NCBI GenBank assembly: GCA_016872725.1
Contig: VGZC01000003.1
Coordinates: forward strand, 62,001 to 126,000
Direction: 5' to 3'
Length of the DNA stretch: 64,000 bases
DNA from: Planctomycetota bacterium
Lineage (GTDB): Bacteria; Planctomycetota; Planctomycetia; Pirellulales; Pirellulaceae
Both the position numbers and the translations under genes were made by a program. Shown one piece after another: positions 1 through 64,000 of this stretch (position 1 is its first letter; the number at the start of each line of letters is the position of its first letter). Below the pieces are notes generated by a model. That model had not been told where the DNA came from, searched no databases, and was given only the letters and a program-made list of their open reading frames with translations.

Positions 1-2473
1 CCACGACCAGTCCCATGTCGCGGTCGCGGCGAACGCACGCGAACTCCCGCACGTCCAGGTCGAAATACTCCAGCGCGCGATACGGCATGTAGGGCGTCAC
101 GTTCAGGACGGCGCGCAAATGGCCGCTCACCGGCAGAAACTCGTGCGTGATGTCCCACCGCTGCACAATCACGTCCCTGCCCACCAACGGATACGAGCAG
201 CGGGAGAAATACCCGCCGCCGCGATCCCAGCCCGGAATCTGAGGAACCAGATCGGGCCAGTAGCCCTTCCACGAAGAGCCCCCGTCCATGCCCGGCAAGG
301 CGATGTCGTACGTGGGCGCCGCCGGCGCGATGGCGGTCGACGGCGGACGGCCCTTGTCCACCATCGTGGCCGCCGGGTAGTAGTACGGCGTCCCGTCGTT
401 TCCGCGGACGATGCTGATCGGCATGGTGTTGTTGCGATCGCTGCACACTTGCGTCCGGCCCAGGAAATCCACCGTCAACAGGCTCGGCGTTACGAGTTCG
501 CCGCCGCCTCGATCCGTGACGACCGCGACGAACCGGCGCGACTGATCGTGCAAGCCGTCGAAGCTCAGATCGAACGTCGTCCCCTCGGCAAGATGGCGGG
601 CATAGAGCTTTGTGCCGTCGTAGATTCGCACTTCGTTGAGGCCGGCGTCGGCCTGGACCGTCAGGCGAATCCGCCATCGCTCCGTTCCGCGCAAGGAATA
701 TGCGCCCGACGCGACGCGCGACAGATTCCGGCCATCCCAGCAGAGCAGTCGGGGACCGGAGGAAATGTACGATCTGCCCGGCCGCCAGCAGGGCTCCGTG
801 AACCAGTGCCGCGCCGCCGGCGCATCCGGTCCGAAAAGCCACGTGCGCGGGATCGGCTGACTCATCGAAGCAAGTTCCGCGGGGGCAAACAGCCGATTCA
901 CCACGATGGGCTGCACCTCGTCCTCCTGCTCTTGCTTGACGAGGTAGTCGTCCAGCGACCGGTCGACCAGGGCATTCTTCTCGACAGTGTACACGGCGAA
1001 GGAATCGAGAAAGCGGTAACTCCAGGCCGGGTGTCCGCCTTGCCGGATGAGAAACGGCGCGGTGGGCGGGGCGCCGCGCATGAACTTGAAGTTCTGCGAT
1101 TCCCGAATGCGCTGGCCCGACGCGTCGAGCATATTCGGCGTCAGCCAGGGCAGCCGCGGGCCGAACTGCACCCAGCGATTGCCGGCCACGTCCATTGCCT
1201 CGATTCCGGGAATCGCCCAGAAGGAGTCGCTCGACGCTTTGTCGCACCGTGCCACGAGTTGCTCCCAATCGCACTGCTTGAGCTTCTCGAACGTCTCGGT
1301 GAAGACGAGCCACTTCAGCCCCGCCGCCCGGGCCGCAGCGGCCCATTGCTCCACCGTGCCGGAGCCGTCGCTATACGCCGAATGCGCGCCGATCACGCCG
1401 GGAAACGCGTGCGGAGTTTCCGGGATGCCGCCGTCCGTCCAATCGATGGGCGGATCCGAGCGCAGGTCCGAGGCGCGCTCAGCCGGGGCGGAGGCGTTTC
1501 CAGCCCAACCGCCGAGTTGCTTCGACGCGACCGACGGCTCGGCCAGCCAGCGATATAGATTCGCCAGCAGCCGGCCGGCGTCGCTGGGCGTCTTCCCATC
1601 GCCGCGCGTAAGACAAACGTCGTCCGTCAAGGGATGTCCCTGCCACAAGAGGCAGGGGAGGAAATGCAACCCCACCGCTGCCACGCGTCCCTTGCCGTAC
1701 GCTCGCACTGCCGCCAGCGGAGGCGCGGCGGCGAAGCGGCCAGGGAGGTCGTCGCGGAAATGCACGGCGTGCGCCATGAACCACGTGCCGGCGCGGCTCG
1801 ACGCCGTGTCCATGCCGCGAACCACCACCTGCCACGCGTCCGACTCGATCCGCAATGGCGCCGTGGCCGGGCTGTACATCACCGGCGTCGTCGGGTAATA
1901 GACCGTCTTGACGCCTTGCATGACGGCGTGTTTGGCCACGTCGGTGGTCCACCCGTAGCTATGCTGAACCCTTCGCGGTTGCACGTACGCATGAGACGGA
2001 TCCACCACCTGCTCGATGAGAAACTCGACGCCAAACGCCCCGAACAACGTCTTCCACTGGCGCTGGATGTCGTCCTTGGCGACATATCCGCCGCCGATTC
2101 CGTTGAGCACCAGCAGCCCGCCGCCGGCCTCCACATACTCTGGCAGCAGTTCGCTCCACTTCTTCACGGTGTCGGGCGAGACGGTCAAGGCGTAGTCGTA
2201 GAAGAACCCACCGGTCACGAAGACGTTGAACTGCCGCAACAACTCCCAGTTCAGGTCCTTCGGGTCCTTGAGAAACTCGACGCGATAGCCGTCCTTCTCC
2301 ATCTGCCGGGTCCAGGCCGTCTTCCACGGGGCTGCCTGCTCGTGGTAGCTTGCGTAGAGGAGGACGGCGGCTCGCTTGGCCTGCGCGTCGGCGTCGGCAC
2401 ACGCGGACCGCGGAGCCAGAGCGCCAGCCACGAAAAAGGCAAGACACACAGTGACTCGGGCAAACATGTTCAT
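1..2473 (-). CDS. Secreted protein with amidotransferase-like and degenerate PHP-like domains (C-terminus cut by window edge)
   Basis: The frame is open from an ATG at 2473 to the left edge, 824 codons, so the C-terminus is missing. Residues 1-26 form a signal peptide (MNMFARVTVCLAFFVAGALA, then AxA-like cleavage site). Residues about 33-290 resemble a class I amidotransferase/ThuA-like fold (FNVFVTGGFFYDYA, AGGGLLVLNG, GKGRVAAVGLHF), as in DUF4350-type domains. From about residue 357 a PHP-like segment follows (GAHSAYSDGSGTVEQWAAAA, LVFTET, PGIEAM). The usual DxHxHS motif reads VIGAHS, so one metal-binding His is absent, and TDH is replaced by TET. The PHP domain may therefore be catalytically dead. 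A second in-frame ATG lies two codons downstream. Likely acts outside the cytoplasm; substrate unknown. Confidence 0.75.
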   Translation of the reverse strand, partial: MNMFARVTVCLAFFVAGALAPRSACADADAQAKRAAVLLYASYHEQAAPWKTAWTRQMEKDGYRVEFLKDPKDLNWELLRQFNVFVTGGFFYDYALTVSPDTVKKWSELLPEYVEAGGGLLVLNGIGGGYVAKDDIQRQWKTLFGAFGVEFLIEQVVDPSHAYVQPRRVQHSYGWTTDVAKHAVMQGVKTVYYPTTPVMYSPATAPLRIESDAWQVVVRGMDTASSRAGTWFMAHAVHFRDDLPGRFAAAPPLAAVRAYGKGRVAAVGLHFLPCLLWQGHPLTDDVCLTRGDGKTPSDAGRLLANLYRWLAEPSVASKQLGGWAGNASAPAERASDLRSDPPIDWTDGGIPETPHAFPGVIGAHSAYSDGSGTVEQWAAAARAAGLKWLVFTETFEKLKQCDWEQLVARCDKASSDSFWAIPGIEAMDVAGNRWVQFGPRLPWLTPNMLDASGQRIRESQNFKFMRGAPPTAPFLIRQGGHPAWSYRFLDSFAVYTVEKNALVDRSLDDYLVKQEQEDEVQPIVVNRLFAPAELASMSQPIPRTWLFGPDAPAARHWFTEPCWRPGRSYISSGPRLLCWDGRNLSRVASGAYSLRGTERWRIRLTVQADAGLNEVRIYDGTKLYARHLAEGTTFDLSFDGLHDQSRRFVAVVTDRGGGELVTPSLLTVDFLGRTQVCSDRNNTMPISIVRGNDGTPYYYPAATMVDKGRPPSTAIAPAAPTYDIALPGMDGGSSWKGYWPDLVPQIPGWDRGGGYFSRCSYPLVGRDVIVQRWDITHEFLPVSGHLRAVLNVTPYMPYRALEYFDLDVREFACVRRDRDMGLVV

Positions 2474-2782
2474 GGCAATGAGTTTCCCATCAGGTCCGCG
2501 GCGGCTTCGCCGTCGCCGCCGGCAACGCCTTTCGATACTTATCAGCGTATAGTCCGATCCGCACGAAGCTGGGATTCTCGATATAGGCTCCGCTCGGATA
2601 CGCTCCGAACGGCAACAGTCTCACCACATTAATAATCCGCCGCGCCGTCTTCCAGTCGGCGCGCCGCCGAGACAAGCTCGGCGGCGGCGGGAAGGGGGCG
2701 GCGGCGCCGAGTGGATTGTCGCCGACGCCGCCCGGTTCCGTATTTCGGCGACGCATTCGGACGATTCCGCGCGGGTGCCCGT
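2474..2782. other. Intergenic stretch with a small unassigned ORF and a strong hairpin
   Basis: This gap lies between hisB and the secreted protein, both on the minus strand. It holds a short minus-strand frame, 2490-2627, starting with GTG and ending 17 nt before the next gene; it encodes 45 residues including FGAYPSGAYIENPSFVRIG. The upstream extension of that frame (ADWKTARRIINV) also reads like protein but has no start codon, so this could be the tail of a decayed gene. No ribosome binding site is visible. I do not recognise the peptide. Confidence 0.3.
2663..2685. repeat. Perfect 9-bp hairpin downstream of hisB
   Basis: GCCGCCGAG and CTCGGCGGC flank a 5-nt loop (ACAAG). It lies about 100 bp past the hisB stop on the minus strand. 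There is no U-tract on either side, so it is not a standard intrinsic terminator; it may protect the mRNA 3' end or be a REP-type palindrome. Confidence 0.45.
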
Positions 2783-3370
2783 TCAAAGCGTTCCCTTGGT
2801 GCTCGGAACGCCGCTCGTCCTCGGGTCGACTTCCGACGCCATGCGGAGCGCGCGGGCGCTTGCCTTGAAGATCGCTTCGGCGATGTGGTGGCTGTTGCGG
2901 CCGTAATGAACCAGGATGTGCAGGTTGGACAGGGCGTTCGCCGCGACGGCCTGCCAAAAGTCCTCGACCAATTCCGTATCGAACTCGCCGACCTTCGGGC
3001 TGGGAAAGGCGGCTTGGAAGACAAGGTAATATCGGCCGCCGAGATCCCATGCGACGGTGGCGAGCGTCTCTTCCATGGGAAGCGTCGAGTGCCCGTACCT
3101 GCGGATTCCGGCCTTGTCGCCGAGCGCCGCGCGGATCGCCTGTCCGAGGCATATTCCGACATCCTCGACCGTGTGGTGCGGATCGACCCGCAGATCGCCT
3201 TCCGCCCGGACGTCCAGGTCGAACGCTCCGTGCCGCGCGAACAGTTCGAGCATATGGTCGAGGAATCCGACTCCCGTGCGGATATCGGAGCGGCCTTCGC
3301 CGTCGAGGTCGCATTCGAGGGTGACTTTGGTTTCGCGGGTCTGCCTCGAAACCGTCGAACTGCGCGCCAT
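2783..3370 (-). CDS. hisB: Imidazoleglycerol-phosphate dehydratase
   Basis: 195 residues, the normal length of the monofunctional enzyme. It dehydrates imidazoleglycerol phosphate to imidazole-acetol phosphate in histidine synthesis. The two Mn-binding His-rich motifs are present: [13 protein letters not shown] and [11 protein letters not shown] in the first half, [20 protein letters not shown] in the second. [15 protein letters not shown] is also typical. It starts one base after the hisC stop codon, so hisD-hisC-hisB read as one minus-strand unit. There is no fused HAD phosphatase domain, so the histidinol-phosphatase must be encoded elsewhere. Confidence 0.96.
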
Positions 3371-3371
3371 G

Positions 3372-4418
3372 TCAGACCATCGCTTTCACCAGGGAGAAGA
3401 ACGCGTCCATCTGTTCGTCCGTGCCCACGCTGATCCGCAGTCCGTCGCGCCATCCGGGATAGTCCATGTATCGGACCAGGATCCGCTCGCCCTTCAGTTG
3501 TTCGTAGAGGCCGCGGGCCGGACGATCCGCGTGTTCCGCCCAGACGAAATTGGCGTTCGAGTCGATCACCGAGAAGCCGAGCCGCCTCAAACGATCCGTC
3601 ATCCGTCCCCGCGTCGAGAGGATCCGATTCCGGTTGTGACGGAACCAATCTTGGTCGTCGATCGCGGCCGTCGCGCCGGCGATCGACAGGGTATCGCAGT
3701 TGTACGAGTCCTTCACTTTCCGGAACTGCTCGATCATCGGAGGCTGGGCGACGAGGTAGCCGAAACGGAGTCCCGCGAGCGCGTACGACTTGCTCAACGT
3801 GCGCGCCACCAGGATGCGTTCATTGCGGCGCACGAGATCGACGCAATGCGACGGCGCGAAATCGGCGTACGCCTCGTCGACCAGAAGCGGGCACTCAAGC
3901 CGTTCCGCGATTTCCAAGACCCGTTCGGGTGGAATCACGGTGCCGGTGGGACTGTTGGGATTGGCCAGAAAGGCGCATCGGAGGTCGGGGCGAGGCGCGG
4001 CGAAGGCGTCGTCAAGCGTCCAGTCGGCTTGGAACGGCGTCTCCTCGCACCGGGCGCCTTGGATTGCGGCGAGCGTGCCATAGAGGAGGTAGCTCGGGTA
4101 CGGATACCGCACGCGTTCGCCCGCGCCGACCAGGGCGCGCGTCACGATCGTCAGGATATCGTCGCTCCCGTTCCCGCACACGATCCAATCGGGCTCGACG
4201 CCGAGCAGCGCGGCCGCCCGTTCCCGGAAGGCGCGGGCGAGCGGATCGGGGTAGCGGGCGAGCCCCGACTCGATCGCCGAGCGGATGGCGGCCGCGACCG
4301 ACGGGGATGGGGGATAGGGGTTCTCGTTCGTGTTCAACTTGATGAACTTGCCGCCCAGCGGCTGCTCGCCGGGCGTGTATCCCTCCATCCGTTCGATTTC
4401 GGGCCGAAAGTAGGACAT
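3372..4418 (-). CDS. hisC: Histidinol-phosphate aminotransferase
   Basis: 348 residues, a fold-type I PLP aminotransferase that transfers an amino group from glutamate to imidazole-acetol phosphate. The family signature [12 protein letters not shown] is near the N-terminus; ANPNSPTG and VDEAYADF are the cofactor-pocket motifs; the PLP lysine is in [17 protein letters not shown]; the C-terminal arginine is in GLRISVGT. It sits between hisD (94-bp gap upstream) and hisB (1 bp downstream), which separates it from the similar Asp/Tyr aminotransferases. The ATG at 4418 starts the conserved [14 protein letters not shown] segment. Confidence 0.95.
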
Positions 4419-4512
4419 GACGATTTCCTGTCAGTTGCATTCAAGGCATTCTCGACGCGCGCCATTCAAGACGGATCGTCGGCCGCATGGCCTTCGATGC
4501 GTCCGCGCGGCG

Positions 4513-5868
4513 TCAGGATTCCTGTTCAAGACGCACGTCGACACTGGCTCGATGCGCGGAAAGGCCTTCGATATCGGCGAGTCGTCGGACGTCGTCGGCG
4601 ATCGCTTCGAGCGCCTCGCGCGCGTATTCGATCACGCTGTTTCCCCGCAGGAACGTATTCGCCGTCAATCCGCTCGCCCACCGGGCCGTTCCGCCGGTCG
4701 GCAGGACATGCGACGGCCCCGCCGCGTAATCGCCGATCGAGACGGGGCTGAAGTCGCCCAGGAACGCCGCGCCCGCATGGGGGATTTTTTGCAGGAGCCG
4801 TTCGGGATCCCGGGTCGTGATATGAAGGTGTTCGGGAGCGAACGCGTCGGCGATCGCGCATGCGTGGTCGGCGTCGCGCGCCCGGATCAGCGCGCCGAAC
4901 TGAGCGAGGCTTTGCACGGTCAACTCGGCGCGGGACAACCGCGCGATCCGCGCGCTCAGTTCCCGCTCGACGCCTTCGAGCAGCGCATCGGACCAACTCA
5001 CCAGGATGCCCGCTCCCGGCGAGTGTTCGGCCTGCGCGAGCAGATCGGCGGCCACGAACTCGGGGCGCGCCCGCTCGTCGGCGACGACCACCACCTCGCT
5101 CGGGCCGGCGATGGAATCGATGTCGACCTCGCCGTAGACCCATTTCTTCGCGAGCGCGACGAACAGGTTGCCCGGCCCGGCGATCTTGTCGACCCGCGGA
5201 ACACCCGGGACGCCGTAGGCGAGCGCGGCGACCGCCTGGGCACCGCCGATCCGGTAGACCTCGTCGATGCCGAGTTCACGGCAGACGGCAAGAACGTCGG
5301 GGTGGTGCGCTCCATGATCGGTGGGCGGCGCCACGACGGCGATTTCGTTTACGCCCGCGACTTGGGCGGGCACGACGGTCATGAGGACCGTGGACGGATA
5401 GGCGGCCGCGCCGCCGGGCACGCACACGCCGACGCGCCGCAGCGGAGTGTACCGCTGCCGCAGCCGCACGCCTCCGGGCCGAGTCAGCTCGACGTCCCGA
5501 TGCAGGATGGCCGTCTGGAACTCGACGATGTTCGACCGGATTCTCCGAATGGTCGAGAGGAACTCGGGCGACGCCGCGCGGTGGGCGCGGGCGATCGCGT
5601 CGGGATCGACTCGAAGCGTGTGGGGTTCGAGCGGAAACCGATCGAGCTTCCGGCTGTATTCGAACAGGGCGTCGGCGCCTCGGTCGCGCACGTCGCGGCA
5701 GATCCGTTCCACGACCTGTTGCGGCGACAGGGGTTCGCCGAACGCGGCGATGGTCCGGCCGCGTCCTTGCTCACTCACGATATCCCCGCGCGGACCGAGC
5801 CGCTCGCGGAGCACGGCGAGTCGCGCGTCGCATCCATCGATGCGCGCGTCGATGCGAGCGATTTTCAT
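4513..5868 (-). CDS. hisD: Histidinol dehydrogenase
   Basis: 451 residues from the chosen ATG. The enzyme performs the last two NAD-dependent oxidations of histidine synthesis. Typical motifs are visible: GVCVPGGAAAYPSTVLMT, IGGAQAVAALAYG, KIAGPGNLFVALAKKWVYG, the Zn-site region DLLAQAEHSP, FAPEHLHI, and the C-terminal GPSHVLPTGGTARW. The frame is open a further 44 codons upstream (to 6000), but that part is Arg-rich and unlike the family, so MKIARIDARI at 5868 is preferred. It is the first gene of the hisDCB run. The 128-bp gap to the threonine aldolase carries no His-codon run, so no his attenuator is apparent. Confidence 0.94.
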   Translation of the reverse strand: MKIARIDARIDGCDARLAVLRERLGPRGDIVSEQGRGRTIAAFGEPLSPQQVVERICRDVRDRGADALFEYSRKLDRFPLEPHTLRVDPDAIARAHRAASPEFLSTIRRIRSNIVEFQTAILHRDVELTRPGGVRLRQRYTPLRRVGVCVPGGAAAYPSTVLMTVVPAQVAGVNEIAVVAPPTDHGAHHPDVLAVCRELGIDEVYRIGGAQAVAALAYGVPGVPRVDKIAGPGNLFVALAKKWVYGEVDIDSIAGPSEVVVVADERARPEFVAADLLAQAEHSPGAGILVSWSDALLEGVERELSARIARLSRAELTVQSLAQFGALIRARDADHACAIADAFAPEHLHITTRDPERLLQKIPHAGAAFLGDFSPVSIGDYAAGPSHVLPTGGTARWASGLTANTFLRGNSVIEYAREALEAIADDVRRLADIEGLSAHRASVDVRLEQES

Positions 5869-5996
5869 TGGCGGTCCGTCCATACGGGGTTCCACCGAAT
5901 CCACGGAGCCCAGGGAACAAGAGGGTCTTGCGAATGCCGGGAGCTCGCGACGCGCGAGGCGTCGGATGCGCCGCGCCTCCCGCTTCGAACGAACGT

Positions 5997-7058
5997 TCAC
6001 CGGGAATTCACCATCATCGCATCGGCCGTTCGGGTGAGCAGTCCGCAGGCGAGGTCGACGTCCTCGGCGGACACGTCCAGGTGCGTGACGGCTCGCACGC
6101 GCGACGCGCTGACCGGCAACATGCGAACGCCCCGTTGTTCGAGCGAATCGACGAACGCGGCGGCCGTTCCGAGCGATCGATCGACTTCGAAGATGACGAT
6201 ATTCGTGTCAACCCGGTCGGGGACGAGCCTGAGCGATTCGCATTGGCGCACGGCGGCTGCGAATCGCGATGCCTTTTCGTGGTCCTCGGCCAACCGCTCT
6301 CGATGGTGTTCCAGTCCGTACAAGGCGCCGGCCGCGATGACCCCGGCCTGCCGCATACCCCCTCCAAACAGTTTGCGGTGGCGTCGCGCCTCGCGGATCA
6401 TATCGCTCGGGCCGGCAAGCGCCGAACCGACGGGGGCGCCGAGCCCCTTGCTGAAGCAAACGCTCACCGTGTCGAAGTGGCGGGCCCACGCATCGGCGGC
6501 GATTCCGGTCGCGACGACGGCGTTGAAGAGCCGCGCGCCGTCCAGATGGGTACGCAGGCCCCGCTCGCGGGCCCACCCGCAAATCGACTCGACGACATCG
6601 TACGGCTGAACGCGGCCCGCGCCCCGATTGTGCGTGTTTTCCAAACAAACGAGTCGCGTGCGCGCCAGATGATCGTTGATCGGGCGGATCAAGTCGACCA
6701 ACTGGCCGAGTTGGAGAACGCCGTGCTCGCCTTCCACGGTCCGCGCGACGACGCCGCTCAGTTGAGCGAACGCCGCCTGTTCGTAGTTGTAAATATGGCA
6801 GTTGACATCGCACAGGAACTCGTCGCCCGGCTTGCAGTGGATGCGAACGGCGATCTGGTTGGACATCGAGCCGGACGGCATGAACAGGGCCGCGTCCTTT
6901 CCGAGGATCTCGGCCGTGCTTCGTTCGAGCCGCTCGACCGTCGGATCGACATCGATCACGTCATCGCCGACTTCCGCCTCCGCCATCGCTCGGCGCATCG
7001 CCGCGCCCGGCCTGGTGACGGTGTCGCTGCGCAGGTCGATCATTCGGTTCATGGTCAT
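5997..7058 (-). CDS. ltaE: Low-specificity L-threonine aldolase
   Basis: 353 residues. A PLP enzyme that cleaves L-threonine or L-allo-threonine to glycine and acetaldehyde. It opens with MIDLRSDTVTRPGAAMRRAM, followed by VGDDVIDVDPTVERLE, FMPSGSMSNQIA, the substrate-site ENTHN and LDGARLFNA, and the PLP lysine in CFSKGLGAPVGS. I choose the ATG at 7058 because GGAG sits 6 nt upstream; the longer frame to 7133 has no support. It reads in the same direction as hisD and could feed glycine or one-carbon metabolism, but a functional tie to histidine synthesis is only inferred from position. Confidence 0.93.
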   Translation of the reverse strand: MTMNRMIDLRSDTVTRPGAAMRRAMAEAEVGDDVIDVDPTVERLERSTAEILGKDAALFMPSGSMSNQIAVRIHCKPGDEFLCDVNCHIYNYEQAAFAQLSGVVARTVEGEHGVLQLGQLVDLIRPINDHLARTRLVCLENTHNRGAGRVQPYDVVESICGWARERGLRTHLDGARLFNAVVATGIAADAWARHFDTVSVCFSKGLGAPVGSALAGPSDMIREARRHRKLFGGGMRQAGVIAAGALYGLEHHRERLAEDHEKASRFAAAVRQCESLRLVPDRVDTNIVIFEVDRSLGTAAAFVDSLEQRGVRMLPVSASRVRAVTHLDVSAEDVDLACGLLTRTADAMMVNSR

Positions 7059-7412
7059 TCGGAACTCCGGGACGCGTCGAGAACCAAGTGTTTGGGTCCC
7101 GTCGGACCCTGGCGGCGCCGAGGGACATCCCAACTCCCTACACTATCCGGCCCGATCCAGGACGGCCAGTGGGGCCGCGCCGAGATGACCCGCCTCCGGC
7201 GCCGGGGGTTCGCGCCGACAACGAGTCGGGAACCGTTGCATGCGAAGTCGGCGTTCGCGGGTCCATCACCCCGGGGGGAATGGGCTCGGGTATTTTGAGT
7301 TTGCGGGCTGGAGTGGTACGATAAGAGGTCCTGAGGCCTCCGTCGGACGCGGGTTCGAGCGGCGCGGGACGCCTGGATTGTCACACCCCCAACGGGACCG
7401 CCGGCCCTGGGC
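7059..7412. other. Divergent intergenic region
   Basis: This 354-bp gap separates ltaE (minus) from the pseudokinase (plus) and must hold both promoters. A small perfect hairpin, GGGTCC-CGTC-GGACCC at 7094-7109, lies close to ltaE and could be an operator. A plus-strand promoter candidate is listed separately. I see no gene here. Confidence 0.4.
7295..7322 (+). promoter_or_regulatory. Candidate sigma-70-like promoter for the pseudokinase pair
   Basis: TTGAGT (7295-7300), a 16-bp spacer and TACGAT (7317-7322) each match four of six consensus bases. The site stands in a locally less GC-rich stretch about 90 bp upstream of the 7413 start. Weak evidence: pattern only. Confidence 0.25.
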
Positions 7413-10400
7413 ATGCGCGCTTCCTCGATGTCCATTTCCGACTTCCTGCAACTCGCCGTCCAAAGCGGGCTCGCTACCGCCGCGCAGTGCCGGCAATGGC
7501 AGGTGGAATACCAGCAACAGGCGATCGGTGTCGGCGCCGACGACAGCGAACCGTTCGCGCAGTGGCTCGCGGCCCAGAGCCGGATGAGCCGATACCAGGC
7601 CAAGGTGCTCTTGGCCGGCCGAGCCGGGCCGTTCCTTTACGGGGCGTACCGTCTGATCGAGAAAGCCGGTGACGGGCCGTGGGACGAGTGTTTTCGCGGT
7701 CAGCACGCGGAATCGGGATACCCGGTTCTCATGCAGTTCATCAGCGGCGAACTGACTCGCGATCCGAGGGTTTGGTCCGCGCTCGAACCGTGGCTGGTCC
7801 GTCTGACAACGGTGGGGCACCCCTGCCTTCACGCGTGGTTTGAATACCAAACGGCGGGCGCCTACAAGTTCATGGTCTTCGAGGACTTGGTCGGGCAGTC
7901 GCTCGATCAGGTCATTCCGAGACAGGGGTTCGAGCCCCAGCGCGCCTGCTGGATCGCGCGGCAGATCGCCGAAGGTTTGCGGACGTTGCATCGCGAGGGC
8001 ATTGTTTTTGGCCAACTTCGTCCCGATCAAGTCTGGCAGGATCGTTCGGGCGCATGCAAGCTGACGCTGCACGCGCTCGCGCCTCAGTTGGCTGCGACGC
8101 AGGGAACGTCGGCCTTGATCCGCTCGGACTACCTTGCGCCGGAACTGGCGCGCTCGGGCAAGTCGCCCGACATCCAAACCGACGTGTACGCGTTGGGGTG
8201 TGTGCTGTATCACCTTCTGGCGGGACGCGCGCCGTTCGAGGGCGGGACGGTTGACGAGAAGATGGCGCGGCACGCGTCCGAGGCGATCCAGCCGCTCGAT
8301 ACGCGTGGCGTTCCACCGGCCCTATGCCAACTCGTCACGTACCTCATGGCGAAGAATCCGGCCGTTCGGTTCAAGACTTTGGACGACGTCCTTCCTCGTC
8401 TTGCCGGTTTCGCCGGCGACGAAGCGCATCGGCTGCCGCCCAGGCCGGCTCCGCCGGGAGAGCGCGCATTCTGGCAATACCTGCGAGGTCAGGCGGCCCG
8501 ATCGCCGATCGCGCCGGCTCCCATGTCGGCCGCGACGGCCCCGCCGACGGGATCGGCGGCTCCGTATGGTTCGTATCCGCCGCCCGCGGCTCCGAGAATG
8601 GCCGGCCCGCAGGCCTCGCTTGCGGGCGCCGTCGCGTTCGGTCAACCCGCGGTCGCCTCGTCGTTCGCCCCTCAGGCCGGCCCCATTCCGTCCGGCTTGC
8701 AGGCAGTACCGATTCCCCAATACCCGGGTGCGTCGGGGGTCGAGACCGCGGCGCCGCCGATGACGCCGTCGCCCTTCACGCACCCGGTGGCCACGCCTGG
8801 GACGGGCGTGCCGCTTTTCGCGGCGTCGGCGTCTCGTCCGGCAATCGACATCCGCACACAGAAATCGCGCCGTCGCCGATCGAATCCGTGGACCGCGTTG
8901 GTGGCCGCGCTTTCGGTCATCGCGATCGGCGGATCGCTCGCGTATGTGTGGGTCCATCAGACGCCGACGGCGTCGGGCGACGGGAGTTCCGACAACGGAG
9001 AATCGGCCCGAGCGGGCGACGCGAACCGTACCGACTCGACGACGAAGGATGGCCAGACCGAGCCATCGAACGGTCGATCCGGTAACACGAGCTTGACCGG
9101 TTCGGCCTCATGGATCGATGACGACGGGAAGTCACTTTGGGCATCTCCCACGTCGGGGCGTCCGATCGATTTGACCGGCATTCCCTCCAATCCGCTTCTG
9201 ATCGTTTCGATACGTCCGTCGGACCTGGCGTCGCACGCCGAGGGGCCGAGACTGGTCAAGGCGCTCGGCCCTTGGTTCGAGGCGAGGATTGCGGACTGGA
9301 CCGCCGAATCGGCCATCCCTTGGGAGGACGTCGAGCGGCTTGTGGTGAGCGTTCACGCGGGCGATTCCGGATCGCTGCACCCGGCGTTCGTGGCGCATTT
9401 GAGGAATGCGAGGCTTCGCGGGGAGTTGATCGAATTCTGGGGGAATCCGGGTCCCGAGTCGGTCGGCGACGAGACGATCCATAAGGGGACGAAATGGGCG
9501 TATTACGTTCCTCCACCGATAGCCGCGCCTCAGCGCGGCGACCGACGCGCGCGAGCCGATGAAGGCGCCGCGGGGTCGGCGAATTCCGCCGATGCGGCGC
9601 GAACCGTGGTCATGGCATCGGAGTCCCTGGTTCGGTCGGTGGCGGAGCGGCGCGGCGAGGCGCCTCCGCCTCCCAACGGAACCGACCCGCTGCTCCGCGT
9701 TTCGGACGATCAGCGTTTGGCGACCGTCCTTTTCTCGGCGGAGGACCTCCGCACGGTGGTCTTGCGCGAGGGGCGGAAATTGGATGTGGGCACGGTCGAG
9801 CGTCTTCGCGCGCCGCTGGAGTCGCTCCTGAGCGACGACGCGCGCGGCGTCATGATGAGCGTCCACCTCGATCAACAACTCTATGTGGAGCTCGCCGTCA
9901 CCTGCGACGCGGAACGCGATCGGGAACAAGTCGCGACCGACCTTCGCGAACGGGTCGCCGCGCTGTCGCAGGAAGTCGCGGCCTATCTCGCGCGCGTCCC
10001 CCCCTCCGCCTATTGGCGCCCGGTCGCCCAGAAATATCCGGGCATGGTCCGGTTCCTCTACGAACAGACTCGGGCGCGGGCCGAAGGCGATATCGCCATG
10101 CTCAACGCGAGACTGCCCGACGCCGCGGCGCACAATCTCGCGTTCGGCGCCGAGATGCTCCTTTCATCCGATCCGGAGCCGGCGGGCAATATCCTGGGGA
10201 AACGGTCCGAATCCGATAAACCGATCCCGACCTCACTCGAGGAAATGCTCGAACAAAAACTGACCGTGCGTTTCGAGGATACCGCGTTGGATGCCGCGAT
10301 GGCGAGCATGGTGCGGACGGTCCGCGAGGCATATCCGGGACTGTCGTTCGAATTCGAGATCATCTTGGCGGCGAAAGAAATCCTGAAGGACGGCGTCGCA

Positions 10401-10646
10401 AAGAACCAACCGATCGGGGCGTTCGCCGTCGAGGATGGATCGGTCGGCGAAATCCTGACATCGCTCGTCCTGCGCGCGAATCCGAACGCTTCGATTCGTG
10501 ATCCGTCGAACTTCGAGCAGCGGTTGATATGGGTGGTGGGCGAGGACCTCGACAACGGCGGCAAGAAGGTGATCCTCGTCACGACGCGCGATGCGGCGGC
10601 CGATAACGGCATCGCGATTCCCAAAGTGTTTGAGGCCCAACCGTGA
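7413..10646 (+). CDS. Membrane-anchored pseudokinase with exported STN-like C-terminus
   Basis: 1077 residues. Residues 7-75 are the lead-in seen before planctomycete Ser/Thr kinases. Residues about 76-336 follow the protein-kinase fold (YGAYRLIEKAG, YLAPELARSGKSPDIQTDVY, ALGCVLYHLLAGRAPF), but the catalytic residues are gone: the VAIK lysine is Gln (VLMQF, residue 108), HRDLKPxN reads FGQLRPDQV, and DFG is absent (LTLHALAP). Residues 337-485 are Pro/Ala-rich, then a basic stretch and one transmembrane helix (about 492-512). The remaining 565 residues should lie outside the cytoplasm; the end (about 948-1070) resembles a secretin/STN domain. The stop overlaps the next start by 4 nt, so the two are co-translated. 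Probably a scaffold or sensor that signals by binding; partners unknown. A start at 7428 is also possible. Confidence 0.82.
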   Translation: MRASSMSISDFLQLAVQSGLATAAQCRQWQVEYQQQAIGVGADDSEPFAQWLAAQSRMSRYQAKVLLAGRAGPFLYGAYRLIEKAGDGPWDECFRGQHAESGYPVLMQFISGELTRDPRVWSALEPWLVRLTTVGHPCLHAWFEYQTAGAYKFMVFEDLVGQSLDQVIPRQGFEPQRACWIARQIAEGLRTLHREGIVFGQLRPDQVWQDRSGACKLTLHALAPQLAATQGTSALIRSDYLAPELARSGKSPDIQTDVYALGCVLYHLLAGRAPFEGGTVDEKMARHASEAIQPLDTRGVPPALCQLVTYLMAKNPAVRFKTLDDVLPRLAGFAGDEAHRLPPRPAPPGERAFWQYLRGQAARSPIAPAPMSAATAPPTGSAAPYGSYPPPAAPRMAGPQASLAGAVAFGQPAVASSFAPQAGPIPSGLQAVPIPQYPGASGVETAAPPMTPSPFTHPVATPGTGVPLFAASASRPAIDIRTQKSRRRRSNPWTALVAALSVIAIGGSLAYVWVHQTPTASGDGSSDNGESARAGDANRTDSTTKDGQTEPSNGRSGNTSLTGSASWIDDDGKSLWASPTSGRPIDLTGIPSNPLLIVSIRPSDLASHAEGPRLVKALGPWFEARIADWTAESAIPWEDVERLVVSVHAGDSGSLHPAFVAHLRNARLRGELIEFWGNPGPESVGDETIHKGTKWAYYVPPPIAAPQRGDRRARADEGAAGSANSADAARTVVMASESLVRSVAERRGEAPPPPNGTDPLLRVSDDQRLATVLFSAEDLRTVVLREGRKLDVGTVERLRAPLESLLSDDARGVMMSVHLDQQLYVELAVTCDAERDREQVATDLRERVAALSQEVAAYLARVPPSAYWRPVAQKYPGMVRFLYEQTRARAEGDIAMLNARLPDAAAHNLAFGAEMLLSSDPEPAGNILGKRSESDKPIPTSLEEMLEQKLTVRFEDTALDAAMASMVRTVREAYPGLSFEFEIILAAKEILKDGVAKNQPIGAFAVEDGSVGEILTSLVLRANPNASIRDPSNFEQRLIWVVGEDLDNGGKKVILVTTRDAAADNGIAIPKVFEAQP

Positions 10647-12862
10647 CATTTACTCCGTTTGCGATCCACTGTCCGACGTGCCGTCGGTCGTTGACGGTGC
10701 GATCGGCGGCGGCGATCGGCAAGATCCTCGCCTGCCCTCAATGCGGAAGCATGGTCCTGATCGAATGGCCGAACGTCGCGGCGTCCGATCGCGGAGTGGC
10801 CCAGGAGGGCGCGACGGGACATGCTCCGGCGCGGCGATCCGAACGAGGACTCCGCTCCGACGAGACCGGCAAGACGGCGTCGCAGGCTCCCCTGGAAGCC
10901 GCGCCGGATCCCCAGTTGGCCGATACGGTTCCCGAGTCGTTCGTCGGATCGGTTCCGCCCCCATCGAAGCCGGCGCCCGCTCCGCGCGCGGAATCGGTCG
11001 GGGGGCCGGCGCGAACGGACGAACCCGCCGTTCCCCGCGCGGCGGATTGGGTATCGTCGGATGCTCGCCAGATGCGGCGTTGGATGATGGTCGGCGTCTC
11101 GGCCGCCGCCGGCGCGATCGTGCTGATCGTCGTCGTCGCGATGACCGTCGCCGATCGATTCGACCAATCACCGGGCGATTCGACGACGGCCGATGCGGGA
11201 GCGAACACGAATGCCGTGGGGACCGAGACGCCGCGAATCGCAACGGATGGATCGGGACCGAATCCACCTGACACGCGCGCCGCGACCAACCCGACCCAAC
11301 CCAACGTGGGTTCTCGACCCGACGGCGCGCCGCCCGCCGGACAATCCCCCCTCGCGCCGTCGGTCGGCGCGGGGACGCCTGGTGAACGGACCGACGGCGG
11401 GCCAGAGACACCTTCCGAGCCCTTTTCCGGCGATGCGGACCGTCCTTCGAGGGCGACCAAAGTCGATCCGGCGGTGTCGCCGAGCGGCGCGGCGACCGGA
11501 CCGCCGATGCCCGATCCCATGGCGCCGCGTCCCGTGCCTCCAACGACGGCTCACGGCCCATCGGCGCCCGGCACGATCTCCGCGGCGCGGAGCGGGTTCT
11601 CCGCGGACGCGATCGCTCGCGAGTTCGACGGACTGATGAGTGACACGACGTTCGATCGCGAGGCATCGCTCGGCGCATCGATGTTCGATCTGATTCCGGC
11701 GCCGGGAAAACCGGTCGATGCGGCATTGGCCGTTCCGAAACCGCCGCCTTCGCGACCCGTCCAGGCCGACGCCCAATTGGGAATCCGCGTTCCGCGCATC
11801 GAAATGGCCGATGTTCCACTCGGCGAGTTCGTCCGGTTCATGTCGGACTTCACAAACCTCGCGATCACGTTGGAAATCGACGGGGTCCACCGCCAAGGAC
11901 ACTCGGTGCGAACGCCGATTCGAGTCGACATCACGGAGGGCGACTTGCGATCGGGTTTCAACCGCGCGATGGAACCGATCGAGTTGGAACTGATCGTGGA
12001 GAACCGATTCGCCATCATCGCGCCGCGTGGAGCGCGGCAGGGTTATGACCGCGTCTACGACGTCTACGACCTGGTCGGCGAGGACGCTGAATTGAGCTCG
12101 TTCTTGACGAACGTGATCTTCGACCTGTTCGTGCCGGCGGCCTGGGAGAAGAACGGCGGGCCCGGAAAGCTGGCGATCGCGAAGGGGCGCATGACGGTCG
12201 CGACGACTCCCGCGCTGCACTACGAGATACTCATGCTGTGCGAGCGGCTTCGCGTCGCTCGGGGATTGCGGCCTCAAGGGATCCTGCCCGACCCCATGGC
12301 CGAACTGAGGCCGCGGGTCGCGCTCGCGCTGCCGCGATTGGGCTCGACGGTCAGCGCCGACTTCGCCGCGCCCGCTCCGTTGACCGATATCCTGGGGCAC
12401 CTTTCGGATGCGGGCGGCGTCGACTTCGTCGTAAACTGGTACGCGCTCGATGAGGCGGGATGGCATCGCGACGCGATGGCCAGGCTTCAAGTCGCCGATG
12501 CGACGCTGGCCGACTCGCTTTGGCGGCTCCTCGCTCCGATGGGACTCTCATTCCGAGTGATCGACGCGACGACCCTTCAAATCACGACGTCGAAGGAGGC
12601 ATTCCAGACGGCCGAGGTCGAGTTGTTCCGGATTCCGGACGCGGCGATGGCCGACGAGGGGCGCAGGCTCACGCGCGGCCTGCGCGCGATCGTCGAGGAT
12701 CCGACGGCGTCATCGGGGAGCGGTGTTCGTTTCGATCCGAAGAGCCGAACGCTGATCGTCGTGGCGCCCCAACACGGCATCGCGGCCGTTTCGAGGTTGC
12801 TCGAACGGCTCGCCGTTCCGGCGGCGGGAGGCGCGGGAGGCGCGGTCCCCGTCATCGAATAG
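10643..12862 (+). CDS. Zinc-ribbon, single-pass membrane protein with STN-like repeats
   Basis: 739 residues, GTG start inside the stop of the preceding gene (GTGA overlap). Residues 8-36 are a CPTC...CPQC ribbon of the MJ0042 type. A Pro/Ala/Thr-rich linker follows; one transmembrane helix lies at about residues 147-167 ([20 protein letters not shown]). After a long disordered Pro/Gly-rich region come two domains that look like secretin/TonB short N-terminal (STN) folds, at about 380-460 ([18 protein letters not shown]) and 565-650 ([20 protein letters not shown]). The topology places the ribbon inside and the STN-like domains outside the membrane. With the pseudokinase it forms a two-gene membrane module of unknown role. 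Its last 11 bp overlap the convergent aroF. Confidence 0.8.
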
Positions 12863-13916
12863 TGGCAACGGAAGCCTCGATGAATGGGCTCGGTTCGGCC
12901 GGCTCGACAACTCGGCCCACCGCCTCGGCGATCGCTCGACACCGAATCATCAGGGCGCGGAACTGATCGATATTCAACGACTGGTATCCGTCGCTCAACG
13001 CATTCTCCGGATCGGGATGCACTTCGACGATCAGCCCATCGGCTCCCGCCGCGACGGCCGCGGCCGCCATGTCGGTGACCAGGTAGGAATGCCCTGTACC
13101 GTGGCTCGGATCGACCACGACGGGCAGATGGGTTTTCCGGTGCAGATAGGGCACGGTCGCCAGCGGCAAGGTGAATCGCGTATGCGACTCGAACGTCCGG
13201 ATCCCCCGTTCGCACAACATGACGTTCGGGTTGCCTCCATTCAGGATGTACTCGGCGGCGAGCAGGAGTTCCTCGATCGTGGCGCTCGGGCCGCGTTTGA
13301 GCAGAACGGCGCGGCCGCAACCGCCGACCGCTTCGAGCAACCGGTAGTTCTGCATGTTCCGCGCGCCGATCTGCAGCACATCGGCGTAGCGCGCGACGAG
13401 ATCGACATCCTCGGGAGAGACGACCTCGGTGACGATCGCCAGGCCGGTCTCTTCGCGGGCGGCGGCGAGCAGTTTGAGACCCTCTTCCTTGAGTCCTTGG
13501 AAGCTATATGGGCTGGTGCGGGGTTTGAACGCACCACCGCGCAGCGCGCCGGCGCCGGCCTGTTTCACCGCGCGGGCCGTATCGAGGATTTGTGTTTCGC
13601 TTTCGACCGAACAGGGGCCGGCGATGACGCCCAGCGCGCCGGCGCCCACGGCGAGGCTGCCGACGACGACGCTCGTCGGTTCGGACTTGACCTCGCGGCT
13701 CGCGACCTTGTATGGGGCGAGGATCGGCACGACGGCGGCGACGCCCGGACCCGTCTCGAGCGACTCCTTCGCCTGCCCGCGTTTTTCGCCGATCGCCGCG
13801 ATCACGGTGCGTTCCGTTCCGCGGATGATGTGCGATCGGAGGCCGAGCCCCTCGATCTGGCGGACCATGTGTTCGATCTGCGACGGTGTCGCGTTGGGTT
13901 CCATGACGACGATCAT
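12852..13916 (-). CDS. aroF: 3-deoxy-7-phosphoheptulonate synthase (AroF/KDO8P-type DAHP synthase)
   Basis: 354 residues. It condenses phosphoenolpyruvate and erythrose 4-phosphate in the first shikimate-pathway step. Residues 1-70 form a ferredoxin-like regulatory domain ([20 protein letters not shown]); the barrel follows, with [56 protein letters not shown] and [10 protein letters not shown]. The ATG at 13916 is preferred over 13931 because GGAG lies 9 nt before it and the family starts with MIVV. A leader with Phe codons and a terminator precedes the gene, implying attenuation control. Its 3' end overlaps the convergent membrane-protein gene by 11 bp. Confidence 0.95.
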
Positions 13917-13954
13917 CGGGACGGTCTCCATGACGAAAGGGCGGTGGGTTGCAA

Positions 13955-13991
13955 CAAAAAACCCCGAAGTCGCGCGGGCGACCTTCGGGGT
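13955..13991 (-). terminator. Intrinsic terminator in the aroF leader (attenuator)
   Basis: On the minus strand ACCCCGAAG pairs with CTTCGGGGT (9 bp), and TCGC with GCGA (4 bp), with a single bulged G and a CCGC loop. The stem runs straight into TTTTTTG. It lies between the leader peptide stop (14023) and the aroF start, so it would end transcription before the gene. An upstream segment can form a competing pair: CGGGGCGGG (14044-14036) with CCCGGACCCCG (13996-13986), which ties up the left arm of the terminator. Confidence 0.8.
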
Positions 13992-14022
13992 CCGGGTTTG
14001 TCGTTGTGGGGGGTACGGCGAC

Positions 14023-14097
14023 CTACACGACTCCTCCCGCCCCGGGGCGCGCGGGAGTCAACGTAAACCGAAAAAAGCCGAGGTTCACGATTGCCAT
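14023..14097 (-). CDS. aroF leader peptide with Phe codons (24 residues)
   Basis: The peptide contains GFFRF near its N-terminus: Phe codons at 14076-14074, 14073-14071 and 14067-14065. All three are TTT, which is rare in this GC3-rich genome. The stop TAG is at 14025-14023. A ribosome stalled at the Phe codons would leave the antiterminator arm (14044-14036) free; a ribosome that reaches the stop would cover it and let the terminator form. This is the layout of classical transcription attenuation. It is too short for family assignment; function is inferred from position and structure. Confidence 0.65.
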
Positions 14098-14103
14098 GCG
14101 TCC

Positions 14104-14131
14104 ATTATGTTCCGAGCGGGTTGATTTGCAA
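14104..14131 (-). promoter_or_regulatory. Candidate promoter of the aroF leader
   Basis: On the minus strand TTGCAA (14131-14126), a 16-bp spacer and CATAAT (14109-14104). The -10 box matches five of six bases, the -35 box four. Transcription should start about 7 nt downstream, at or next to the leader ATG (14097). No ribosome binding site precedes that ATG, so the leader peptide may be translated from a leaderless mRNA. Confidence 0.45.
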
Positions 14132-14147
14132 GACGGCGTCGGCCGAG

Positions 14148-15227
14148 TCAGCAGATGCGGGGCAGGGGGGCTCCGGCGGGTTCGTCGAGCGGTTGTTCGC
14201 GGCCGAGCGCTCGGCGGATCGTCACGGCCGCCCCGCGTCGCCGGACCGCTCGGCCCATGATCGCCGCTCCGGCCGTCTCGGGGATTCCGCGCAGCGTATC
14301 GAGCGCGCCGGCCGCCGACTCGGCGGCCACCGCCACCACCATCGTCCCCTCGTTGGCGACATGGAGCGGATCGATTCCGAGCAATTCGCACGCGCCCCGC
14401 ACGACAGGTGACACAGGTACGTCACACTCGTCGATCGACAGCGTCAGGCCGCTCGCCTCGGCCCACTCGTGCAGCACGGCCGTCACGCCGCCTCGCGTCG
14501 CGTCCCGCATCGCGCGAACACCCGTTCCGATCCGATCCCGCAGGGCCTTCGCGGCGTCGGCGAGCGGCGCGGAATCGCTCGTCGGGGACGGTTCGAGCGC
14601 CAGGCCCTCCCGGGCGCTCAGGACGGCCATGCCGTGGCGCCCGATCGGCCCGGTCACGAGCAGGACGTCGTCCGGGGCGATCGAGCCGGGGCCGGCCGGT
14701 CCCGGTTCGATCACGCGCCCGATCCCCGCCGTGTTCAGGAACAGGCCGTCGGCGGCGCCGCGCGGAACGACCTTCGTGTCGCCCGCGACGATCGGAATCC
14801 CAACACGGTTCGCGGCGCGCGCGACGCTGTCGAGCGCGCGGTCGAGCATCGCGAAGGGGAGGCCTTCCTCGATGATCACCGACAGCGTCAGATACAGCGG
14901 TTCCGCGCCGCTCACCGCCAGGTCATTCACCGTGCCGTAGACGGCGAGGGATCCGATGTCGCCGCCGGGAAAAAACAGCGGCGACACGACGAAACTGTCG
15001 GTCGTGAACGCGAGCGGACCTTCAACGGGCGGCAATCTCGCCGCATCGTGCATCTCCCGCAACCAACCAGTATCCAATCGGGCGACGATCCGCTCGCGGA
15101 TCAGTTTCCGCATCCAACGTCCGCCTTCGCCGTGGGCGAGCAGGACTCGGTCCTCGTCGGCGCCGGTCGATGGCCCGTTTCGGCTCGATGCGGAAAGTGG
15201 CGGGCGTTCCGAATGCGGGGCGTCCAT
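14148..15227 (-). CDS. hypE: Hydrogenase maturation protein HypE
   Basis: 359 residues. It dehydrates the HypF-made thiocarboxamide on its C-terminal Cys to a thiocyanate, the source of the active-site CN ligands. The protein ends in PRIC, the required C-terminal Cys. Other family marks: LLAHGEGGRWMRKLI, DSFVVSPLFFPGGDIGSLAV, GTVNDLAVSGAEP, GDTKVV, RDATRGGVTAVLHEWA and ANEGTMV. It is the last of the hypF-hypC-hypD-hypE run, 48 bp after hypD. The first ~27 residues are extra compared with many relatives, so an internal start is possible. Acts in the cytoplasm with HypF and HypC-HypD. Confidence 0.95.
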   Translation of the reverse strand: MDAPHSERPPLSASSRNGPSTGADEDRVLLAHGEGGRWMRKLIRERIVARLDTGWLREMHDAARLPPVEGPLAFTTDSFVVSPLFFPGGDIGSLAVYGTVNDLAVSGAEPLYLTLSVIIEEGLPFAMLDRALDSVARAANRVGIPIVAGDTKVVPRGAADGLFLNTAGIGRVIEPGPAGPGSIAPDDVLLVTGPIGRHGMAVLSAREGLALEPSPTSDSAPLADAAKALRDRIGTGVRAMRDATRGGVTAVLHEWAEASGLTLSIDECDVPVSPVVRGACELLGIDPLHVANEGTMVVAVAAESAAGALDTLRGIPETAGAAIMGRAVRRRGAAVTIRRALGREQPLDEPAGAPLPRIC

Positions 15228-15275
15228 GATGGGGTCTTGTCCGTTCGAGGAATCGGGAAATGGTCGATGCGGCGC

Positions 15276-16376
15276 TCAGGAAGCGGCGGACGGGGGGCGA
15301 TACCGAAAATACGCCGCGCACGCGCCCTCGGCCGACACCATGGGCGTCCCGAGCGGCGAGTCGGGCGAGCAGGTCGAGCCGAACGCGGGACAGGAGGTCG
15401 GCTTCATGCGCCCCGCGAGGATCTCCGCGGCTCGGCACGTATCGGACTCATCCTTGGCCTCGGACGCCCCAACGGCGAATCGGACCCGCGCGTCGAACCG
15501 TTTCCAGGCGTCGCGCAGACGCAACCCGCCGCTCGGAATCGTCCCCAAGCCCCGCCACGTCTGATCGCACACCTCGTAGACCTCGCGCACCACGTCCTGC
15601 GCCGCCGGATTGCCTTCACGACGCGCGCTCCTCGCATAGTGGTTTTCGAGCCTCGCCGCGCCGGTCTCCAACTGTCGAACACAGGCGAGGATGGCTTCGA
15701 GCAGATCGAGCGGCTCGAAACCGGCCACCACGACGGGAACCCCGTACGCCTCGACAAACGACTCGTACGACTCGTATCCCATGACCGTGCAGACGTGTCC
15801 CGCGGCGAGGAAGGCCTGGATGCGGCTGTCGGGATACCGCATGATCGATTCCATCGCGGGCTGGACGCGGACGTGCGAGAGGATCATGCTGAAGTTGCCG
15901 ATTCCCTCGCGATCCGCCTGTCGGACGGCGAGCGCCGTGGCGGGAGCCGTCGTCTCGAACCCCACCGCGAGAAAGACGATCTCGTGGTCCGGAAGGCCCT
16001 TGGCGATCTGGACGGCGTCGAGCGGCGAATAGACGGGTCGCACGTTGCCTCCGCGCGCCTGGGCGTCGAGCAAGGTTCGGCGACTGCCCGGCACGCGCAG
16101 CATGTCTCCGAAACTGGTGAGCACGACGCGGTCGCGGAGCGACAGGTCGATCGCAAGATCGATGGCGTCGAGCGGCGTGACACAAACCGGACACCCCGGA
16201 CCGTGGATCAGCTCGACGACGCCTTCGAGTTCGGCGTCGATGCCGTGCCGCAACAAGCCGTGCGTCTGCCCTCCACAGACTTCCATCAGGGTCCATCGCC
16301 GCGTGGCCGTCTTGCGGATTTCGTCGATCAGTCGGCGGGCCGCATGGGGATCCCGGTATTCGTCGACGTACTTCAT
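15276..16376 (-). CDS. hypD: Hydrogenase maturation protein HypD
   Basis: 366 residues. The Fe-S scaffold, with HypC, on which Fe(CN)2CO is assembled. Conserved Cys motifs are visible: EVCGGQTHGLLRHG, HGPGCPVCVTP, GFETTAP, and the C-terminal [4Fe-4S] region with MKPTSCPAFGSTCSPDSPLG and GACAAYF. The ATG at 16376 overlaps the hypC stop (ATGA), which indicates translational coupling and rules out the longer frame to 16532. The KYVDEYRD N-terminus matches the family (K/YVDEFRD). Confidence 0.96.
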   Translation of the reverse strand: MKYVDEYRDPHAARRLIDEIRKTATRRWTLMEVCGGQTHGLLRHGIDAELEGVVELIHGPGCPVCVTPLDAIDLAIDLSLRDRVVLTSFGDMLRVPGSRRTLLDAQARGGNVRPVYSPLDAVQIAKGLPDHEIVFLAVGFETTAPATALAVRQADREGIGNFSMILSHVRVQPAMESIMRYPDSRIQAFLAAGHVCTVMGYESYESFVEAYGVPVVVAGFEPLDLLEAILACVRQLETGAARLENHYARSARREGNPAAQDVVREVYEVCDQTWRGLGTIPSGGLRLRDAWKRFDARVRFAVGASEAKDESDTCRAAEILAGRMKPTSCPAFGSTCSPDSPLGTPMVSAEGACAAYFRYRPPSAAS

Positions 16377-16627
16377 GTCGGACTGCTCCGCCAACCTTCG
16401 TCGTCGTTGAGACTCTCGACCAACTCGAGCGCCCGCCCCGCCGCCTCCGCGTCGACTCGGCTGATCGCGATACCGGCGTGGACGATCACGTAGTCCCCCG
16501 TCTCCGCGTCGGGAACGCACGACATATGGCATACGCGTCGGATCCCGCCGAACTCGACTTCAGCCCGCGCGAGGGGCCCGTTCCGTTCGATCCAGTGCAC
16601 GACCTGTCCGGGCACACCAAGGCACAT
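16373..16627 (-). CDS. hypC: Hydrogenase assembly chaperone HypC
   Basis: 84 residues. It begins MCLGVPGQVV; Cys2 coordinates the iron delivered to the large-subunit precursor. The rest (VEFGGIRRVCHMSCVPDAE, GDYVIVHAGIAISRVDAEAA) is a standard HypC/HybG/HupF fold. It is translationally coupled to hypD and lies 96 bp after hypF. Only one copy is seen in the window, fitting one hydrogenase. Confidence 0.96.
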   Translation of the reverse strand: MCLGVPGQVVHWIERNGPLARAEVEFGGIRRVCHMSCVPDAETGDYVIVHAGIAISRVDAEAAGRALELVESLNDDEGWRSSPT

Positions 16628-16723
16628 GGCCGTATTCCCTTTGATTCGCTCGATTGGGGCCGTCGGTCGCCGATCCGCCGTGACGGAATTCCTTGCCCGC
16701 GGCCGAACCCGGCGGTTTTCGCG

Positions 16724-19024
16724 TCACTTCCCGCGATCGATCGCGCCGGGTCGCGCGGCGAGTTGCCCGGCGGCAAGGCCTCCGTCGTTGGGCGGAATCC
16801 AGCCTGGCAGTCCAACCGGTCGGCGCATGGCGTCGAAACGCCCCGCGAGCAACTCCACCAGAACCCGATTCTGGAAGACGCCGCCTCCGAGGACAACCGG
16901 GTATGGCGGGAGGACGCGGACCAATTCGGACACGGAATCCGCCGCCGCGCGGTGGAATCGCATCGCGATGGTCCCGGGCGCGGCGCCCGCGAGTCGATCT
17001 CGCAGCACGGATCGGATGACGGGGCGCCAATCGAGCTGGAAGCGGTTCGTTCGCGAGTCTCGCTCGACAGGCATCGTGTACGATCCCAACGCGTCCCGAT
17101 CACAGACCGTTTCGAGCCGCATGGCGGCCTGACCTTCGAAATCGCACCGGATTGCCCCGAGCGCGATCGCGGCGACCGCGTCAAAGAGCCGCCCCGCGCT
17201 CGTGGTGACGGCGCACAGGCGGGGGTTTTGAAGGAGCGTGAGGAGCCGATCGCAGTCCGCGTCGCTCGGCGCGGCCCGAACATCGCCCAGTCGCGCCGCC
17301 GCCTCGTCGGAAACCGCATCGCGAACGAGCGCGACGGCGACGCGCCATGGCTCGCGCACGGCCCGTTCGCCGCCCGCCAGCGCGAACGGTCGCAGATGGC
17401 CGAGCCGTTCGTATCGGGCAACGGTCGCGAGAAGGACTTCACCGCCCCAGATCGTGCCGTCCGGTCCATACCCGGTGCCGTCGAACGCGACACCCAGTAC
17501 CTCGCGATCCAGCCACCCGGCTTCGAGCATGGCGGCGACGACATGGGCGTGGTGGTGTTGGACGCGTACCGGTTCACCGCTGTGCTCGGCAAGTCGGCTT
17601 GTATGGTAGTCGGGATGAAGATCGCAGACCGTCTCGCGTTGTTCGAGTCCGTAGAGTTTTGCGAGCTCTCCGCGCTGCTGATCGAATCGGTCGCGCGTCG
17701 CGCCCTCGTCAAGATCGCCGATATGGGGTCCGAGGATCGCCTGTTCGCCGTTGCTGAGCGCGATCGCCGCTTTTTGATGTCCCCCCAGCGCCTCGCGCGG
17801 TTGGAGGGAAGGGATCGGGAGGGAAAGCGGCGCGAGGCCGCGCGCGAGCCGGATTCCGACGGGGCGGCCCGCAATGACTCGAACGACGCCGTCATCGAGC
17901 GGTCGGCGGATGACTCGGTCGTGTTCAAGCCATGCGTCCGCGAGTCCTTCAAGACGCGGCACGGCGTGAATCGGCTCGAAGACAAGCGGCTCTCCCTCAC
18001 GGTTGCCGCTCGTGCAGACCAGCGGTGTTCGCGCGGCATCGCACAACAAGGCGTGAAGCGGAGTCGTCGGGAGCATGAGGCCGACGGTCGCGAGCTCCCC
18101 GGAAACGGATGGAGCGACCGGAGATTCGGGACGTCGCCGAACGACGACGATCGGCCCCGACGGCGCGGCAAGGCATGTGGACTCGACGTCGTCCAGAACG
18201 GCCAATTCGCGCGCATGCGAAAGTGAACGGACCATCACGGCGAGCGGCTTGGCGCGGCGGCGCTTCCGTTCCCGCAACCGAACAACGGCCTCCTCGGACT
18301 CGGCATCGACGAGCAGTTGGTAACCGCCGAGACCCCGCAGCGCGACGATGCGTCCTTGCCGCAGGATGCACGCGGCCGCCGCGATCGCATCGCGGGCCCA
18401 TGCGACGATACGGCAGTCTCCCTCGTGGAGCCAGATCCGCGGTCCGCAGCGCGGGCAGGCATTCGTTTGCGCGTGGAACCGCCGATCGTCGGGTGAATCG
18501 TATTCGCGCCGGCAGTCCGCGCAAAGCGTGAAAGGGGCCATGGACGTTCGAGCCCGTTCGTAGGGCATGGCGTCCAGGATCGTGTAGCGGGGACCGCATG
18601 CCGTGCAGCTTGTGAACGCATAGCCCTTCCGGCGGCCCGGTCCGTCGCGCGTTTCGCCCAGGCATTCGTCGCACGCGCGCAGGTCCGCGGGAACGCGCGT
18701 CGACAGCGGCGCGGCGCGGCCGTCCACGGCGCCGTTCGCCCGTTCGGGCGGCAGGTAGCCGACGCGGAACTCGGAATAGCCCATCGGCACGACGGCTTGA
18801 CTCGTCCATGCCGTGATCCGCGCCTCGACCGGCAGGTTGCTCGTCAATTCGGCGACGAACCGGTCGGTGGCGTCGCCTTCGACATGGATCTCGACTCCGT
18901 TCCGCGTGTTGCCGACATACCCGGTGAGCGCCAGGCGAACGGCGAGCCTTGCGACCGCCGGGCGCACGCCGATTCCTTGGACCATCCCGGACAGGTCGAC
19001 GCGGAGCGCGGTTCCGGGTCGCAT
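16724..19024 (-). CDS. hypF: Carbamoyltransferase HypF
   Basis: 766 residues. It uses carbamoyl phosphate and ATP to carbamoylate the HypE C-terminal Cys. Domains in order: acylphosphatase-like (residues 1-85, LSGMVQGIGVRPAVARLAVR), zinc-finger part (about 119-185, CDECLGE, SCTACGPRYTI, CADCRREY, ACPRCGPR), YrdC-like domain (LRGLGGYQLLVDA, CTSGNREGEPL), and a Kae1-like carbamoyltransferase domain (VQHHHAHVVAAMLE, GVAFDGTGYGPDGTIWGGE, LGGGVFQN). The start at 19024 is chosen because GAGGA stands 6 nt upstream and the acylphosphatase domain follows at once; the frame itself is open to 19144. First gene of the second hyp run. Confidence 0.95.
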   Translation of the reverse strand: MRPGTALRVDLSGMVQGIGVRPAVARLAVRLALTGYVGNTRNGVEIHVEGDATDRFVAELTSNLPVEARITAWTSQAVVPMGYSEFRVGYLPPERANGAVDGRAAPLSTRVPADLRACDECLGETRDGPGRRKGYAFTSCTACGPRYTILDAMPYERARTSMAPFTLCADCRREYDSPDDRRFHAQTNACPRCGPRIWLHEGDCRIVAWARDAIAAAACILRQGRIVALRGLGGYQLLVDAESEEAVVRLRERKRRRAKPLAVMVRSLSHARELAVLDDVESTCLAAPSGPIVVVRRRPESPVAPSVSGELATVGLMLPTTPLHALLCDAARTPLVCTSGNREGEPLVFEPIHAVPRLEGLADAWLEHDRVIRRPLDDGVVRVIAGRPVGIRLARGLAPLSLPIPSLQPREALGGHQKAAIALSNGEQAILGPHIGDLDEGATRDRFDQQRGELAKLYGLEQRETVCDLHPDYHTSRLAEHSGEPVRVQHHHAHVVAAMLEAGWLDREVLGVAFDGTGYGPDGTIWGGEVLLATVARYERLGHLRPFALAGGERAVREPWRVAVALVRDAVSDEAAARLGDVRAAPSDADCDRLLTLLQNPRLCAVTTSAGRLFDAVAAIALGAIRCDFEGQAAMRLETVCDRDALGSYTMPVERDSRTNRFQLDWRPVIRSVLRDRLAGAAPGTIAMRFHRAAADSVSELVRVLPPYPVVLGGGVFQNRVLVELLAGRFDAMRRPVGLPGWIPPNDGGLAAGQLAARPGAIDRGK

Positions 19025-19374
19025 CGCATCGCCGTTCCTCGGTGAAGTCATGGCCGCGTTCCGGCGAACCGGCTCTCCTCGCGATTGTCGGTCGGCGGGT
19101 GATACGGTTCGCATTGTATCGCGGGCGAGCCGACGCGGCACCACACAATTCCTGGAGTGCGCCGGAACGAGACCAGGGGGAGCGGCGGCGGAATCTCCAT
19201 GCGAAGTGACAATCGCGTGTCATATGCAAGCCTGGACGGCGGGCCGGACCTCGCCTATCGTTGATACAGGGCTTGGAAAGGAAACCGCTCGTCGGCGAAA
19301 GGTGAGGGCAACGTCTTGAGTTTCGAATGGTTGTTTCGTTCGCCGATCGGCGCGCGGCCTCTAAGGAGACGGAG
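19025..19374. other. Divergent intergenic region between hypF and the Rpn-type nuclease
   Basis: 350 bp. It should carry the promoter of hypFCDE (minus) and that of the nuclease gene (plus). Base composition drops toward the nuclease side. An AAGGAG ribosome site for the nuclease is at 19363-19368. I see no RNA gene or convincing promoter pair. Confidence 0.3.
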
Positions 19375-20307
19375 ATGACGGGTCCACGGATAGATCCCAA
19401 AGTTGACTTCGCGTTCAAACGCATCTTCGGGAATCCCGAACACACTCGGATTACGATCCACTTTCTAAACGCCGTCATGAACGCCGATCCCCCAATCATG
19501 TCGGTGACGATCCTGAACCCCGATCGAGAGAAGGACTTTCCCAATGAGAAGCAGATCGTGCTCGATGTATTGGCCGTCGACGAAAAGGGAGGGCGATTCA
19601 ACATCGAGATGCAAACGACGCTACCCGGCGACCTCGTCAAGCGGCTTACGTACTACAACTGCCTCAATTACGTTCAACAGCTCCAGGAGGGTGACGCCTA
19701 TGTGAAGCTGCGCCCCGCAATCAGCATCTGCGTTCTCGACCGAATCCTCTTCAAGAGCGCGAGCGAGTACCACCTGAGTTTTCGGCTTGTATGCGACCAG
19801 CGGCGTCTGGTGTTCACGGACGACCTCGTCTTTCACATGCTGGAGTTGCCGAAGTATGATCCTTCATGGGATGATGGTGTTCCAGCGATGGGTTCGCTCG
19901 AAAAGTGGATCTACTTCCTGCGGCGCGGCGATCAATTGGAACCGCGTGAATTGGCGGCTCGACTTGGAGATCCAACCTTCCTTGAAGCGGCGGGAGTCTT
20001 GGAGATGATATCGCAATCGCCCGAGGATCGGCAAAGGTATGAGGCTCGCCAGAAGTTCCTGCGCGACTACGAGGGTGGCCTGGTCGCAGCCCGTGAAGAG
20101 GGTCGTGAAGAGGGTCGTGAAGAAGGTCGTGAAGAAGGTCGTGAAGAAGGTCGTGAAGAAGGCCTTCTTGCCGGGAAGATCCAGATGCTGCAACAGCTGC
20201 TCGGTGAACGCCCATCGAGCCTAGACGAGCTTGTCCTCTTGGATCCGGAACTCAGGAAGGCCCTCCTGCCCGAACTTCAATCGCGACTCCGCGCCCGGCA
20301 CCAATAG
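19375..20307 (+). CDS. Rpn family recombination-promoting nuclease / PD-(D/E)XK 'transposase-like' protein
   Basis: 310 residues from the ATG at 19375, which has AAGGAG 6 nt upstream. The N-terminal PD-(D/E)XK domain is clear: DPKVDFAFKRIFGN, then IVLDVLAVDEKGGRFNIEMQ with the catalytic D...ExQ, and YYNCLNYVQQLQEGDAY. The C-terminal third holds six REEG repeats followed by a Leu-rich tail. Relatives are mobile-element-associated DNA nucleases (RpnA-E of E. coli) and occur as scattered paralogues. This gene is lower in GC than its neighbours, points the other way, and separates hypB from hypF, so it is probably a late arrival. Confidence 0.88.
   Translation: MTGPRIDPKVDFAFKRIFGNPEHTRITIHFLNAVMNADPPIMSVTILNPDREKDFPNEKQIVLDVLAVDEKGGRFNIEMQTTLPGDLVKRLTYYNCLNYVQQLQEGDAYVKLRPAISICVLDRILFKSASEYHLSFRLVCDQRRLVFTDDLVFHMLELPKYDPSWDDGVPAMGSLEKWIYFLRRGDQLEPRELAARLGDPTFLEAAGVLEMISQSPEDRQRYEARQKFLRDYEGGLVAAREEGREEGREEGREEGREEGREEGLLAGKIQMLQQLLGERPSSLDELVLLDPELRKALLPELQSRLRARHQ
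20092..20163 (+). repeat. Six 12-bp tandem repeats coding REEG
   Basis: Unit CGTGAAGA(G/A)GG(T/C), six copies in phase with the reading frame of the nuclease gene. Copies 1-2 carry GAG and copies 3-6 GAA, so the array expanded in at least two steps. Length change would be by whole REEG units and keep the frame. Confidence 0.9.
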
Positions 20308-20419
20308 CCTGTTTCAGGCGATGGAAGCGGGCCATCACCGCCTCGGGCCTTCCGTAAGCGGGAAGCAGGAGGCCGTGCGGGTCGGAGTCGATTCGAACCG
20401 GCCGAATTGCGGAACGACA

Positions 20420-21091
20420 TCAATCGCCGACGAGTCGGTCCCGTTCCCGTTCGAGATAGTCGCACCAGGATTCCATCCCCGTTCCATCGAGCGCGGCGAC
20501 CGCGATCAGGTCGAGATCCGGTTGGATGCGTCGCGCATCTTCGGCGACACGGTCCATCGAGAAGGGGACGTGCGGCAGGAGATCGCACTTGGAAACCAGC
20601 ATGAGTCGGCTGGTTCGGAACATCTTGGGGTACTTGCCCGGCTTGTCGTCCCCTTCCGTCACGCTGATCAAGACAACGCGAAGATGTTCGCCCAAGTCGT
20701 GCGACGCGGGGCAGACGAGGTTTCCGACATTCTCGATGAACAGGTATTCGAGCGGTCCGTCGCCGAGCGCGTCGATGCCGCGGCGAACCAGCGGGAATTC
20801 GAGGTGGCAGGCTCCGCCCGTCGTCAATTGCACGGTCGGCGCGAGCGGGCCGAGCCGCCGCGCGTCCCGATCGGTTTCGATGTCGCCGACCAGTACGGCG
20901 ATGCGGCGTCGTCCCGCGAATCGGCGCGCGGTGGCCTCGAGCAGCGTCGTCTTGCCGGATCCGGGTGACGAGACGAGGTGGACGACCAGCGTGCCTCGCT
21001 TCGCCATGCGGACCCGCTCGGCCGCGGCGTCCGCGTTCACGTCGGCGAGCACGTCGCGCCGCACGACAATCGTCCTCACCGTCTCAGCCAC
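20420..21091 (-). CDS. hypB: Hydrogenase nickel incorporation GTPase HypB
   Basis: 223 residues with a GTG start that has AGGAG 7 nt upstream and overlaps the hypA end by 8 bp. SIMIBI-class GTPase that drives nickel transfer with HypA. Motifs: P-loop SSPGSGKTTLLEATARRF, VGDIETDRDA, GGACHLEFPLVRRG (metal-binding Cys-His), ENVGNLVCPASHDLGEHLRV and the guanine-specificity SKCDLL. There is no N-terminal His-rich or CxxGCxxC nickel-storage segment. The frame is open to 21265 but the extra part is not family-like. Confidence 0.95.
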   Translation of the reverse strand: MAETVRTIVVRRDVLADVNADAAAERVRMAKRGTLVVHLVSSPGSGKTTLLEATARRFAGRRRIAVLVGDIETDRDARRLGPLAPTVQLTTGGACHLEFPLVRRGIDALGDGPLEYLFIENVGNLVCPASHDLGEHLRVVLISVTEGDDKPGKYPKMFRTSRLMLVSKCDLLPHVPFSMDRVAEDARRIQPDLDLIAVAALDGTGMESWCDYLERERDRLVGD

Positions 21092-21491
21092 GCGTTGACT
21101 CCTCTCGCCCGACGGGGCCTTCCGAAGACAACGTCGGACCCTCGTTGCGCGCGTCGACAAGCGTGACGCTGATGAGGCGGAACGCGTCGCCTCGCACGAA
21201 GCGCAGCCAGGCTCCACACGCCGGGCAGTCGGGACGGAAGTCCTCCATCGTATGCTCGTCGTCACACGCCGAGCAGACGCCGGTAAGTGGAACTTCGTCG
21301 ATCACGAGCGACTCGGGAATCGGGAAGTCCCCCGATTCCACACGGTGGAAAGCGGATGCAAGCAGCGTGGGATCCACGCCCGCGAGCGCGCCGACCTCGA
21401 CACGCACCTCCTTGATGCGCGAGGCATGGTGCTTTCGGCGAATGGCATCGGAATGTTCGAGTACCGAGCGAAGCAAGGATTGCTCGTGCAT
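21084..21491 (-). CDS. hypA: Hydrogenase nickel metallochaperone HypA
   Basis: 135 residues. It starts MHEQSLLRSVLEHS; His2 is a nickel ligand in this family, which fixes the ATG at 21491 even though a GTG at 21500 overlaps the protease stop. The zinc site is CSACDDEH...CPACGAWL, that is two CxxC pairs. It hands nickel to the large-subunit precursor together with HypB. Slightly longer than usual because of a C-terminal tail (SEGPVGREESTRG). Directly downstream of the maturation protease. Confidence 0.95.
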   Translation of the reverse strand: MHEQSLLRSVLEHSDAIRRKHHASRIKEVRVEVGALAGVDPTLLASAFHRVESGDFPIPESLVIDEVPLTGVCSACDDEHTMEDFRPDCPACGAWLRFVRGDAFRLISVTLVDARNEGPTLSSEGPVGREESTRG

Positions 21492-21496
21492 GCGCG

Positions 21497-21973
21497 TCAC
21501 GGCCGTTCGACCGACTCCTCGATATCCCGCACGATCCGCATGGCCAGGTCGTCCAAGATCGGCACCAGTTCGGGTGAAAGATGGGCGTCGTCCGAGTGCT
21601 GAGCCGACGGCCTTCCCTCAACGGCCCAAATCACGACGCGACTCGGGAGTTTTCCAAGCCGTTCGGCGAGCGCGAGCACCGCGGGTAGCGGCATATCGTG
21701 CGTACCCGACCAGTCCATCCGCGCATCAACGGGAATGGGCCACTCCCAACGACGCGTCGTCCCGTATGGTCCCAATCCGCGGCATGCGTCGCACAACACG
21801 AGATGGCGAACACCGTCGAGCCAATCGACCGCTTCGATCGGCGATCGGGCGATGCGCACGGCAACCCGAGCCTCCGAGGCCGCTCGGGCGACTCGGTCGG
21901 CGACGATCCAGCCCGCGCGATCGTCGCCATGCGGACTGCCGATGCCGACGACGAGCGTGCGAAGCCCCGTCAT
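21497..21973 (-). CDS. [NiFe] hydrogenase maturation protease
   Basis: 158 residues. Family A31/M52 endopeptidase that removes the C-terminal tail of the large subunit after nickel insertion. It opens with TLVVGIGSPHGDDRAGWIVA, containing the conserved metal ligand Asp in GDDRAG; VLCDACRGLGPYG carries the second ligand region. The ATG overlaps the hydA stop (ATGA), so it is coupled to its substrate gene. Family members are specific to one hydrogenase; this one should serve HydA. Confidence 0.9.
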   Translation of the reverse strand: MTGLRTLVVGIGSPHGDDRAGWIVADRVARAASEARVAVRIARSPIEAVDWLDGVRHLVLCDACRGLGPYGTTRRWEWPIPVDARMDWSGTHDMPLPAVLALAERLGKLPSRVVIWAVEGRPSAQHSDDAHLSPELVPILDDLAMRIVRDIEESVERP

Positions 21974-23292
21974 GCGCGTTCCACTCGGACGTTCAGGAAA
22001 TGCGTCGAGCAACTGATGCACGGGTCGTAACACCTCACGAGGTTCTCGCATTGTCGGGCGAGCGTCGCATCGTCCGCCGTTGCGACGTGGGGGACCCACG
22101 CCCGCAGATCGGCCTCGATTTGTCCTTGGTTCTGCGATGTGGGCGGGACGATCCGGGCTTCGCGCACCCGTCCTCCCTCATCAACGGTGTAGCGGTGAAA
22201 GAGCAGGCCTCGCGGCGCCTCGGTCGCGGCGCAACCCGCTCCCGCGCGGTACGCGTACGTGTTCCTGGCGGGGCGCGCCGGCTCGTACGATCCCAGGATC
22301 TCAAGAGCCTCCTCGTAGGCGTGGACCAACTCGATCGATCGAGCCACGATGGTCCGAAACGGATTGCCGCACGTTCGGTCGAATCCGAATTCGCGGGCCA
22401 GTTCGCGGGCCGTCGGCGAAAGATGCTCCCAATTCAATTGGACACGGGCGAGCGGACCGACCAGATAGGGGCGTCCGGTCCCGACGCGTACGGAATGAAG
22501 GGCCGTCGAATGCGCCACGTGGTCCTCGCGAAATTGCCGCTCATACTCGGCGACCGGAATCCGTTCCGCGCCGCGCCCGCCGTCCGGCCCCGGCCCGGCT
22601 TCAAGAACGCCGACATCCCCTTCGTTCATCGGATATTCGGTGTCATGAATGAGCGAGACCATTTGGTAGTCGCGGGAGAAGTCGGGGAAGTCGAACGACG
22701 CGGTCCATCGAACCGTTTCGATGGCCGCATCGACGCACCACCGGAAATCGGGAATGAGCCGTTCGAGTTCGTCCCGGCGCGGCGATCGATAAAAACCGCC
22801 CACCGCGACGTTGATCGGATGGATCGATCGGCCGCCAAGCGCCTCGATGAGTTGGTTGCCGTGCTTCTTCATGCGCAGTCCCCGGCTGACTTCTTCGGGG
22901 TACCGGCTCGCCATGTCCAGTCCGCTGTCGAAGCCGAGGAAGTCCGGCGCGTTCAGCAGATAGACGTGCAGCGCGTGGCTTTCAATCCACTCGCCGCAGT
23001 AGAGCAGGCGGCGCAGGCGGCGCACTTCGGGGGAAACCGCGACGCCGAGCGCCTGTTCCAAGGCATGCACGCTGCTCATCTGGTACGCGACCGGACAGAT
23101 GCCGCAGATGCGGGCCGTGATGTCGGGAACATCCTCGAGCGGCCTGCCGCGCAAAAGGGCCTCGAAGAAGCGGGGCGGTTCGTAGATGCGCAGTTCGATC
23201 CGCTCGACGTCCGATCCGCGCAGCTTGAGCAGGAGACCGCCCTCGCCCTCGACACGCGTCAGGATTTCGACCTGGATCGTCCGTTCGGTCAT
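21970..23292 (-). CDS. hydA: [NiFe] hydrogenase large (catalytic) subunit, group 3b type
   Basis: 440 residues. It holds the Ni-Fe site: [20 protein letters not shown] near residue 60 and DPCISCSTH near residue 425 supply the four Cys ligands. The L1 motif is TRVEGEG. The last residues after the second Cys motif (FLNVRVERA) are the tail cut by the protease. The ATG at 23292 has GAGGTG 5 nt upstream and overlaps the hydD stop (ATGA). The length, the L1/L2 motifs and the HydG/HydB neighbours place it in the bidirectional NADP(H)-linked 3b (sulfhydrogenase) group. No Tat signal, so cytoplasmic. Confidence 0.95.
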
Positions 23293-24086
23293 CGTCGCAC
23301 CTCGTCGACCCGGTCCCGCCCATCGGCCAACCGATCGCTCTCCTCGCGGAAGGCCGGCGCATAACCATTGAATGTCCGGAGGCTCTGCGCGATTCGGCCG
23401 GGCCGCATTCCGTCGGACGCGAGCCGGGCCGTCAGGCCGGCGAGGTTGGCCTGCGCGGCGGGCCCGAAGCAGGCGTAGCACCCGCGATCGTATGCGGGGC
23501 AGATCGCGCCGCAGCCCGCTTGGGTAACCGGACCGAGGCACGGCTCGCCCCGCGCCACAAGCACGCAGACCGTGCCTCGACGCTTGCAATCGATGCACAC
23601 GCTGTGCGAGGGCGTGCGGGGCCGTCGACCCGCCAGGAGCGACTGGATCACTTCGATCAATTGGTACTGGTTGATCGGGCATCCCCGCAATTCGAAGTCG
23701 ACGTGCACATGGTCGGCGATCGGCGTGGATGTCGCGAGTGTCGCGATGTATTCGGGAGTCGCGTACACCGCGCGGATGAAGTCCGTGTGATCGGCCCAGT
23801 TCTTGAGCGATTGGATTCCGCCCGCCGTCGCGCACGCGCCGATCGTAATGAGACATTTCGCATCACGGCGGACCGCCCGGATTCGCTCGGCGTCGTGCGC
23901 CGTCGTGATCGATCCTTCGACTAGAGCCACGTCGTAAGGTCCCGCCCGCATCCGGCTCGTCGCCTCGGGGAAGAACGCGATGTCCAAAGCGCCGGCGACG
24001 GCGAGCAGGTGGTCTTCGGCGTCGAGCAGCGACAACTGGCATCCGTCGCACGAGGCGAACTTGAAGACGGCAAGCTTCGGTTTCAT
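23289..24086 (-). CDS. hydD: [NiFe] hydrogenase small subunit, group 3b type
   Basis: 265 residues. Electron-transfer subunit next to HydA. The proximal [4Fe-4S] ligands begin in [22 protein letters not shown] and [14 protein letters not shown] follow, and the C-terminal half carries more Cys ([35 protein letters not shown]), enough for three clusters. There is no signal peptide. It overlaps hydA by 4 nt and lies 97 bp after hydG, the only sizeable gap within the hydrogenase run. Confidence 0.94.
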
Positions 24087-24183
24087 GGTCGCGACTCGAT
24101 AAGTAACGAAAACGCCCTGAATACCCGGGTAGGGTTGACGATGTTGGATCGTCTTCCCATGAAATCACGGCCTCGATCCCCAA

Positions 24184-25050
24184 TCAAAACGCTTCAACAT
24201 CCAGGAAGGGGGCCACACGATCGTAGCGAAACACGGGCCCGTCGCGGCATACGAATTCGCCGCCCATCTGGCAATGCCCGCAAAGACCGACACCGCACTG
24301 CATGTTGCGTTCGAGCGATACCCAGATTCGGTCGGGCGCGAACCCGCGGTTCAGCGCCGCGGCGATCGTGAACCGCATCATCACTTCCGGCCCGCAGCAC
24401 ATCAGCACGGCGTTCCGCGCGTCGATCGCGTCGAGCCTCTCGAGCAGCAGGGTCGCAACGCCGACATGGCCGGTCCATCGCGAGTCGGCACGGTCGACCG
24501 TCGTATGCACCCGTATCCCGGCTTGCGACCATTCCTCGTATTGTCGCCAATAAAGCAGGCTCTCCGGCGACCGCGCGCCGTAGAGCAGATGGCGGCGGCC
24601 GAACTGGCGCGCGTTTCGCATGAGCGATCCGATGGCCGGTCGAAGGGGCGCGAGGCCGATCCCGCCCGCGACCAGGACCACATCGCGTCCGATGCAGTCG
24701 GTGATCGGCCAACTCGTTCCAAACGGACCTCGAAGGCCCAACGTGTCGCCGGGGCGAAGTCCGGTGAGCGTCTTGGTGACGTTGCCCGCGACGCGCACCG
24801 TGTGGCGGTAACCGGCCGAGGTCGCCCGGTCCTCGCTGATCGATATGGCGCATTCCCCGGCGCCCGGAAGATAGAGCATGTTGAATTGCCCCGGCGCGAA
24901 ACGGTACGCGGCCCCGGCCGACTCGTCGCGGAACGCCAAGTCATACGTCGCGACCCCCTCGACTTCGGCGAGGATTTCACGGACCCGGACCGTGTGGGTC
25001 CGCCAGGGACGCAGCCCCGCGGCGGCGGCCGATCGAGATGCATCGCGCAT
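24184..25050 (-). CDS. hydG: Hydrogenase FAD/NAD(P)-binding subunit
   Basis: 288 residues. Ferredoxin-reductase-like diaphorase subunit. FAD domain FAPGQFNMLYLPGAGECAIS, nucleotide-binding domain VVLVAGGIGLAPLRPAI and LMCCGPEVMMRF, C-terminal [2Fe-2S] motif NMQCGVGLCGHCQMG...VC. The start at 25050 shares one base with the hydB stop (TAATG), and a GAGGGA stands 8 nt upstream; the frame upstream of it belongs to hydB. It should pass electrons between NAD(P)H and the Fe-S chain of HydB/HydD. Confidence 0.93.
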   Translation of the reverse strand: MRDASRSAAAAGLRPWRTHTVRVREILAEVEGVATYDLAFRDESAGAAYRFAPGQFNMLYLPGAGECAISISEDRATSAGYRHTVRVAGNVTKTLTGLRPGDTLGLRGPFGTSWPITDCIGRDVVLVAGGIGLAPLRPAIGSLMRNARQFGRRHLLYGARSPESLLYWRQYEEWSQAGIRVHTTVDRADSRWTGHVGVATLLLERLDAIDARNAVLMCCGPEVMMRFTIAAALNRGFAPDRIWVSLERNMQCGVGLCGHCQMGGEFVCRDGPVFRYDRVAPFLDVEAF

Positions 25051-26189
25051 TACGAAGATCCCTCGGAAACAGGCGCGTCGCCGCGGATGGCGAGCACTTC
25101 CTCGGTGAGGTCGATGCCGGACGGGCACCACGTGATGCACCGGCCGCAACCCACGCAGCCCGATGTCCCAAACTGGTCGTTCCAGGACGCGAGCTTGTGC
25201 GTGAGCCACTGCCGGTAACGCGACCGGATCGAATCGCGCACATGACCTCCGTTCATATAGCTGAAGTCGATGTTGAAACACGAATCCCACCGCCTGCGGC
25301 GCTCGACCCGGCCCCCCGCAAGGTCGCTCACTTCCTCGACCGAACCGCAGAAACAGGTCGGGCAGACCATGGTGCAATTCGCGCACGACAGGCAGCGCGA
25401 CGCCGTTTCGTCCCAGCGGGGATGTTCGAGATTGTCCATGAGCAGGTCGCGGAGTCCGCGCGTATCCAACGATCGTTCGATTTGTTCGGACGCCGACCGT
25501 CTCGCCGCCTGCGCGGCCCGCAATTGGGAAATCGACGCCTCGGACGAATCCAACGTCGCGAGTAGGGCGGCTCCTTCCGCCGTGCCGACCTCGACAACGA
25601 ACCCGTCGGACAATTCCGTCAGCGCCAGGTCGAATCCGCTCGTGCAGCGTGGGCCCGTCCCCATCGACGGGCAAAAACAGGTGGACGCGGCCTGCTCGCA
25701 ATTCACGGCGACGATCAGGGCCCGCGTCCTGCGGCCCTCATAGATCGGATCGACGTACGATTCGGCGAGGAACACGCGGTCCTGTACGCGGATCGCCGCG
25801 ATTTCGCACGCGCGCACGCCCAGGAAGGCGAACTTCGGCGGCGCGTCGTCCGCCTCCTTGAACTCCCAGTCGCCGCCTTCCCGCGCTGCGCGCGCGATGA
25901 CCACTGGCGTCGGAAAAAGATATCCCTTCCACGAATGCGGGCCGACAACGTACCCGAACCACGCGTCGTCCGTCCGACGCCGTACGCGGTACGAACCCGG
26001 TTGCTGCTCGTCGGTCCATCCCCTCGGAAGATCGTCCACCGAACGGATCCGGTCGTAGACGATCGCATGTTGATCGAGCGTGGGGCCGATGACCGAATAG
26101 CCCATCGCCTCGAGTTGTTCGAGCAGGCAGGGGAAGCGGTCCTTGTGCAGGAATCGTTGGCCCGCGTCCGCGCCCGAATGACCGTTCAT
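25050..26189 (-). CDS. hydB: Hydrogenase Fe-S subunit (HydB type)
   Basis: 379 residues. Ferredoxin-like electron-transfer subunit of the diaphorase module. Two [4Fe-4S] motifs in the C-terminal half: CLSCANCTMVCPTCFC and CVGCGRCITWCPSGID. The N-terminal half (FLGVRACEIAAIRVQDRVFL, CEQAASTCFCPSMGTGPRC) is typical of the 4Fe-4S dicluster family 17/HydB proteins. The ATG at 26189 overlaps the stop of the cNMP-domain gene (ATGA) and has AGGAG 7 nt upstream. Confidence 0.93.
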   Translation of the reverse strand: MNGHSGADAGQRFLHKDRFPCLLEQLEAMGYSVIGPTLDQHAIVYDRIRSVDDLPRGWTDEQQPGSYRVRRRTDDAWFGYVVGPHSWKGYLFPTPVVIARAAREGGDWEFKEADDAPPKFAFLGVRACEIAAIRVQDRVFLAESYVDPIYEGRRTRALIVAVNCEQAASTCFCPSMGTGPRCTSGFDLALTELSDGFVVEVGTAEGAALLATLDSSEASISQLRAAQAARRSASEQIERSLDTRGLRDLLMDNLEHPRWDETASRCLSCANCTMVCPTCFCGSVEEVSDLAGGRVERRRRWDSCFNIDFSYMNGGHVRDSIRSRYRQWLTHKLASWNDQFGTSGCVGCGRCITWCPSGIDLTEEVLAIRGDAPVSEGSS

Positions 26190-26698
26190 GGCCCGTCTCC
26201 TGGTTCGAGACGAACCGGCGCCGCGGCGCCGGCGGGAAGGTCCGCGAAGAGGTCGAGGAGTTGGAGGCGTGTGGCGACGAGTCGCTGGGCGAGCGCCGCG
26301 GCCATCCGCCTCATGATCTGAAACCCGAAGTGGTGATCGGATTCGCAAAGCCGCAGAAGGCCGTGCGAGTCGATGACGACCAATTCGGAATCATCGAGCG
26401 CGACGGCGCCGGCGGTCATCTTGCCTTCGCCCAAGAGAGCGGACCAGCCGATCATCTCGCCGGGACCGAGCGTCAGGATGCGGACCGAACCGCGCCCGGG
26501 GACCTTCATGTCGAGGGCGACCTTGCCCTTGCGAAGCAGATAGAGGTTCGCGTTCCGGGTCCCTTCGCGGAAGATGACGGACCCCGACGCGGCGCGCTGC
26601 AGGCTTGCCGCGTCGGCGAGCCGCGCGATGACCTCGGAAGGCACTTCGGCGAGGAACCGAAGTTCCTCGAGTGCGTACCGCACGTGTTCAACGTCCAT
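26186..26698 (-). CDS. Cyclic-nucleotide-binding-domain protein without a DNA-binding domain
   Basis: 170 residues. A single cNMP/CRP-type beta-roll: VIFREGTRNANLYLLRKGKV, LTLGPGEMIGWSALLGEGKM, then a long C-terminal helix. No helix-turn-helix follows, unlike Crp/Fnr, so it is unlikely to bind DNA by itself. The PBC position reads LGEGKMTAGAVA, where the usual phosphate-binding RxA is altered, so the ligand is uncertain. It lies 5 bp after nfnB and overlaps hydB by 4 nt, so it is made in step with the hydrogenase and may be a regulatory subunit. Confidence 0.85.
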   Translation of the reverse strand: MDVEHVRYALEELRFLAEVPSEVIARLADAASLQRAASGSVIFREGTRNANLYLLRKGKVALDMKVPGRGSVRILTLGPGEMIGWSALLGEGKMTAGAVALDDSELVVIDSHGLLRLCESDHHFGFQIMRRMAAALAQRLVATRLQLLDLFADLPAGAAAPVRLEPGDGP

Positions 26699-26703
26699 GG
26701 CAT

Positions 26704-28173
26704 TCAGCTCCCCGGGTTCGCGGCGGCCACGGCCTGCTCGGATCGCGACGGAACGTTCCGCAGGAACGCGTCGATCGACGCGGCGGCGCGGCGTCCCGCC
26801 CCCATGGCGAGGATAACGGTGGCGCTCCCCGTCACAATATCGCCTCCCGCGAAGACCCCGGGCCGCGACGTGCGCAGAGTCTCGGGGTCGGCCGCGATGT
26901 ATCCGCGACGGTCCGTATCGAGGTTCGGCGTGGACCGCTGGATGAGCGGATTCGCGCCGGTTCCGAGCGCGATGATGGCGACGTCCATCGGAACGTCGAA
27001 TTCGCTCCCTTCGATCGGCACGGGGCTTCGGCGGCCGGTCGCGTCGGGGTCGCCCAATCCCATGCGTCGGCATCGCGCCGCGCGCAGTCGGCCCGCTTCG
27101 TCGCCGAGGAACGCGATGGGCGTCGCGAGTGTGAGGAATTCCACGCCTTCCTCCTTCGCGTGACCGACTTCCTCGAGCCGCGCCGGCATTTCCTTCTCGG
27201 TTCGCCGATAGATCACCAGCGTGCGCCGCGCGCCGAGCCGCAGCGCGGTGCGCACGGAATCGAGGGCCGTGTTGCCGCCACCGATCACCGCGGCGATTCG
27301 ATCCCGGCACGCGTAGACCGGCTCGTCGAATTCGGGAAACCGCGCCGCGTTCATCAGGTTCACGCGCGTCAGGAATTCGTTCGCGGAATAGACGCCGACG
27401 AGATGCTCGCCGGGAACCCCGAGGAATTTCGGAAGCCCCGCGCCCGTCGCGACGAAGACCGCGTCGAACGCCTCTTCGCCGAGCAGTTCGTCGATCGTGA
27501 TCGTCTTGCCGATCACGATGTTGGTTTCGAAGACGATCCCCATGCGCCGCAGATTGTCGATCTCGCTCCGCACGATCTCCTTCGGCAAACGGAATTCGGG
27601 GATCCCGTACATCAGGACCCCGCCCGGTTCATGAAGGGCTTCGAAGACGGTGACATCGTGCCCCTTGAGCGTGAGATCGCCGGCGGCGCTGAGTCCGGCG
27701 GGTCCGCTGCCCACGACGGCGACCCGTTTACCCGTCGCGGGCGCCCGCGCGGGAAGCGATACGTGGCCGGCGTTCCGTTCGTAGTCGGCGACAAACCGTT
27801 CGAGATATCCAATCCCGAGCGGCGCGAGTTTCTTGCCGAGGATGCAGGCCCCTTCGCATTGGTGTTCCTGGGGGCAGACGCGACCGGTGACCGCCGGCAA
27901 CACGTTGTCCTCGCGGATCTTCGCCGCCGCCGCCGCGAAATCGCCTTCCTGGACGAGTTGCGCGAACTCACGCACCTTGACGCCCACGGGGCAACCCTCG
28001 ACGCACTTGGGATGCGCGCATTCGATGCAGCGCGACGCCTCCGTGTGCGCCTGAAGGGGCGTAAGACCAAGATTCACTTCGCAAAAACCCGATCGACGCA
28101 GGTCGGCCGATTCGGCCGGCATCTCTTGCCGGGGGATCTTGGCGCGTTCCTTGGGCTTGAGCGGGTTCGTCAC
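26704..28173 (-). CDS. nfnB: NfnB/SudA-type NADPH-binding oxidoreductase (GltD family)
   Basis: 489 residues, GTG start overlapping the nfnA stop (GTGA). N-terminal Fe-S motifs CIECAHPKCVEGCPVGV and CPQEHQCEGAC; FAD-binding VVGSGPAGLSAAGDLTLKGH; NADPH-binding AVIGGGNTALDSVRTALRLG; C-terminal FAGGDIVTGSATVILAMGAG. It matches the large subunit of NADH-dependent ferredoxin:NADP oxidoreductase (Nfn) and of sulfide dehydrogenase. The adjacent NfnA rules out ordinary glutamate synthase small chain, since no gltB is present. Likely couples NADPH with NADH and ferredoxin. Confidence 0.88.
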   Translation of the reverse strand: MTNPLKPKERAKIPRQEMPAESADLRRSGFCEVNLGLTPLQAHTEASRCIECAHPKCVEGCPVGVKVREFAQLVQEGDFAAAAAKIREDNVLPAVTGRVCPQEHQCEGACILGKKLAPLGIGYLERFVADYERNAGHVSLPARAPATGKRVAVVGSGPAGLSAAGDLTLKGHDVTVFEALHEPGGVLMYGIPEFRLPKEIVRSEIDNLRRMGIVFETNIVIGKTITIDELLGEEAFDAVFVATGAGLPKFLGVPGEHLVGVYSANEFLTRVNLMNAARFPEFDEPVYACRDRIAAVIGGGNTALDSVRTALRLGARRTLVIYRRTEKEMPARLEEVGHAKEEGVEFLTLATPIAFLGDEAGRLRAARCRRMGLGDPDATGRRSPVPIEGSEFDVPMDVAIIALGTGANPLIQRSTPNLDTDRRGYIAADPETLRTSRPGVFAGGDIVTGSATVILAMGAGRRAAASIDAFLRNVPSRSEQAVAAANPGS

Positions 28174-29144
28174 GTCGTGGGGTCTCGAAGGATTGCGTCA
28201 GGGTGGGAAGACTCGGCGCTCGTCCGATCGCCCGCCGCGAGGTTCCATTCGGGGTGCCGTTGGGCGAGCCGACAGGGTTCGGAGTCGAGCGGACGAGGCA
28301 CGCGTTCGAGGTCCCGCTCGGGATGTTCCCGGAATCGTTCGAGCGCGACGCGTTCGGCGTCGCGGTACATCGCGTTGCGCTGCGCGAGCACGCCGAAGTC
28401 GACTTGATGCGCGTCGAATTCGGGACCGTCCACGCACGCGAACCGCGCCTGGTCGCCGACGACCACGCGGCAACCGCCGCACATGCCCGTGCCGTCGACC
28501 ATGATCGAATTCAGGCTGACGACGGTGGGAATCGCCGCTTCGCGCGTCGCCTCCGCCACGCTCCGCATCATGGGGATCGGTCCGATCGCCAACACGAGAT
28601 CCATGGGGGGGCCGGTTCTCAGGAACTCGCGGAGCGGGTCGACAACCAAACCACGCCGGCCATGACTTCCGTCGTCCGTCGTCACGATGCACGTGTGGCT
28701 CGCCGCCCGCAGCTCGGCTTCGAGAATCACAAGGTCCTTGGCGCGCGCGCCGAGGATCGCGTCGACGTGGTTTCCCGCATCTTTCAGCGCTCGGGCCGTC
28801 GGCAGGGCGATCGCCACCCCGACGCCCCCCGCAACGACGACGACGCGCCCGTGGACGCGGATCTCGGATGGATTCCCGAGCGGGCCGACGACATCGAGCA
28901 GGCCCTGGCCGGCTTCGAGCGCGTTGATCAGGCGGGTCGTCTTGCCGATACCCTGCACGATCAGCGTGATGGTGCCCGCGCCCCCGTCGCTGTCGCAGAT
29001 CGTCAACGGAATGCGTTCGCCCCGATCGTGGACTCGGACGATCACGAACTGACCCGGCAACTGCTTCCGCGCGACGCGCGGAGCTCGCACGACGATCCGC
29101 TTCACGTCGGGACCGAGCGGGCGCGACTCGACAATCTCGAACAT
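28170..29144 (-). CDS. nfnA: NfnA/SudB-type FAD/NAD-binding oxidoreductase subunit
   Basis: 324 residues. FAD domain LPGQFVIVRVHDRGERIPLT, NAD domain VVVVAGGVGVAIALPTARAL, and the [2Fe-2S] motif GTGMCGGCRVVVGDQARFAC, followed by DGPEFDAHQVDF. This is the small subunit of Nfn, where NADH bifurcation would take place. About 45 residues beyond the usual end (ERVPRPLDSEPCRLAQRHPE region) are an unusual tail. First gene of the nfn-hyd run, so the operon promoter should lie in 29145-29436. Confidence 0.88.
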   Translation of the reverse strand: MFEIVESRPLGPDVKRIVVRAPRVARKQLPGQFVIVRVHDRGERIPLTICDSDGGAGTITLIVQGIGKTTRLINALEAGQGLLDVVGPLGNPSEIRVHGRVVVVAGGVGVAIALPTARALKDAGNHVDAILGARAKDLVILEAELRAASHTCIVTTDDGSHGRRGLVVDPLREFLRTGPPMDLVLAIGPIPMMRSVAEATREAAIPTVVSLNSIMVDGTGMCGGCRVVVGDQARFACVDGPEFDAHQVDFGVLAQRNAMYRDAERVALERFREHPERDLERVPRPLDSEPCRLAQRHPEWNLAAGDRTSAESSHPDAILRDPTT

Positions 29145-29436
29145 GCTTCCTCACTTGGGATTCGGCCGCGTTCCCGAGAGAATCCACACGGAATCCAAAC
29201 GGAGCAAATCGCGCGCCGTTCCCGGTCCTGCGGTTTTGGGCACCGCGTCGGCGTTCGGCCGACGCCGCCCGGTTCGGCGAACGCGAAGGTCCGTTGCATG
29301 GGACTGGCGCGCAGTGTAGCACGGTCGGGCCGGTCGTCCGAGTGGGCCGGAAGCCGGGAAGACAGTACGGCCGAACGCGGCTACAATCGGCGTCCTCTCG
29401 ACGCGCACCTGGTCCCGTGTTCCGATCGTCGGCTCG

Positions 29437-30723
29437 ATGTCTCCCGTGGTTCCCGTATTGTCGCCGCACGCGCCTCCCGCGCGCACCGCGCGCTTGGCGC
29501 TCGGCGCGATGGTCTCGCTCTACTTTTTTTCCTTCTTCCTGCGCGCGTCGGTGCCCGGCACCATTTTCAACGAACTGCAAATCGACCTGGCGCTCACCGC
29601 CGCCCAGGTGACCGGACTGAGCTCGGCGTTCTTCTACGTCTACGCGCCGATGCAGTTCGTGGCCGGCGTTTGCGCCGACAGGTTCGGCGGTGTCCGAACG
29701 CTGCTGTCCGGCGCGCTCGTCATGACCATCGGCGCGGCTTGGTTCCCGCAATCCGATTCGGTGGTCGCATGCTACGCAAGCCGCGCGTTGACGGGATTCG
29801 GCGCGAGTTTCCTGTACCTGTCGATCGTCAAGGAAATCGACGTGCTGTTCGGCCCGATCCGGTTTCCGACCGTGCTGGGGACGGTATTGGGATTCGGCTA
29901 CGCGGGCGGCATCGCGGCCATGTTGCCGTTCGAGCGGGTCGTCGCGCTGACGGGGTGGCGATGGGCTCTGCGGGGCGCGGCGATCGCGCTCGCCGTCGTT
30001 TGGGTTGTCGCCTTCATCGTGCTGAGCCGGATTGGTCCGAAATCGGGGTCGCCGGTCCGGTTGTCCTGGAAGCCTCTTTGGCGCGTGTTTGTCCATGGGC
30101 CGAGCCGTCCGCTTTTTCTGGTCGGGTTGATCAACTATCCGGCGTATTTCGTGATGCAGGCGGGTATCGGCAAGAAGTTCCTTCAGGATCATGTCGGATT
30201 GAGTTCGGCGTCGGGCGCCCTGTTCACCACGATCATGATGGGGATCAGCGCGTCGATGATGCTGTCGGCGGGGCCCCTTCTCCGTTTGACGCGCCACCGC
30301 CGAAAACCGCACCTGTACGTCGCGAGTTCGTTGATTCTGATCGCGTCGAGCCTGCTGCTCGCGGGCGTACTGATGCGGGCGCGGGGAGTCTGGTTCCTGT
30401 TCTGTTACGCGATGCTCGCCACGTCCACCGCGTCGGCGCCGGCGGGCAACGCCCTGATGAAGGAACTGCACGGCCGCGAGGTGGTGGGAGCGGCGATCGC
30501 CGTTTTCAATGGAATGGCGTACATCGGAGTGGCCCTGTTGACGCAGGTGATCGGCCTGGTCCTCGACGGATTCTCGAGTGCCGCGCGGATCTCGGACCGC
30601 GCCGTCGAATACCCCCCCGCGGCCTACGCGACGATCTTCGCGATCCTCTCCTGCCTGTCGGTCGTGTCGCTGACCGCGACGCATTTCATCCGCGAGACGC
30701 ACGGATATGAGCCGCGCGCGTAG
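29437..30723 (+). CDS. MFS transporter
   Basis: 428 residues with about 12 hydrophobic helices. The first helix (LGAMVSLYFFSFFLRASVPG) and the loop 2-3 motif (GVCADRFGGVRT, close to the GxxxDRxGxR signature) are typical of the major facilitator superfamily. SRALTGFGASFLYLS resembles the motif in helix 4. No ligand can be read from the sequence. It diverges from the nfn-hyd operon; a shared control is possible but not shown. No clear ribosome site precedes the ATG. Confidence 0.88.
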   Translation: MSPVVPVLSPHAPPARTARLALGAMVSLYFFSFFLRASVPGTIFNELQIDLALTAAQVTGLSSAFFYVYAPMQFVAGVCADRFGGVRTLLSGALVMTIGAAWFPQSDSVVACYASRALTGFGASFLYLSIVKEIDVLFGPIRFPTVLGTVLGFGYAGGIAAMLPFERVVALTGWRWALRGAAIALAVVWVVAFIVLSRIGPKSGSPVRLSWKPLWRVFVHGPSRPLFLVGLINYPAYFVMQAGIGKKFLQDHVGLSSASGALFTTIMMGISASMMLSAGPLLRLTRHRRKPHLYVASSLILIASSLLLAGVLMRARGVWFLFCYAMLATSTASAPAGNALMKELHGREVVGAAIAVFNGMAYIGVALLTQVIGLVLDGFSSAARISDRAVEYPPAAYATIFAILSCLSVVSLTATHFIRETHGYEPRA

Positions 30724-30769
30724 GCGTTCGCGGCGCGATTCCTCGCATCGCGCATCCGACCGATCCGAC

Positions 30770-31429
30770 TCAACGGGAATCGCCCGCATCGAGCAGGCCG
30801 CGGGCACGCAGTTCCCGCTCGAGCCCGCTCGGCGATTCGAACCGCACGGCGTCGAACCCGGCTTCAAGCGCCCCCGCGACGTTGTCCGCGCGATCGTCGG
30901 TGAAGAAGATCTCGCGAGGCGCCGCGCCCGCCATGGCGGCGGCCGCGCGGTAGATGTCCGGTTCGGGCTTCGTGCTCCGGAGTTCGTAGCTGAGCGCGTG
31001 GATGAGGAACCGTTCGGTGAGAAGAGGGTAGTCGGCCACGCAGCGCGCCCAATGCGCCTCGCACGTGTTCGAGAGAATCCCCAAACGGTGTCCTCGGTCG
31101 TGCAATCGGGCGACAATTCCGTGCGTTTCGTGGATAACCGAGAACATGTCGGCGCACGCCTCGCGCAGCGCTTCGTAGCCGGGTCGGGTCCCCGTCGCCT
31201 CGCAAAACCGTTCGTGGAATTCGCGGCTCGTGATGTCGCCCCGTTCGTACGCGTGTTCGAGGGGCGTATTGTAGACGACGCCGCGCACTCGGCTCGCCGA
31301 AAGGCCCGTCAGCGCGGCCATCCGTTCGCAGGACCGTTCGTGGCTGAAGTCGAGCAGGACTTTTCCGAGGTCGAAATAGACAAAGGCGATCGGGCGAAAG
31401 GTCGTGGGCGCGTCGTCCCCGTGCGTCAT
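30770..31429 (-). CDS. HAD family hydrolase
   Basis: 219 residues from the ATG at 31429, which has AGGAG 6 nt upstream. HAD motif I is VYFDLGKVLLDF: the nucleophile Asp is present and the second Asp is replaced by Gly, as in YihX-type sugar phosphatases. Motif II is LGILSNTCEAHW, motif III lysine in RSTKPEPDIYRAAA, motif IV IFFTDDRADNVAGA. A small helical cap lies between motifs I and II. Substrate unknown; subclass I with the C1 cap. Confidence 0.88.
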   Translation of the reverse strand: MTHGDDAPTTFRPIAFVYFDLGKVLLDFSHERSCERMAALTGLSASRVRGVVYNTPLEHAYERGDITSREFHERFCEATGTRPGYEALREACADMFSVIHETHGIVARLHDRGHRLGILSNTCEAHWARCVADYPLLTERFLIHALSYELRSTKPEPDIYRAAAAMAGAAPREIFFTDDRADNVAGALEAGFDAVRFESPSGLERELRARGLLDAGDSR

Positions 31430-31564
31430 CGAAGGCTCCTGATCCCGAGGTTCCAAAGAGGCCCCCATGGTCGCTGCTCGAGGGTCGACTTACAATGCCC
31501 GTCCTTGCCGTGAGGGCCCGTTCGGCCGACGGCTCGATCGATCAGGACCCTGGGGACGCATGCC

Positions 31565-33244
31565 ATGCCCGAACCGCTCAATCGCCACAGCCGCAGGATC
31601 ACGCAGGTCAAGAGCCAGGGCGCGTCGCAGGCCATGCTCTACGGTACCGGTTTGACCGACGCCGACATGAGCAAGGGGCAGGTCGGTATCGCGAGCATGT
31701 GGTACGAGGGCAACACGTGCAACATGCATCTGAACGACCTCGCCGCCAAAGTCAAGGAAGGCGTCATCCAAGCCGGACTCGTCGGCATGCGGTTCAACAC
31801 GATCGGCGTGAGCGACGGCATCTCGATGGGGACGGAGGGCATGAGTTATTCGCTTCAGTCCCGCGATCTGATCGCCGACTCGATCGAGACGGTCATGGGG
31901 GCGCACTGGTACGACGCGCTCATCGCGCTCCCCGGATGCGACAAGAACATGCCGGGTTGCCTGATCGCGATGGGGCGGCTGAACCGGCCGGCCCTGATGG
32001 TCTACGGCGGCACGATCAAGGCCGGTTTTCACGACGGCGAGAAACTCGATATCGTCTCCGCGTTCCAATGCTACGGACAGTACCTTGCCGGCACGATCGA
32101 CGAATCGAAGCGGCACGACATCGTGAGGGAATCATGCCCGGGCGCGGGCGCCTGCGGAGGCATGTACACGGCCAATACGATGGCGACGGCCATCGAGGCG
32201 ATGGGCATGAGTCTGCCGTACAGTTCGTCGACGCCCGCCGTCGATCCGGCGAAGTTCGAGGAATGCCTTCGCGCGGGTGACGCGATCCGCGTTCTGCTCG
32301 AAAAGGACCTCAGGCCCCGCGACATCATGACGCGGCGCGCGTTCGAAAACGCGATCGTCCTTGTCATGGCGGTCGGCGGATCGACCAATGCCGTGCTGCA
32401 CCTGTTGGCGATGGCGCGGAGCGTCGACGTGCCGCTCACCATCGACGACTTCCAGGCGATCAGCGACAAGACGCCCTATCTGGCCGATCTCAAACCAAGC
32501 GGCGCGCATGTGCAAGAGGACCTGCACGGCGTGGGCGGAACACCGGCCGTCATGAAATACCTGCTCGAAAAGGGCTTGATCCACGGCGATTGCGTCACGG
32601 TGACCGGAAAGACGGTCGCCGAGAATCTCCGGGACGTTCCGGGCCTCGCCGCGAACCAGACGATCGTGCGGCCGGTCGACAAACCGCTGAAGCCGACCGG
32701 CCATATCCGCATCCTGAAAGGCAGTCTCGCGCCCGAGGGCGCGGTCGCGAAAATCACGGGAAAGGAAGGCCTTCGGTTCGAAGGGCCGGCCCGCGTCTTC
32801 GATTCCGAAGAGGCGATGCTCGCCGCCCTCGAACAATCCCGCATCCGACGCGGCGATGTCGTGATCATCCGTTACGAGGGTCCCAAGGGCGGGCCCGGCA
32901 TGCCCGAGATGCTCACTCCGACGTCGGCCATCATCGGCGCGGGACTTGGCGCCGATGTCGCCTTGTTGACCGACGGCCGCTTCTCGGGCGGTTCGCACGG
33001 CTTCATCGTCGGCCATGTGACGCCCGAGGCGCAGGAAGGCGGTCCGGTGGCGCTCGTGCGCGACGGCGACCGCATCTCGCTCGACGCCGAATCGAACCGC
33101 ATCGACTTGCGTGTCGACTCCAACGAACTCGACGCGCGCCGCGCCGCGTGGACCCCGCCTCCGCTCAAGGCGCGGCGCGGCGCGCTTGCCAAGTACATTC
33201 GCCTCGTTCGCTCCGCATCCGAAGGTTGCGTCACGGACGAATAG
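31565..33244 (+). CDS. ilvD: Dihydroxy-acid dehydratase
   Basis: 559 residues, the usual length. It dehydrates 2,3-dihydroxy-isovalerate and its isoleucine counterpart in branched-chain amino acid synthesis. Fe-S and Mg ligands are in [16 protein letters not shown] and [17 protein letters not shown]; further signatures are [35 protein letters not shown] and the C-terminal [20 protein letters not shown]. No leader peptide rich in Ile, Val or Leu is seen in the 135-bp gap upstream. Confidence 0.96.
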
Positions 33245-33453
33245 CCTCGCCGCACTTCATCCCTCAGGCTTCGTCCTTCAGCCTCCCTCCTTTCTTTTCG
33301 CTTGCCATGCGACGTGCGGTTCGACTACGCTGGGGAAACAGAGCGTGGCGATCGACGTATCGCGCGGAACGGGCGCGGCGCGGAGCGGCGTCCGCGGGCA
33401 TTCCGCCTTCGCATGCGATCGACATGCGGTCCGAGGCGCGGGGAACGGGAACC

Positions 33454-33927
33454 ATGATGCGCGATGAACTCGAGTCGTTCTTCGCCGATCCGTCGGCGGA
33501 GAACTACCTTCGCGTGCGGCGCCGCGTTCTCGGCTATCGCCGGGCGCCCGTTCCCGAACAGATCGCCTTGGTGGAAATCGACTTCCGCAGCGGCGCGTAC
33601 GACCGTGTTCGATCGGAACTTCCCCGACTCTTGCCCCATTGGAAGCTGTCGCCGCGCTTCTATCGGCTCGCCGGCCTGACGGCGCTCGAATCGGGCGACG
33701 ACGAAGGGGCCCGCGTCGATCGGTTCCTCCACGAGACCTGTTTGCTCGGGATCCTCGCCACCGGCGAAGGCGACGCCGACGCGCCGTACCGCATCACGTA
33801 CGCGTCCGACGTCGACGAGGTCTTGGAGCATCTCGGGGCGCCCGTTCGAGGCAAGAGCCTTGTGCGAGGCCCCGACGGGCTCTGCAATGTCGTCCATTCC
33901 GACACGCGCGACTTCTGGTTCGCGTGA
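33454..33927 (+). CDS. Conserved hypothetical protein (possibly DUF4919-like)
   Basis: 157 residues from the ATG at 33454 (an adjacent ATG at 33457 is equally possible; GGGA lies just upstream). No signal peptide or membrane helix. The N-terminal half is helical and TPR-like (FRSGAYDRVRSELPRLLPHW, RLAGLTALESGDDEGARVDR); the C-terminal part (YRITYASDVDEVLEHLGAPV) resembles the DUF4919 tail by eye. It lies 29 bp before a zinc-ribbon membrane protein in the same direction. Function unknown. Confidence 0.75.
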   Translation: MMRDELESFFADPSAENYLRVRRRVLGYRRAPVPEQIALVEIDFRSGAYDRVRSELPRLLPHWKLSPRFYRLAGLTALESGDDEGARVDRFLHETCLLGILATGEGDADAPYRITYASDVDEVLEHLGAPVRGKSLVRGPDGLCNVVHSDTRDFWFA

Positions 33928-33956
33928 TCGTGCCCCCCTTCGATGCCGGACGTATC

Positions 33957-34838
33957 ATGCTGGTCCACGTGACGTGCGGTCGCTGTCAGAGGCAAGTCAA
34001 GGTCAGCTCGCGATTCGCGGGCCGCGACGTCGCATGTCCGCATTGCCGCGGCACGATCGCCGTTCCTCCTTCGGTTTCCGGACCGAATTCCGCCGAGCCC
34101 GCGCCGGTCGGCGACCGCGATGCGGCCGTTTCCGGTTCCATGCCTCCGCCGGTCCCCGAAAACGGCCCATCGACCGGTGTCGATTCGCCTCGTTTCGAGT
34201 GGCTCGAACCACCGCCGTTGCTCGAACCCCGCGAAACGGCGGCGCCGACGTCGCAAGCCGCCGAGCGGATCGCCGTATCGCGTTCAGTCATCCTCATGCA
34301 GGGTGTTCTTCTGGCGTTGACGGCGATCGCCGGTTTTGTTTTCGGATGGATGACCGGTGTTGGACAGGGATCCGGAAAGGGAGCCGCCGTTCAACCCTGT
34401 TTTCTCGACGGCAAGGTCATGCGGGCCGGCGAGGACGGACCTGCTCGGCCCGATGCGGGCGCCGTCGTATTGATCTTCCCGCGCGACGAACGGCCGGATG
34501 CGGGTTCGCGCGTTCCGGTCGCCGGCTTGCGGCCCAACGAAGAGGACTTGGAAACGCGGAAGCGGAGCGGCACGTTGCTGAGGGCGATGGGAGCCGACCT
34601 TTCCCGCGCTGGCGACGACGGACACTACCATCTGAGGGTTCGCCGCGCGGGACATTACTACGTGCTTTCCCTTTCCGGGAACATCCGGCGGAACTCGGCG
34701 GAACCGCTCGATCGCACCATGCTCGCCGAACTCGGACGCTATGTCGATCGCGCGAATGAGTTGATCGGTTCGAGCGCGTTCCAGTGGCGGGAACTCGAAA
34801 TCCGGTCGGACACCACGATCCAAGTGACGTTCCGCTGA
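33957..34838 (+). CDS. Zinc-ribbon single-pass membrane protein
   Basis: 293 residues. Residues 6-29 are a CGRC...CPHC ribbon of the MJ0042 kind; a Pro/Glu-rich linker follows; one helix (MQGVLLALTAIAGFVFGWMT) lies at about residue 115-135. The exported C-terminal half has a carboxypeptidase-regulatory-like beta-sandwich look (FLDGKVMRAGEDGPARPDAG, DDGHYHLRVRRAGHYYVLSL). The design matches the protein at 10643. An alternative GTG at 33924 would overlap the preceding stop by 4 nt, but has no ribosome site. Function unknown. Confidence 0.78.
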   Translation: MLVHVTCGRCQRQVKVSSRFAGRDVACPHCRGTIAVPPSVSGPNSAEPAPVGDRDAAVSGSMPPPVPENGPSTGVDSPRFEWLEPPPLLEPRETAAPTSQAAERIAVSRSVILMQGVLLALTAIAGFVFGWMTGVGQGSGKGAAVQPCFLDGKVMRAGEDGPARPDAGAVVLIFPRDERPDAGSRVPVAGLRPNEEDLETRKRSGTLLRAMGADLSRAGDDGHYHLRVRRAGHYYVLSLSGNIRRNSAEPLDRTMLAELGRYVDRANELIGSSAFQWRELEIRSDTTIQVTFR

Positions 34839-34862
34839 TCGTTCCGGGGGCCCGAGCGCCGT

Positions 34863-35273
34863 CTACTCCTCGGGACCATCGGTCAACGATCGGATGCCGA
34901 CGGCGACGACGAGCAGGATGAGATCGACGAGCAATACGATGGCGATTCCGCCTCCGACCCAGTGCAGGACGCGCGCGACGCGTTCGTCGCCGAGCGATCC
35001 AAGAAGCATGGCGAAGGCGGTTACGGTGAAGAACGCGGCGGCGCCGACCGCGAGGATGGCCAGGAGCGACGCGACGATGCGTTGGGGTTTCACGGCGAAG
35101 GTGGACTCCGAAGGGAGATCGGTGCGGCCATTCTGCGAGTCGGTCCGCGATCTGTCAATCGCCGTCGCGACCCGGCTCGACGAACGGAACGCCCGATCCG
35201 TCGCGGCGGCCGACGCGCCGGCTTCGCGCGAGGCGCCGCCGGGGATTGCAATGCGGCCGCGCGGCGGCCACAA
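34863..35273 (-). CDS. Small two-helix membrane protein
   Basis: 136 residues if started at 35273; a GTG at 35093 would give 76 residues and begin just before the first helix. Two hydrophobic helices are clear (VASLLAILAVGAAAFFTVTA and GGIAIVLLVDLILLVVAVGI) separated by a short loop. The N-terminal 60 residues are Arg/Ser/Ala-rich with good GC3 but no visible motif, so the start is unsettled. It converges with the zinc-ribbon gene. Function unknown. Confidence 0.55.
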   Translation of the reverse strand: MWPPRGRIAIPGGASREAGASAAATDRAFRSSSRVATAIDRSRTDSQNGRTDLPSESTFAVKPQRIVASLLAILAVGAAAFFTVTAFAMLLGSLGDERVARVLHWVGGGIAIVLLVDLILLVVAVGIRSLTDGPEE

Positions 35274-35413
35274 TCGCCGAGCGTGGGGATGCGTTGGGGA
35301 GCGCGCGGCCGCGGTGCCTCGCCGCGCCGGCTCAACGGCGCCCCGACGGCGACCGTGACAACGAAGACAGGATCCCCCCCAACCGCTCCATCCAGCTCCT
35401 TGGGAGAATTGCC

Positions 35414-36808
35414 GTGACAGTGAAATCCGGAAATGAAAGCTCCTCGCGCCGCGAGTTCCTCAAGACGTCGGGCCGCGTCGCCGCCGCGACGACCCTCGCC
35501 GGCTTGGCCGCGCCGCGCGTGCATGCGGCGTCGGATGACACGTTGCAGGTCGCATTGATCGGATGTGGAGGACGCGGGACCGGCGCGGCGTCCGACGCGC
35601 TCTCGGTCAAACAGGGGCCGATCCAGCTTGTCGCGATGGCCGACGTGTTCCAGGACCGGCTCAACGGAAGCTACCAGAACCTGAAAAACCGGTTCGACAA
35701 ACAGGTCGACGTCCCACCCGAGCGGCAGTTCATCGGGTTCGACGGGTATCGCGCGGCGATCGACAGCATGAAGCCGGGCGGAATCGCGATTTTCGCCACG
35801 CCGCTCGCGTTCCGATGGGCGCACTTCCAGTACGCGGTGGAGAAGGGCATGCACGTGTTCATGGAAAAGCCGCTCACCGCGGACGCTCCCACTTCCCGGC
35901 GGATATTGCGGATCGGCGAACAGGCGACCGCGAAGAACCTGAAGGTCGGCGTCGGACTGATGTCCCGGCACAGCCGCCACCTCCAGCAACTGCACGAGAG
36001 AATCCAGGAAGGGGCCATCGGCGACATCGTGTCGATGTTCGCCTATCGGATGACGGGCCCCGTCGGCTCCGCGTTCTCGGAAAAATGGCCCGGCACGCCG
36101 AGCGAACTGCTTTGGCAGATCCGGAACTTCCATAGCTTCCTCTGGGCGAGCGGCGGGTCGTTCAACGATTTCTATATCCACGTCATCGATCATTGTTGCT
36201 GGATGAAGAACGCCTGGCCCGTCAAGGCCCAAGCGCTCGGCGGGCGGCACTACCGCGCCAACTCGCGGGGGAATCGGCTCGTCGATCAGAACTTCGACGT
36301 CTATTCCGTGGAATACACGTTCGCCGACGGATCCAAGCTCGTCGCGGACGGACGGTGCGTCGCGGGAGCCGAGACGATCTATTCGAGCTACGCGCTGGGC
36401 ACGAAAGGGATGGCCATCGTCTCGAAGGCCGGGGATTGCGGACCGCCGTCGAGCGTCTATCCCGGACTGCTGCCGGACCGTTCGAAAACGACCTGGGAAT
36501 CCAAGGTCGGACCCGACGAGAACAATCCCTATCAGAACGAATGGAACGATTTGGTTGACGCGATCCGAGCCGACCGGCCGTATAATGAGGTGGACCATGG
36601 TGTGAAGGCGAGCCTGGTCAGCTCCTTAGGACGCAGAGCCGCGCATACGGGTATCGAGATCACGTATGACGAGATGTTCGACGACGATCAGGAATACGCT
36701 CCGGGCGTTGACACGTTCACGATGGATTCCCCGGCGCCCGTGCGGGCCGACGCCGACGGGAACTACGCGGTGCCGCAACCGGGCCTCGTCACCGACCGCG
36801 AGTACTAG
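35414..36808 (+). CDS. Tat-exported Gfo/Idh/MocA family oxidoreductase
   Basis: 464 residues, GTG start with GGGAG 7 nt upstream. The N-terminus carries a Tat signal (SRREFLKTSGRVAAATTLAG, cleavage after VHA). The Rossmann domain is VALIGCGGRGTGAASDA...MADVF; the catalytic region is GMHVFMEKPLTAD with the EKP motif. The C-terminal beta-sheet domain includes NDFYIHVIDHCCWM. Family members oxidise sugars or inositols with NAD(P); planctomycetes have many secreted paralogues. Substrate unknown. Its end overlaps the frame of the next gene. Confidence 0.92.
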   Translation: MTVKSGNESSSRREFLKTSGRVAAATTLAGLAAPRVHAASDDTLQVALIGCGGRGTGAASDALSVKQGPIQLVAMADVFQDRLNGSYQNLKNRFDKQVDVPPERQFIGFDGYRAAIDSMKPGGIAIFATPLAFRWAHFQYAVEKGMHVFMEKPLTADAPTSRRILRIGEQATAKNLKVGVGLMSRHSRHLQQLHERIQEGAIGDIVSMFAYRMTGPVGSAFSEKWPGTPSELLWQIRNFHSFLWASGGSFNDFYIHVIDHCCWMKNAWPVKAQALGGRHYRANSRGNRLVDQNFDVYSVEYTFADGSKLVADGRCVAGAETIYSSYALGTKGMAIVSKAGDCGPPSSVYPGLLPDRSKTTWESKVGPDENNPYQNEWNDLVDAIRADRPYNEVDHGVKASLVSSLGRRAAHTGIEITYDEMFDDDQEYAPGVDTFTMDSPAPVRADADGNYAVPQPGLVTDREY

Positions 36809-39191
36809 TCGGCGCGTCGGAAGCGGAATCACCCCGCGATTACCGATTCGGGCGATCGGCTCCGCCGTCACCGCGTGGCTCGCGATCGTTGCCCCGTCGC
36901 GGGCCGAGATCGTGACACTGCGCAACGGGCTCCGACTCGAAGGAGCCGTCGTCGAAATGGCGGGCATCGCCGAGAACCCGCTCAAGCCGATGCCCGGTGC
37001 GGGCGCGGTCGCCGTGAAGCAGATCGTCATGATCGACGACGAACTGCGCCGCGTCTATGTTCCCCAACGCATGATCGCATCGATCGCGCCGTCCGAAACG
37101 ACCGCAGTGGAGAAAATCCGGCTCGAACAGCGGGTAATGGAGCAGGGCAGGAGGCTCGGCATCATGGGGGATATCGTCGGCGCGACACCGTTCGACGATT
37201 GGGGGCGGCGTGTGCTCTCCTTGAGCGGCGGAAGGTCGGGCCAGATCGACCTGATCCAGGGAATCACCCTGATCAGCCCTCTCTGCACGCGGATCGAGGG
37301 CCTGAACACGGCGAACGGCTACGTGAGCGACATGCGCGTGAGGACGAGCACGCTTCCCCGCGACATTCTCAGTCGAATCCTCCTCAAGCACGTCGACGCG
37401 CGGAATCCCGACGACCGCCTCAAGATCGTGCGGTTGTATATCCAGTCCGAACGGTACGGCGACGCGCGCGACGAATTGCAGCGGCTGCTTGCCGACTTTC
37501 CGGAATTGAAGGAGCTCGAACGGCAGGTGGCCGCCTTGAATCAGCTCGGGGCCAACCGCCGCATCCGGGAAATCGAACTGAGGGGCGAGGCGGGGCAGTT
37601 CGTCACGGCGCTGGCCCTGCTGAACGCGTTTCCGACCGACGGCGTGGCGGGAGAGACGCTGCTGACCGTCCGCGATCTCATGGCTTCGTATGAGACCAAG
37701 ACCCGGCAACGCGAGGAACTGCCGACCCGTCTTGAATCGCACGCGGCGGCGATCAAGGACGGGACGGTGAGAGCGGCCGTCGCTCCCGCGATCGCGGAGA
37801 TCCGCGCCGAACTCGATTTTCACACGCTCAACCGGATGGCCGACTATCTTCGGCTTTCCACCGATCCCGCGACGCCGCCCGAGCAATTGGTTTCGCTCGC
37901 GGTGAGCGGCTGGTATTTGGGAAGCGGCGGCGGCATCGAGAATCTCGCCGTCAGCTCGACGTTCCGCGACGCGCGGGACCTGGTCCAAAAATACCTCGAC
38001 AGCCGCGACCAGGCCGAACGGGACGACATCCTCGAACAACTCGGCAAACTCGAAGGTGGCGTGCCCCGGTACCTGGCGCCGATCCTCGCCAATATGAAGG
38101 CCGTTCCGGGCGATCTGCCCGCGCCGATCGAGGGCATTCCGGGAATGTACGAACTGGCGTGTCCCGGTTTGACCGGGGACGAGACGTTTCGTTACCGGAT
38201 CCAATTGCCGCCCGAATACAACCCCTATCACCGGTACCCGTGCATCGTCACGCTGCATGGACTCGGTTCGCGGCCCGACCGGCAGATCGAGTGGTGGGCG
38301 GGGTCCTACAATCCGAAGCTCGAGATGCGACTGGGCCACGCATCGCGCCGGGGGTTCGTGGTGATCGCGCCCGAATGGACGCGGAAGAGCCAGACGGAAT
38401 ACGAATACTCGTTGCGGGAACACGCCGCCGTGCTCGGCTCGCTCCGCGACGCGTGCCGCCGATTCTCGATCGATACCGACTCCGTTTTCCTGACGGGCCA
38501 TGGTACGGGCGGGAACGCCGCGTGGGATATCGCGCTGGCGCATCCCGATCTCTGGGCCGGCGCGATCCCGATCGTCGCGTCGGCGGGCAAGTATGTGACG
38601 CGCTATTGGGAAAACGCCGATCGCGTGCCGCTCTATTTCGTCTTTGGCGAACTCGACGGCAGCCGCATGGTCGACAACGCGACCGACCTCGATCGCTATC
38701 TCACGAGGTCCCGGGGCGGATTCGACGTCACGGTCGTCGAGTATCGCGGGCGGGGTCCGGATCATTTCATCGATGAGATCCAAGAGATCATCGCATGGAT
38801 GACCGTCGCGTCGCGGCGCCGCGAGTTCCTTCCGAAGGAGATCATGGCGGTGAGCATGCGGCCGTGGGATCGTTTCTTCTGGTGGATCGAGGCGGACAAT
38901 CTGCCGGAGCGCAGCATGGTGACTCCCGTGAATTGGCCCGATAGCCGAGCTCGCCCGGCGACATTCGAGGCGCGCGCGTTGCCCAACAACCGGGTCACCG
39001 TCGATTCCCCGGCCGACATCACGACCGTGTGGCTTGCGCCGGGATTGGTGGATTTCGAGCAACCGGTCCGGGTCGACATCAACCATCGGACGGTCAAGGA
39101 CCCGATCGCTCCGAGCGCGGCCGTCCTGCTCGAAGACGCGCGCGTCCGCTGCGATCGCCGGCATCCGTTCTGGGCCAAGGTGCGGTCGTGA
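36666..39191 (+). CDS. Secreted alpha/beta hydrolase (esterase/depolymerase-like), start unresolved
   Basis: The frame is open from an ATG at 36666, but the first ~55 codons lie inside the preceding gene and do not look like protein. A signal-peptide-like segment (IGSAVTAWLAIVAPSRA) follows, with no ATG, GTG or TTG between 36708 and its start; a rare ATC or ATT start near 36828-36846 is possible. The mature part has a helical region (to about residue 480), then an alpha/beta hydrolase: CIVTLHGLGSRPDRQIEWWA, VVIAPEW, and TGHGTGGNAAWDIA, where the nucleophile elbow usually reads GxSxG and here shows Gly-His-Gly-Thr-Gly. RGPDHFIDEI supplies the His region. Fold likely; a Thr in place of the Ser nucleophile makes activity doubtful. 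Confidence 0.75.
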   Translation: MTRCSTTIRNTLRALTRSRWIPRRPCGPTPTGTTRCRNRASSPTASTSRRVGSGITPRLPIRAIGSAVTAWLAIVAPSRAEIVTLRNGLRLEGAVVEMAGIAENPLKPMPGAGAVAVKQIVMIDDELRRVYVPQRMIASIAPSETTAVEKIRLEQRVMEQGRRLGIMGDIVGATPFDDWGRRVLSLSGGRSGQIDLIQGITLISPLCTRIEGLNTANGYVSDMRVRTSTLPRDILSRILLKHVDARNPDDRLKIVRLYIQSERYGDARDELQRLLADFPELKELERQVAALNQLGANRRIREIELRGEAGQFVTALALLNAFPTDGVAGETLLTVRDLMASYETKTRQREELPTRLESHAAAIKDGTVRAAVAPAIAEIRAELDFHTLNRMADYLRLSTDPATPPEQLVSLAVSGWYLGSGGGIENLAVSSTFRDARDLVQKYLDSRDQAERDDILEQLGKLEGGVPRYLAPILANMKAVPGDLPAPIEGIPGMYELACPGLTGDETFRYRIQLPPEYNPYHRYPCIVTLHGLGSRPDRQIEWWAGSYNPKLEMRLGHASRRGFVVIAPEWTRKSQTEYEYSLREHAAVLGSLRDACRRFSIDTDSVFLTGHGTGGNAAWDIALAHPDLWAGAIPIVASAGKYVTRYWENADRVPLYFVFGELDGSRMVDNATDLDRYLTRSRGGFDVTVVEYRGRGPDHFIDEIQEIIAWMTVASRRREFLPKEIMAVSMRPWDRFFWWIEADNLPERSMVTPVNWPDSRARPATFEARALPNNRVTVDSPADITTVWLAPGLVDFEQPVRVDINHRTVKDPIAPSAAVLLEDARVRCDRRHPFWAKVRS

Positions 39192-39211
39192 GGTGATCGC
39201 GCCCGCCCGCC

Positions 39212-40606
39212 TCACATGTTGGTGGGATCGTCGGGGGTGCCGCCGAGCAGTCCGTCGAGCGCGGCGGCGACCGCCGCTCCGAGCTCCGTCGATTCGCCGT
39301 AGACGCGACAGATCCGGTAACTGACCGGCAATCGGCGGAAGAGCTGGTTCGCGATGAGCGGGCGGATGGCTCCGGCGGCCGAGTCGTACATGAAGTTCTG
39401 ACCGGCCGACGGACCCGCCGTATGCGGCCGGAAGATGTGACGCGCGATGTCGACCCGCAGCGGCGCATCGGCCGTTTCACGCGGCAATTGCCGGCGGATC
39501 AACTGGGCCACCATGTCCGAATCGCTGAAGATGCTGCTCTTCTCCGCGTCATCCTCGCTGAAGACCAGATGCCGCTGACAGACCAGCTTCCATGGACAAC
39601 GTCGGTCCAGCAGCGCACTCCAGCGTTGCCCGAGCGAGAACAACTCGGGATCCCCGCTCCGCCTCCAGCGGCGGACGTCGACCAAGAGCGAGGACTCGGT
39701 GAATTCCAGATACGCATCGAGATGGTCGGCCGGATTCCCCGGAAACAACCGGTGCGCCGACTCGCGAAACAGGTCGGAAAGAGCCAGGTCGATCGCCCGC
39801 ACCGTGCGATGGAAATAGATCGCCCGAAACAACTCGGCGCGCACGCCCATGAAACGAATCAACGCGTCCATGCCCCGATCGTGGATCGTGAGGCCCCGTG
39901 AACTGAAGAAACTGTAGTGGAGCAGGCGATCGAGGTCGAACGCGCGCTGGCTGTAGCCCGACATGTACGCGTCGCGCAGCACGAAATCCAGATTGTCGAT
40001 CGTATAGATCCCGCTCAGAAGGCCCCGCAGGAACCGAAGCCAAACCGGCCGATCCTCATCGCCGCTTCGGGGCCGGACGATCAACCATGCCACGTGCTCG
40101 GGATCGAGGCGTTCGCCGGGTTCGAGCTCGCTATTGGGGCAGCGCCGGATCCGGGCGATCGAGGGAGCGAGTCGTTCCCGCACGATCCTCGCGCCGATCG
40201 TCTCGTGCGTTTCGCCGAACCGACGCAGGAAATGCTCGTCGAAGAAATGTCCAAACGGCCCGTGCCCGACATCGTGGAGCAGGCCGGCGATCCGCAAGAG
40301 GCACTCGACGTATCCGCGACTCGGGCAATCGCCGCAAACCTCGCGCAAACTCGCGTACAGCGCGTCGGCGGCTCGGCTGCCCAGATGCATCGCGCCAACG
40401 ACGTGCGGGAATCGCGTGTGCTCGGCCGACGGAAAGACCCACCACGCCGATTGAAGTTGGTGGATGTGCCGGAGCCTCTGGATCCATGGGTCGTCGATCA
40501 AGGACCGTTCGGCTCCATCGCCTCCCTCGGCGGATGCGTCCGATGTGAACGGGATATAGCCGTGGATCGGATCGTGGCTCAGGTTTTCGAGATGATAGGG
40601 ACGCAT
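39212..40606 (-). CDS. HD-domain phosphohydrolase (SAMHD1/dGTPase-like superfamily)
   Basis: 464 residues. The HD metal-site motifs are all present: HTRFPHVVGAMHLG, then LLHDVGHGPFGHFFDE, and the distal Asp in TIDNLDFVLRDAYMSG. The N-terminal DPIHGYIPFT is the hallmark of the YdhJ/SAMHD1-like group. Substrates in this group are deoxynucleotides or other nucleoside phosphates; which applies here cannot be read. It converges with the hydrolase gene (20-bp gap). Confidence 0.88.
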   Translation of the reverse strand: MRPYHLENLSHDPIHGYIPFTSDASAEGGDGAERSLIDDPWIQRLRHIHQLQSAWWVFPSAEHTRFPHVVGAMHLGSRAADALYASLREVCGDCPSRGYVECLLRIAGLLHDVGHGPFGHFFDEHFLRRFGETHETIGARIVRERLAPSIARIRRCPNSELEPGERLDPEHVAWLIVRPRSGDEDRPVWLRFLRGLLSGIYTIDNLDFVLRDAYMSGYSQRAFDLDRLLHYSFFSSRGLTIHDRGMDALIRFMGVRAELFRAIYFHRTVRAIDLALSDLFRESAHRLFPGNPADHLDAYLEFTESSLLVDVRRWRRSGDPELFSLGQRWSALLDRRCPWKLVCQRHLVFSEDDAEKSSIFSDSDMVAQLIRRQLPRETADAPLRVDIARHIFRPHTAGPSAGQNFMYDSAAGAIRPLIANQLFRRLPVSYRICRVYGESTELGAAVAAALDGLLGGTPDDPTNM

Positions 40607-40929
40607 GGTGGTCGATTATCCGCTTGCCGTGCGTGCGCCGCCAAGCCCCGTCTCCCGGTTCGCGCGGAAAGGTCCGCCCTGTTTGCCCCCCTTCGCCGGT
40701 CCGGCCCGGCGCGCTGGGCAAGGCCGCGAAGGGGTTCCTTCCAAATGCGCCGGTAATGCGCTGGCCGCGTTTTCGTGGAACGGACCGACGCGTTCCTCGC
40801 CGATAGACTAAGGTATCCGACCGTGTCCCCGCACGCCGCGCCGTCGATCGTTTCCGGAACCGTCTTCGTATCCTCCGCGTCCGCCCCAACGCGCCGAATT
40901 CGCTCCTCGCCCTGTCCAGGAGAGCCCGC
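40607..40929. other. Divergent intergenic region
   Basis: 323 bp between the HD-domain gene (minus) and the secreted protein (plus). It should carry both promoters. A ribosome site (AGGAG) for the plus-strand gene is at its right end. I see no small gene, RNA or repeat. Confidence 0.3.
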
Positions 40930-42849
40930 GTGTCCCGAATTCCTTGCCCGCCTGTGGTCCGTTCGGCAACGATCCGTTGGTTGCCGGTTGCCCGCATAGC
41001 CGTTTCCCTGATTGGGCTTGCCGTCGTCGCGCCGGTTGTCGGCGCGCGGGACGCGGCGAGCTATCTTCCGGAGACGACGAAGGCCTGCGTCTCGGCGGAG
41101 GAATTTCCCGAATTGCTCCGGGCATGGAATGCGACCCAGTTGGGTCGGCTTTTCCAGGATCCGGCGATGAAGGCATTCCTCGACGATGTGGCCCATCAGG
41201 TGCGGGACAATCTGACCGACACGCGCACGCGGCTCGCCCTCGATTGGGAATCGCTTCAAGGGCTGGCGGTCGGAGAGGTCTGTCTCGCGGCGATGGAACC
41301 GGCGGGCGAGGACACCCGCGCGGTGATCCTGATCCTGGAGGTTCGCGAGGGACCGGCCATCCAACAAGTCCTCGGCAAAGTGGATCGCGCGTTCGCGGCG
41401 CGCCGAGCGGCCCGGCACGATCATGTCGTCGCCGGGGTGAGGGCCGTGCGGTATGACGTTCCGTCCGACGGACCGAAGGAAGGCTATCAGGCGTTCTACG
41501 CGATGCATCACGGGCGGCTGATCGCGGCCGATCATCCCGTCGCGTTCCAAGGCGTTGTCGAACGGATGCTCGACGCGTCGCGACCCTCGCTGGCCGGAAC
41601 GGATGCCTACAAGGCCATTGCGAATGGCACCATGCTTCAGGATGGCCGGATCGCGCCGCACGTCCGGTGGTTTGTCGAACCGTTCGGGACCGCGCGCATC
41701 CTCCGCGCCTCGGCCGGCATCGAACGCAAACGGGGCACCGACCTGCTCAAGTCGCTCCGGAACCAGGGGTTCGAAGCCGTTCGGGCGGCCGGTGGTCAGG
41801 TTGCGTTCCATGTCGAGGGTCACGAGATCCTGCATCGGACGATGGTCTATGCTCCGGGCGAAAAGCGGCTTGCCGCCCGCATGCTCGACTTCCCCAACGG
41901 CGCCGCGCTCGAGCCCGAACCGTGGGTTCCCGCCAATGTGGCGAACTACATCTCGTTCCGATGGAACATGAGGAACGCCTTCGAATCCGTCCATTCGCTC
42001 GTCGATGAACTCGCGGGCGAGCCCTTCTTCGAGGAATTTCTGGACAACCTGGAAAATGATCCGAATGGTCCGCGCGTCAATGTGCGACGCGACGTCATCG
42101 GGCATCTCGGCGGTCGCGTGACATTTGTCAGCGACTGCACGCATCCGATCACGCCTCGGAGCGAACGGTTCCTTGTCGCGATCGAACTCACCGATCCCGA
42201 GATCGTCGCGGGCACGGTGGCGAAGGCCTTGCAGGCCGATCCGACGGCGCGTCGCGAGGAAGTGCGGGGTGTCGCCGTTTGGGAAATCGTCAACGAGATC
42301 GACGAGGAGGATCTTGTTCTGACGGTCGAGTTCCAATCGCCCGGGCTCGGGTTCGGCGCTCCGAAAGAGGAAGAGACCAAGGAACAGCCCCCGGCATTGC
42401 CCAATTCGGCCGTCGCGGTCGTGGACGGCAAGCTGCTGATCTCGTCGCACGCGGACTATCTCAAGGAGGTCGTCGCCGGGCCGGCCCAATCGCGACTTGC
42501 GGGCATGAGTGACTACATCCGAGTCAACGACGCGCTCGAACAACTCGGCGCGGGCAACGAATGCTCGCGGTTGTTCAGCCGATCGGACGAGACGTACCAC
42601 GCGACCTATGAACTCGTTCGGTCCGGTCGCATGGGCGAATCCGAGTCCCTGCTCGGTCGGCTCCTGCGCCTTTCGAAGTCCGAATCGGGAGCCGATCGGC
42701 GCAAACCGGCGGTCGACGGTTCGAAGCTGCCCGAGTTCGAACAGGTTCGACGCTACCTTGGCCCCGCCGGCATGTTCACGGAGACGCACGAAACGGGCTG
42801 GACCATCACGGGCAGTCTGCTACCCTACGAGGCGCGGAGCTCGCAATGA
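40930..42849 (+). CDS. Large secreted protein of unknown function
   Basis: 639 residues, GTG start with AGGAG 7 nt upstream. An N-terminal signal peptide (ARIAVSLIGLAVVAPVVGA) is followed by a soluble, mixed alpha/beta protein. It shows DUF3352-like features by eye: YLPETTKACVSAEEFPELLR, FYAMHHGRLIAADHPVAFQG, SAVAVVDGKLLISSHADYLK, that is two related halves that each end with a 'read-out and store' beta segment. There are no catalytic motifs and almost no Cys. Such proteins are common in planctomycetes. It lies 27 bp before the sugar kinase in the same direction. Confidence 0.75.
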   Translation: MSRIPCPPVVRSATIRWLPVARIAVSLIGLAVVAPVVGARDAASYLPETTKACVSAEEFPELLRAWNATQLGRLFQDPAMKAFLDDVAHQVRDNLTDTRTRLALDWESLQGLAVGEVCLAAMEPAGEDTRAVILILEVREGPAIQQVLGKVDRAFAARRAARHDHVVAGVRAVRYDVPSDGPKEGYQAFYAMHHGRLIAADHPVAFQGVVERMLDASRPSLAGTDAYKAIANGTMLQDGRIAPHVRWFVEPFGTARILRASAGIERKRGTDLLKSLRNQGFEAVRAAGGQVAFHVEGHEILHRTMVYAPGEKRLAARMLDFPNGAALEPEPWVPANVANYISFRWNMRNAFESVHSLVDELAGEPFFEEFLDNLENDPNGPRVNVRRDVIGHLGGRVTFVSDCTHPITPRSERFLVAIELTDPEIVAGTVAKALQADPTARREEVRGVAVWEIVNEIDEEDLVLTVEFQSPGLGFGAPKEEETKEQPPALPNSAVAVVDGKLLISSHADYLKEVVAGPAQSRLAGMSDYIRVNDALEQLGAGNECSRLFSRSDETYHATYELVRSGRMGESESLLGRLLRLSKSESGADRRKPAVDGSKLPEFEQVRRYLGPAGMFTETHETGWTITGSLLPYEARSSQ

Positions 42850-42876
42850 GTCGGCGTTTCGGTTCGAGGTGGTGGG

Positions 42877-43959
42877 ATGATCCTGGGGTTCGGTGAGATC
42901 ATGGCGAGGCTGGCGCCGCCGGAACGTCGGCGGTGGCGGCAAGCGTTGCCGGGAAGCGTCGAGGTCACATGGGGCGGCGGCGAGGCCAACGTCTGCGCGG
43001 CGCTCGCCTTGTGGGGACACGCGACCCGGTTTGTGACGGCCCTGCCGAACCATCCGATCGCGGACAGCCTCGAAGCGACGCTCCGCGGATTGGGCGTGGA
43101 TACGAACCGGGTCGTGCGCCGCGAGGGCAGGCTCGGGCTCTACTTCGTGGAGGTCGGCGCCAATCAGCGGGGTTCGACCGTGATTTACGACCGCGAGGGG
43201 AGCGCGGTCAGCCGTGCCCTTCCCGAGGAATACGACTTCGATCGGTGCCTCGAAGGCGTCGAATGGATCCACGTGACGGGCATCACACCGGCGATCAGCG
43301 AGCCGGCGTTTCGCGCCTGTCTGACGCTGGCTGAGCGGGCGAAATCGCGCGGGCTCGCCGTGTCCTGCGACCTCAACTTCCGCAAGAAACTCTGGAACTG
43401 GCGCGCCGCCACGCACCCGCGCGAACTCGCTCGGCAGTGCATGGCCCAACTGCTCCGCCATGTCGATGTCGTGATCGGCAACGAAGAGGACGCCGCCGAT
43501 GTGCTCGATATCCACGCCGCGGGGTCGGACGTCCTGCAAGGCCGGATCGATCCCGCGGGCTATGTCGACGTCGCTCGACGCATCGTCTCCCGGTTTCCCG
43601 ATGTTCGGCATGTCGCGATCACGCTGAGGGAAAGCGTGTCGGCCGACCACAACAACTGGGGCGCTCTGCTGTTCGACGCGGCCGACCGCGCCGCGCGCTT
43701 TTCGCCGCGCGACGAATCGGGAGGCTACCGCGCGCACGAGATCCGCGACATCGTCGATCGGATCGGAGCGGGAGACTCGTTCGCCGCAGGCCTGATCCAC
43801 GGCCTGCGCTCGTTCCCCGAGGATCACCAACGCGTCATCGATTGGGCGGTGGCGGCGAGCTGCCTCAAGCATACGATCCACGGCGACTTCGCCTACCTGA
43901 CGACGGCCGAAGTCGATTCGCTCGCGGGCGGCGATCGCACGGGCCGCGTACAACGGTAA
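42877..43959 (+). CDS. kdgK: PfkB-family sugar kinase, probably 2-dehydro-3-deoxygluconokinase
   Basis: 360 residues. Ribokinase fold: GFGEIMARLAPP at the start, then VTWGGGEANVCAALALWG, YDREGSAVS, WIHVTGITPAIS, CDLNFRKKLWN, VIGNEEDAADVL and the anion-hole/catalytic DRIGAGDSFAAGLIHGL. The CDLNFRxxLW and VIGNEED motifs fit KDG kinases better than fructokinases or ribokinases. It would phosphorylate 2-keto-3-deoxygluconate from uronate breakdown. No other uronate gene lies nearby, so the specificity is inferred from motifs only. Confidence 0.85.
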   Translation: MILGFGEIMARLAPPERRRWRQALPGSVEVTWGGGEANVCAALALWGHATRFVTALPNHPIADSLEATLRGLGVDTNRVVRREGRLGLYFVEVGANQRGSTVIYDREGSAVSRALPEEYDFDRCLEGVEWIHVTGITPAISEPAFRACLTLAERAKSRGLAVSCDLNFRKKLWNWRAATHPRELARQCMAQLLRHVDVVIGNEEDAADVLDIHAAGSDVLQGRIDPAGYVDVARRIVSRFPDVRHVAITLRESVSADHNNWGALLFDAADRAARFSPRDESGGYRAHEIRDIVDRIGAGDSFAAGLIHGLRSFPEDHQRVIDWAVAASCLKHTIHGDFAYLTTAEVDSLAGGDRTGRVQR

Positions 43960-43969
43960 GCCGGATCTC

Positions 43970-43988
43970 CCCGCTTCGCCCAAGCGGG
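43970..43988 (+). terminator. Probable terminator hairpin after the sugar kinase
   Basis: CCCGCTT and AAGCGGG form a 7-bp stem with a 5-nt loop, 10 bp after the stop at 43959. A weak U-rich stretch (TCTTGCGGTTTT) follows. It lies between convergent genes and may serve the plus strand only. Confidence 0.45.
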
Positions 43989-44070
43989 CGTCTTGCGGTT
44001 TTCCCGACGGCGTACCGGACCCGGCGGAATTCCCTCGCTCTCCGCCGCGGCGCGTTGGAGCGACGCGCGT

Positions 44071-44886
44071 TCAAAACGACTCGGGATAGATGACGATCTC
44101 GATGCGCCGGTTGCGCGCGCGGCCCGCGGGCGTTCCATTCGAGACAAGCGGCTCGTTGGGGCCGTGGGCGACCGAGAACCACTGCCGTTCGGGGAGCGCG
44201 GCGCGTTGCACGAAATGCTGGATGACGGCGAGCGATTGCGACGCGGCCAATTGATGGAACGTGCTCGCCTCGCGCAGCGACGCATTGTCCGTATGGCCCT
44301 CGACCGCCACCTTCTGCTTCGGAAAACTCTGCGCGATCGCCGCGGCGACCGAATCGAGGATCGACGGGGCGTTCGCCTGCCAGCGGACGGTTCCCGTTTC
44401 GAACAGTTGGTCGGCGGGGATCTCCACGCGCACCACGTCGCCGTCCCGCCGGACATCCAGGCCCGGGATCGTGACGGCGGTCAGGTTACGGGTCAAGCTG
44501 TTGTTCGCGGTGATCGTCGCCCCGCCGCGCTGCCGCGTCGACGCGACCATCGCCTCGATCCGCCGTTCCGCGTCCTGCACGGCGCGCTGCTTGGTTTCGA
44601 GCTGATTGGTCGTCTCGGTGAGCTGTTTCCGCAGCAGTTGGTTCTCGTCGAACACCAACTGCCGCTGCTGTTCGGATTGGGCGAGTTGGCGATGCAGGTC
44701 GCTGTTGTTCGTGTCGAGTTTTCGGTTTCGCGAGTCGAGATCCTGGAGCTGGGCGACGTGCTCGGGCGTCTGTTGCGGTTGACGCCAGAATGCGCCTTGC
44801 GGACCGGGCGCGAACGGATTCTGATTGCATCCGGCCGGTCCGGACACGAGCAGCGCGAGCAGCGCGAGCAGCCGCCGCCTCTCCAT
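44071..44886 (-). CDS. OmpA-family peptidoglycan-binding lipoprotein
   Basis: 271 residues from the ATG at 44886, which has AGGA 7 nt upstream. The N-terminus is a lipoprotein signal (LLALLALLVSGPAGC, Cys at the lipobox). Residues about 40-120 are a Gln/Leu-rich coiled coil. The C-terminal OmpA domain is clear: VRVEIPADQLFETGTVRW, VAVEGHTDNASLR, LAASQSLAVIQHF and TPAGRARNRRIEIVIYP. It should tie the outer membrane or cell-envelope surface to peptidoglycan. Confidence 0.9.
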   Translation of the reverse strand: MERRRLLALLALLVSGPAGCNQNPFAPGPQGAFWRQPQQTPEHVAQLQDLDSRNRKLDTNNSDLHRQLAQSEQQRQLVFDENQLLRKQLTETTNQLETKQRAVQDAERRIEAMVASTRQRGGATITANNSLTRNLTAVTIPGLDVRRDGDVVRVEIPADQLFETGTVRWQANAPSILDSVAAAIAQSFPKQKVAVEGHTDNASLREASTFHQLAASQSLAVIQHFVQRAALPERQWFSVAHGPNEPLVSNGTPAGRARNRRIEIVIYPESF

Positions 44887-45176
44887 GGCCCGTTCCTCCG
44901 ACCTCCCTTGCGCTCCACCCGCATGACCCGCGCGCAATCACGAAGCGCGGACCGACACCTGCGTTCGGGCGGTGGGATGGTACCGGACCCATGCCAACCC
45001 GGCAAGGCCAATCCGCGCAAAACGCGGATGGCGGATTGCGGATGGCGGCCGATCGGACGACGGGGTGGGGGGGCCACCGGGCTCACGCGGAATGCGCGGC
45101 GACCATTCATGCTGGCGTGGCTTGGGGAGGCGGCGCGGGCATCCTCCTTCCGGCGCCGATCGACGCGTCGGTCGGA

Positions 45177-45791
45177 TCAAACCCGCCAACGCTTGCCGCT
45201 CGCGACATGGCACACGTCGATCCCGGGTCGATCCGCACCGTCTTGCATGCGCATCTGGACGCCGAGCACGCGGCTCTCGATCCAATGCTGCTCGCGAACC
45301 GAACCGGTCGCCGCCAGGCGCAGCGCGTCGCCGTCGTGACGATAGAGTTCCAACCGCCACGGATCGCGATCGACCACAAGCAGTTCCCGAGTTCCAATCG
45401 CGCCGTAGAACCCCAGTTTCTCGCGTGTTTGATCGTGGGGACTGACAATCTCGATGACAAAGTCGGGACCACCGGACCAGAATTGGTCATGATTGACGGC
45501 GCGTGTCGTCTTGAGGAACACAGCGACGTCGGGAACACGGAAATTCGATTCCCAACCGGCGACGCGGTCGCTCACATTCACGCCGGGAACGACATCGCCC
45601 GCCTCCGAATCGAAGAAGATCTCGCCCAGCACACGCGTGAAACGCCCAACGAGCAACTGGTGTTCGTGGTTCGGCATCGGCGCCATCATGTGAATGCTCT
45701 CCCACACCTCGTCGTGCCGATCGGCGCCGGACGCGGCTCGCTCCGCTCTCAGCCGCTCTTCCGCCATGATGTCGTGGGCTACCATGGTCAT
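45177..45791 (-). CDS. Uma2 family (DUF820) putative restriction-endonuclease-like protein
   Basis: 204 residues from the ATG at 45791 (alternative 45785). PD-(D/E)XK-like fold of the Uma2 family: PMPNHEHQLLVGRF, SNFRVPDVAVFLK with the Asp, PDFVIEIVSPHDQTREKLGF with the E-x-hydrophobic-S motif, and GTRELLVVDRDPWRLELYR. These proteins form large paralogous sets in cyanobacteria and planctomycetes, and their role is unknown; a host-defence or mobile-DNA role is often assumed. It stands alone between the OmpA-like gene and ruvB. Confidence 0.88.
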   Translation of the reverse strand: MTMVAHDIMAEERLRAERAASGADRHDEVWESIHMMAPMPNHEHQLLVGRFTRVLGEIFFDSEAGDVVPGVNVSDRVAGWESNFRVPDVAVFLKTTRAVNHDQFWSGGPDFVIEIVSPHDQTREKLGFYGAIGTRELLVVDRDPWRLELYRHDGDALRLAATGSVREQHWIESRVLGVQMRMQDGADRPGIDVCHVASGKRWRV

Positions 45792-45922
45792 CGTCCTTCC
45801 CGCAACACGCCGAAGCCAGTGATCATGCCGGCCGCGTGACGATCGGCGGCCTTTTCCATCATACCGAGCGCACGATCGGAAACGCAATTCGACGGCATGA
45901 CGCGCGCTTTCCGCTCCGGCCG

Positions 45923-46966
45923 TCAGAACAAGGGCCGCTGCGAAAGGTCGTTCGGAGGCGAGCCGCCCTCGGGGCGCGCGACGCCAAGATGGTTGTAGGC
46001 GCGGGGCAGGACCATCCGACCGCGCGGCGACCGTACGACGAATTCCGACCGCAGCAGGAACGGTTCGACCTCGTCCTCGAGCGTATCCGACGCCACGTTC
46101 ATCGTGTGCGCGATCGCCTCGATGCCCGCCGGACCGCCTCCGAAAACGCGGATCAGCGTTTCGAGATAACGGCGGTCCTGTTTGCCGAGTCCGAGTCCGT
46201 CGACTCCGATCATCGTCATCGCCGTGCGGGCGACGTCGAGCGAGATGCGTCCGTCGGCGCGGCTTTGCGCGTAGTCCCGCACCCATCGCAACAGGTTGTT
46301 GGCGATGCGCGGCGTGCCTCGGCTGCGCGACGCCAATTCATCGGCCGCGTCCCCGTCGATGGCGACCGCCAACTTCGCCGCGCTCCGCTGGATGATCCGG
46401 CTCAGGTCGTCCGCGTCGTAGAAGTCGAGGTGTTCGCGGATCTGGAATCGGTCGCGGAGCGGCGCCGACAGCATGCCGGCCCGCGTCGTGGCGCCGATCA
46501 ACGTGAACGGTTTCAGAGTCAGATTGATGGTGCGCGCGTTGATGCCCTCGCCGAGAATGATGTCGAGCCGGAAGTCCTCCATGGCGGTATAGAGGTATTC
46601 CTCGACGGCCGTCGGGAGCCGGTGGATCTCGTCGATGAACAAGACCGATCGTTCCTCGGCATTGGTCAAGTAGGGGATCAGGTCGCGCGGCGCCTTGAGG
46701 AGCGGGCCCGACGTGGTCTTGATCGCGACGCCCAGTTCATTGGGGATGCACGCGGCCAGCGTGGTCTTTCCCAGCCCGGGAGGGCCATCGAACAGAATAT
46801 GTCCGACCGCTTCGCCCCGCCGCCGCGCCGCTTCGACGCCGATATGGAGCCGTTCGAGCACTTCCCGTTGCCCCACGACCTCGCCGAAGCGTTGCGGCCG
46901 AAGCCGCGTATCCTCCTCATCGATCGGCCGATCGGCGGGCTCGCGGATGGTCGTTTCGCGTTTCAT
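45923..46966 (-). CDS. ruvB: Holliday junction branch migration helicase RuvB
   Basis: 347 residues. AAA+ motor of the RuvAB complex. Walker A DGPPGLGKTTLAACIPNE, Walker B VLFIDEIHRLP, sensor 1 TLIGATTRAGMLSAPLRDRF, sensor 2 SRGTPRIANNLLRWVRDYA, and the C-terminal winged helix (PFLLRSEFVVRSPRGR). The N-terminus RPQRFGEVVGQ is normal. Last gene of the ispF-ruvC-ruvA-ruvB run, 83 bp after ruvA. Confidence 0.97.
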   Translation of the reverse strand: MKRETTIREPADRPIDEEDTRLRPQRFGEVVGQREVLERLHIGVEAARRRGEAVGHILFDGPPGLGKTTLAACIPNELGVAIKTTSGPLLKAPRDLIPYLTNAEERSVLFIDEIHRLPTAVEEYLYTAMEDFRLDIILGEGINARTINLTLKPFTLIGATTRAGMLSAPLRDRFQIREHLDFYDADDLSRIIQRSAAKLAVAIDGDAADELASRSRGTPRIANNLLRWVRDYAQSRADGRISLDVARTAMTMIGVDGLGLGKQDRRYLETLIRVFGGGPAGIEAIAHTMNVASDTLEDEVEPFLLRSEFVVRSPRGRMVLPRAYNHLGVARPEGGSPPNDLSQRPLF

Positions 46967-47049
46967 GAACGATCCTCATGCCGACCGATCGGTCGGGAAG
47001 CCGGAACGGCGCGGCGTCGGGAAACGGCTCGGAGCGCGGCGCAGGGCGG

Positions 47050-47688
47050 TCATGACGCGCTCCGCTCGAACGTGTTGCGGTAGATGGCCCGAAGCAGGTC
47101 CTCGACTTCCTTGAATTTCTCCTTCGTGTCGAGCGCCGCGTCGATCATGCGCCGCGCGTCGGCCTCGCTGTGCCCGAGCGTCAAGAGGGCCTCGAACGTC
47201 ATCTGCACAAGGTCCCTCGGCACATCCTGCCGCGACGGCTCGTCGTGGGACGAGACGAGCAATGCGAAACGGGACATTTTTCTGCGCAGCTTCGCGACGA
47301 CCCGTTCGGCCGTCGCGGGCCCGACGCCGGGGAGCGCGGACAGGCCTTTCGTGTCCTGTTGTTCGATCTGGACGGCCACGTCCCGCACCGGCCGAACCAT
47401 CGCCCGCAGGGCCTTCTTGACTCCCACGCCGTCGACCGAACAGAACATCTCGAAGAACTCGCGTTCGACAACGCTCAGGAATCCCACCAAACGCGGCGTC
47501 ATGCGGCCGCCGGCCGCGTTGCCCTCGATGTACTCGATCGTGTGCAGGCGAACGTCCTCGTTCAACCGGCCCTGGAGTCGGGATCGCACGAAGTCGGGTA
47601 CCAGCACCTCGTATTCGAACGGGCCGGCCTCGATGACCGCGTGGTCCTCTTCGACGGCAATGAGCTTCCCCGTGATCCGCGTTCTCAT
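47050..47688 (-). CDS. ruvA: Holliday junction DNA-binding subunit RuvA
   Basis: 212 residues. Domain I starts [20 protein letters not shown]. The helix-hairpin-helix part is [15 protein letters not shown] and [20 protein letters not shown]. The C-terminal domain III ([20 protein letters not shown]) contacts RuvB. The ATG at 47688 overlaps the ruvC stop (ATGA), so the longer open frame to 47916 is not used. Confidence 0.96.
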
Positions 47689-48194
47689 CCTTGCAGGGCC
47701 TTCCATGTCGTGGATTGACTGTAGTGGTGGCACAGCGCGATCGCCACGGCGTCGGCCACGTCGGCCGGGTGGGGCGGTTCGCGCAGTCCGAACTCGCGGC
47801 AAACGGCCGCCTGCATCTGATTCTTGGGAGCTCGACCCGATCCGGTCAACATCTTCTTGACATGCGTCGCCGCGTAATGGAAGACAGGCGAGGACGCCTG
47901 CGCGGCGGCGAGGCAAATGACGCCCCGCGCATGGCCCATCAGGATGGCCGTCCTGGGGCGGTCGTAGTGCGAATACAATTCCTCGATCGCGACCACCGCC
48001 GGACGGTACGTCGCCAGGAGCTCGCTCAGTCCGACATGGAGTTCCTGGAGTCGTCGTTCGATGGCTCCGCGCCCGCCGCGAATGACACCGGCCTCGACGA
48101 GTCGCGGGGCTCCGCCGTTCGCGGCGAGCACGCCGTAGCCCGTGATGTTCAAGCCCGGGTCGACGCCGACCACAATCCGTTCGCCTTCCTTCAT
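47685..48194 (-). CDS. ruvC: Crossover junction endodeoxyribonuclease RuvC
   Basis: 169 residues. Holliday junction resolvase with an RNase H fold. The four acidic catalytic residues are visible: first Asp in [14 protein letters not shown], Glu in [13 protein letters not shown], and the Asp pair near [15 protein letters not shown]. The start at 48194 lies 7 bp after the ispF stop and the stop overlaps ruvA by 4 nt. Confidence 0.96.
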
Positions 48195-48201
48195 CCGTGA
48201 T

Positions 48202-48753
48202 TCACCCGGTTCCCGGATCGGAGGCTCCGCGCGGAGCCGTCGCTTCGGACGTTCCGTCGAGCTCGCCGGGTCCGATCCATTCGAGTAAGACGACGCACTC
48301 CGCCACGATGGCCTCCTCGCGGCCGATCGGTCCCACACCCTCGCCGGTCTTCGCCTTGACGTTGATGCGCGCGGGCTCCACCGACAAGAGCTCGGCGATC
48401 CGTTCCTCCATGCGCCTCTTGTAAACGCCCAGCTTGGGCCGCTGCGCGAACAGGATACAGTCGATGTTGACGAGCGCGTAACCGGCCTCCCGAACCCGCT
48501 CGTACGCTTCTTCGAGAATATCGGCGGAATCCCGGCCGGCATTGGCCGGATCGGTGTCGGGAAACCGATCGCCGATGTCGCCCAGGGACGCGGCGCCCAG
48601 CAATCCGTCGGTGACCGCGTGCAGCAAGGCGTCCGCGTCGCTGTGCCCGACCAGGTGCCGGTCGAACGGAATCAGGCAACCGCCCAGCACCAGCGGACCG
48701 TGTTCGGCCAGCCGATGCGTATCGTGGCCAATGCCGATCCGAAGACGCGACAT
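48202..48753 (-). CDS. ispF: 2-C-methyl-D-erythritol 2,4-cyclodiphosphate synthase
   Basis: 183 residues from the ATG at 48753. Non-mevalonate isoprenoid enzyme. Signature RIGIGHDTHRLAEHGPLVLG with the Zn-binding D-x-H, HSDADALLHAVTDGLLGAAS, GDIGDRFPDTDP and KAKTGEGVGPIGREEAI. The frame is open upstream to 48876 but family similarity starts at MSRLRIGIG. No strong ribosome site is visible. The C-terminal tail after VVLLEWIG is about 20 residues longer than usual. First of the run with ruvCAB. Confidence 0.94.
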   Translation of the reverse strand: MSRLRIGIGHDTHRLAEHGPLVLGGCLIPFDRHLVGHSDADALLHAVTDGLLGAASLGDIGDRFPDTDPANAGRDSADILEEAYERVREAGYALVNIDCILFAQRPKLGVYKRRMEERIAELLSVEPARINVKAKTGEGVGPIGREEAIVAECVVLLEWIGPGELDGTSEATAPRGASDPGTG

Positions 48754-49024
48754 CGACAAGGAAAGAGGATCAACCGACACGGCGAGCGTTCCTGTCGAAC
48801 GGACGGTAATGGCCAGGCAGTCAAGGGCGCGTCGGCGACGTTCCTTCAACGTACGGATTCGATTCCGCGCCGACACGGCCGGTTATAACGGAACGCGTGT
48901 TCACCAACAACGCCGATCGGCCGTGAATCGCGGAGCGGCCGTCCCGGGCGTCGAGCGGTCCGCACGCGGCTTCCCTTTCCGAGTGCCTGGGCGGTCCGCG
49001 CCGCGCGGCCTATAATCGACGCGT

Positions 49025-50074
49025 ATGGCGATCATTGAAGTGAACGGCTTGAGCAAATCGTACCGGGTGTACCAGAAACCGGAAGGCCTGCTCGCGTCGT
49101 TCCGAGGTCTGTTCCACCGCACGTACCGCGACGTGCGCGCCGTGCGGGAAATCGACCTCGAGGTTCGGCAGGGCGAGTTTGTGGCCTTTCTGGGCCCGAA
49201 CGGCGCCGGCAAGACCACGACGCTCAAACTGCTGTCGGGCGTCATCAATCCGACGAGCGGTTCGGCGCGGGTCATGGGGCATGTGCCCTGGCGGCGCGAG
49301 AACGCGTACCGAAGGCGATTCGCGCTCGTCATGGGCCAGAAGAACCAGCTCTGGTGGGACTTGCCCGCCATCGAATCGTTCCGACTCCACCAGCGGATCT
49401 ACGGAGTCGAACCGGCCGCCTTCCACCGCAACTGCGACGAACTCACCGAATTGCTCGACATCCGCCCGCTGTTGCACCAGCCGGTGCGGGAGCTTTCGCT
49501 GGGCGAACGGATGAAGATGGAACTGACGGCCGCCCTGCTGCACGCGCCCGATGTGCTGTTCCTCGATGAACCGACGATCGGATTGGATGTCGTGGCCCAG
49601 CACCAGATCCAGACGTTCTTCCGCCATTACCAGGAACAGCGGCGGATCACGATCCTGTTGACGAGCCACTACATGAAGGATGTCGCGGCCCTCTGCCGGC
49701 GCGTCGTCATCATCGCGCGGGGCCGCATCCAGTACGACGGGTCGCTCGCCGGGATCATCGACCGGTTCAGCGGCTCGAAGATCGTGACGTTCCAATTCGC
49801 CGAGGGCCAATCGGCGGGCGACCTGTCCGCGTACGGGGAAATCGTCGAGTTGCGCGAACCGAAGGCTCGGCTGCGCATCGCGCGGAATGAAGTCCCGAGG
49901 GCGCTCGCCAAAGTACTCGCCTCGCACGCGGTCGCCGACGTTTCGGTCGAGGATCCTCCGCTCGAGGAGGTCATCGCCGACCTGTTCACCCAGGTGAACG
50001 GGAGACCGGCCGAACCGGATCGCGGCGATGCGGTCGGCGAGCCGATGGACGAGGTGGGCGGCGTGGTGCCGTAG
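49025..50074 (+). CDS. ABC-2 type exporter, ATP-binding protein
   Basis: 349 residues. Walker A FLGPNGAGKTTTLKLLSG, signature ELSLGERMKMELTAALLH (LSLGE in place of LSGGQ), Walker B VLFLDEPTIGLDVVAQ and switch His in LLTSHYMKDV. The C-terminal 110 residues are an extra domain typical of DUF990/YhaQ-type exporters. The next two genes are its permeases, at 0 and 3 bp distance. Substrate unknown; the neighbouring ebo-like genes suggest a small-molecule or lipid product. Confidence 0.93.
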   Translation: MAIIEVNGLSKSYRVYQKPEGLLASFRGLFHRTYRDVRAVREIDLEVRQGEFVAFLGPNGAGKTTTLKLLSGVINPTSGSARVMGHVPWRRENAYRRRFALVMGQKNQLWWDLPAIESFRLHQRIYGVEPAAFHRNCDELTELLDIRPLLHQPVRELSLGERMKMELTAALLHAPDVLFLDEPTIGLDVVAQHQIQTFFRHYQEQRRITILLTSHYMKDVAALCRRVVIIARGRIQYDGSLAGIIDRFSGSKIVTFQFAEGQSAGDLSAYGEIVELREPKARLRIARNEVPRALAKVLASHAVADVSVEDPPLEEVIADLFTQVNGRPAEPDRGDAVGEPMDEVGGVVP

Positions 50075-50965
50075 ATGATGGCCTTGCATGTCGAACAGCG
50101 CGCCTCGAACGGATCGCCGGGACACCGTCGCATGATTGCCCGCGTGAGAGTCTGGTGGACGATCCTCCGCATCGCGCTCGAGGACCGGCTCGTCTATCGA
50201 GGCGACTTCGCGCTGGGAACGCTCATGCGGTTCCTGCCGATCATCACGCAGATCTTCCTGTGGTCGGCGATCTTCGACGCGCTCGACCGCGGGCCCGCCG
50301 GCCCCTCGCGCATCGTCGGATATCAATTCGAGGACATGGTGGCGTATTACCTCTTGACGATGCTGGCCCGCGCGTTTTCGAGCATGCCGGGGCTCGCCTC
50401 GGGAATCGCGCTGCAGATCCGCAACGGCGAGATCAAGCGGTTCCTGGTCCAGCCGGTCGACCTGCTCGGGTTCCTCCTGCTGACGCGCGTCGCGCACAAG
50501 CTGGCCTATTATTCGGTCGCGGTCGGACCGTTCGCGCTCGTTTTCTTCCTGTGCCGCGGCTATTTCGTCCACGGATGGCCCGACGCCTCGACGATCGGGC
50601 TCTTCGCCCTGTCGCTCGTATTGAGCTTCCTCCTCGGTTTCTTCCTGGAGGCGTGCATCGGCCTGATGGGGTTCTGGCTTCTGGAAGTCGGATCGCTGCT
50701 GTTCATCTATATGCTTCTGAGTTTCTTCCTTTCCGGACACATGTTTCCGCTCGACATGCTCCCGCATCCGTGGCGCGAACTGGTCGATCTCTTGCCGCTT
50801 AAGTACCTCGCCTATTTTCCGGCCGCCGTTTTCCTCGATAAACTCGGCTCCGACGAGATCGCGAGGGGTGTCGTCGTCCAATGCGTTTGGTTGGCCGTCT
50901 TCATCGTGGCGTCGCGCATCGCCTTCCGGCGGGGTATCCGGCGATACAGCGCGTTCGGAGGATGA
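50075..50965 (+). CDS. ABC-2 family permease (first)
   Basis: 296 residues starting right after the ATPase stop; an internal ATG at 50132 gives a more usual N-terminus (MIARVRVWWTILRIALEDRL). Six membrane segments are visible (TLMRFLPIITQIFLWSAIFD through VVQCVWLAVFIVASRIAF). The sequence belongs to the ABC-2/DUF990 group, in which two different permeases pair with one ATPase. Confidence 0.88.
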   Translation: MMALHVEQRASNGSPGHRRMIARVRVWWTILRIALEDRLVYRGDFALGTLMRFLPIITQIFLWSAIFDALDRGPAGPSRIVGYQFEDMVAYYLLTMLARAFSSMPGLASGIALQIRNGEIKRFLVQPVDLLGFLLLTRVAHKLAYYSVAVGPFALVFFLCRGYFVHGWPDASTIGLFALSLVLSFLLGFFLEACIGLMGFWLLEVGSLLFIYMLLSFFLSGHMFPLDMLPHPWRELVDLLPLKYLAYFPAAVFLDKLGSDEIARGVVVQCVWLAVFIVASRIAFRRGIRRYSAFGG

Positions 50966-50968
50966 TCG

Positions 50969-51823
50969 ATGGAGTCGCCTCGGCGGTATCTGGGCATCCT
51001 GGGGGCGTTTGCCCGGAACAGTCTGATGCGCGACATGGCGTTCCGCGCCGATTTCCTGATCGAATGCGCGTCGTCCGTTTCGTGGGCTCTGATGAACGTC
51101 GGTTTGTACGCGATCATCTTCCGGCACACGCGGATGATCGGACACGACACGGGGTGGGGGCGCGACGAGTTCTTCGTTTTCATGGCGACGACATGGTTCG
51201 TCCACGCGATCGTCCAGGCGCTGTTCATGCCGAACGCCGAGGAATTCAGCGAGTTGATCCGGACGGGGAATCTTGACTTCGCCCTGCTCAAACCGATCGA
51301 TACGCAGTTCCTGGTCTCGTTCCGGAAAGTCGATTGGTCGGCCCTTTCGAACCTGCTTTCCGCGGGCCTGCTGCTCGCGATCAGCCTGCGCGGCCTCGCG
51401 CGGCGCGAACCGAATCCCCTGACGTTCGATCCGGTGACGCTCTTCCTCTATCCGTTCTACGTGATGTGCGGCGTCGCCATCCTCTACAGCGTCATGATCG
51501 CGCTGGCGTCAACGAGCATCTGGTTGGGGCGGAATCAGACGCTCTACGATTTCTGGTTCTACATCACGAACTTCTCGAGGTACCCGATGGAGATCTACCA
51601 GCGGGGATGGGGGAGGCCGCTCGGCGCGTTCTTCACGTTCATCGTACCGGTCCTGGTCGTCGTGAATGTCCCCGCGAGATTGCTGGCTCAACCGTTGGTT
51701 CCCCGCGCGTCCTGGGAATGGCCGTTGGCCGGCTTCACGGTCGTCGCGACCACCGGATCGCTGGCCGCGTCGCGCTGGGTCTTTCAACGGGCGTTGGCGA
51801 GTTACCGGAGCGCGAGCAGTTAG
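50969..51823 (+). CDS. ABC-2 family permease (second)
   Basis: 284 residues, 3 bp after the first permease. About six membrane segments (FRADFLIECASSVSWALMNV, FVFMATTWFVHAIVQALF, RLLAQPLVPRASWEWPLAGF). NLDFALLKPIDTQFLVSFRK is the cytoplasmic loop typical of this family (compare IKRFLVQPVDLLGFLLLTRV in the first permease, the same element). Completes a heteromeric exporter with the ATPase. Confidence 0.88.
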   Translation: MESPRRYLGILGAFARNSLMRDMAFRADFLIECASSVSWALMNVGLYAIIFRHTRMIGHDTGWGRDEFFVFMATTWFVHAIVQALFMPNAEEFSELIRTGNLDFALLKPIDTQFLVSFRKVDWSALSNLLSAGLLLAISLRGLARREPNPLTFDPVTLFLYPFYVMCGVAILYSVMIALASTSIWLGRNQTLYDFWFYITNFSRYPMEIYQRGWGRPLGAFFTFIVPVLVVVNVPARLLAQPLVPRASWEWPLAGFTVVATTGSLAASRWVFQRALASYRSASS

Positions 51824-51871
51824 CGCGGGTGGTTGCGAGGCCGGTCGGCGGGGCAGGGGAGGCCGTACGGA

Positions 51872-52846
51872 ATGACCGAGACAAGCAAACGACGGGGGAG
51901 GGGCGGGCTCCTGGCGTGGCTCCAGCTTTGCCGCGCGCCCAACGCGTTCACGGCCGTCGCGGACGTGATGATGGGCTACCTGGTCGCGCGGGGGAACTGG
52001 GAGCCGGCGATTCCGTTCGTCCTGCTCGTCCTGGCCGGCGCGGCACTCTACACGGCGGGCATCGTGCTCAACGATCTGTTCGACATCGACATCGATCGGC
52101 GCGAGCGTCCCGAGCGGCCTCTTCCGAGCGGACGCGTGTCGGTACGCGCCGCGCGGAGGCTCGGCGTGGGCCTCTTGGCGGCGGGATGCGCGCTGGCCGC
52201 GGCGGCTCCGCGGGCGTCGCCCGCGTTCGACGGTTCGCCATGGCTGCCCGGCGCGGTCGCCGCCGTGCTCGTCGCCGCGATCGTCGCGTACGACGTGGCC
52301 GCCAAGGATACGTGGCTCGGTCCGTTCGTCATGGGAAGTTGCCGCGCGCTCAACGCCCTCCTCGGCATGTCCGTCGCATCGATCGACGACTCGACGGGCC
52401 GTTTGCCCTGGGCGGCCGAGCACCTGTGCGTCGCGATCGGACTGGGCGTCTACGTCGCGGGAATCACGTGGTTCGGCCGATCCGAGGCCGGAACCAGCCG
52501 GCGCGCTAGGCTCGCCGCGGGACTCACCCTCATGATCGCCGGATGGGTACTTGTCGCAAGGCTCCCGAGCCTCGTTTCGCCCCACGCCGTCGCGCGGATT
52601 CCGGTGACCGAAGTTTGGTACCTGCTGCTCGCGCTCCTCGGGATTCCCGTCCTTCGCCGCGCCTTCGCGGCGATCACGCGCCCTGATTCGCGCCGCGTGC
52701 AGCTCGCCGTCCGGCAAGCGATCTGGTCGATCATCTGGCTCGACGCCGCCGTCGCGATCGTCGTCGCGCCGCCGGTTTTCGCGTTGACGATCGCCGGTCT
52801 GTTTCTCCCGATGATCCTCTTGGGGCGATGGGTCTATTCGACGTGA
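51872..52846 (+). CDS. UbiA-family prenyltransferase (EboC/SCO3242-like)
   Basis: 324 residues from the ATG at 51872, with GGGGAGG 9 nt upstream. Integral membrane enzyme with about eight helices. First Asp-rich motif NDLFDIDIDRRERPERPLPS, second motif YDVAAKDTWLGPFVMGSCRA. The length, the PERPLPSG motif and the two genes that follow fit the EboC branch rather than UbiA/MenA of quinone synthesis. It would transfer an isoprenoid chain to a small acceptor. Separated from the exporter by 48 bp. Confidence 0.85.
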   Translation: MTETSKRRGRGGLLAWLQLCRAPNAFTAVADVMMGYLVARGNWEPAIPFVLLVLAGAALYTAGIVLNDLFDIDIDRRERPERPLPSGRVSVRAARRLGVGLLAAGCALAAAAPRASPAFDGSPWLPGAVAAVLVAAIVAYDVAAKDTWLGPFVMGSCRALNALLGMSVASIDDSTGRLPWAAEHLCVAIGLGVYVAGITWFGRSEAGTSRRARLAAGLTLMIAGWVLVARLPSLVSPHAVARIPVTEVWYLLLALLGIPVLRRAFAAITRPDSRRVQLAVRQAIWSIIWLDAAVAIVVAPPVFALTIAGLFLPMILLGRWVYST

Positions 52847-52904
52847 ACCGCGCGCGGCGCGCCGGACACGGAAACCGGTTCACCGAACGGCGGGGAGCCA
52901 ACGC

Positions 52905-53750
52905 ATGCGATTGGGATACAACACGAACGGATTCCCGCACCACGATCTGCGCGATTGCCTCGCCATCCTGAGCGAAATCGGATACGCGAGCGTGGCGCTC
53001 ACGCTCGATCACCACGCGCTCAATCCGTTCGATGCGGACATCGCGTTTCAGGTCGCCGACGTGAGGCGGCGGCTTCGCGAGTACGGCATGGCGTCGTTTG
53101 TGGAGACCGGCGCGCGGTATCTGCTCGACCCGCGCCGCAAACACCAGCCCACCTTGCTCAGCGCGCGCTCCGAAGACCGCTCCCGACGCGTCGATTTCCT
53201 CCGCCGCGCGATCGATATCGCGGCCGACCTGGAAAGCGGGGGCGTCTCGCTCTGGTCGGGAGCCGCCGATGACGACGCGACCGGTCCACGCGCGCTCGAT
53301 CGGCTCTGCGGCACGCTCGAACCCGTTCTCGAACACGCCGAGCGGCGCGGTGTGGTTCTGGGTTTCGAGCCGGAACCGGGAATGGTGATCGCCACGCTCG
53401 CCGATTTCGAGAAGCTCCTCGGTCGTCTCGACTCCCCGCGGCTTCAATTGACCATGGATGTCGGCCACCTGCATTGCCAGGAGGAGGAACCGATCCCGGA
53501 CCGGATCGAGGCATGGCGCGATCGGATCGTCAATATCCATGTGGAGGACATGCGGCGCGGAACGCACGAGCATCTGATGTTCGGCGAAGGCGACATGGAG
53601 TTCGGGCCGATCCTTGCCGCTCTGCGCCGGATCGACTATCAAGGCGGAATGCACGTGGAGTTGAGCCGTCATGGGCACGCGGCGCCGGACGCGGCCCGGC
53701 GAGCCTATGCGTTCCTGCAACCGCTGGTTGCGATCGAGGACCGCGCATGA
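52905..53750 (+). CDS. Sugar-phosphate isomerase/epimerase-like TIM-barrel protein (EboE-like)
   Basis: 281 residues. AP-endonuclease-2/xylose-isomerase-like barrel. MRLGYNTNGFPHHDLRDCLA at the start; metal-site residues in VLGFEPEPGMVIATL (Glu), LTMDVGHLHCQ (Asp and His), RIVNIHVEDMRRGTHEHLMF (His) and GGMHVELSRHGHAAP (Glu). The arrangement is that of EboE. The stop overlaps the next start by 4 nt. Substrate not known. Confidence 0.85.
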   Translation: MRLGYNTNGFPHHDLRDCLAILSEIGYASVALTLDHHALNPFDADIAFQVADVRRRLREYGMASFVETGARYLLDPRRKHQPTLLSARSEDRSRRVDFLRRAIDIAADLESGGVSLWSGAADDDATGPRALDRLCGTLEPVLEHAERRGVVLGFEPEPGMVIATLADFEKLLGRLDSPRLQLTMDVGHLHCQEEEPIPDRIEAWRDRIVNIHVEDMRRGTHEHLMFGEGDMEFGPILAALRRIDYQGGMHVELSRHGHAAPDAARRAYAFLQPLVAIEDRA

Positions 53751-55090
53751 ACCGATCCGTTGTCGTCCTATCCGTTCCGGGGCTGCGGGCTCGCGACGTC
53801 GACCGCATGCCGTCGCTGCGCGCGTTGAGCGCGCGGGGAGGACGGTCTCCGTTTGCCGCGTCATTCCCCGCCGTGACCTGGCCCGTGCACGCATCGATGG
53901 TCACCGGCGCCGCCCCCGACCGGCATGGAGTCGTCGCGAACGGGTTCTATTGGAGGGACAGACACGAAGTGGAAATGTGGACCGCGCCGAACCAAGTGGT
54001 TACGGCGCCGCAAGTGTGGGATGTGTTGCGCGCCCGCTGGCCGGAATGCAGATCGGCCGCCTGGTTTCCCATGCTGAGCAAGGGATCGACGGCCGACTAC
54101 GTCTGCATGCCGGCGCCCGTGCACAACCCCGATGGATCGGAGTCGCTCTGGTGTTACACGCGGCCGACCGGTCTTTACGGCGAGCTCCTCGAGTCGTTCG
54201 GCCATTTCCCCTTGAGGCATTTCTGGGGACCGATGGCCAATATCCAGTCGACGCGATGGATCGCCGAAACGGCCGTCTGGACCGCTCGGCGGTTTCGTCC
54301 CGACTTCTTCTTCATCTACCTTCCGCACCTCGACTACGCCGCGCAAAAGGACGGACCGGACAGTCCGGCCGCCGATCAGGCGGTCGCCGATCTCGACGGC
54401 GTGCTCCAACGCATGATCGGGGATTGGGAGTCGGCGATCGATCCCGAAAGACCCACGTGGCTCGTCGCGAGCGAATACGTGATCATGCCCGTCCACCATG
54501 TGTCGTATCCGAACCGCGTGCTGCGCGACGCGGGGCTCCTTCGCGTCCGGTCGACCGATCGCGGTGAAATGCTGGACTTCGAAACGAGCGAGGCATGGGC
54601 GCTCGTGGATCACCAGTTCTCGCACCTGTTCGTGCGCGATTCCGATCCCGCGATCGTGCGGCGGGTGGCGTCGATCTTCGAGCGCGTCGAGGGCATCGAC
54701 GAGGTGCTTGTCGGCGCCGACCGAGCACGGCGCTCGATCGATTCGCCCCGGGCGGGAGACGTCGTGTTGATTTCGTCGGCGGGCAGTTGGCAGGCATACT
54801 ATTGGTGGCTCGACGACCGGAACGCGCCGGCGTTCGCGCGGACCGTCGATATCCATGCCAAGCCCGGATACGACCCGGTCGAGCTGCATTTCGATCCGGC
54901 CACGCGCGGCATCCCGCTCGACGCACGCCTGGTCCGGGGTTCGCACGGCGCGCCGGTCACCGGTGAGGACCAGACGGGCGTGCTCGTCTGTTCGCGGGAC
55001 GGCGTCTTGCAGGGTGAACGGATGATCGATCGCGATCTCTTCGCGTTGGTGCTTGACCAATTCGCCGGAGACCAGGGCCCCCTACGGTAA
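53747..55090 (+). CDS. Type I phosphodiesterase/nucleotide pyrophosphatase-like protein (EboF-like)
   Basis: 447 residues, ATG overlapping the preceding stop. Alkaline-phosphatase superfamily. FPAVTWPVHASMVTGAAPDR carries the Thr nucleophile; HGVVANGFYWRDRHEVEMW, HFPLRHFWGPMANIQSTRWI and PDFFFIYLPHLDYAAQKDGP are EboF-style motifs. The usual first metal Asp (VDGLRP) reads VPGLRA, and another metal region shows SEYVIMPVHHVSYPN where DHG is expected, so activity may be altered. It ends the eboC-eboE-eboF-like run. Confidence 0.85.
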   Translation: MNRSVVVLSVPGLRARDVDRMPSLRALSARGGRSPFAASFPAVTWPVHASMVTGAAPDRHGVVANGFYWRDRHEVEMWTAPNQVVTAPQVWDVLRARWPECRSAAWFPMLSKGSTADYVCMPAPVHNPDGSESLWCYTRPTGLYGELLESFGHFPLRHFWGPMANIQSTRWIAETAVWTARRFRPDFFFIYLPHLDYAAQKDGPDSPAADQAVADLDGVLQRMIGDWESAIDPERPTWLVASEYVIMPVHHVSYPNRVLRDAGLLRVRSTDRGEMLDFETSEAWALVDHQFSHLFVRDSDPAIVRRVASIFERVEGIDEVLVGADRARRSIDSPRAGDVVLISSAGSWQAYYWWLDDRNAPAFARTVDIHAKPGYDPVELHFDPATRGIPLDARLVRGSHGAPVTGEDQTGVLVCSRDGVLQGERMIDRDLFALVLDQFAGDQGPLR

Positions 55091-55303
55091 TTGGCGGAAG
55101 GCCGGGGGGCGTCGCGGAGTTCCATCACCGAGGCCGCATAGGGGGAGCAGGGGCAGTCCGGATTTCGGTTCCATTGGCCCCGGCACTCGTCGCCGCCGCG
55201 CCGCAAGGCGTGCTTTCGAACGCTGGGACCCGGAGAACGGGGCCGTCCAGGCCGTGCTCGTCGATTCACCGGCAACCGGATCGCTCACCGGCCGCGAAAG
55301 TCG

Positions 55304-55322
55304 CTGATCGCTCCGCGATCAG
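55304..55322. repeat. Perfect 8-bp hairpin
   Basis: CTGATCGC and GCGATCAG around a 3-nt loop (TCC), just left of the Rhs relic. No U-tract. It may mark an insertion boundary. Confidence 0.4.
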
Positions 55323-55324
55323 CC

Positions 55325-55884
55325 GGCCCCAACATCTACGATCGGGTGACGTCGATCCGCGATCCGATGGCGGGCGTGACGAGTTTTTCGTACGATAGGG
55401 GCAACAAGCTGGTTTCGCTGACCGATCCGGTCGGCAACACGACCCAGTTCGCCTACGACGGACTCGGGCGCATGACCATGGAAACCAATGCGCTGGGACA
55501 AAGCCGATCGTACTATTACGATAGCGCCGAGACGCTCGCCAAGCGGATCGACCGGCGCGGCAAGGGGATCGTTTGGGATTACGACGACCTGAACCGTCCG
55601 ACGGCCGAGTCGTGGTACGACGACGCGTCGCCCGTGGCGAGCGTCTCGGTTTTGATCGGCGGATCGGCAAGTCGGTGGACGCCGACGGGGCCGGACCCGG
55701 TTCGGCGACGGCGACGCGGTTCGTGTACGACGGGGACCATATCGCGCTCGAGTTCGACGGTCCGAACGCGGGCGACTTGACGCACCGTTACCTGCACGGC
55801 CCGGTGATCGATCAGATTCTGGCGGACGAGCTGGTGACGTCACTCGGAACGGCGGGCGACGTCGTGTGGCCATTGGCCGAGTAG
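55325..55884 (+). pseudogene. Relic of an Rhs/YD-repeat protein (frameshifted)
   Basis: Readable YD repeats: TSFSYDRGNKLVSLTDPVGN, TTQFAYDGLGRMTMETNALG, QSRSYYYDSAETLAKRIDRR, GIVWDYDDLNRPTAESWYDD. Near 55650 the frame changes; the next frame continues with RFVYDGDHIALEFDGPNAGD and THRYLHGPVIDQILADE, the piece found just before an Rhs core end. Most of the protein, including the N-terminus and any toxin tip, is absent. A full protein would be over 1000 residues. A remnant of a polymorphic-toxin type gene. Confidence 0.75.
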
Positions 55885-55961
55885 CTGTCCATTCTACGGC
55901 GCCGTCAGGAAGGCCTGGCGCCCGATGGCCGCGTTCGGCGATAATCTCGAGGGGGGGGCCT

Positions 55962-55991
55962 TCGTGCTCGTGCTCGTCCTCGTCCTCGTGC
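55962..55991. repeat. Hexanucleotide microsatellite (TCGTGC/TCGTCC x5)
   Basis: Five 6-bp units, TCGTGC, TCGTGC, TCGTCC, TCGTCC, TCGTGC, next to a G8 run. In one minus-strand frame the array reads as alternating His/Asp and Glu. It lies in non-coding debris, so it is most likely slippage expansion. Confidence 0.7.
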
Positions 55992-56130
55992 TCGAATGGA
56001 GAGGGGGCGATGATGGAACCAAGCGCCGCGAAGCGGATGGTTGCGGGATGTCAGACGATGAGCGGCAAGCGGGGCGTTGCGATGGAACGGGCTCGCGGCG
56101 CGCAAGGCCGCGCGGCCCGACGCCGGTGCC

Positions 56131-56688
56131 GACTGTGCGGGACCGCGCAGAATGCGTTCCGACACGTTGTTAGTTCCCGCCACGTGCTCGGTTTCCCCGC
56201 TCGGAGTGGTCACCTGAGGGGCCGTGACGAACGTGAACAGTTGATTCCGGATCAGTAGCCGCATCCGTTCTTCGCACAACAAACGGAAATCGTTCGCCGG
56301 ACCCTCGAGTGTCGGCAGTTCGGCGCCCCATACGCCGCCACACAGGTCCACAACGCGGTCCTGGAGTTTGTCGACGCGCCGCCGACGTCCGGCATCGCTA
56401 CCGCACTCCCTTGCCGGGTCTCTTTCGCTTCCGGGTTCGCCCCCGCGCCTCTTGGCGTTTTTCCTCCTCCCGCACGGAGAACGGCTGTTCCACCTTCCCG
56501 GCCCCGCCCTTTTCCCGCTCCAGTTCCTCGATCCGTTGCAGGGCCGCCAAGAGCCGCCGATTCAATGAACCAATCACCGACAGCAGGTGCTCGGCGTCAA
56601 GCCGACCTTGCCGAATCTCCTCCCGCGGATTGTCCAGTGACTTCTCATCCATGCCCCACTTGATAACCGACTCGCCGATTTCCACCAA
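56131..56688 (-). pseudogene. Internally deleted transposase relic (IS66-like planctomycete family)
   Basis: The N-terminal piece (56688-56398) has the leading coiled coil of IS66-type transposases: DNPREEIRQGRLDAEHLLSV, AALQRIEELEREKGG, KVEQPFSVREEEKRQEARGR. It stops at 56398. A second piece (56380-56131, other frame) matches the end of such a transposase: LEGPANDFRLLCEERMRLLI and HVAGTNNVSERILRGPAQ (the TNNxxER motif). The catalytic middle, about 300 residues, is deleted and the frame shifts again after RGPAQ. Family assignment is from remembered motifs; it cannot be active. Confidence 0.65.
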
Positions 56689-57088
56689 CGCCCGTTCTTG
56701 TAGAATGGACAGCTACCGACGGGCTGTGGGAGGCGCGAAGCGGGAAATCGCCGCGCGGGAAGGAGTTTTGGGGCGCGTCGACCGTCACGGAACGGGCCGG
56801 AATCGACCGGCATACATCATATTTATCATATTTGGGTATTCAACCCGCGGGTCCGTGCCGAGGGAAGTCGAATGACGCGCCGCGGCGTGAAGGCGCCGGG
56901 GATTTCCCGGTTCCGGCGCGGTTTCCGAATGGGATTCGCGCGGCGGCAAGGCCGGTCGAAGGCCCCGTTCGACTGACAGAAACGCGTCATGGGCGTCAAC
57001 GGCGCGCATCGTCCGCGTCCGGCGCAATACGCCCAAGACGGCCGTTTGTTTGGAACGTGATGGTCCGATCCGCGCATCGTGCGCCTCG

Positions 57089-57289
57089 TCATGTGAAGGG
57101 CAGGCGGAACGGATGCGATCCGCCGGGCGTCCGCCGCATGATTTCGGCGACCGTCGGACGGGGCCACTCGGCGTCGAGGACCAGCACGCCCGCGCGGCAG
57201 TGCGGGCATCGGAATTCCGGCGCCTCCTTCGGTTCCGACGATTCGCCGCCTTCGCCCGGCCCGTCCGCGTCGGGCGCCCCGTCGTCGGG
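57089..57289 (-). pseudogene. C-terminal zinc-ribbon fragment (possibly of a transposase)
   Basis: One minus-strand frame, bounded upstream by a TAG at 57290-57292, reads as a linker (DGPGEGGESSEPKEAPEF) and then RCPHCRAGVLVLDAEWPRPT and EIMRRTPGGSHPFRLPF. It has no start codon. Short CPxC tails of this kind end several IS transposases. The upstream body is gone, replaced by the palindromic element at 57300. Identity uncertain. Confidence 0.4.
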
Positions 57290-57299
57290 CTACCGTCCC

Positions 57300-57466
57300 T
57301 CGTGAAACCCGAAGCCGAGCGTCGCGAGCCGCGAGGCTCGCGATGCGGAGGCGAGGAGGCGCCGTTCCAAGACGTTCCGCGCCGAGTGTTCGCGCGCGAA
57401 GGAAGACCCTCGCCTCCGGGCATCCGCGGCTCGCGCCGCGGACGCCGTCGGATTCGGGTTTCACGA
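57300..57466. repeat. MITE-like element with 14-bp terminal inverted repeats
   Basis: TCGTGAAACCCGAA (57300-57313) and its exact reverse complement (57453-57466) enclose 139 bp. Inside are further inverted pairs: GGAGGCGAGG with CCTCGCCTCC, a hairpin TCGCGAGCC-GCGA-GGCTCGCGA on the left, and CCGCGGC-TCGC-GCCGCGG on the right. The whole can fold into one long arm with two side hairpins. No coding capacity. No clear target duplication is seen next to it. Confidence 0.6.
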
Positions 57467-57557
57467 ACGGGGCGACTCGATGATCGGCTGACAAGACCGC
57501 GTCATGTGCGGAACGGCATCCGATAGGGTCACCGCTTCGCGGCTTCGGAACGTATCG

Positions 57558-57662
57558 CCGGCATCCACCCGGGGCGGCGCCGCCGCTCGCGGCGCTCGCG
57601 TCGGCTTGCCCCGGGCATTTGATGGGACCGTCGCTTCGCGACTGGGAAACGCCCCATGCCGG
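57558..57662. repeat. Second nested palindromic element
   Basis: CCGGCAT (57558-57564) pairs with ATGCCGG (57656-57662), and inside it CCCGGGGC (57568-57575) with GCCCCGGG (57608-57615). A small GTCGC-TTC-GCGAC hairpin is at 57630-57642, and a similar CCGC-TTC-GCGG lies just upstream. It differs in sequence from the element at 57300 but has a comparable build. Confidence 0.45.
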
Positions 57663-57839
57663 TTTTGCCGAGTGAACGTGTTGCGCTTGGGGAAGATCCG
57701 CGACCTGTGAAAACTCTTTGGGCATCGCTCGATTTTTTCGATTGGGCAAGCCGATGCGCCTATCGAGGGCCGTTTCGCGCCGGCGCGGGGAGTCCGCGGG
57801 GGCCGAACGGTACGTGGGGTAAAGTCGGGAGATGCGGGT

Positions 57840-59495
57840 GTGACGGACGCGTTGGAACGGACATTTCGGGTCTTGACGAGGACACCGAATGAATCGGCCG
57901 CGCCGATCCTGATTCGGGCGCTCGACGCGCCGCGGCGGCCGGTCCAGGAATTCGCCCTGCGGGCCCTTCTGGAACGGCGGACGGTGGCCGGCCATCGGGA
58001 GTTGATTCGCCGATGGGATTCGTTCGGCGAGCATTTTCGGCGGATCGTGAGTGAACGGCCGGGCCGGCTCACCTCGGCGCTGCGCGATGCGGTGGCGGAG
58101 GATGATGCGACGATGATCGCCGGCGCGTGCGCCTTGGCGGTGGCGACCCGCGAGTTCGACTTGATGCCCGTGCTCGTGTCGGCGGCCGAGACACGGGACA
58201 ACGTCCACCGGGAGCTCCTCCTCCGCACGGCCGTGGAACTTGCCGAACTGCTGTACGAGGAACTCGGCGCGCCCCGCGACTATCGCGACCGCCGTGATCC
58301 CCAACTGACTCGCCGCCACCTGGTGGGAATGCTCGAACAGGCGATTGGCCGAGCGAGCGCGGACCGCCGCCGGACGCTCGTCGAAGGGTTCCTGATCCTT
58401 GTATCGATGGACAACGGCCTCTTGCGGCGCGTGCTCGACGACGCGCGGCATCCGGCTCATCCCGAGATGATCGAGTTGTTTCGAACAAGTCCGCGTTCCG
58501 CCATCATCCAGAACCTGCTCCGGTTCCTGGATGTCAGCATGCCGCCGGCGCATGCGTTGCGGATCATCGCGGAACGGCGGGACGTTCCGTTCCTGCGAAA
58601 ACTGTGCAAGCATGTCGGACCGGAGTGGGGCGAGACGGTGCGTCGCAATCTGCGTCACATCGAGGGATTCCCGTGGATTGAGGCGCCGAGTCTCCTGGCG
58701 GCGCTGAGCGATGCGGAGCAGTTCGCGGCGGTCCGCATCACGATGGCATCGCGGATTCCCCGCGACGAAGTTCTCCCGATGATCCGATTCCTTTTCCGCG
58801 AGGGCCGGCCCGGCGGCCGCCGGGCGGCCGCCGAATCGCTCCCGGAATTCGGCGGTTCCGAGGCGAACGAACTCGCGCTGGCCGTGCTCGATGACGACGA
58901 CGCAACCGTGCAGGCGACGGTTGTCCGGCAGATCCGCGATCGGGGCATTCCCGGCGCGATGGCCAAGCTCATCCAATTGATCGACAGCCCGAAACCCGAA
59001 GTGCAACGCGCGGCGCGCGAATCGCTTCGCGAGTTCACGTTCCAACGCTATTTGCTCGCCTTCGATTCGCTCGAAGACGACGTGCGCCGCACGACCGGCG
59101 TACTCGTGCGCAAGATCGACGCGAAGACGTTGACGCTCGTCGCCGAGGAGCTTGCCAGTCCGAGCCGAATTCGGCGTATGCGCGGACTGCGCATCGTCGC
59201 GGCGATGGGGGTTGTCGGCGAGTTGGAGTCGTCGATCATCGACCTGTTGGGGGACGAGGACCATTTCCTGCGCGCCGAGGCGGCTCGGACGCTGGGTGGT
59301 TGCCGTTCCGGGCGGGCGCGGCACGCGCTGCGCGAAGCCCTTCAGGACCGGTCCGCCGCCGTGCAGGAGGCGGCGGAGGAAGCCCTTCAGATGCCGGCGG
59401 AATCGGCCTCCGTGCAAATCGCCAGTGCATTACCCGCCGACGTCGCCTCCTACGCGCCCTCCGCGACGGCCACTCCCGACGCGGGCGTTGTGTGA
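57840..59495 (+). CDS. HEAT-repeat protein
   Basis: 551 residues, GTG start with GGAG 8 nt upstream. Built almost entirely of helical pairs of the HEAT type; examples are APILIRALDAPRRPVQEFAL, MAKLIQLIDSPKPEVQRAA and IIDLLGDEDHFLRAEAARTL followed by HALREALQDRSAAVQEAAEE. No signal peptide or catalytic motif. Such solenoids bind proteins. The next gene starts on its stop codon (TGATG), so the two are probably one unit; the small partner is a membrane protein, which suggests a membrane-attached scaffold. Confidence 0.85.
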   Translation: MTDALERTFRVLTRTPNESAAPILIRALDAPRRPVQEFALRALLERRTVAGHRELIRRWDSFGEHFRRIVSERPGRLTSALRDAVAEDDATMIAGACALAVATREFDLMPVLVSAAETRDNVHRELLLRTAVELAELLYEELGAPRDYRDRRDPQLTRRHLVGMLEQAIGRASADRRRTLVEGFLILVSMDNGLLRRVLDDARHPAHPEMIELFRTSPRSAIIQNLLRFLDVSMPPAHALRIIAERRDVPFLRKLCKHVGPEWGETVRRNLRHIEGFPWIEAPSLLAALSDAEQFAAVRITMASRIPRDEVLPMIRFLFREGRPGGRRAAAESLPEFGGSEANELALAVLDDDDATVQATVVRQIRDRGIPGAMAKLIQLIDSPKPEVQRAARESLREFTFQRYLLAFDSLEDDVRRTTGVLVRKIDAKTLTLVAEELASPSRIRRMRGLRIVAAMGVVGELESSIIDLLGDEDHFLRAEAARTLGGCRSGRARHALREALQDRSAAVQEAAEEALQMPAESASVQIASALPADVASYAPSATATPDAGVV

Positions 59496-59902
59496 TGAAA
59501 CGACCTCACGGAGAACCGTCCATGCCGTCGAATGCGCCGTTTGGTGTGGCGGCCGCCCTGTCGCCGCGCCCGATTTTCGGATGGGACGCGAGCCATCGCC
59601 TCGCACAGGCGATCGGCGCGGTGGCGATCGGCGCGGCGGTATTCGCGGCGTATCACGCCTATCGCGCGATGGCGCGGCGGCGACGCAACGGGCCGCGAGC
59701 CCTCTTTCGGGAACTATGCCGGGAACACACGCTGAATTCCGCCGAACGCCGCGAGTTGTCGCGAGCGGCCCGCGCGCTGGGACTCGCCCAAGGCGTCGAC
59801 CTCTTCGTGGATTTCGAGGCGTGGAATCCGTTGCTGGGAGAGGGGCAACCCGACGACCGCCGCGGCCGGTTGGAGGCACTGCGCCATCGGCTGTTTTCGT
59901 AG
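59495..59902 (+). CDS. Small single-pass membrane protein
   Basis: 135 residues, ATG sharing one base with the stop of the HEAT-repeat gene. One helix (LAQAIGAVAIGAAVFAAYHA) near residue 37-57, then a basic stretch (RAMARRRRN) and a helical soluble tail (ALFRELCREHTLNSAERREL, GVDLFVDFEAWNPLL). The tail probably faces the cytoplasm by the positive-inside rule. Not recognised. A cytoplasmic tail could bind the HEAT-repeat partner; inference only. Confidence 0.75.
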   Translation: MKRPHGEPSMPSNAPFGVAAALSPRPIFGWDASHRLAQAIGAVAIGAAVFAAYHAYRAMARRRRNGPRALFRELCREHTLNSAERRELSRAARALGLAQGVDLFVDFEAWNPLLGEGQPDDRRGRLEALRHRLFS

Positions 59903-59916
59903 ACGGTCGCGCCGAG

Positions 59917-61326
59917 CTAGTAGGCGCCGCCGCCGGTGCCCCGTTTGGGAGCCTCGGGGGTTCGCGGTCGGAACCCATCGCCCGTGTCGGTGCCTTCGTT
60001 GAGCTGTACGGTGCGCGCTTCAAGCTTCCAGCCCATCAGATTGAGCAGATCGCCCACCTTGAGGATCTCGACGCCGTACCGCTGAGCATCGTCCATCAGC
60101 GCCGAGAACTGTTTTTGGACCTCGGGGTTATCGCGGTCGGTCGGCCGATCGCCGAGCACGAGGAACCGCGTGCCGACTTCGAGCGTTCCCGTGACCTTGC
60201 CGTCGTCCTGCATCTCCGCGTCGATCTTACCGTTGCTTCCGTGAATCAGATTGCGGACGAGTTCGCGATCAGAGTTGCCGTCGCCGTCCGCGTCCATGAA
60301 TCCGGCGAGTGCGAACCGCACCTGCATACCGGCCGTCCATGCGGGCGAGTAGATCAGATCGCCGCGCACGATCGGGTTCTTGACCTGATCGTTGACGATC
60401 CGGGCTTCGGCCAAATGATCGTCCAGGACGCGCGTGACTTCGATCCGCGCCTTGGGTTTTGAAAACCGGATCGCGTTCGTGGATTGCTCATAGACGCCGA
60501 ACGCGGCGGGTGCCCGCAGTCCGTCGAGTCGGCCGACGTTGATCCAAACGTATCCTTCGTTCTGATTGACGGTCACAATCCGCCCGTCGGGAACCTCGAA
60601 CGACTCCTGGCGGACGTTGTTGAGTTCATCGGTGAGCTTCACGATTCGGTTGTCCTGCTCGTCGATCTTCTGTTGCAGTTCCTTCTCGCGTTTGGCCGCG
60701 GCCGCCTCGACTTCGCCGACCTTCGCCGTCATTTCGCTGATCTTGGTCGCGTCGGCTTGGGTTTGAGCGACGAACTTCTGGCGATCGGCGTTGAACGTCT
60801 GAAGTTCGGCCATCTGTTTGTCTTCGGCGGCCTTCTGAGCCGCCTCGGCGCCCGCCGCCCGCTTCGTCAATTCGTCGACCCGGTTGTTCAGATCGGCCAG
60901 CGCCTGCTTCACGCGCCCGTCGGCGTTGGCGAGCTGTTCATTGGCCGTGCGGATCACCGTGACCAGGTTGTTGCAGACCGAACGATAGGTGCGTTCTCCG
61001 TCGGCGAGCCCCTCGCCGTACTGCGCCATATCCTGCACGAACTGATCCTTGACTTTCTGCAGCTCGGGGACCATTTGGAGGCCGGCCTGTTCGACGGCGT
61101 CGAGCTTCGTGGCACTCGCGCCGACCATGTACGAAAGGTACTGGACCTTGAAATTCTCTTGCCGCTTGTCGGTGTCCGCCCTATTCGCCTGCTCGGTGGC
61201 CGCCGCCAGGCGCGCGTTGAGTTCGTTGGCCGATCGCAAACCCAGGAAGGTCGTCGTGAGCAGGACGACGATCAACATGATGCAGATGATCAGGCCGACT
61301 TGCATGCGTTGGTTTTCACGGGCCAT
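59917..61326 (-). CDS. Membrane-anchored coiled-coil protein
   Basis: 469 residues from the ATG at 61326 (GGAG 10 nt upstream; the frame is open to 61488). An N-terminal helix (GLIICIMLIVVLLTTTFLGL) anchors it. Residues about 30-230 are a long Ala/Glu/Lys/Gln coiled coil. Then comes a beta-rich part: SFEVPDGRIVTVNQNEGYVW and INVGRLDGLRAPAAFGVYEQ, a pattern I recall from planctomycete coiled-coil proteins; GFMDADGDGNSDRELV looks like a calcium-binding-type Asp loop. The C-terminus is Gly/Thr-rich. Likely a structural envelope protein; role unknown. Confidence 0.78.
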   Translation of the reverse strand: MARENQRMQVGLIICIMLIVVLLTTTFLGLRSANELNARLAAATEQANRADTDKRQENFKVQYLSYMVGASATKLDAVEQAGLQMVPELQKVKDQFVQDMAQYGEGLADGERTYRSVCNNLVTVIRTANEQLANADGRVKQALADLNNRVDELTKRAAGAEAAQKAAEDKQMAELQTFNADRQKFVAQTQADATKISEMTAKVGEVEAAAAKREKELQQKIDEQDNRIVKLTDELNNVRQESFEVPDGRIVTVNQNEGYVWINVGRLDGLRAPAAFGVYEQSTNAIRFSKPKARIEVTRVLDDHLAEARIVNDQVKNPIVRGDLIYSPAWTAGMQVRFALAGFMDADGDGNSDRELVRNLIHGSNGKIDAEMQDDGKVTGTLEVGTRFLVLGDRPTDRDNPEVQKQFSALMDDAQRYGVEILKVGDLLNLMGWKLEARTVQLNEGTDTGDGFRPRTPEAPKRGTGGGAY

Positions 61327-61372
61327 CGCGCGGGAACTCCTGGGAAAGACGGGGCGGGCGACAGGTTCGAGT

Positions 61373-61924
61373 CTAGTCGCCGTATCCCGTACCGTCAACA
61401 AAAAGCCCGCCGTCGGAAGGGTCGGGACGTCGGCTTCCCGCCCGGTCCCGGGCGAATCGAACTCCCCAAAAAACGGCCTGCCATGCAATGGGGCCTCCGA
61501 TCAGGCCGAAACCGCCGATGATCGCCCCGTCGGCGGCGTGGCCGACGCCGAAGCCGATCAACCCTCCCAGGCCCAAACCCACGAGGCCTCCGATCAGCCC
61601 GGCGGGAATAAGGCCCCAGATCGGCGCATGGGGTGGGACGCCGTCGGCATCGGCGATCGCGAACGCGTGCCATGCGACGAGCCCTGCGAGGGCCCCTTGG
61701 GGCAGGGCGCCGCGGATTCCGCCGGAAACGGCGTTCATCCACCACGGCCCGTCCCAACCGGCCACGGCGAACGCGGCCCCAAAAAGGCCCCCGAAGAGGC
61801 AGGGCAGGCCGATCGCGACGGCCGCCGCGCCGGTCCGGAATGAAGATTCCCCATTCGATGCGTGGACCACCATGGAATCCGCCTCGCGCGCCGAAAAAAA
61901 CACGAGACCACGCATGACACGCAT
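61373..61924 (-). CDS. Glycine-rich membrane protein
   Basis: 183 residues from the ATG at 61924, which has GGGAG 8 nt upstream; an ATG at 61873 (GAGG 8 nt upstream) is also plausible. Four or five hydrophobic stretches rich in Gly (AVAIGLPCLFGGLFGAAFAV, WGLIPAGLIGGLVGLGLGGL, GAIIGGFGLIGGPIAWQAVF). It might be a small membrane channel-like or glycine-zipper protein; no family recognised. It lies 46 bp upstream of the coiled-coil gene in the same direction and diverges from polA. Confidence 0.7.
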   Translation of the reverse strand: MRVMRGLVFFSAREADSMVVHASNGESSFRTGAAAVAIGLPCLFGGLFGAAFAVAGWDGPWWMNAVSGGIRGALPQGALAGLVAWHAFAIADADGVPPHAPIWGLIPAGLIGGLVGLGLGGLIGFGVGHAADGAIIGGFGLIGGPIAWQAVFWGVRFARDRAGSRRPDPSDGGLFVDGTGYGD

Positions 61925-62029
61925 TGGAACGTCTCCCGTGTTCGAACATGATACCCGCATCGCGCTGAGGCATCAAAACCCCCGGGGTCCTCGTCGCGGC
62001 CGGGAGCTCGCGGTAGGCTACGGGGACCG

Positions 62030-64000
62030 ATGAGCGATCTTCCCAAACAGCGTACGTTCGCCGCGTTCGACGACGAGGGTCCCGAATCGGCGGCGCGAGC
62101 CGTTCCGAGCGGACCGGCGATTCCCGACGCCGACCCGGCCGCATCGACGCGCGGTGGGGGAGGGGGCGAGTCGGCGTCCGGTCCGGAAACGGGAGCGGCT
62201 CCGGGAATCCTCGCCGGAAAGACCGTCTGGGTCGTCGACTCGCACTCGCTCATCTATCAGGTGTTCCACGCGATGCGGGAGATGTCGAGTCCGGCGGGGC
62301 AGCCGGTCGGCGCGGTCCACGGGTTTACCCGCGACCTGCTCGACATCATCGGGCAAAAGCGGCCCGACTATCTGATCTGCGCGTTCGATCATTCGGACGT
62401 GACGTTCCGCAACGCGATCTACCCGCGATACAAGGAGCACCGCGAGTCGATGCCGGACGACTTGCGGTCGCAATTCGCTCTGATCGACCGGATGCTCGAC
62501 GCGCTCGGCATCGCCCGAATCGCGGCGCCGGGTTACGAGGCGGACGACATCCTCGCGACGCTCGCGCGGCGCGCCCGGGACGCGGGGGGCGCGTGCGTGC
62601 TGGTGACGAACGACAAGGACTGCCGCCAACTGATCACCGACACGGTGCGCGTCTACAACGTCCGCAAGGACGCGATGTTCGACGGCGAAGCCTTGCGCCG
62701 CGAGTGGGGCATCGAGCCCGGGCAGGTCGTCGACTACCAGTCGCTCGTCGGCGACAGCGTCGACGCGGTTCCCGGCGTGCCTCTGATCGGACCCAAGATG
62801 GCGGGCGAACTGCTCCGCCAATACGGGTCGCTCGACGGAATCTACGCGCGGATCGACGAGCTCGGCCCGTCGAAGCGCAAGTCGAATCTGATCGAGTTCC
62901 GCGACCAGGCGTTGATGAGCCGCGAGCTGGTTCGGCTCCGCGACGACGTGCCGCTCGAACTCGCCTGGGACGCGGCGCGGGTCGGTCCGGTCGACGCGGG
63001 CCGGGTCGGCGCTCTTTGCGGGGAGCTCGGATTCCGCGCCTTGAGTGACCGGATTATGTCACTCGCGAACGCGGGAGCCGGGGGGGAGGCCGAACCGAGC
63101 GGAGCGCCGATCGCGTTCCGGGTCGTGGACACCGAAGGGGCGCTCGACGCGCTCGCCGCCGAGCTCGCGAGGGGACGGCCGTGTTCGGTCGATCTCGAAA
63201 CCACGTCGATCCATCCGCGATGGGCCGAGATCGTCGGGTACGCGATCGCGGTCGAGGAAGGGAGCGGTTGGTACGTTCCGGTGCGGGCGCCCGAAGGCGA
63301 ACGACGGCTCGACGCCGACCGTGCTCGGGAAACGCTCCGACCCGCGCTCGAAAACCCGGCCATCCCGAAAATCGGCCAAAACGTGAAGTACGACCTGATC
63401 GTGCTGCGCTGCCACGGCGTCGCGCTCGCCGGAATCGCCTGCGATACGATGGTCGCCGACTATCTGCTGGCGCCCGGCGAACGCAACCACAACCTGGATG
63501 ACCTGGCCCGCCGCTATCTGAAACACGAGACGATCCGGATCGGAGCATTGATCGGCGAAGGGAAGAATCGGAAGCGGATGGACGAGGTGCCGGTCGAGCG
63601 GGTCGCCGAGTACGCGGTCGAGGACGCGGAGATCCCCCTTCGCCTCGCGCCCCGTCTTCGCCGCCGGCTTCACGACGACGGATTGGAGCCGCTCTTCGAC
63701 GACGTCGAGATCCCGCTCATCGAAGTGCTCGCCGAAATGGAGTTCAACGGAATCCGCGTCGATCGCGAACGGCTCGCCGAACTATCGGGCCGGTTCGGAG
63801 CCCGCATCGCCGAGCTTGGCGACCGGATTCAGGAATTGGCCGGAGCGCCGTTCAACATGGACTCGCCCAGGCAGCTCGCCGACGTGCTCTTTCAGCGTCT
63901 GAAGTTGCCGGTCGTGAAGCGGACGGCGAAGTCGGGACCGAGCACGGACGCCGAGGTGCTCGAACAGCTCGCCCCCTTGCACCCTTTGCCGGCGCGGATG
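62030..64000 (+). CDS. polA: DNA polymerase I (C-terminal part cut by window edge)
   Basis: 657 codons are present and the frame is open to the edge. Residues about 68-330 are the 5'-3' exonuclease (VDSHSLIYQVFHAMREM, YEADDILATLARRA, LVTNDKDCRQLI, GDSVDAVPGVPLIGPKMAGE). Residues about 360-560 form the 3'-5' exonuclease with intact acidic motifs (SVDLETTSIHP, IGQNVKYDLIVL, YAVEDAEIPLRL), so proofreading is likely. The first part of the polymerase domain follows (MEFNGIRVDRERL, FNMDSPRQLADVLFQRLKLP, KSGPSTDAEVLEQL). About 65 Gly/Pro/Ala-rich residues precede the exonuclease domain, an unusual extension. Confidence 0.96.
   Translation, partial: MSDLPKQRTFAAFDDEGPESAARAVPSGPAIPDADPAASTRGGGGGESASGPETGAAPGILAGKTVWVVDSHSLIYQVFHAMREMSSPAGQPVGAVHGFTRDLLDIIGQKRPDYLICAFDHSDVTFRNAIYPRYKEHRESMPDDLRSQFALIDRMLDALGIARIAAPGYEADDILATLARRARDAGGACVLVTNDKDCRQLITDTVRVYNVRKDAMFDGEALRREWGIEPGQVVDYQSLVGDSVDAVPGVPLIGPKMAGELLRQYGSLDGIYARIDELGPSKRKSNLIEFRDQALMSRELVRLRDDVPLELAWDAARVGPVDAGRVGALCGELGFRALSDRIMSLANAGAGGEAEPSGAPIAFRVVDTEGALDALAAELARGRPCSVDLETTSIHPRWAEIVGYAIAVEEGSGWYVPVRAPEGERRLDADRARETLRPALENPAIPKIGQNVKYDLIVLRCHGVALAGIACDTMVADYLLAPGERNHNLDDLARRYLKHETIRIGALIGEGKNRKRMDEVPVERVAEYAVEDAEIPLRLAPRLRRRLHDDGLEPLFDDVEIPLIEVLAEMEFNGIRVDRERLAELSGRFGARIAELGDRIQELAGAPFNMDSPRQLADVLFQRLKLPVVKRTAKSGPSTDAEVLEQLAPLHPLPARM

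Follow-up and report, generated by a model that had tools for sequence, protein, structure and literature searches.

A cyclic-nucleotide-binding-fold protein encoded beside one type of HydB in group 3b hydrogenase operons: a candidate accessory subunit

Why should the gene for a small protein with a cyclic-nucleotide-binding (cNMP) fold be located between the subunit genes of a [NiFe] hydrogenase? The question arises from a stretch of 64,000 nucleotides of planctomycete DNA (the window), in which such a gene directly precedes hydB. To our knowledge, the control of H2 production versus H2 consumption by group 3b hydrogenases is poorly understood, and a conserved small partner protein with a defined tail motif would be a direct and testable candidate for the control of this direction.

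The gene encodes a protein of 170 amino acids (P0001), identified by its translation, by the Pfam family PF00027 and by its predicted fold. It is on the minus strand (window 26186..26698) and reads from an ATG, beginning at 26698, to a TGA, ending at 26186. Upstream, and also on the minus strand, are genes for an nfnA-like FAD/NAD-binding subunit (PRK06222; 28170..29144) and an nfnB-like subunit of the GltA/PRK12778 family (26704..28173), both assigned by NCBIfam. The close packing of the genes described in the initial annotation is borne out by the coordinates: the stop codon of nfnB ends at 26704, leaving a gap of 5 bp (26703-26699), and the TGA of the cNMP gene (26188-26186) overlaps the ATG of hydB (26189-26187) by four nucleotides, in the sequence ATGA. 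By eye, Shine-Dalgarno-like sequences precede both starts (GGGGAG at 26713-26708 for the cNMP gene, GGAGA at 26200-26196 for hydB).

The remaining genes of the operon are also on the minus strand. First is hydB (25050..26189; NCBIfam and PF17179), which encodes an iron-sulfur subunit of the long type with 379 amino acids (P0002). It is followed by hydG (FAD/NAD(P)-binding subunit; 24184..25050), whose ATG (25050-25048) overlaps the hydB stop by one base, by hydD (hydrogenase small subunit; 23289..24086) and by hydA (hydrogenase large subunit; 21970..23292), all three assigned by Pfam and NCBIfam. HydA was further recognised by its motifs RICGICP and DPCISCSTH, which we take to be NiFe motifs. 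Then come genes for a hydrogenase maturation protease (21497..22099; TIGR00072, over its cut-off), hypA (21084..21500; PF01155) and hypB (20420..21265; TIGR00073, over its cut-off), so that the order is nfnA, nfnB, cNMP, hydB, hydG, hydD, hydA, protease, hypA, hypB. The features of group 3b, i.e., hydB, hydG, hydD and hydA together with the NiFe motifs of the large subunit, are present. In NCBIfam, sulfhydrogenase subunits rank first or among the first for the hyd genes, though no score reaches its equivalog cut-off; the top matches of hydB are HydB/ShyB/AsrA, all likewise under their cut-offs.

One explanation would be a chance neighbourhood in one genome, and the genes on the upstream side of the operon are in keeping with it. 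The position of nfnAB directly upstream would link NADPH supply to the hydrogenase. However, nfnA and nfnB were not found on the pieces from relatives (L004-L009, L081 and L083, with about 5 to 7.5 kb upstream, and L082, with 1.8 kb), and a search for nfnB in eight genomes found close relatives in G008 and G352, on contigs other than those of the hyd genes. Thus, the adjacency of nfnAB to the hyd operon is not conserved among the relatives examined.

The situation is different for the cNMP gene. HydB was searched for in 294 genomes of the phylum of the window, and two types were distinguished by their match to P0002: long HydB (E<=3.5e-99; 40 loci) and short HydB (about 1e-29 to 1e-52; 59 loci). 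The family gene is beside long HydB in 38 of the 40 planctomycete loci, the window included, in the order cNMP-hydB in 11 and hydB-cNMP in 27; among these 38, the G219 copy is frameshifted and the G135 copy is about 1 kb away. Chloroflexota (251 genomes searched) have the gene in 29 of the 30 long-HydB loci examined, before hydB in 16 and after it in 13; one of the positive loci, L111, is cut by a contig end, and two further matches, in G510 and G476, are outside the 30 loci. Of the long-HydB loci on plasmids (eight of 13 records, the other five looking like near-copies), six have the order hydB-cNMP-hydG: Burkholderia, Paraburkholderia, Pandoraea, two Rhodococcus and one Streptomyces. The search of other hydBGDA operons that the initial annotation had proposed, with absence from all other 3b operons as the outcome that would count against its reading, has located the gene beside one HydB type in four phyla. 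Because the linkage recurs at these frequencies, the neighbourhood is more than chance, and because both orders occur, cNMP-hydB and hydB-cNMP-hydG, the linkage has survived rearrangement. Coincidence in a single genome can therefore be given a negligible probability, and the conservation of the gene is much stronger than a single sequence could reveal.

The linkage is specific for the type of HydB. The family gene was found near only two of the 59 short-HydB loci or, counting those pieces on which hydA is clear, two of 24; many of the 59 pieces are cut by contig ends, 35 have no clear hydA, some may encode other enzymes, and the set extends to HydB matches with E of about 1e-28. The two positive loci are in G109 (L191), where the gene is divergent from hydB, and in G088 (L209), where it follows hydA. 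Sulfhydrogenase I of Pyrococcus furiosus (PDB 9nez/9nf0, entries which we take to be from this organism) has a beta subunit that is homologous to HydB and aligns to P0002 only from residue 109, as does short HydB. We know of no cNMP subunit in this enzyme. An insert at about residues 45-75 of P0002 marks the long-HydB clade. It was considered as a docking site for the cNMP protein and rejected: an operon without the gene (L075) retains the insert, so clade and function are inseparable for this feature.

Nor is the linkage to long HydB universal. The gene is missing from the long-HydB loci of two planctomycetes (G116 and G331), from one Chloroflexota locus (L134, in G384) and from the long-HydB operons of two Streptomyces plasmids; G177, whose HydB is split into two fragments, was excluded from the 40 loci (its locus L074 lies at a contig end and shows no gene). 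G007 and G009 are outside the sample of 294 genomes and hence not in the 40: in the former, a piece of 9 kb carries a long-HydB operon that lacks the gene (L167, G007:C433), and the latter has a HydB fragment without it (L168). A further case is M. smegmatis Hyd3, presumably a 3b enzyme. Its beta and gamma subunits have consecutive tags in Table 2 of PMC2799521, in the part of that report available, hence there is no gene between them. Because the gene is missing in G116, G331, L134, the Streptomyces plasmids, L167 and Hyd3, it cannot be a requirement of every such enzyme.

What kind of protein does the gene encode? PF00027 is the sole Pfam domain at E values up to 0.01 (residues 35-121; 61.3 bits against a cut-off of 27.5), and NCBIfam returned six cNMP-domain families, all far under their cut-offs. 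An AlphaFold2 model built with seven sequences (mean pLDDT 84.9, pTM 0.76) comprises a beta-roll, then a single long helix (residues 122-152) and a low-confidence tail, of which residues 163-170 have pLDDT below 50; this leaves no space for a helix-turn-helix. Thus, neither the DNA-binding domain that had been described as absent, nor the helix-turn-helix that might have been missed, was found by Pfam, by NCBIfam or in the predicted fold. Membership of the cNMP-fold superfamily (PF00027) is indicated by profile and by fold. The top structural matches are ordinary cNMP domains: 3gyd_A (Z 19.1, rmsd 2.6, 154 residues aligned), followed by 3mdp (Z 18.9, rmsd 2.1, 132 residues aligned). Among the best 60 matches listed in each of two PDB sequence searches there was no family member, all being generic cNMP domains. 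The protein has the beta-roll and the C-helix in common with CRP/FNR regulators, but it lacks their helix-turn-helix and their Glu/Arg pair.

This pair belongs to the phosphate-binding cassette of cNMP receptors, in which Glu holds the ribose and Arg holds the cyclic phosphate. In the window protein, comparison of column tables with CRP and other outgroups reveals a degenerate cassette (residues 84-100, GWSALLGEGKMTAGAVA; window 26399..26449, minus strand), with Trp85 in place of the canonical Glu and Met94 in place of the canonical Arg. The altered string LGEGKMTAGAVA, to which the initial annotation had drawn attention, corresponds to residues 89-100, and the alteration extends further than had been claimed, as both canonical contacts are gone here and in nearly the whole family. 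This was scored in 91 operon rows, after removal of 16 duplicate loci, L054 (frameshift), L111 (contig end) and L137 (gene outside the operon). Glu85 is found in 0/91 rows, Trp85 in 85/91 and Ser86 in 88/91; Arg94 is found in 8/91 and is absent from 83/91, and no row has both Glu and Arg. An ordinary cAMP or cGMP receptor, which would couple the hydrogenase to cyclic-nucleotide signalling, would have this same fold, and a single match to PF00211, the class III cyclase family, is present in the genome; given the loss of the residues that such a receptor would use, this explanation is very improbable. Between its fixed points the cassette is strongly variable within the family (compare PPYRWxFDA with GxGxMTAxA), and because of this variation one shared ligand for the family is not suggested.

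The family rows form a single clade in the tree, comprising 97 of 104 rows with support of 100/99 or, after the addition of seven more genes, 104 of 111 rows with support of 100/95. The clade is separate from CRP, from HoxI of the Cupriavidus soluble hydrogenase and from other cNMP proteins. It has two signatures: W-S at the position of the ligand-binding Glu, and the ending L-D-x-[F/Y] of the last helix. The window protein is a member of the clade and has both signatures; its nearest named relatives are from planctomycete MAGs and are 46-60% identical. The helix signature, a proposed contact with the hydrogenase, was delimited by conserved columns (residues 139-151, RLVATRLQLLDLF; window 26246..26284, minus strand). 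Of the 91 operon rows, Arg139 is present in 91, Leu140 in 86, Arg144 in 88, Gln or Arg at position 146 in 89, Asp149 in 88, and Phe or Tyr at position 151 in 91. The W-S signature is kept also in most relatives outside hyd operons, with W-D in L163.

Since other bacteria usually retain the gene next to this type of enzyme, its product is probably a component of the hydrogenase with a role in docking or sensing. The reading that we favour on balance, from sequence comparison and by analogy, is that of an accessory subunit of the group 3b HydBGDA enzyme, in which a CRP-type roll without a DNA-binding domain adjusts or stabilises the enzyme, and in which any ligand would be other than an ordinary cyclic nucleotide. 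The protein would dock on the hydrogenase through its C-terminal helix (RLxATRLQLLD-x-[F/Y]), most likely on the electron-entry half formed by HydB and HydG. The beta-roll may then adjust or stabilise this half, by analogy with HoxI, which lets NADPH reactivate the Cupriavidus enzyme. A first guess for the ligand, if there is one, would be a pyridine nucleotide such as NADP(H), because of the HoxI precedent and because the enzyme is NADP-linked; the variable pocket urges caution.

How close is the analogy with HoxI? The NAD+-reducing soluble hydrogenase that carries HoxI belongs to group 3d, not 3b. HoxI (of HoxFUYHI2, from C. necator, also named Ralstonia eutropha) is likewise a stand-alone cNMP-fold protein, of 167 amino acids and with PF00027 as its sole Pfam match, and both it and the cNMP gene are encoded with a cytoplasmic NAD(P)-linked [NiFe] hydrogenase. 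The HoxI cassette has His in place of Arg, and so it too is without the Arg; unlike the family, however, it has kept the Glu, and it has neither the W-S nor the LDx[F/Y] tail. The hoxI gene follows the maturation protease gene, not the diaphorase genes. BLASTP produced no real alignment with C. necator HoxI, and the profile scores of HoxI (69.1) and E. coli CRP (63.7) are close together. An AU test of a joint clade of the family and HoxI (p-AU 0.516, with long branches) neither rejects nor shows such a clade. According to the available text of two reports, HoxI is a homodimer of a small subunit that is located on the diaphorase half (PMC3702609; PMC3189943). In the available part of the former, NADPH activation is described only for the six-subunit (HoxI-containing) form of the C. 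necator enzyme (PMC3702609); in H. pseudoflava no hoxI was found, yet its enzyme does respond to NADPH, which lengthens the lag, according to the available part of PMC12809855. By analogy, it is plausible that the cNMP protein works like HoxI.

The main rival to a regulatory subunit is a ligand-free structural role. A purely structural or assembly subunit, the roll of which would stabilise or dimerise the hydrogenase, could dispense with canonical contacts, and these are rare or gone in the operon rows; the pocket region is variable and the helix tail constant, and residues 81-90 have the lowest model confidence among the blocks that span residues 1-150. Such a role is possible, but we consider it unlikely, because the W-S at the Glu position is itself conserved, even in most non-operon relatives, which suggests that the pocket has a kept, if altered, role. 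In addition, the cassette of HoxI also lacks the Arg, yet HoxI is reported to confer NADPH activation (available text of PMC3702609).

If, instead, the cNMP protein is an accessory subunit that docks through its helix, what becomes of the tail where there is no hydrogenase to dock on? In genomes without a HydB match, Phe or Tyr at position 151 is found in none of the six family copies (five genomes). Four of these genomes (G003, G047, G052 and G053) are 95-99% complete and have no HydB at E<=1e-30; residue 151 is Ser in G003 and in G047, and Leu and Gly in the two copies of G053, and the G052 protein ends before this position. The copy in G190, which had no HydB match in the search of 294 genomes, ends in RLDATRRQLARRL and by eye is without [F/Y]151. 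Five of the HydB-less copies are on the tree, where they represent about three independent lineages and four of them nest inside the operon copies; because there are only about three lineages, the support from tail loss is real but small. The tail is kept by several copies that are not in a long-HydB operon. In G331 and on the plasmid of Streptomyces NBC_01340 (L137), the hyd operon is without the gene, and the family copies elsewhere (on another contig, and about 9 kb away on the other strand, respectively) end in LLDLF and LLDLY. The second copy in G040 ends in LLDVF, and the G109 copy, divergent from short HydB, keeps LLDMF. Two copies go against the pattern: the second G219 copy lacks the tail although HydB is present, and the G088 copy that follows hydA reads INLI, again with HydB present. 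The Streptomyces copies L144 and L145 retain the tail motif, and no HydB was found on their plasmids, the sole replicons searched. From these sequences, we read the tail motif as the hydrogenase contact.

The same copies bear on another explanation, namely that the protein senses stress or redox state independently of the hydrogenase, shares no more than a transcript with it and acts on other proteins. The HydB-less copies in G053, G003 and G047 are near CBS-domain, CoA-ligase, PFOR, phosphofructokinase, thiolase or universal-stress genes, and two Streptomyces plasmid copies are near universal-stress, CBS, carbonic anhydrase or glucose-6-phosphate dehydrogenase genes; these neighbours are what such a sensor might be expected to have, and it would also accommodate the absence of the gene from some long-HydB operons. 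For the G052 copy, NCBIfam gave no match to any of the three neighbours scanned, and the four scanned around the G331 copy included no fermentation or stress genes. A separate sensor would not call for a linkage to long HydB that is almost constant and occurs in two orders and four phyla, nor for the absence of the tail motif from the six copies of genomes without a HydB match, nor for the nesting of four of the five on the tree among the operon copies. It is accordingly quite improbable, and an accessory subunit of the hydrogenase remains the preferred reading.

Such a partner protein would carry the idea behind HoxI, developed for one well-studied enzyme, over to a large family. As a concept it is familiar from HoxI, and genes of this kind in 3b clusters have already appeared in print: in the available text, a gene of the Hyd-3b cluster of 'M. 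acidophilus' 29 is called 'HoxI' (PMC12319191), and the 3b cluster of Rhodococcus equi is described as including a cNMP-binding-domain protein (PMC13332983). Going by their description, these two genes are likely to be members of the family; the available parts of PMC12319191 and PMC13332983 contain no family, motif or linkage analysis. Among the matches listed in a search of the open-licence literature by title and abstract opening, there was no experimental study of a 3b-associated cNMP protein; nor did these matches include the linkage counts, the almost exclusive association with a single HydB type, the clade with two signatures or the loss of the tail in HydB-less genomes.

Relatives of the family also occur beside a different hydrogenase. 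In L164 (G007:C127) and L166 (G009:C601), a family relative comes after the gene for the large subunit of a VhuA-like hydrogenase. The neighbours in G007 match HdrA2, VhuD, VhuG and VhuA, none of them reaching its curated cut-off, and downstream there is hypB, which is over its own; on the G009 contig only the VhuA-like end is present. The large subunit in G007 shares 38% identity with HoxH of C. necator and 28% with HydA of the window, so it is from the neighbouring HdrA2 and VhuD that this hydrogenase is assigned to a class, probably 3c. Both relatives keep the W-S but end in VQLATID or VQLATVD; both genomes have HydB, so these copies, too, go against the pattern of tail conservation. Because these relatives adjoin a Vhu-like hydrogenase, the family is not limited to 3b enzymes. 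Perhaps the family is a widespread, unnamed class of ligand-sensing subunits that belong to group 3 hydrogenases and have a pocket (W-S) and a docking tail of their own; variants of this tail would serve different enzymes (mostly 3b HydBGDA, and Vhu-like enzymes with HdrA2 in G007 and probably in G009). On the sequence evidence this broader proposal is a speculative one that we regard as rather doubtful. If it were true, hydrogenases linked to NAD(P) and to ferredoxin would generally be fitted with a CRP-like redox valve, of which HoxI would be just one example.

Some minor observations on the arrangement of these genes can be added. In G007, the long-HydB operon is without the gene (L167), while the family copy of that genome adjoins another hydrogenase. 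The copies L077, L078, L079, L160, L144 and L145, all outside hyd operons, are near genes for PFOR, ADP-forming CoA ligase, CBS, universal stress protein, thiolase and phosphofructokinase. An apparent fusion of the cNMP protein to HydG in G219 (L054/L076, G219:C282) was rejected as a frameshift artefact, because reading in three frames reveals that the last helix continues in another frame; the frameshift falls just before this helix. Among the ORFs of the loci up to L145, no other was found that joins the cNMP protein to a hydrogenase subunit. HydB and HydG themselves are fused in one ORF, with the cNMP gene upstream, in ten Chloroflexota loci (L115, L118, L119, L120, L125, L127, L128, L129, L133 and L135).
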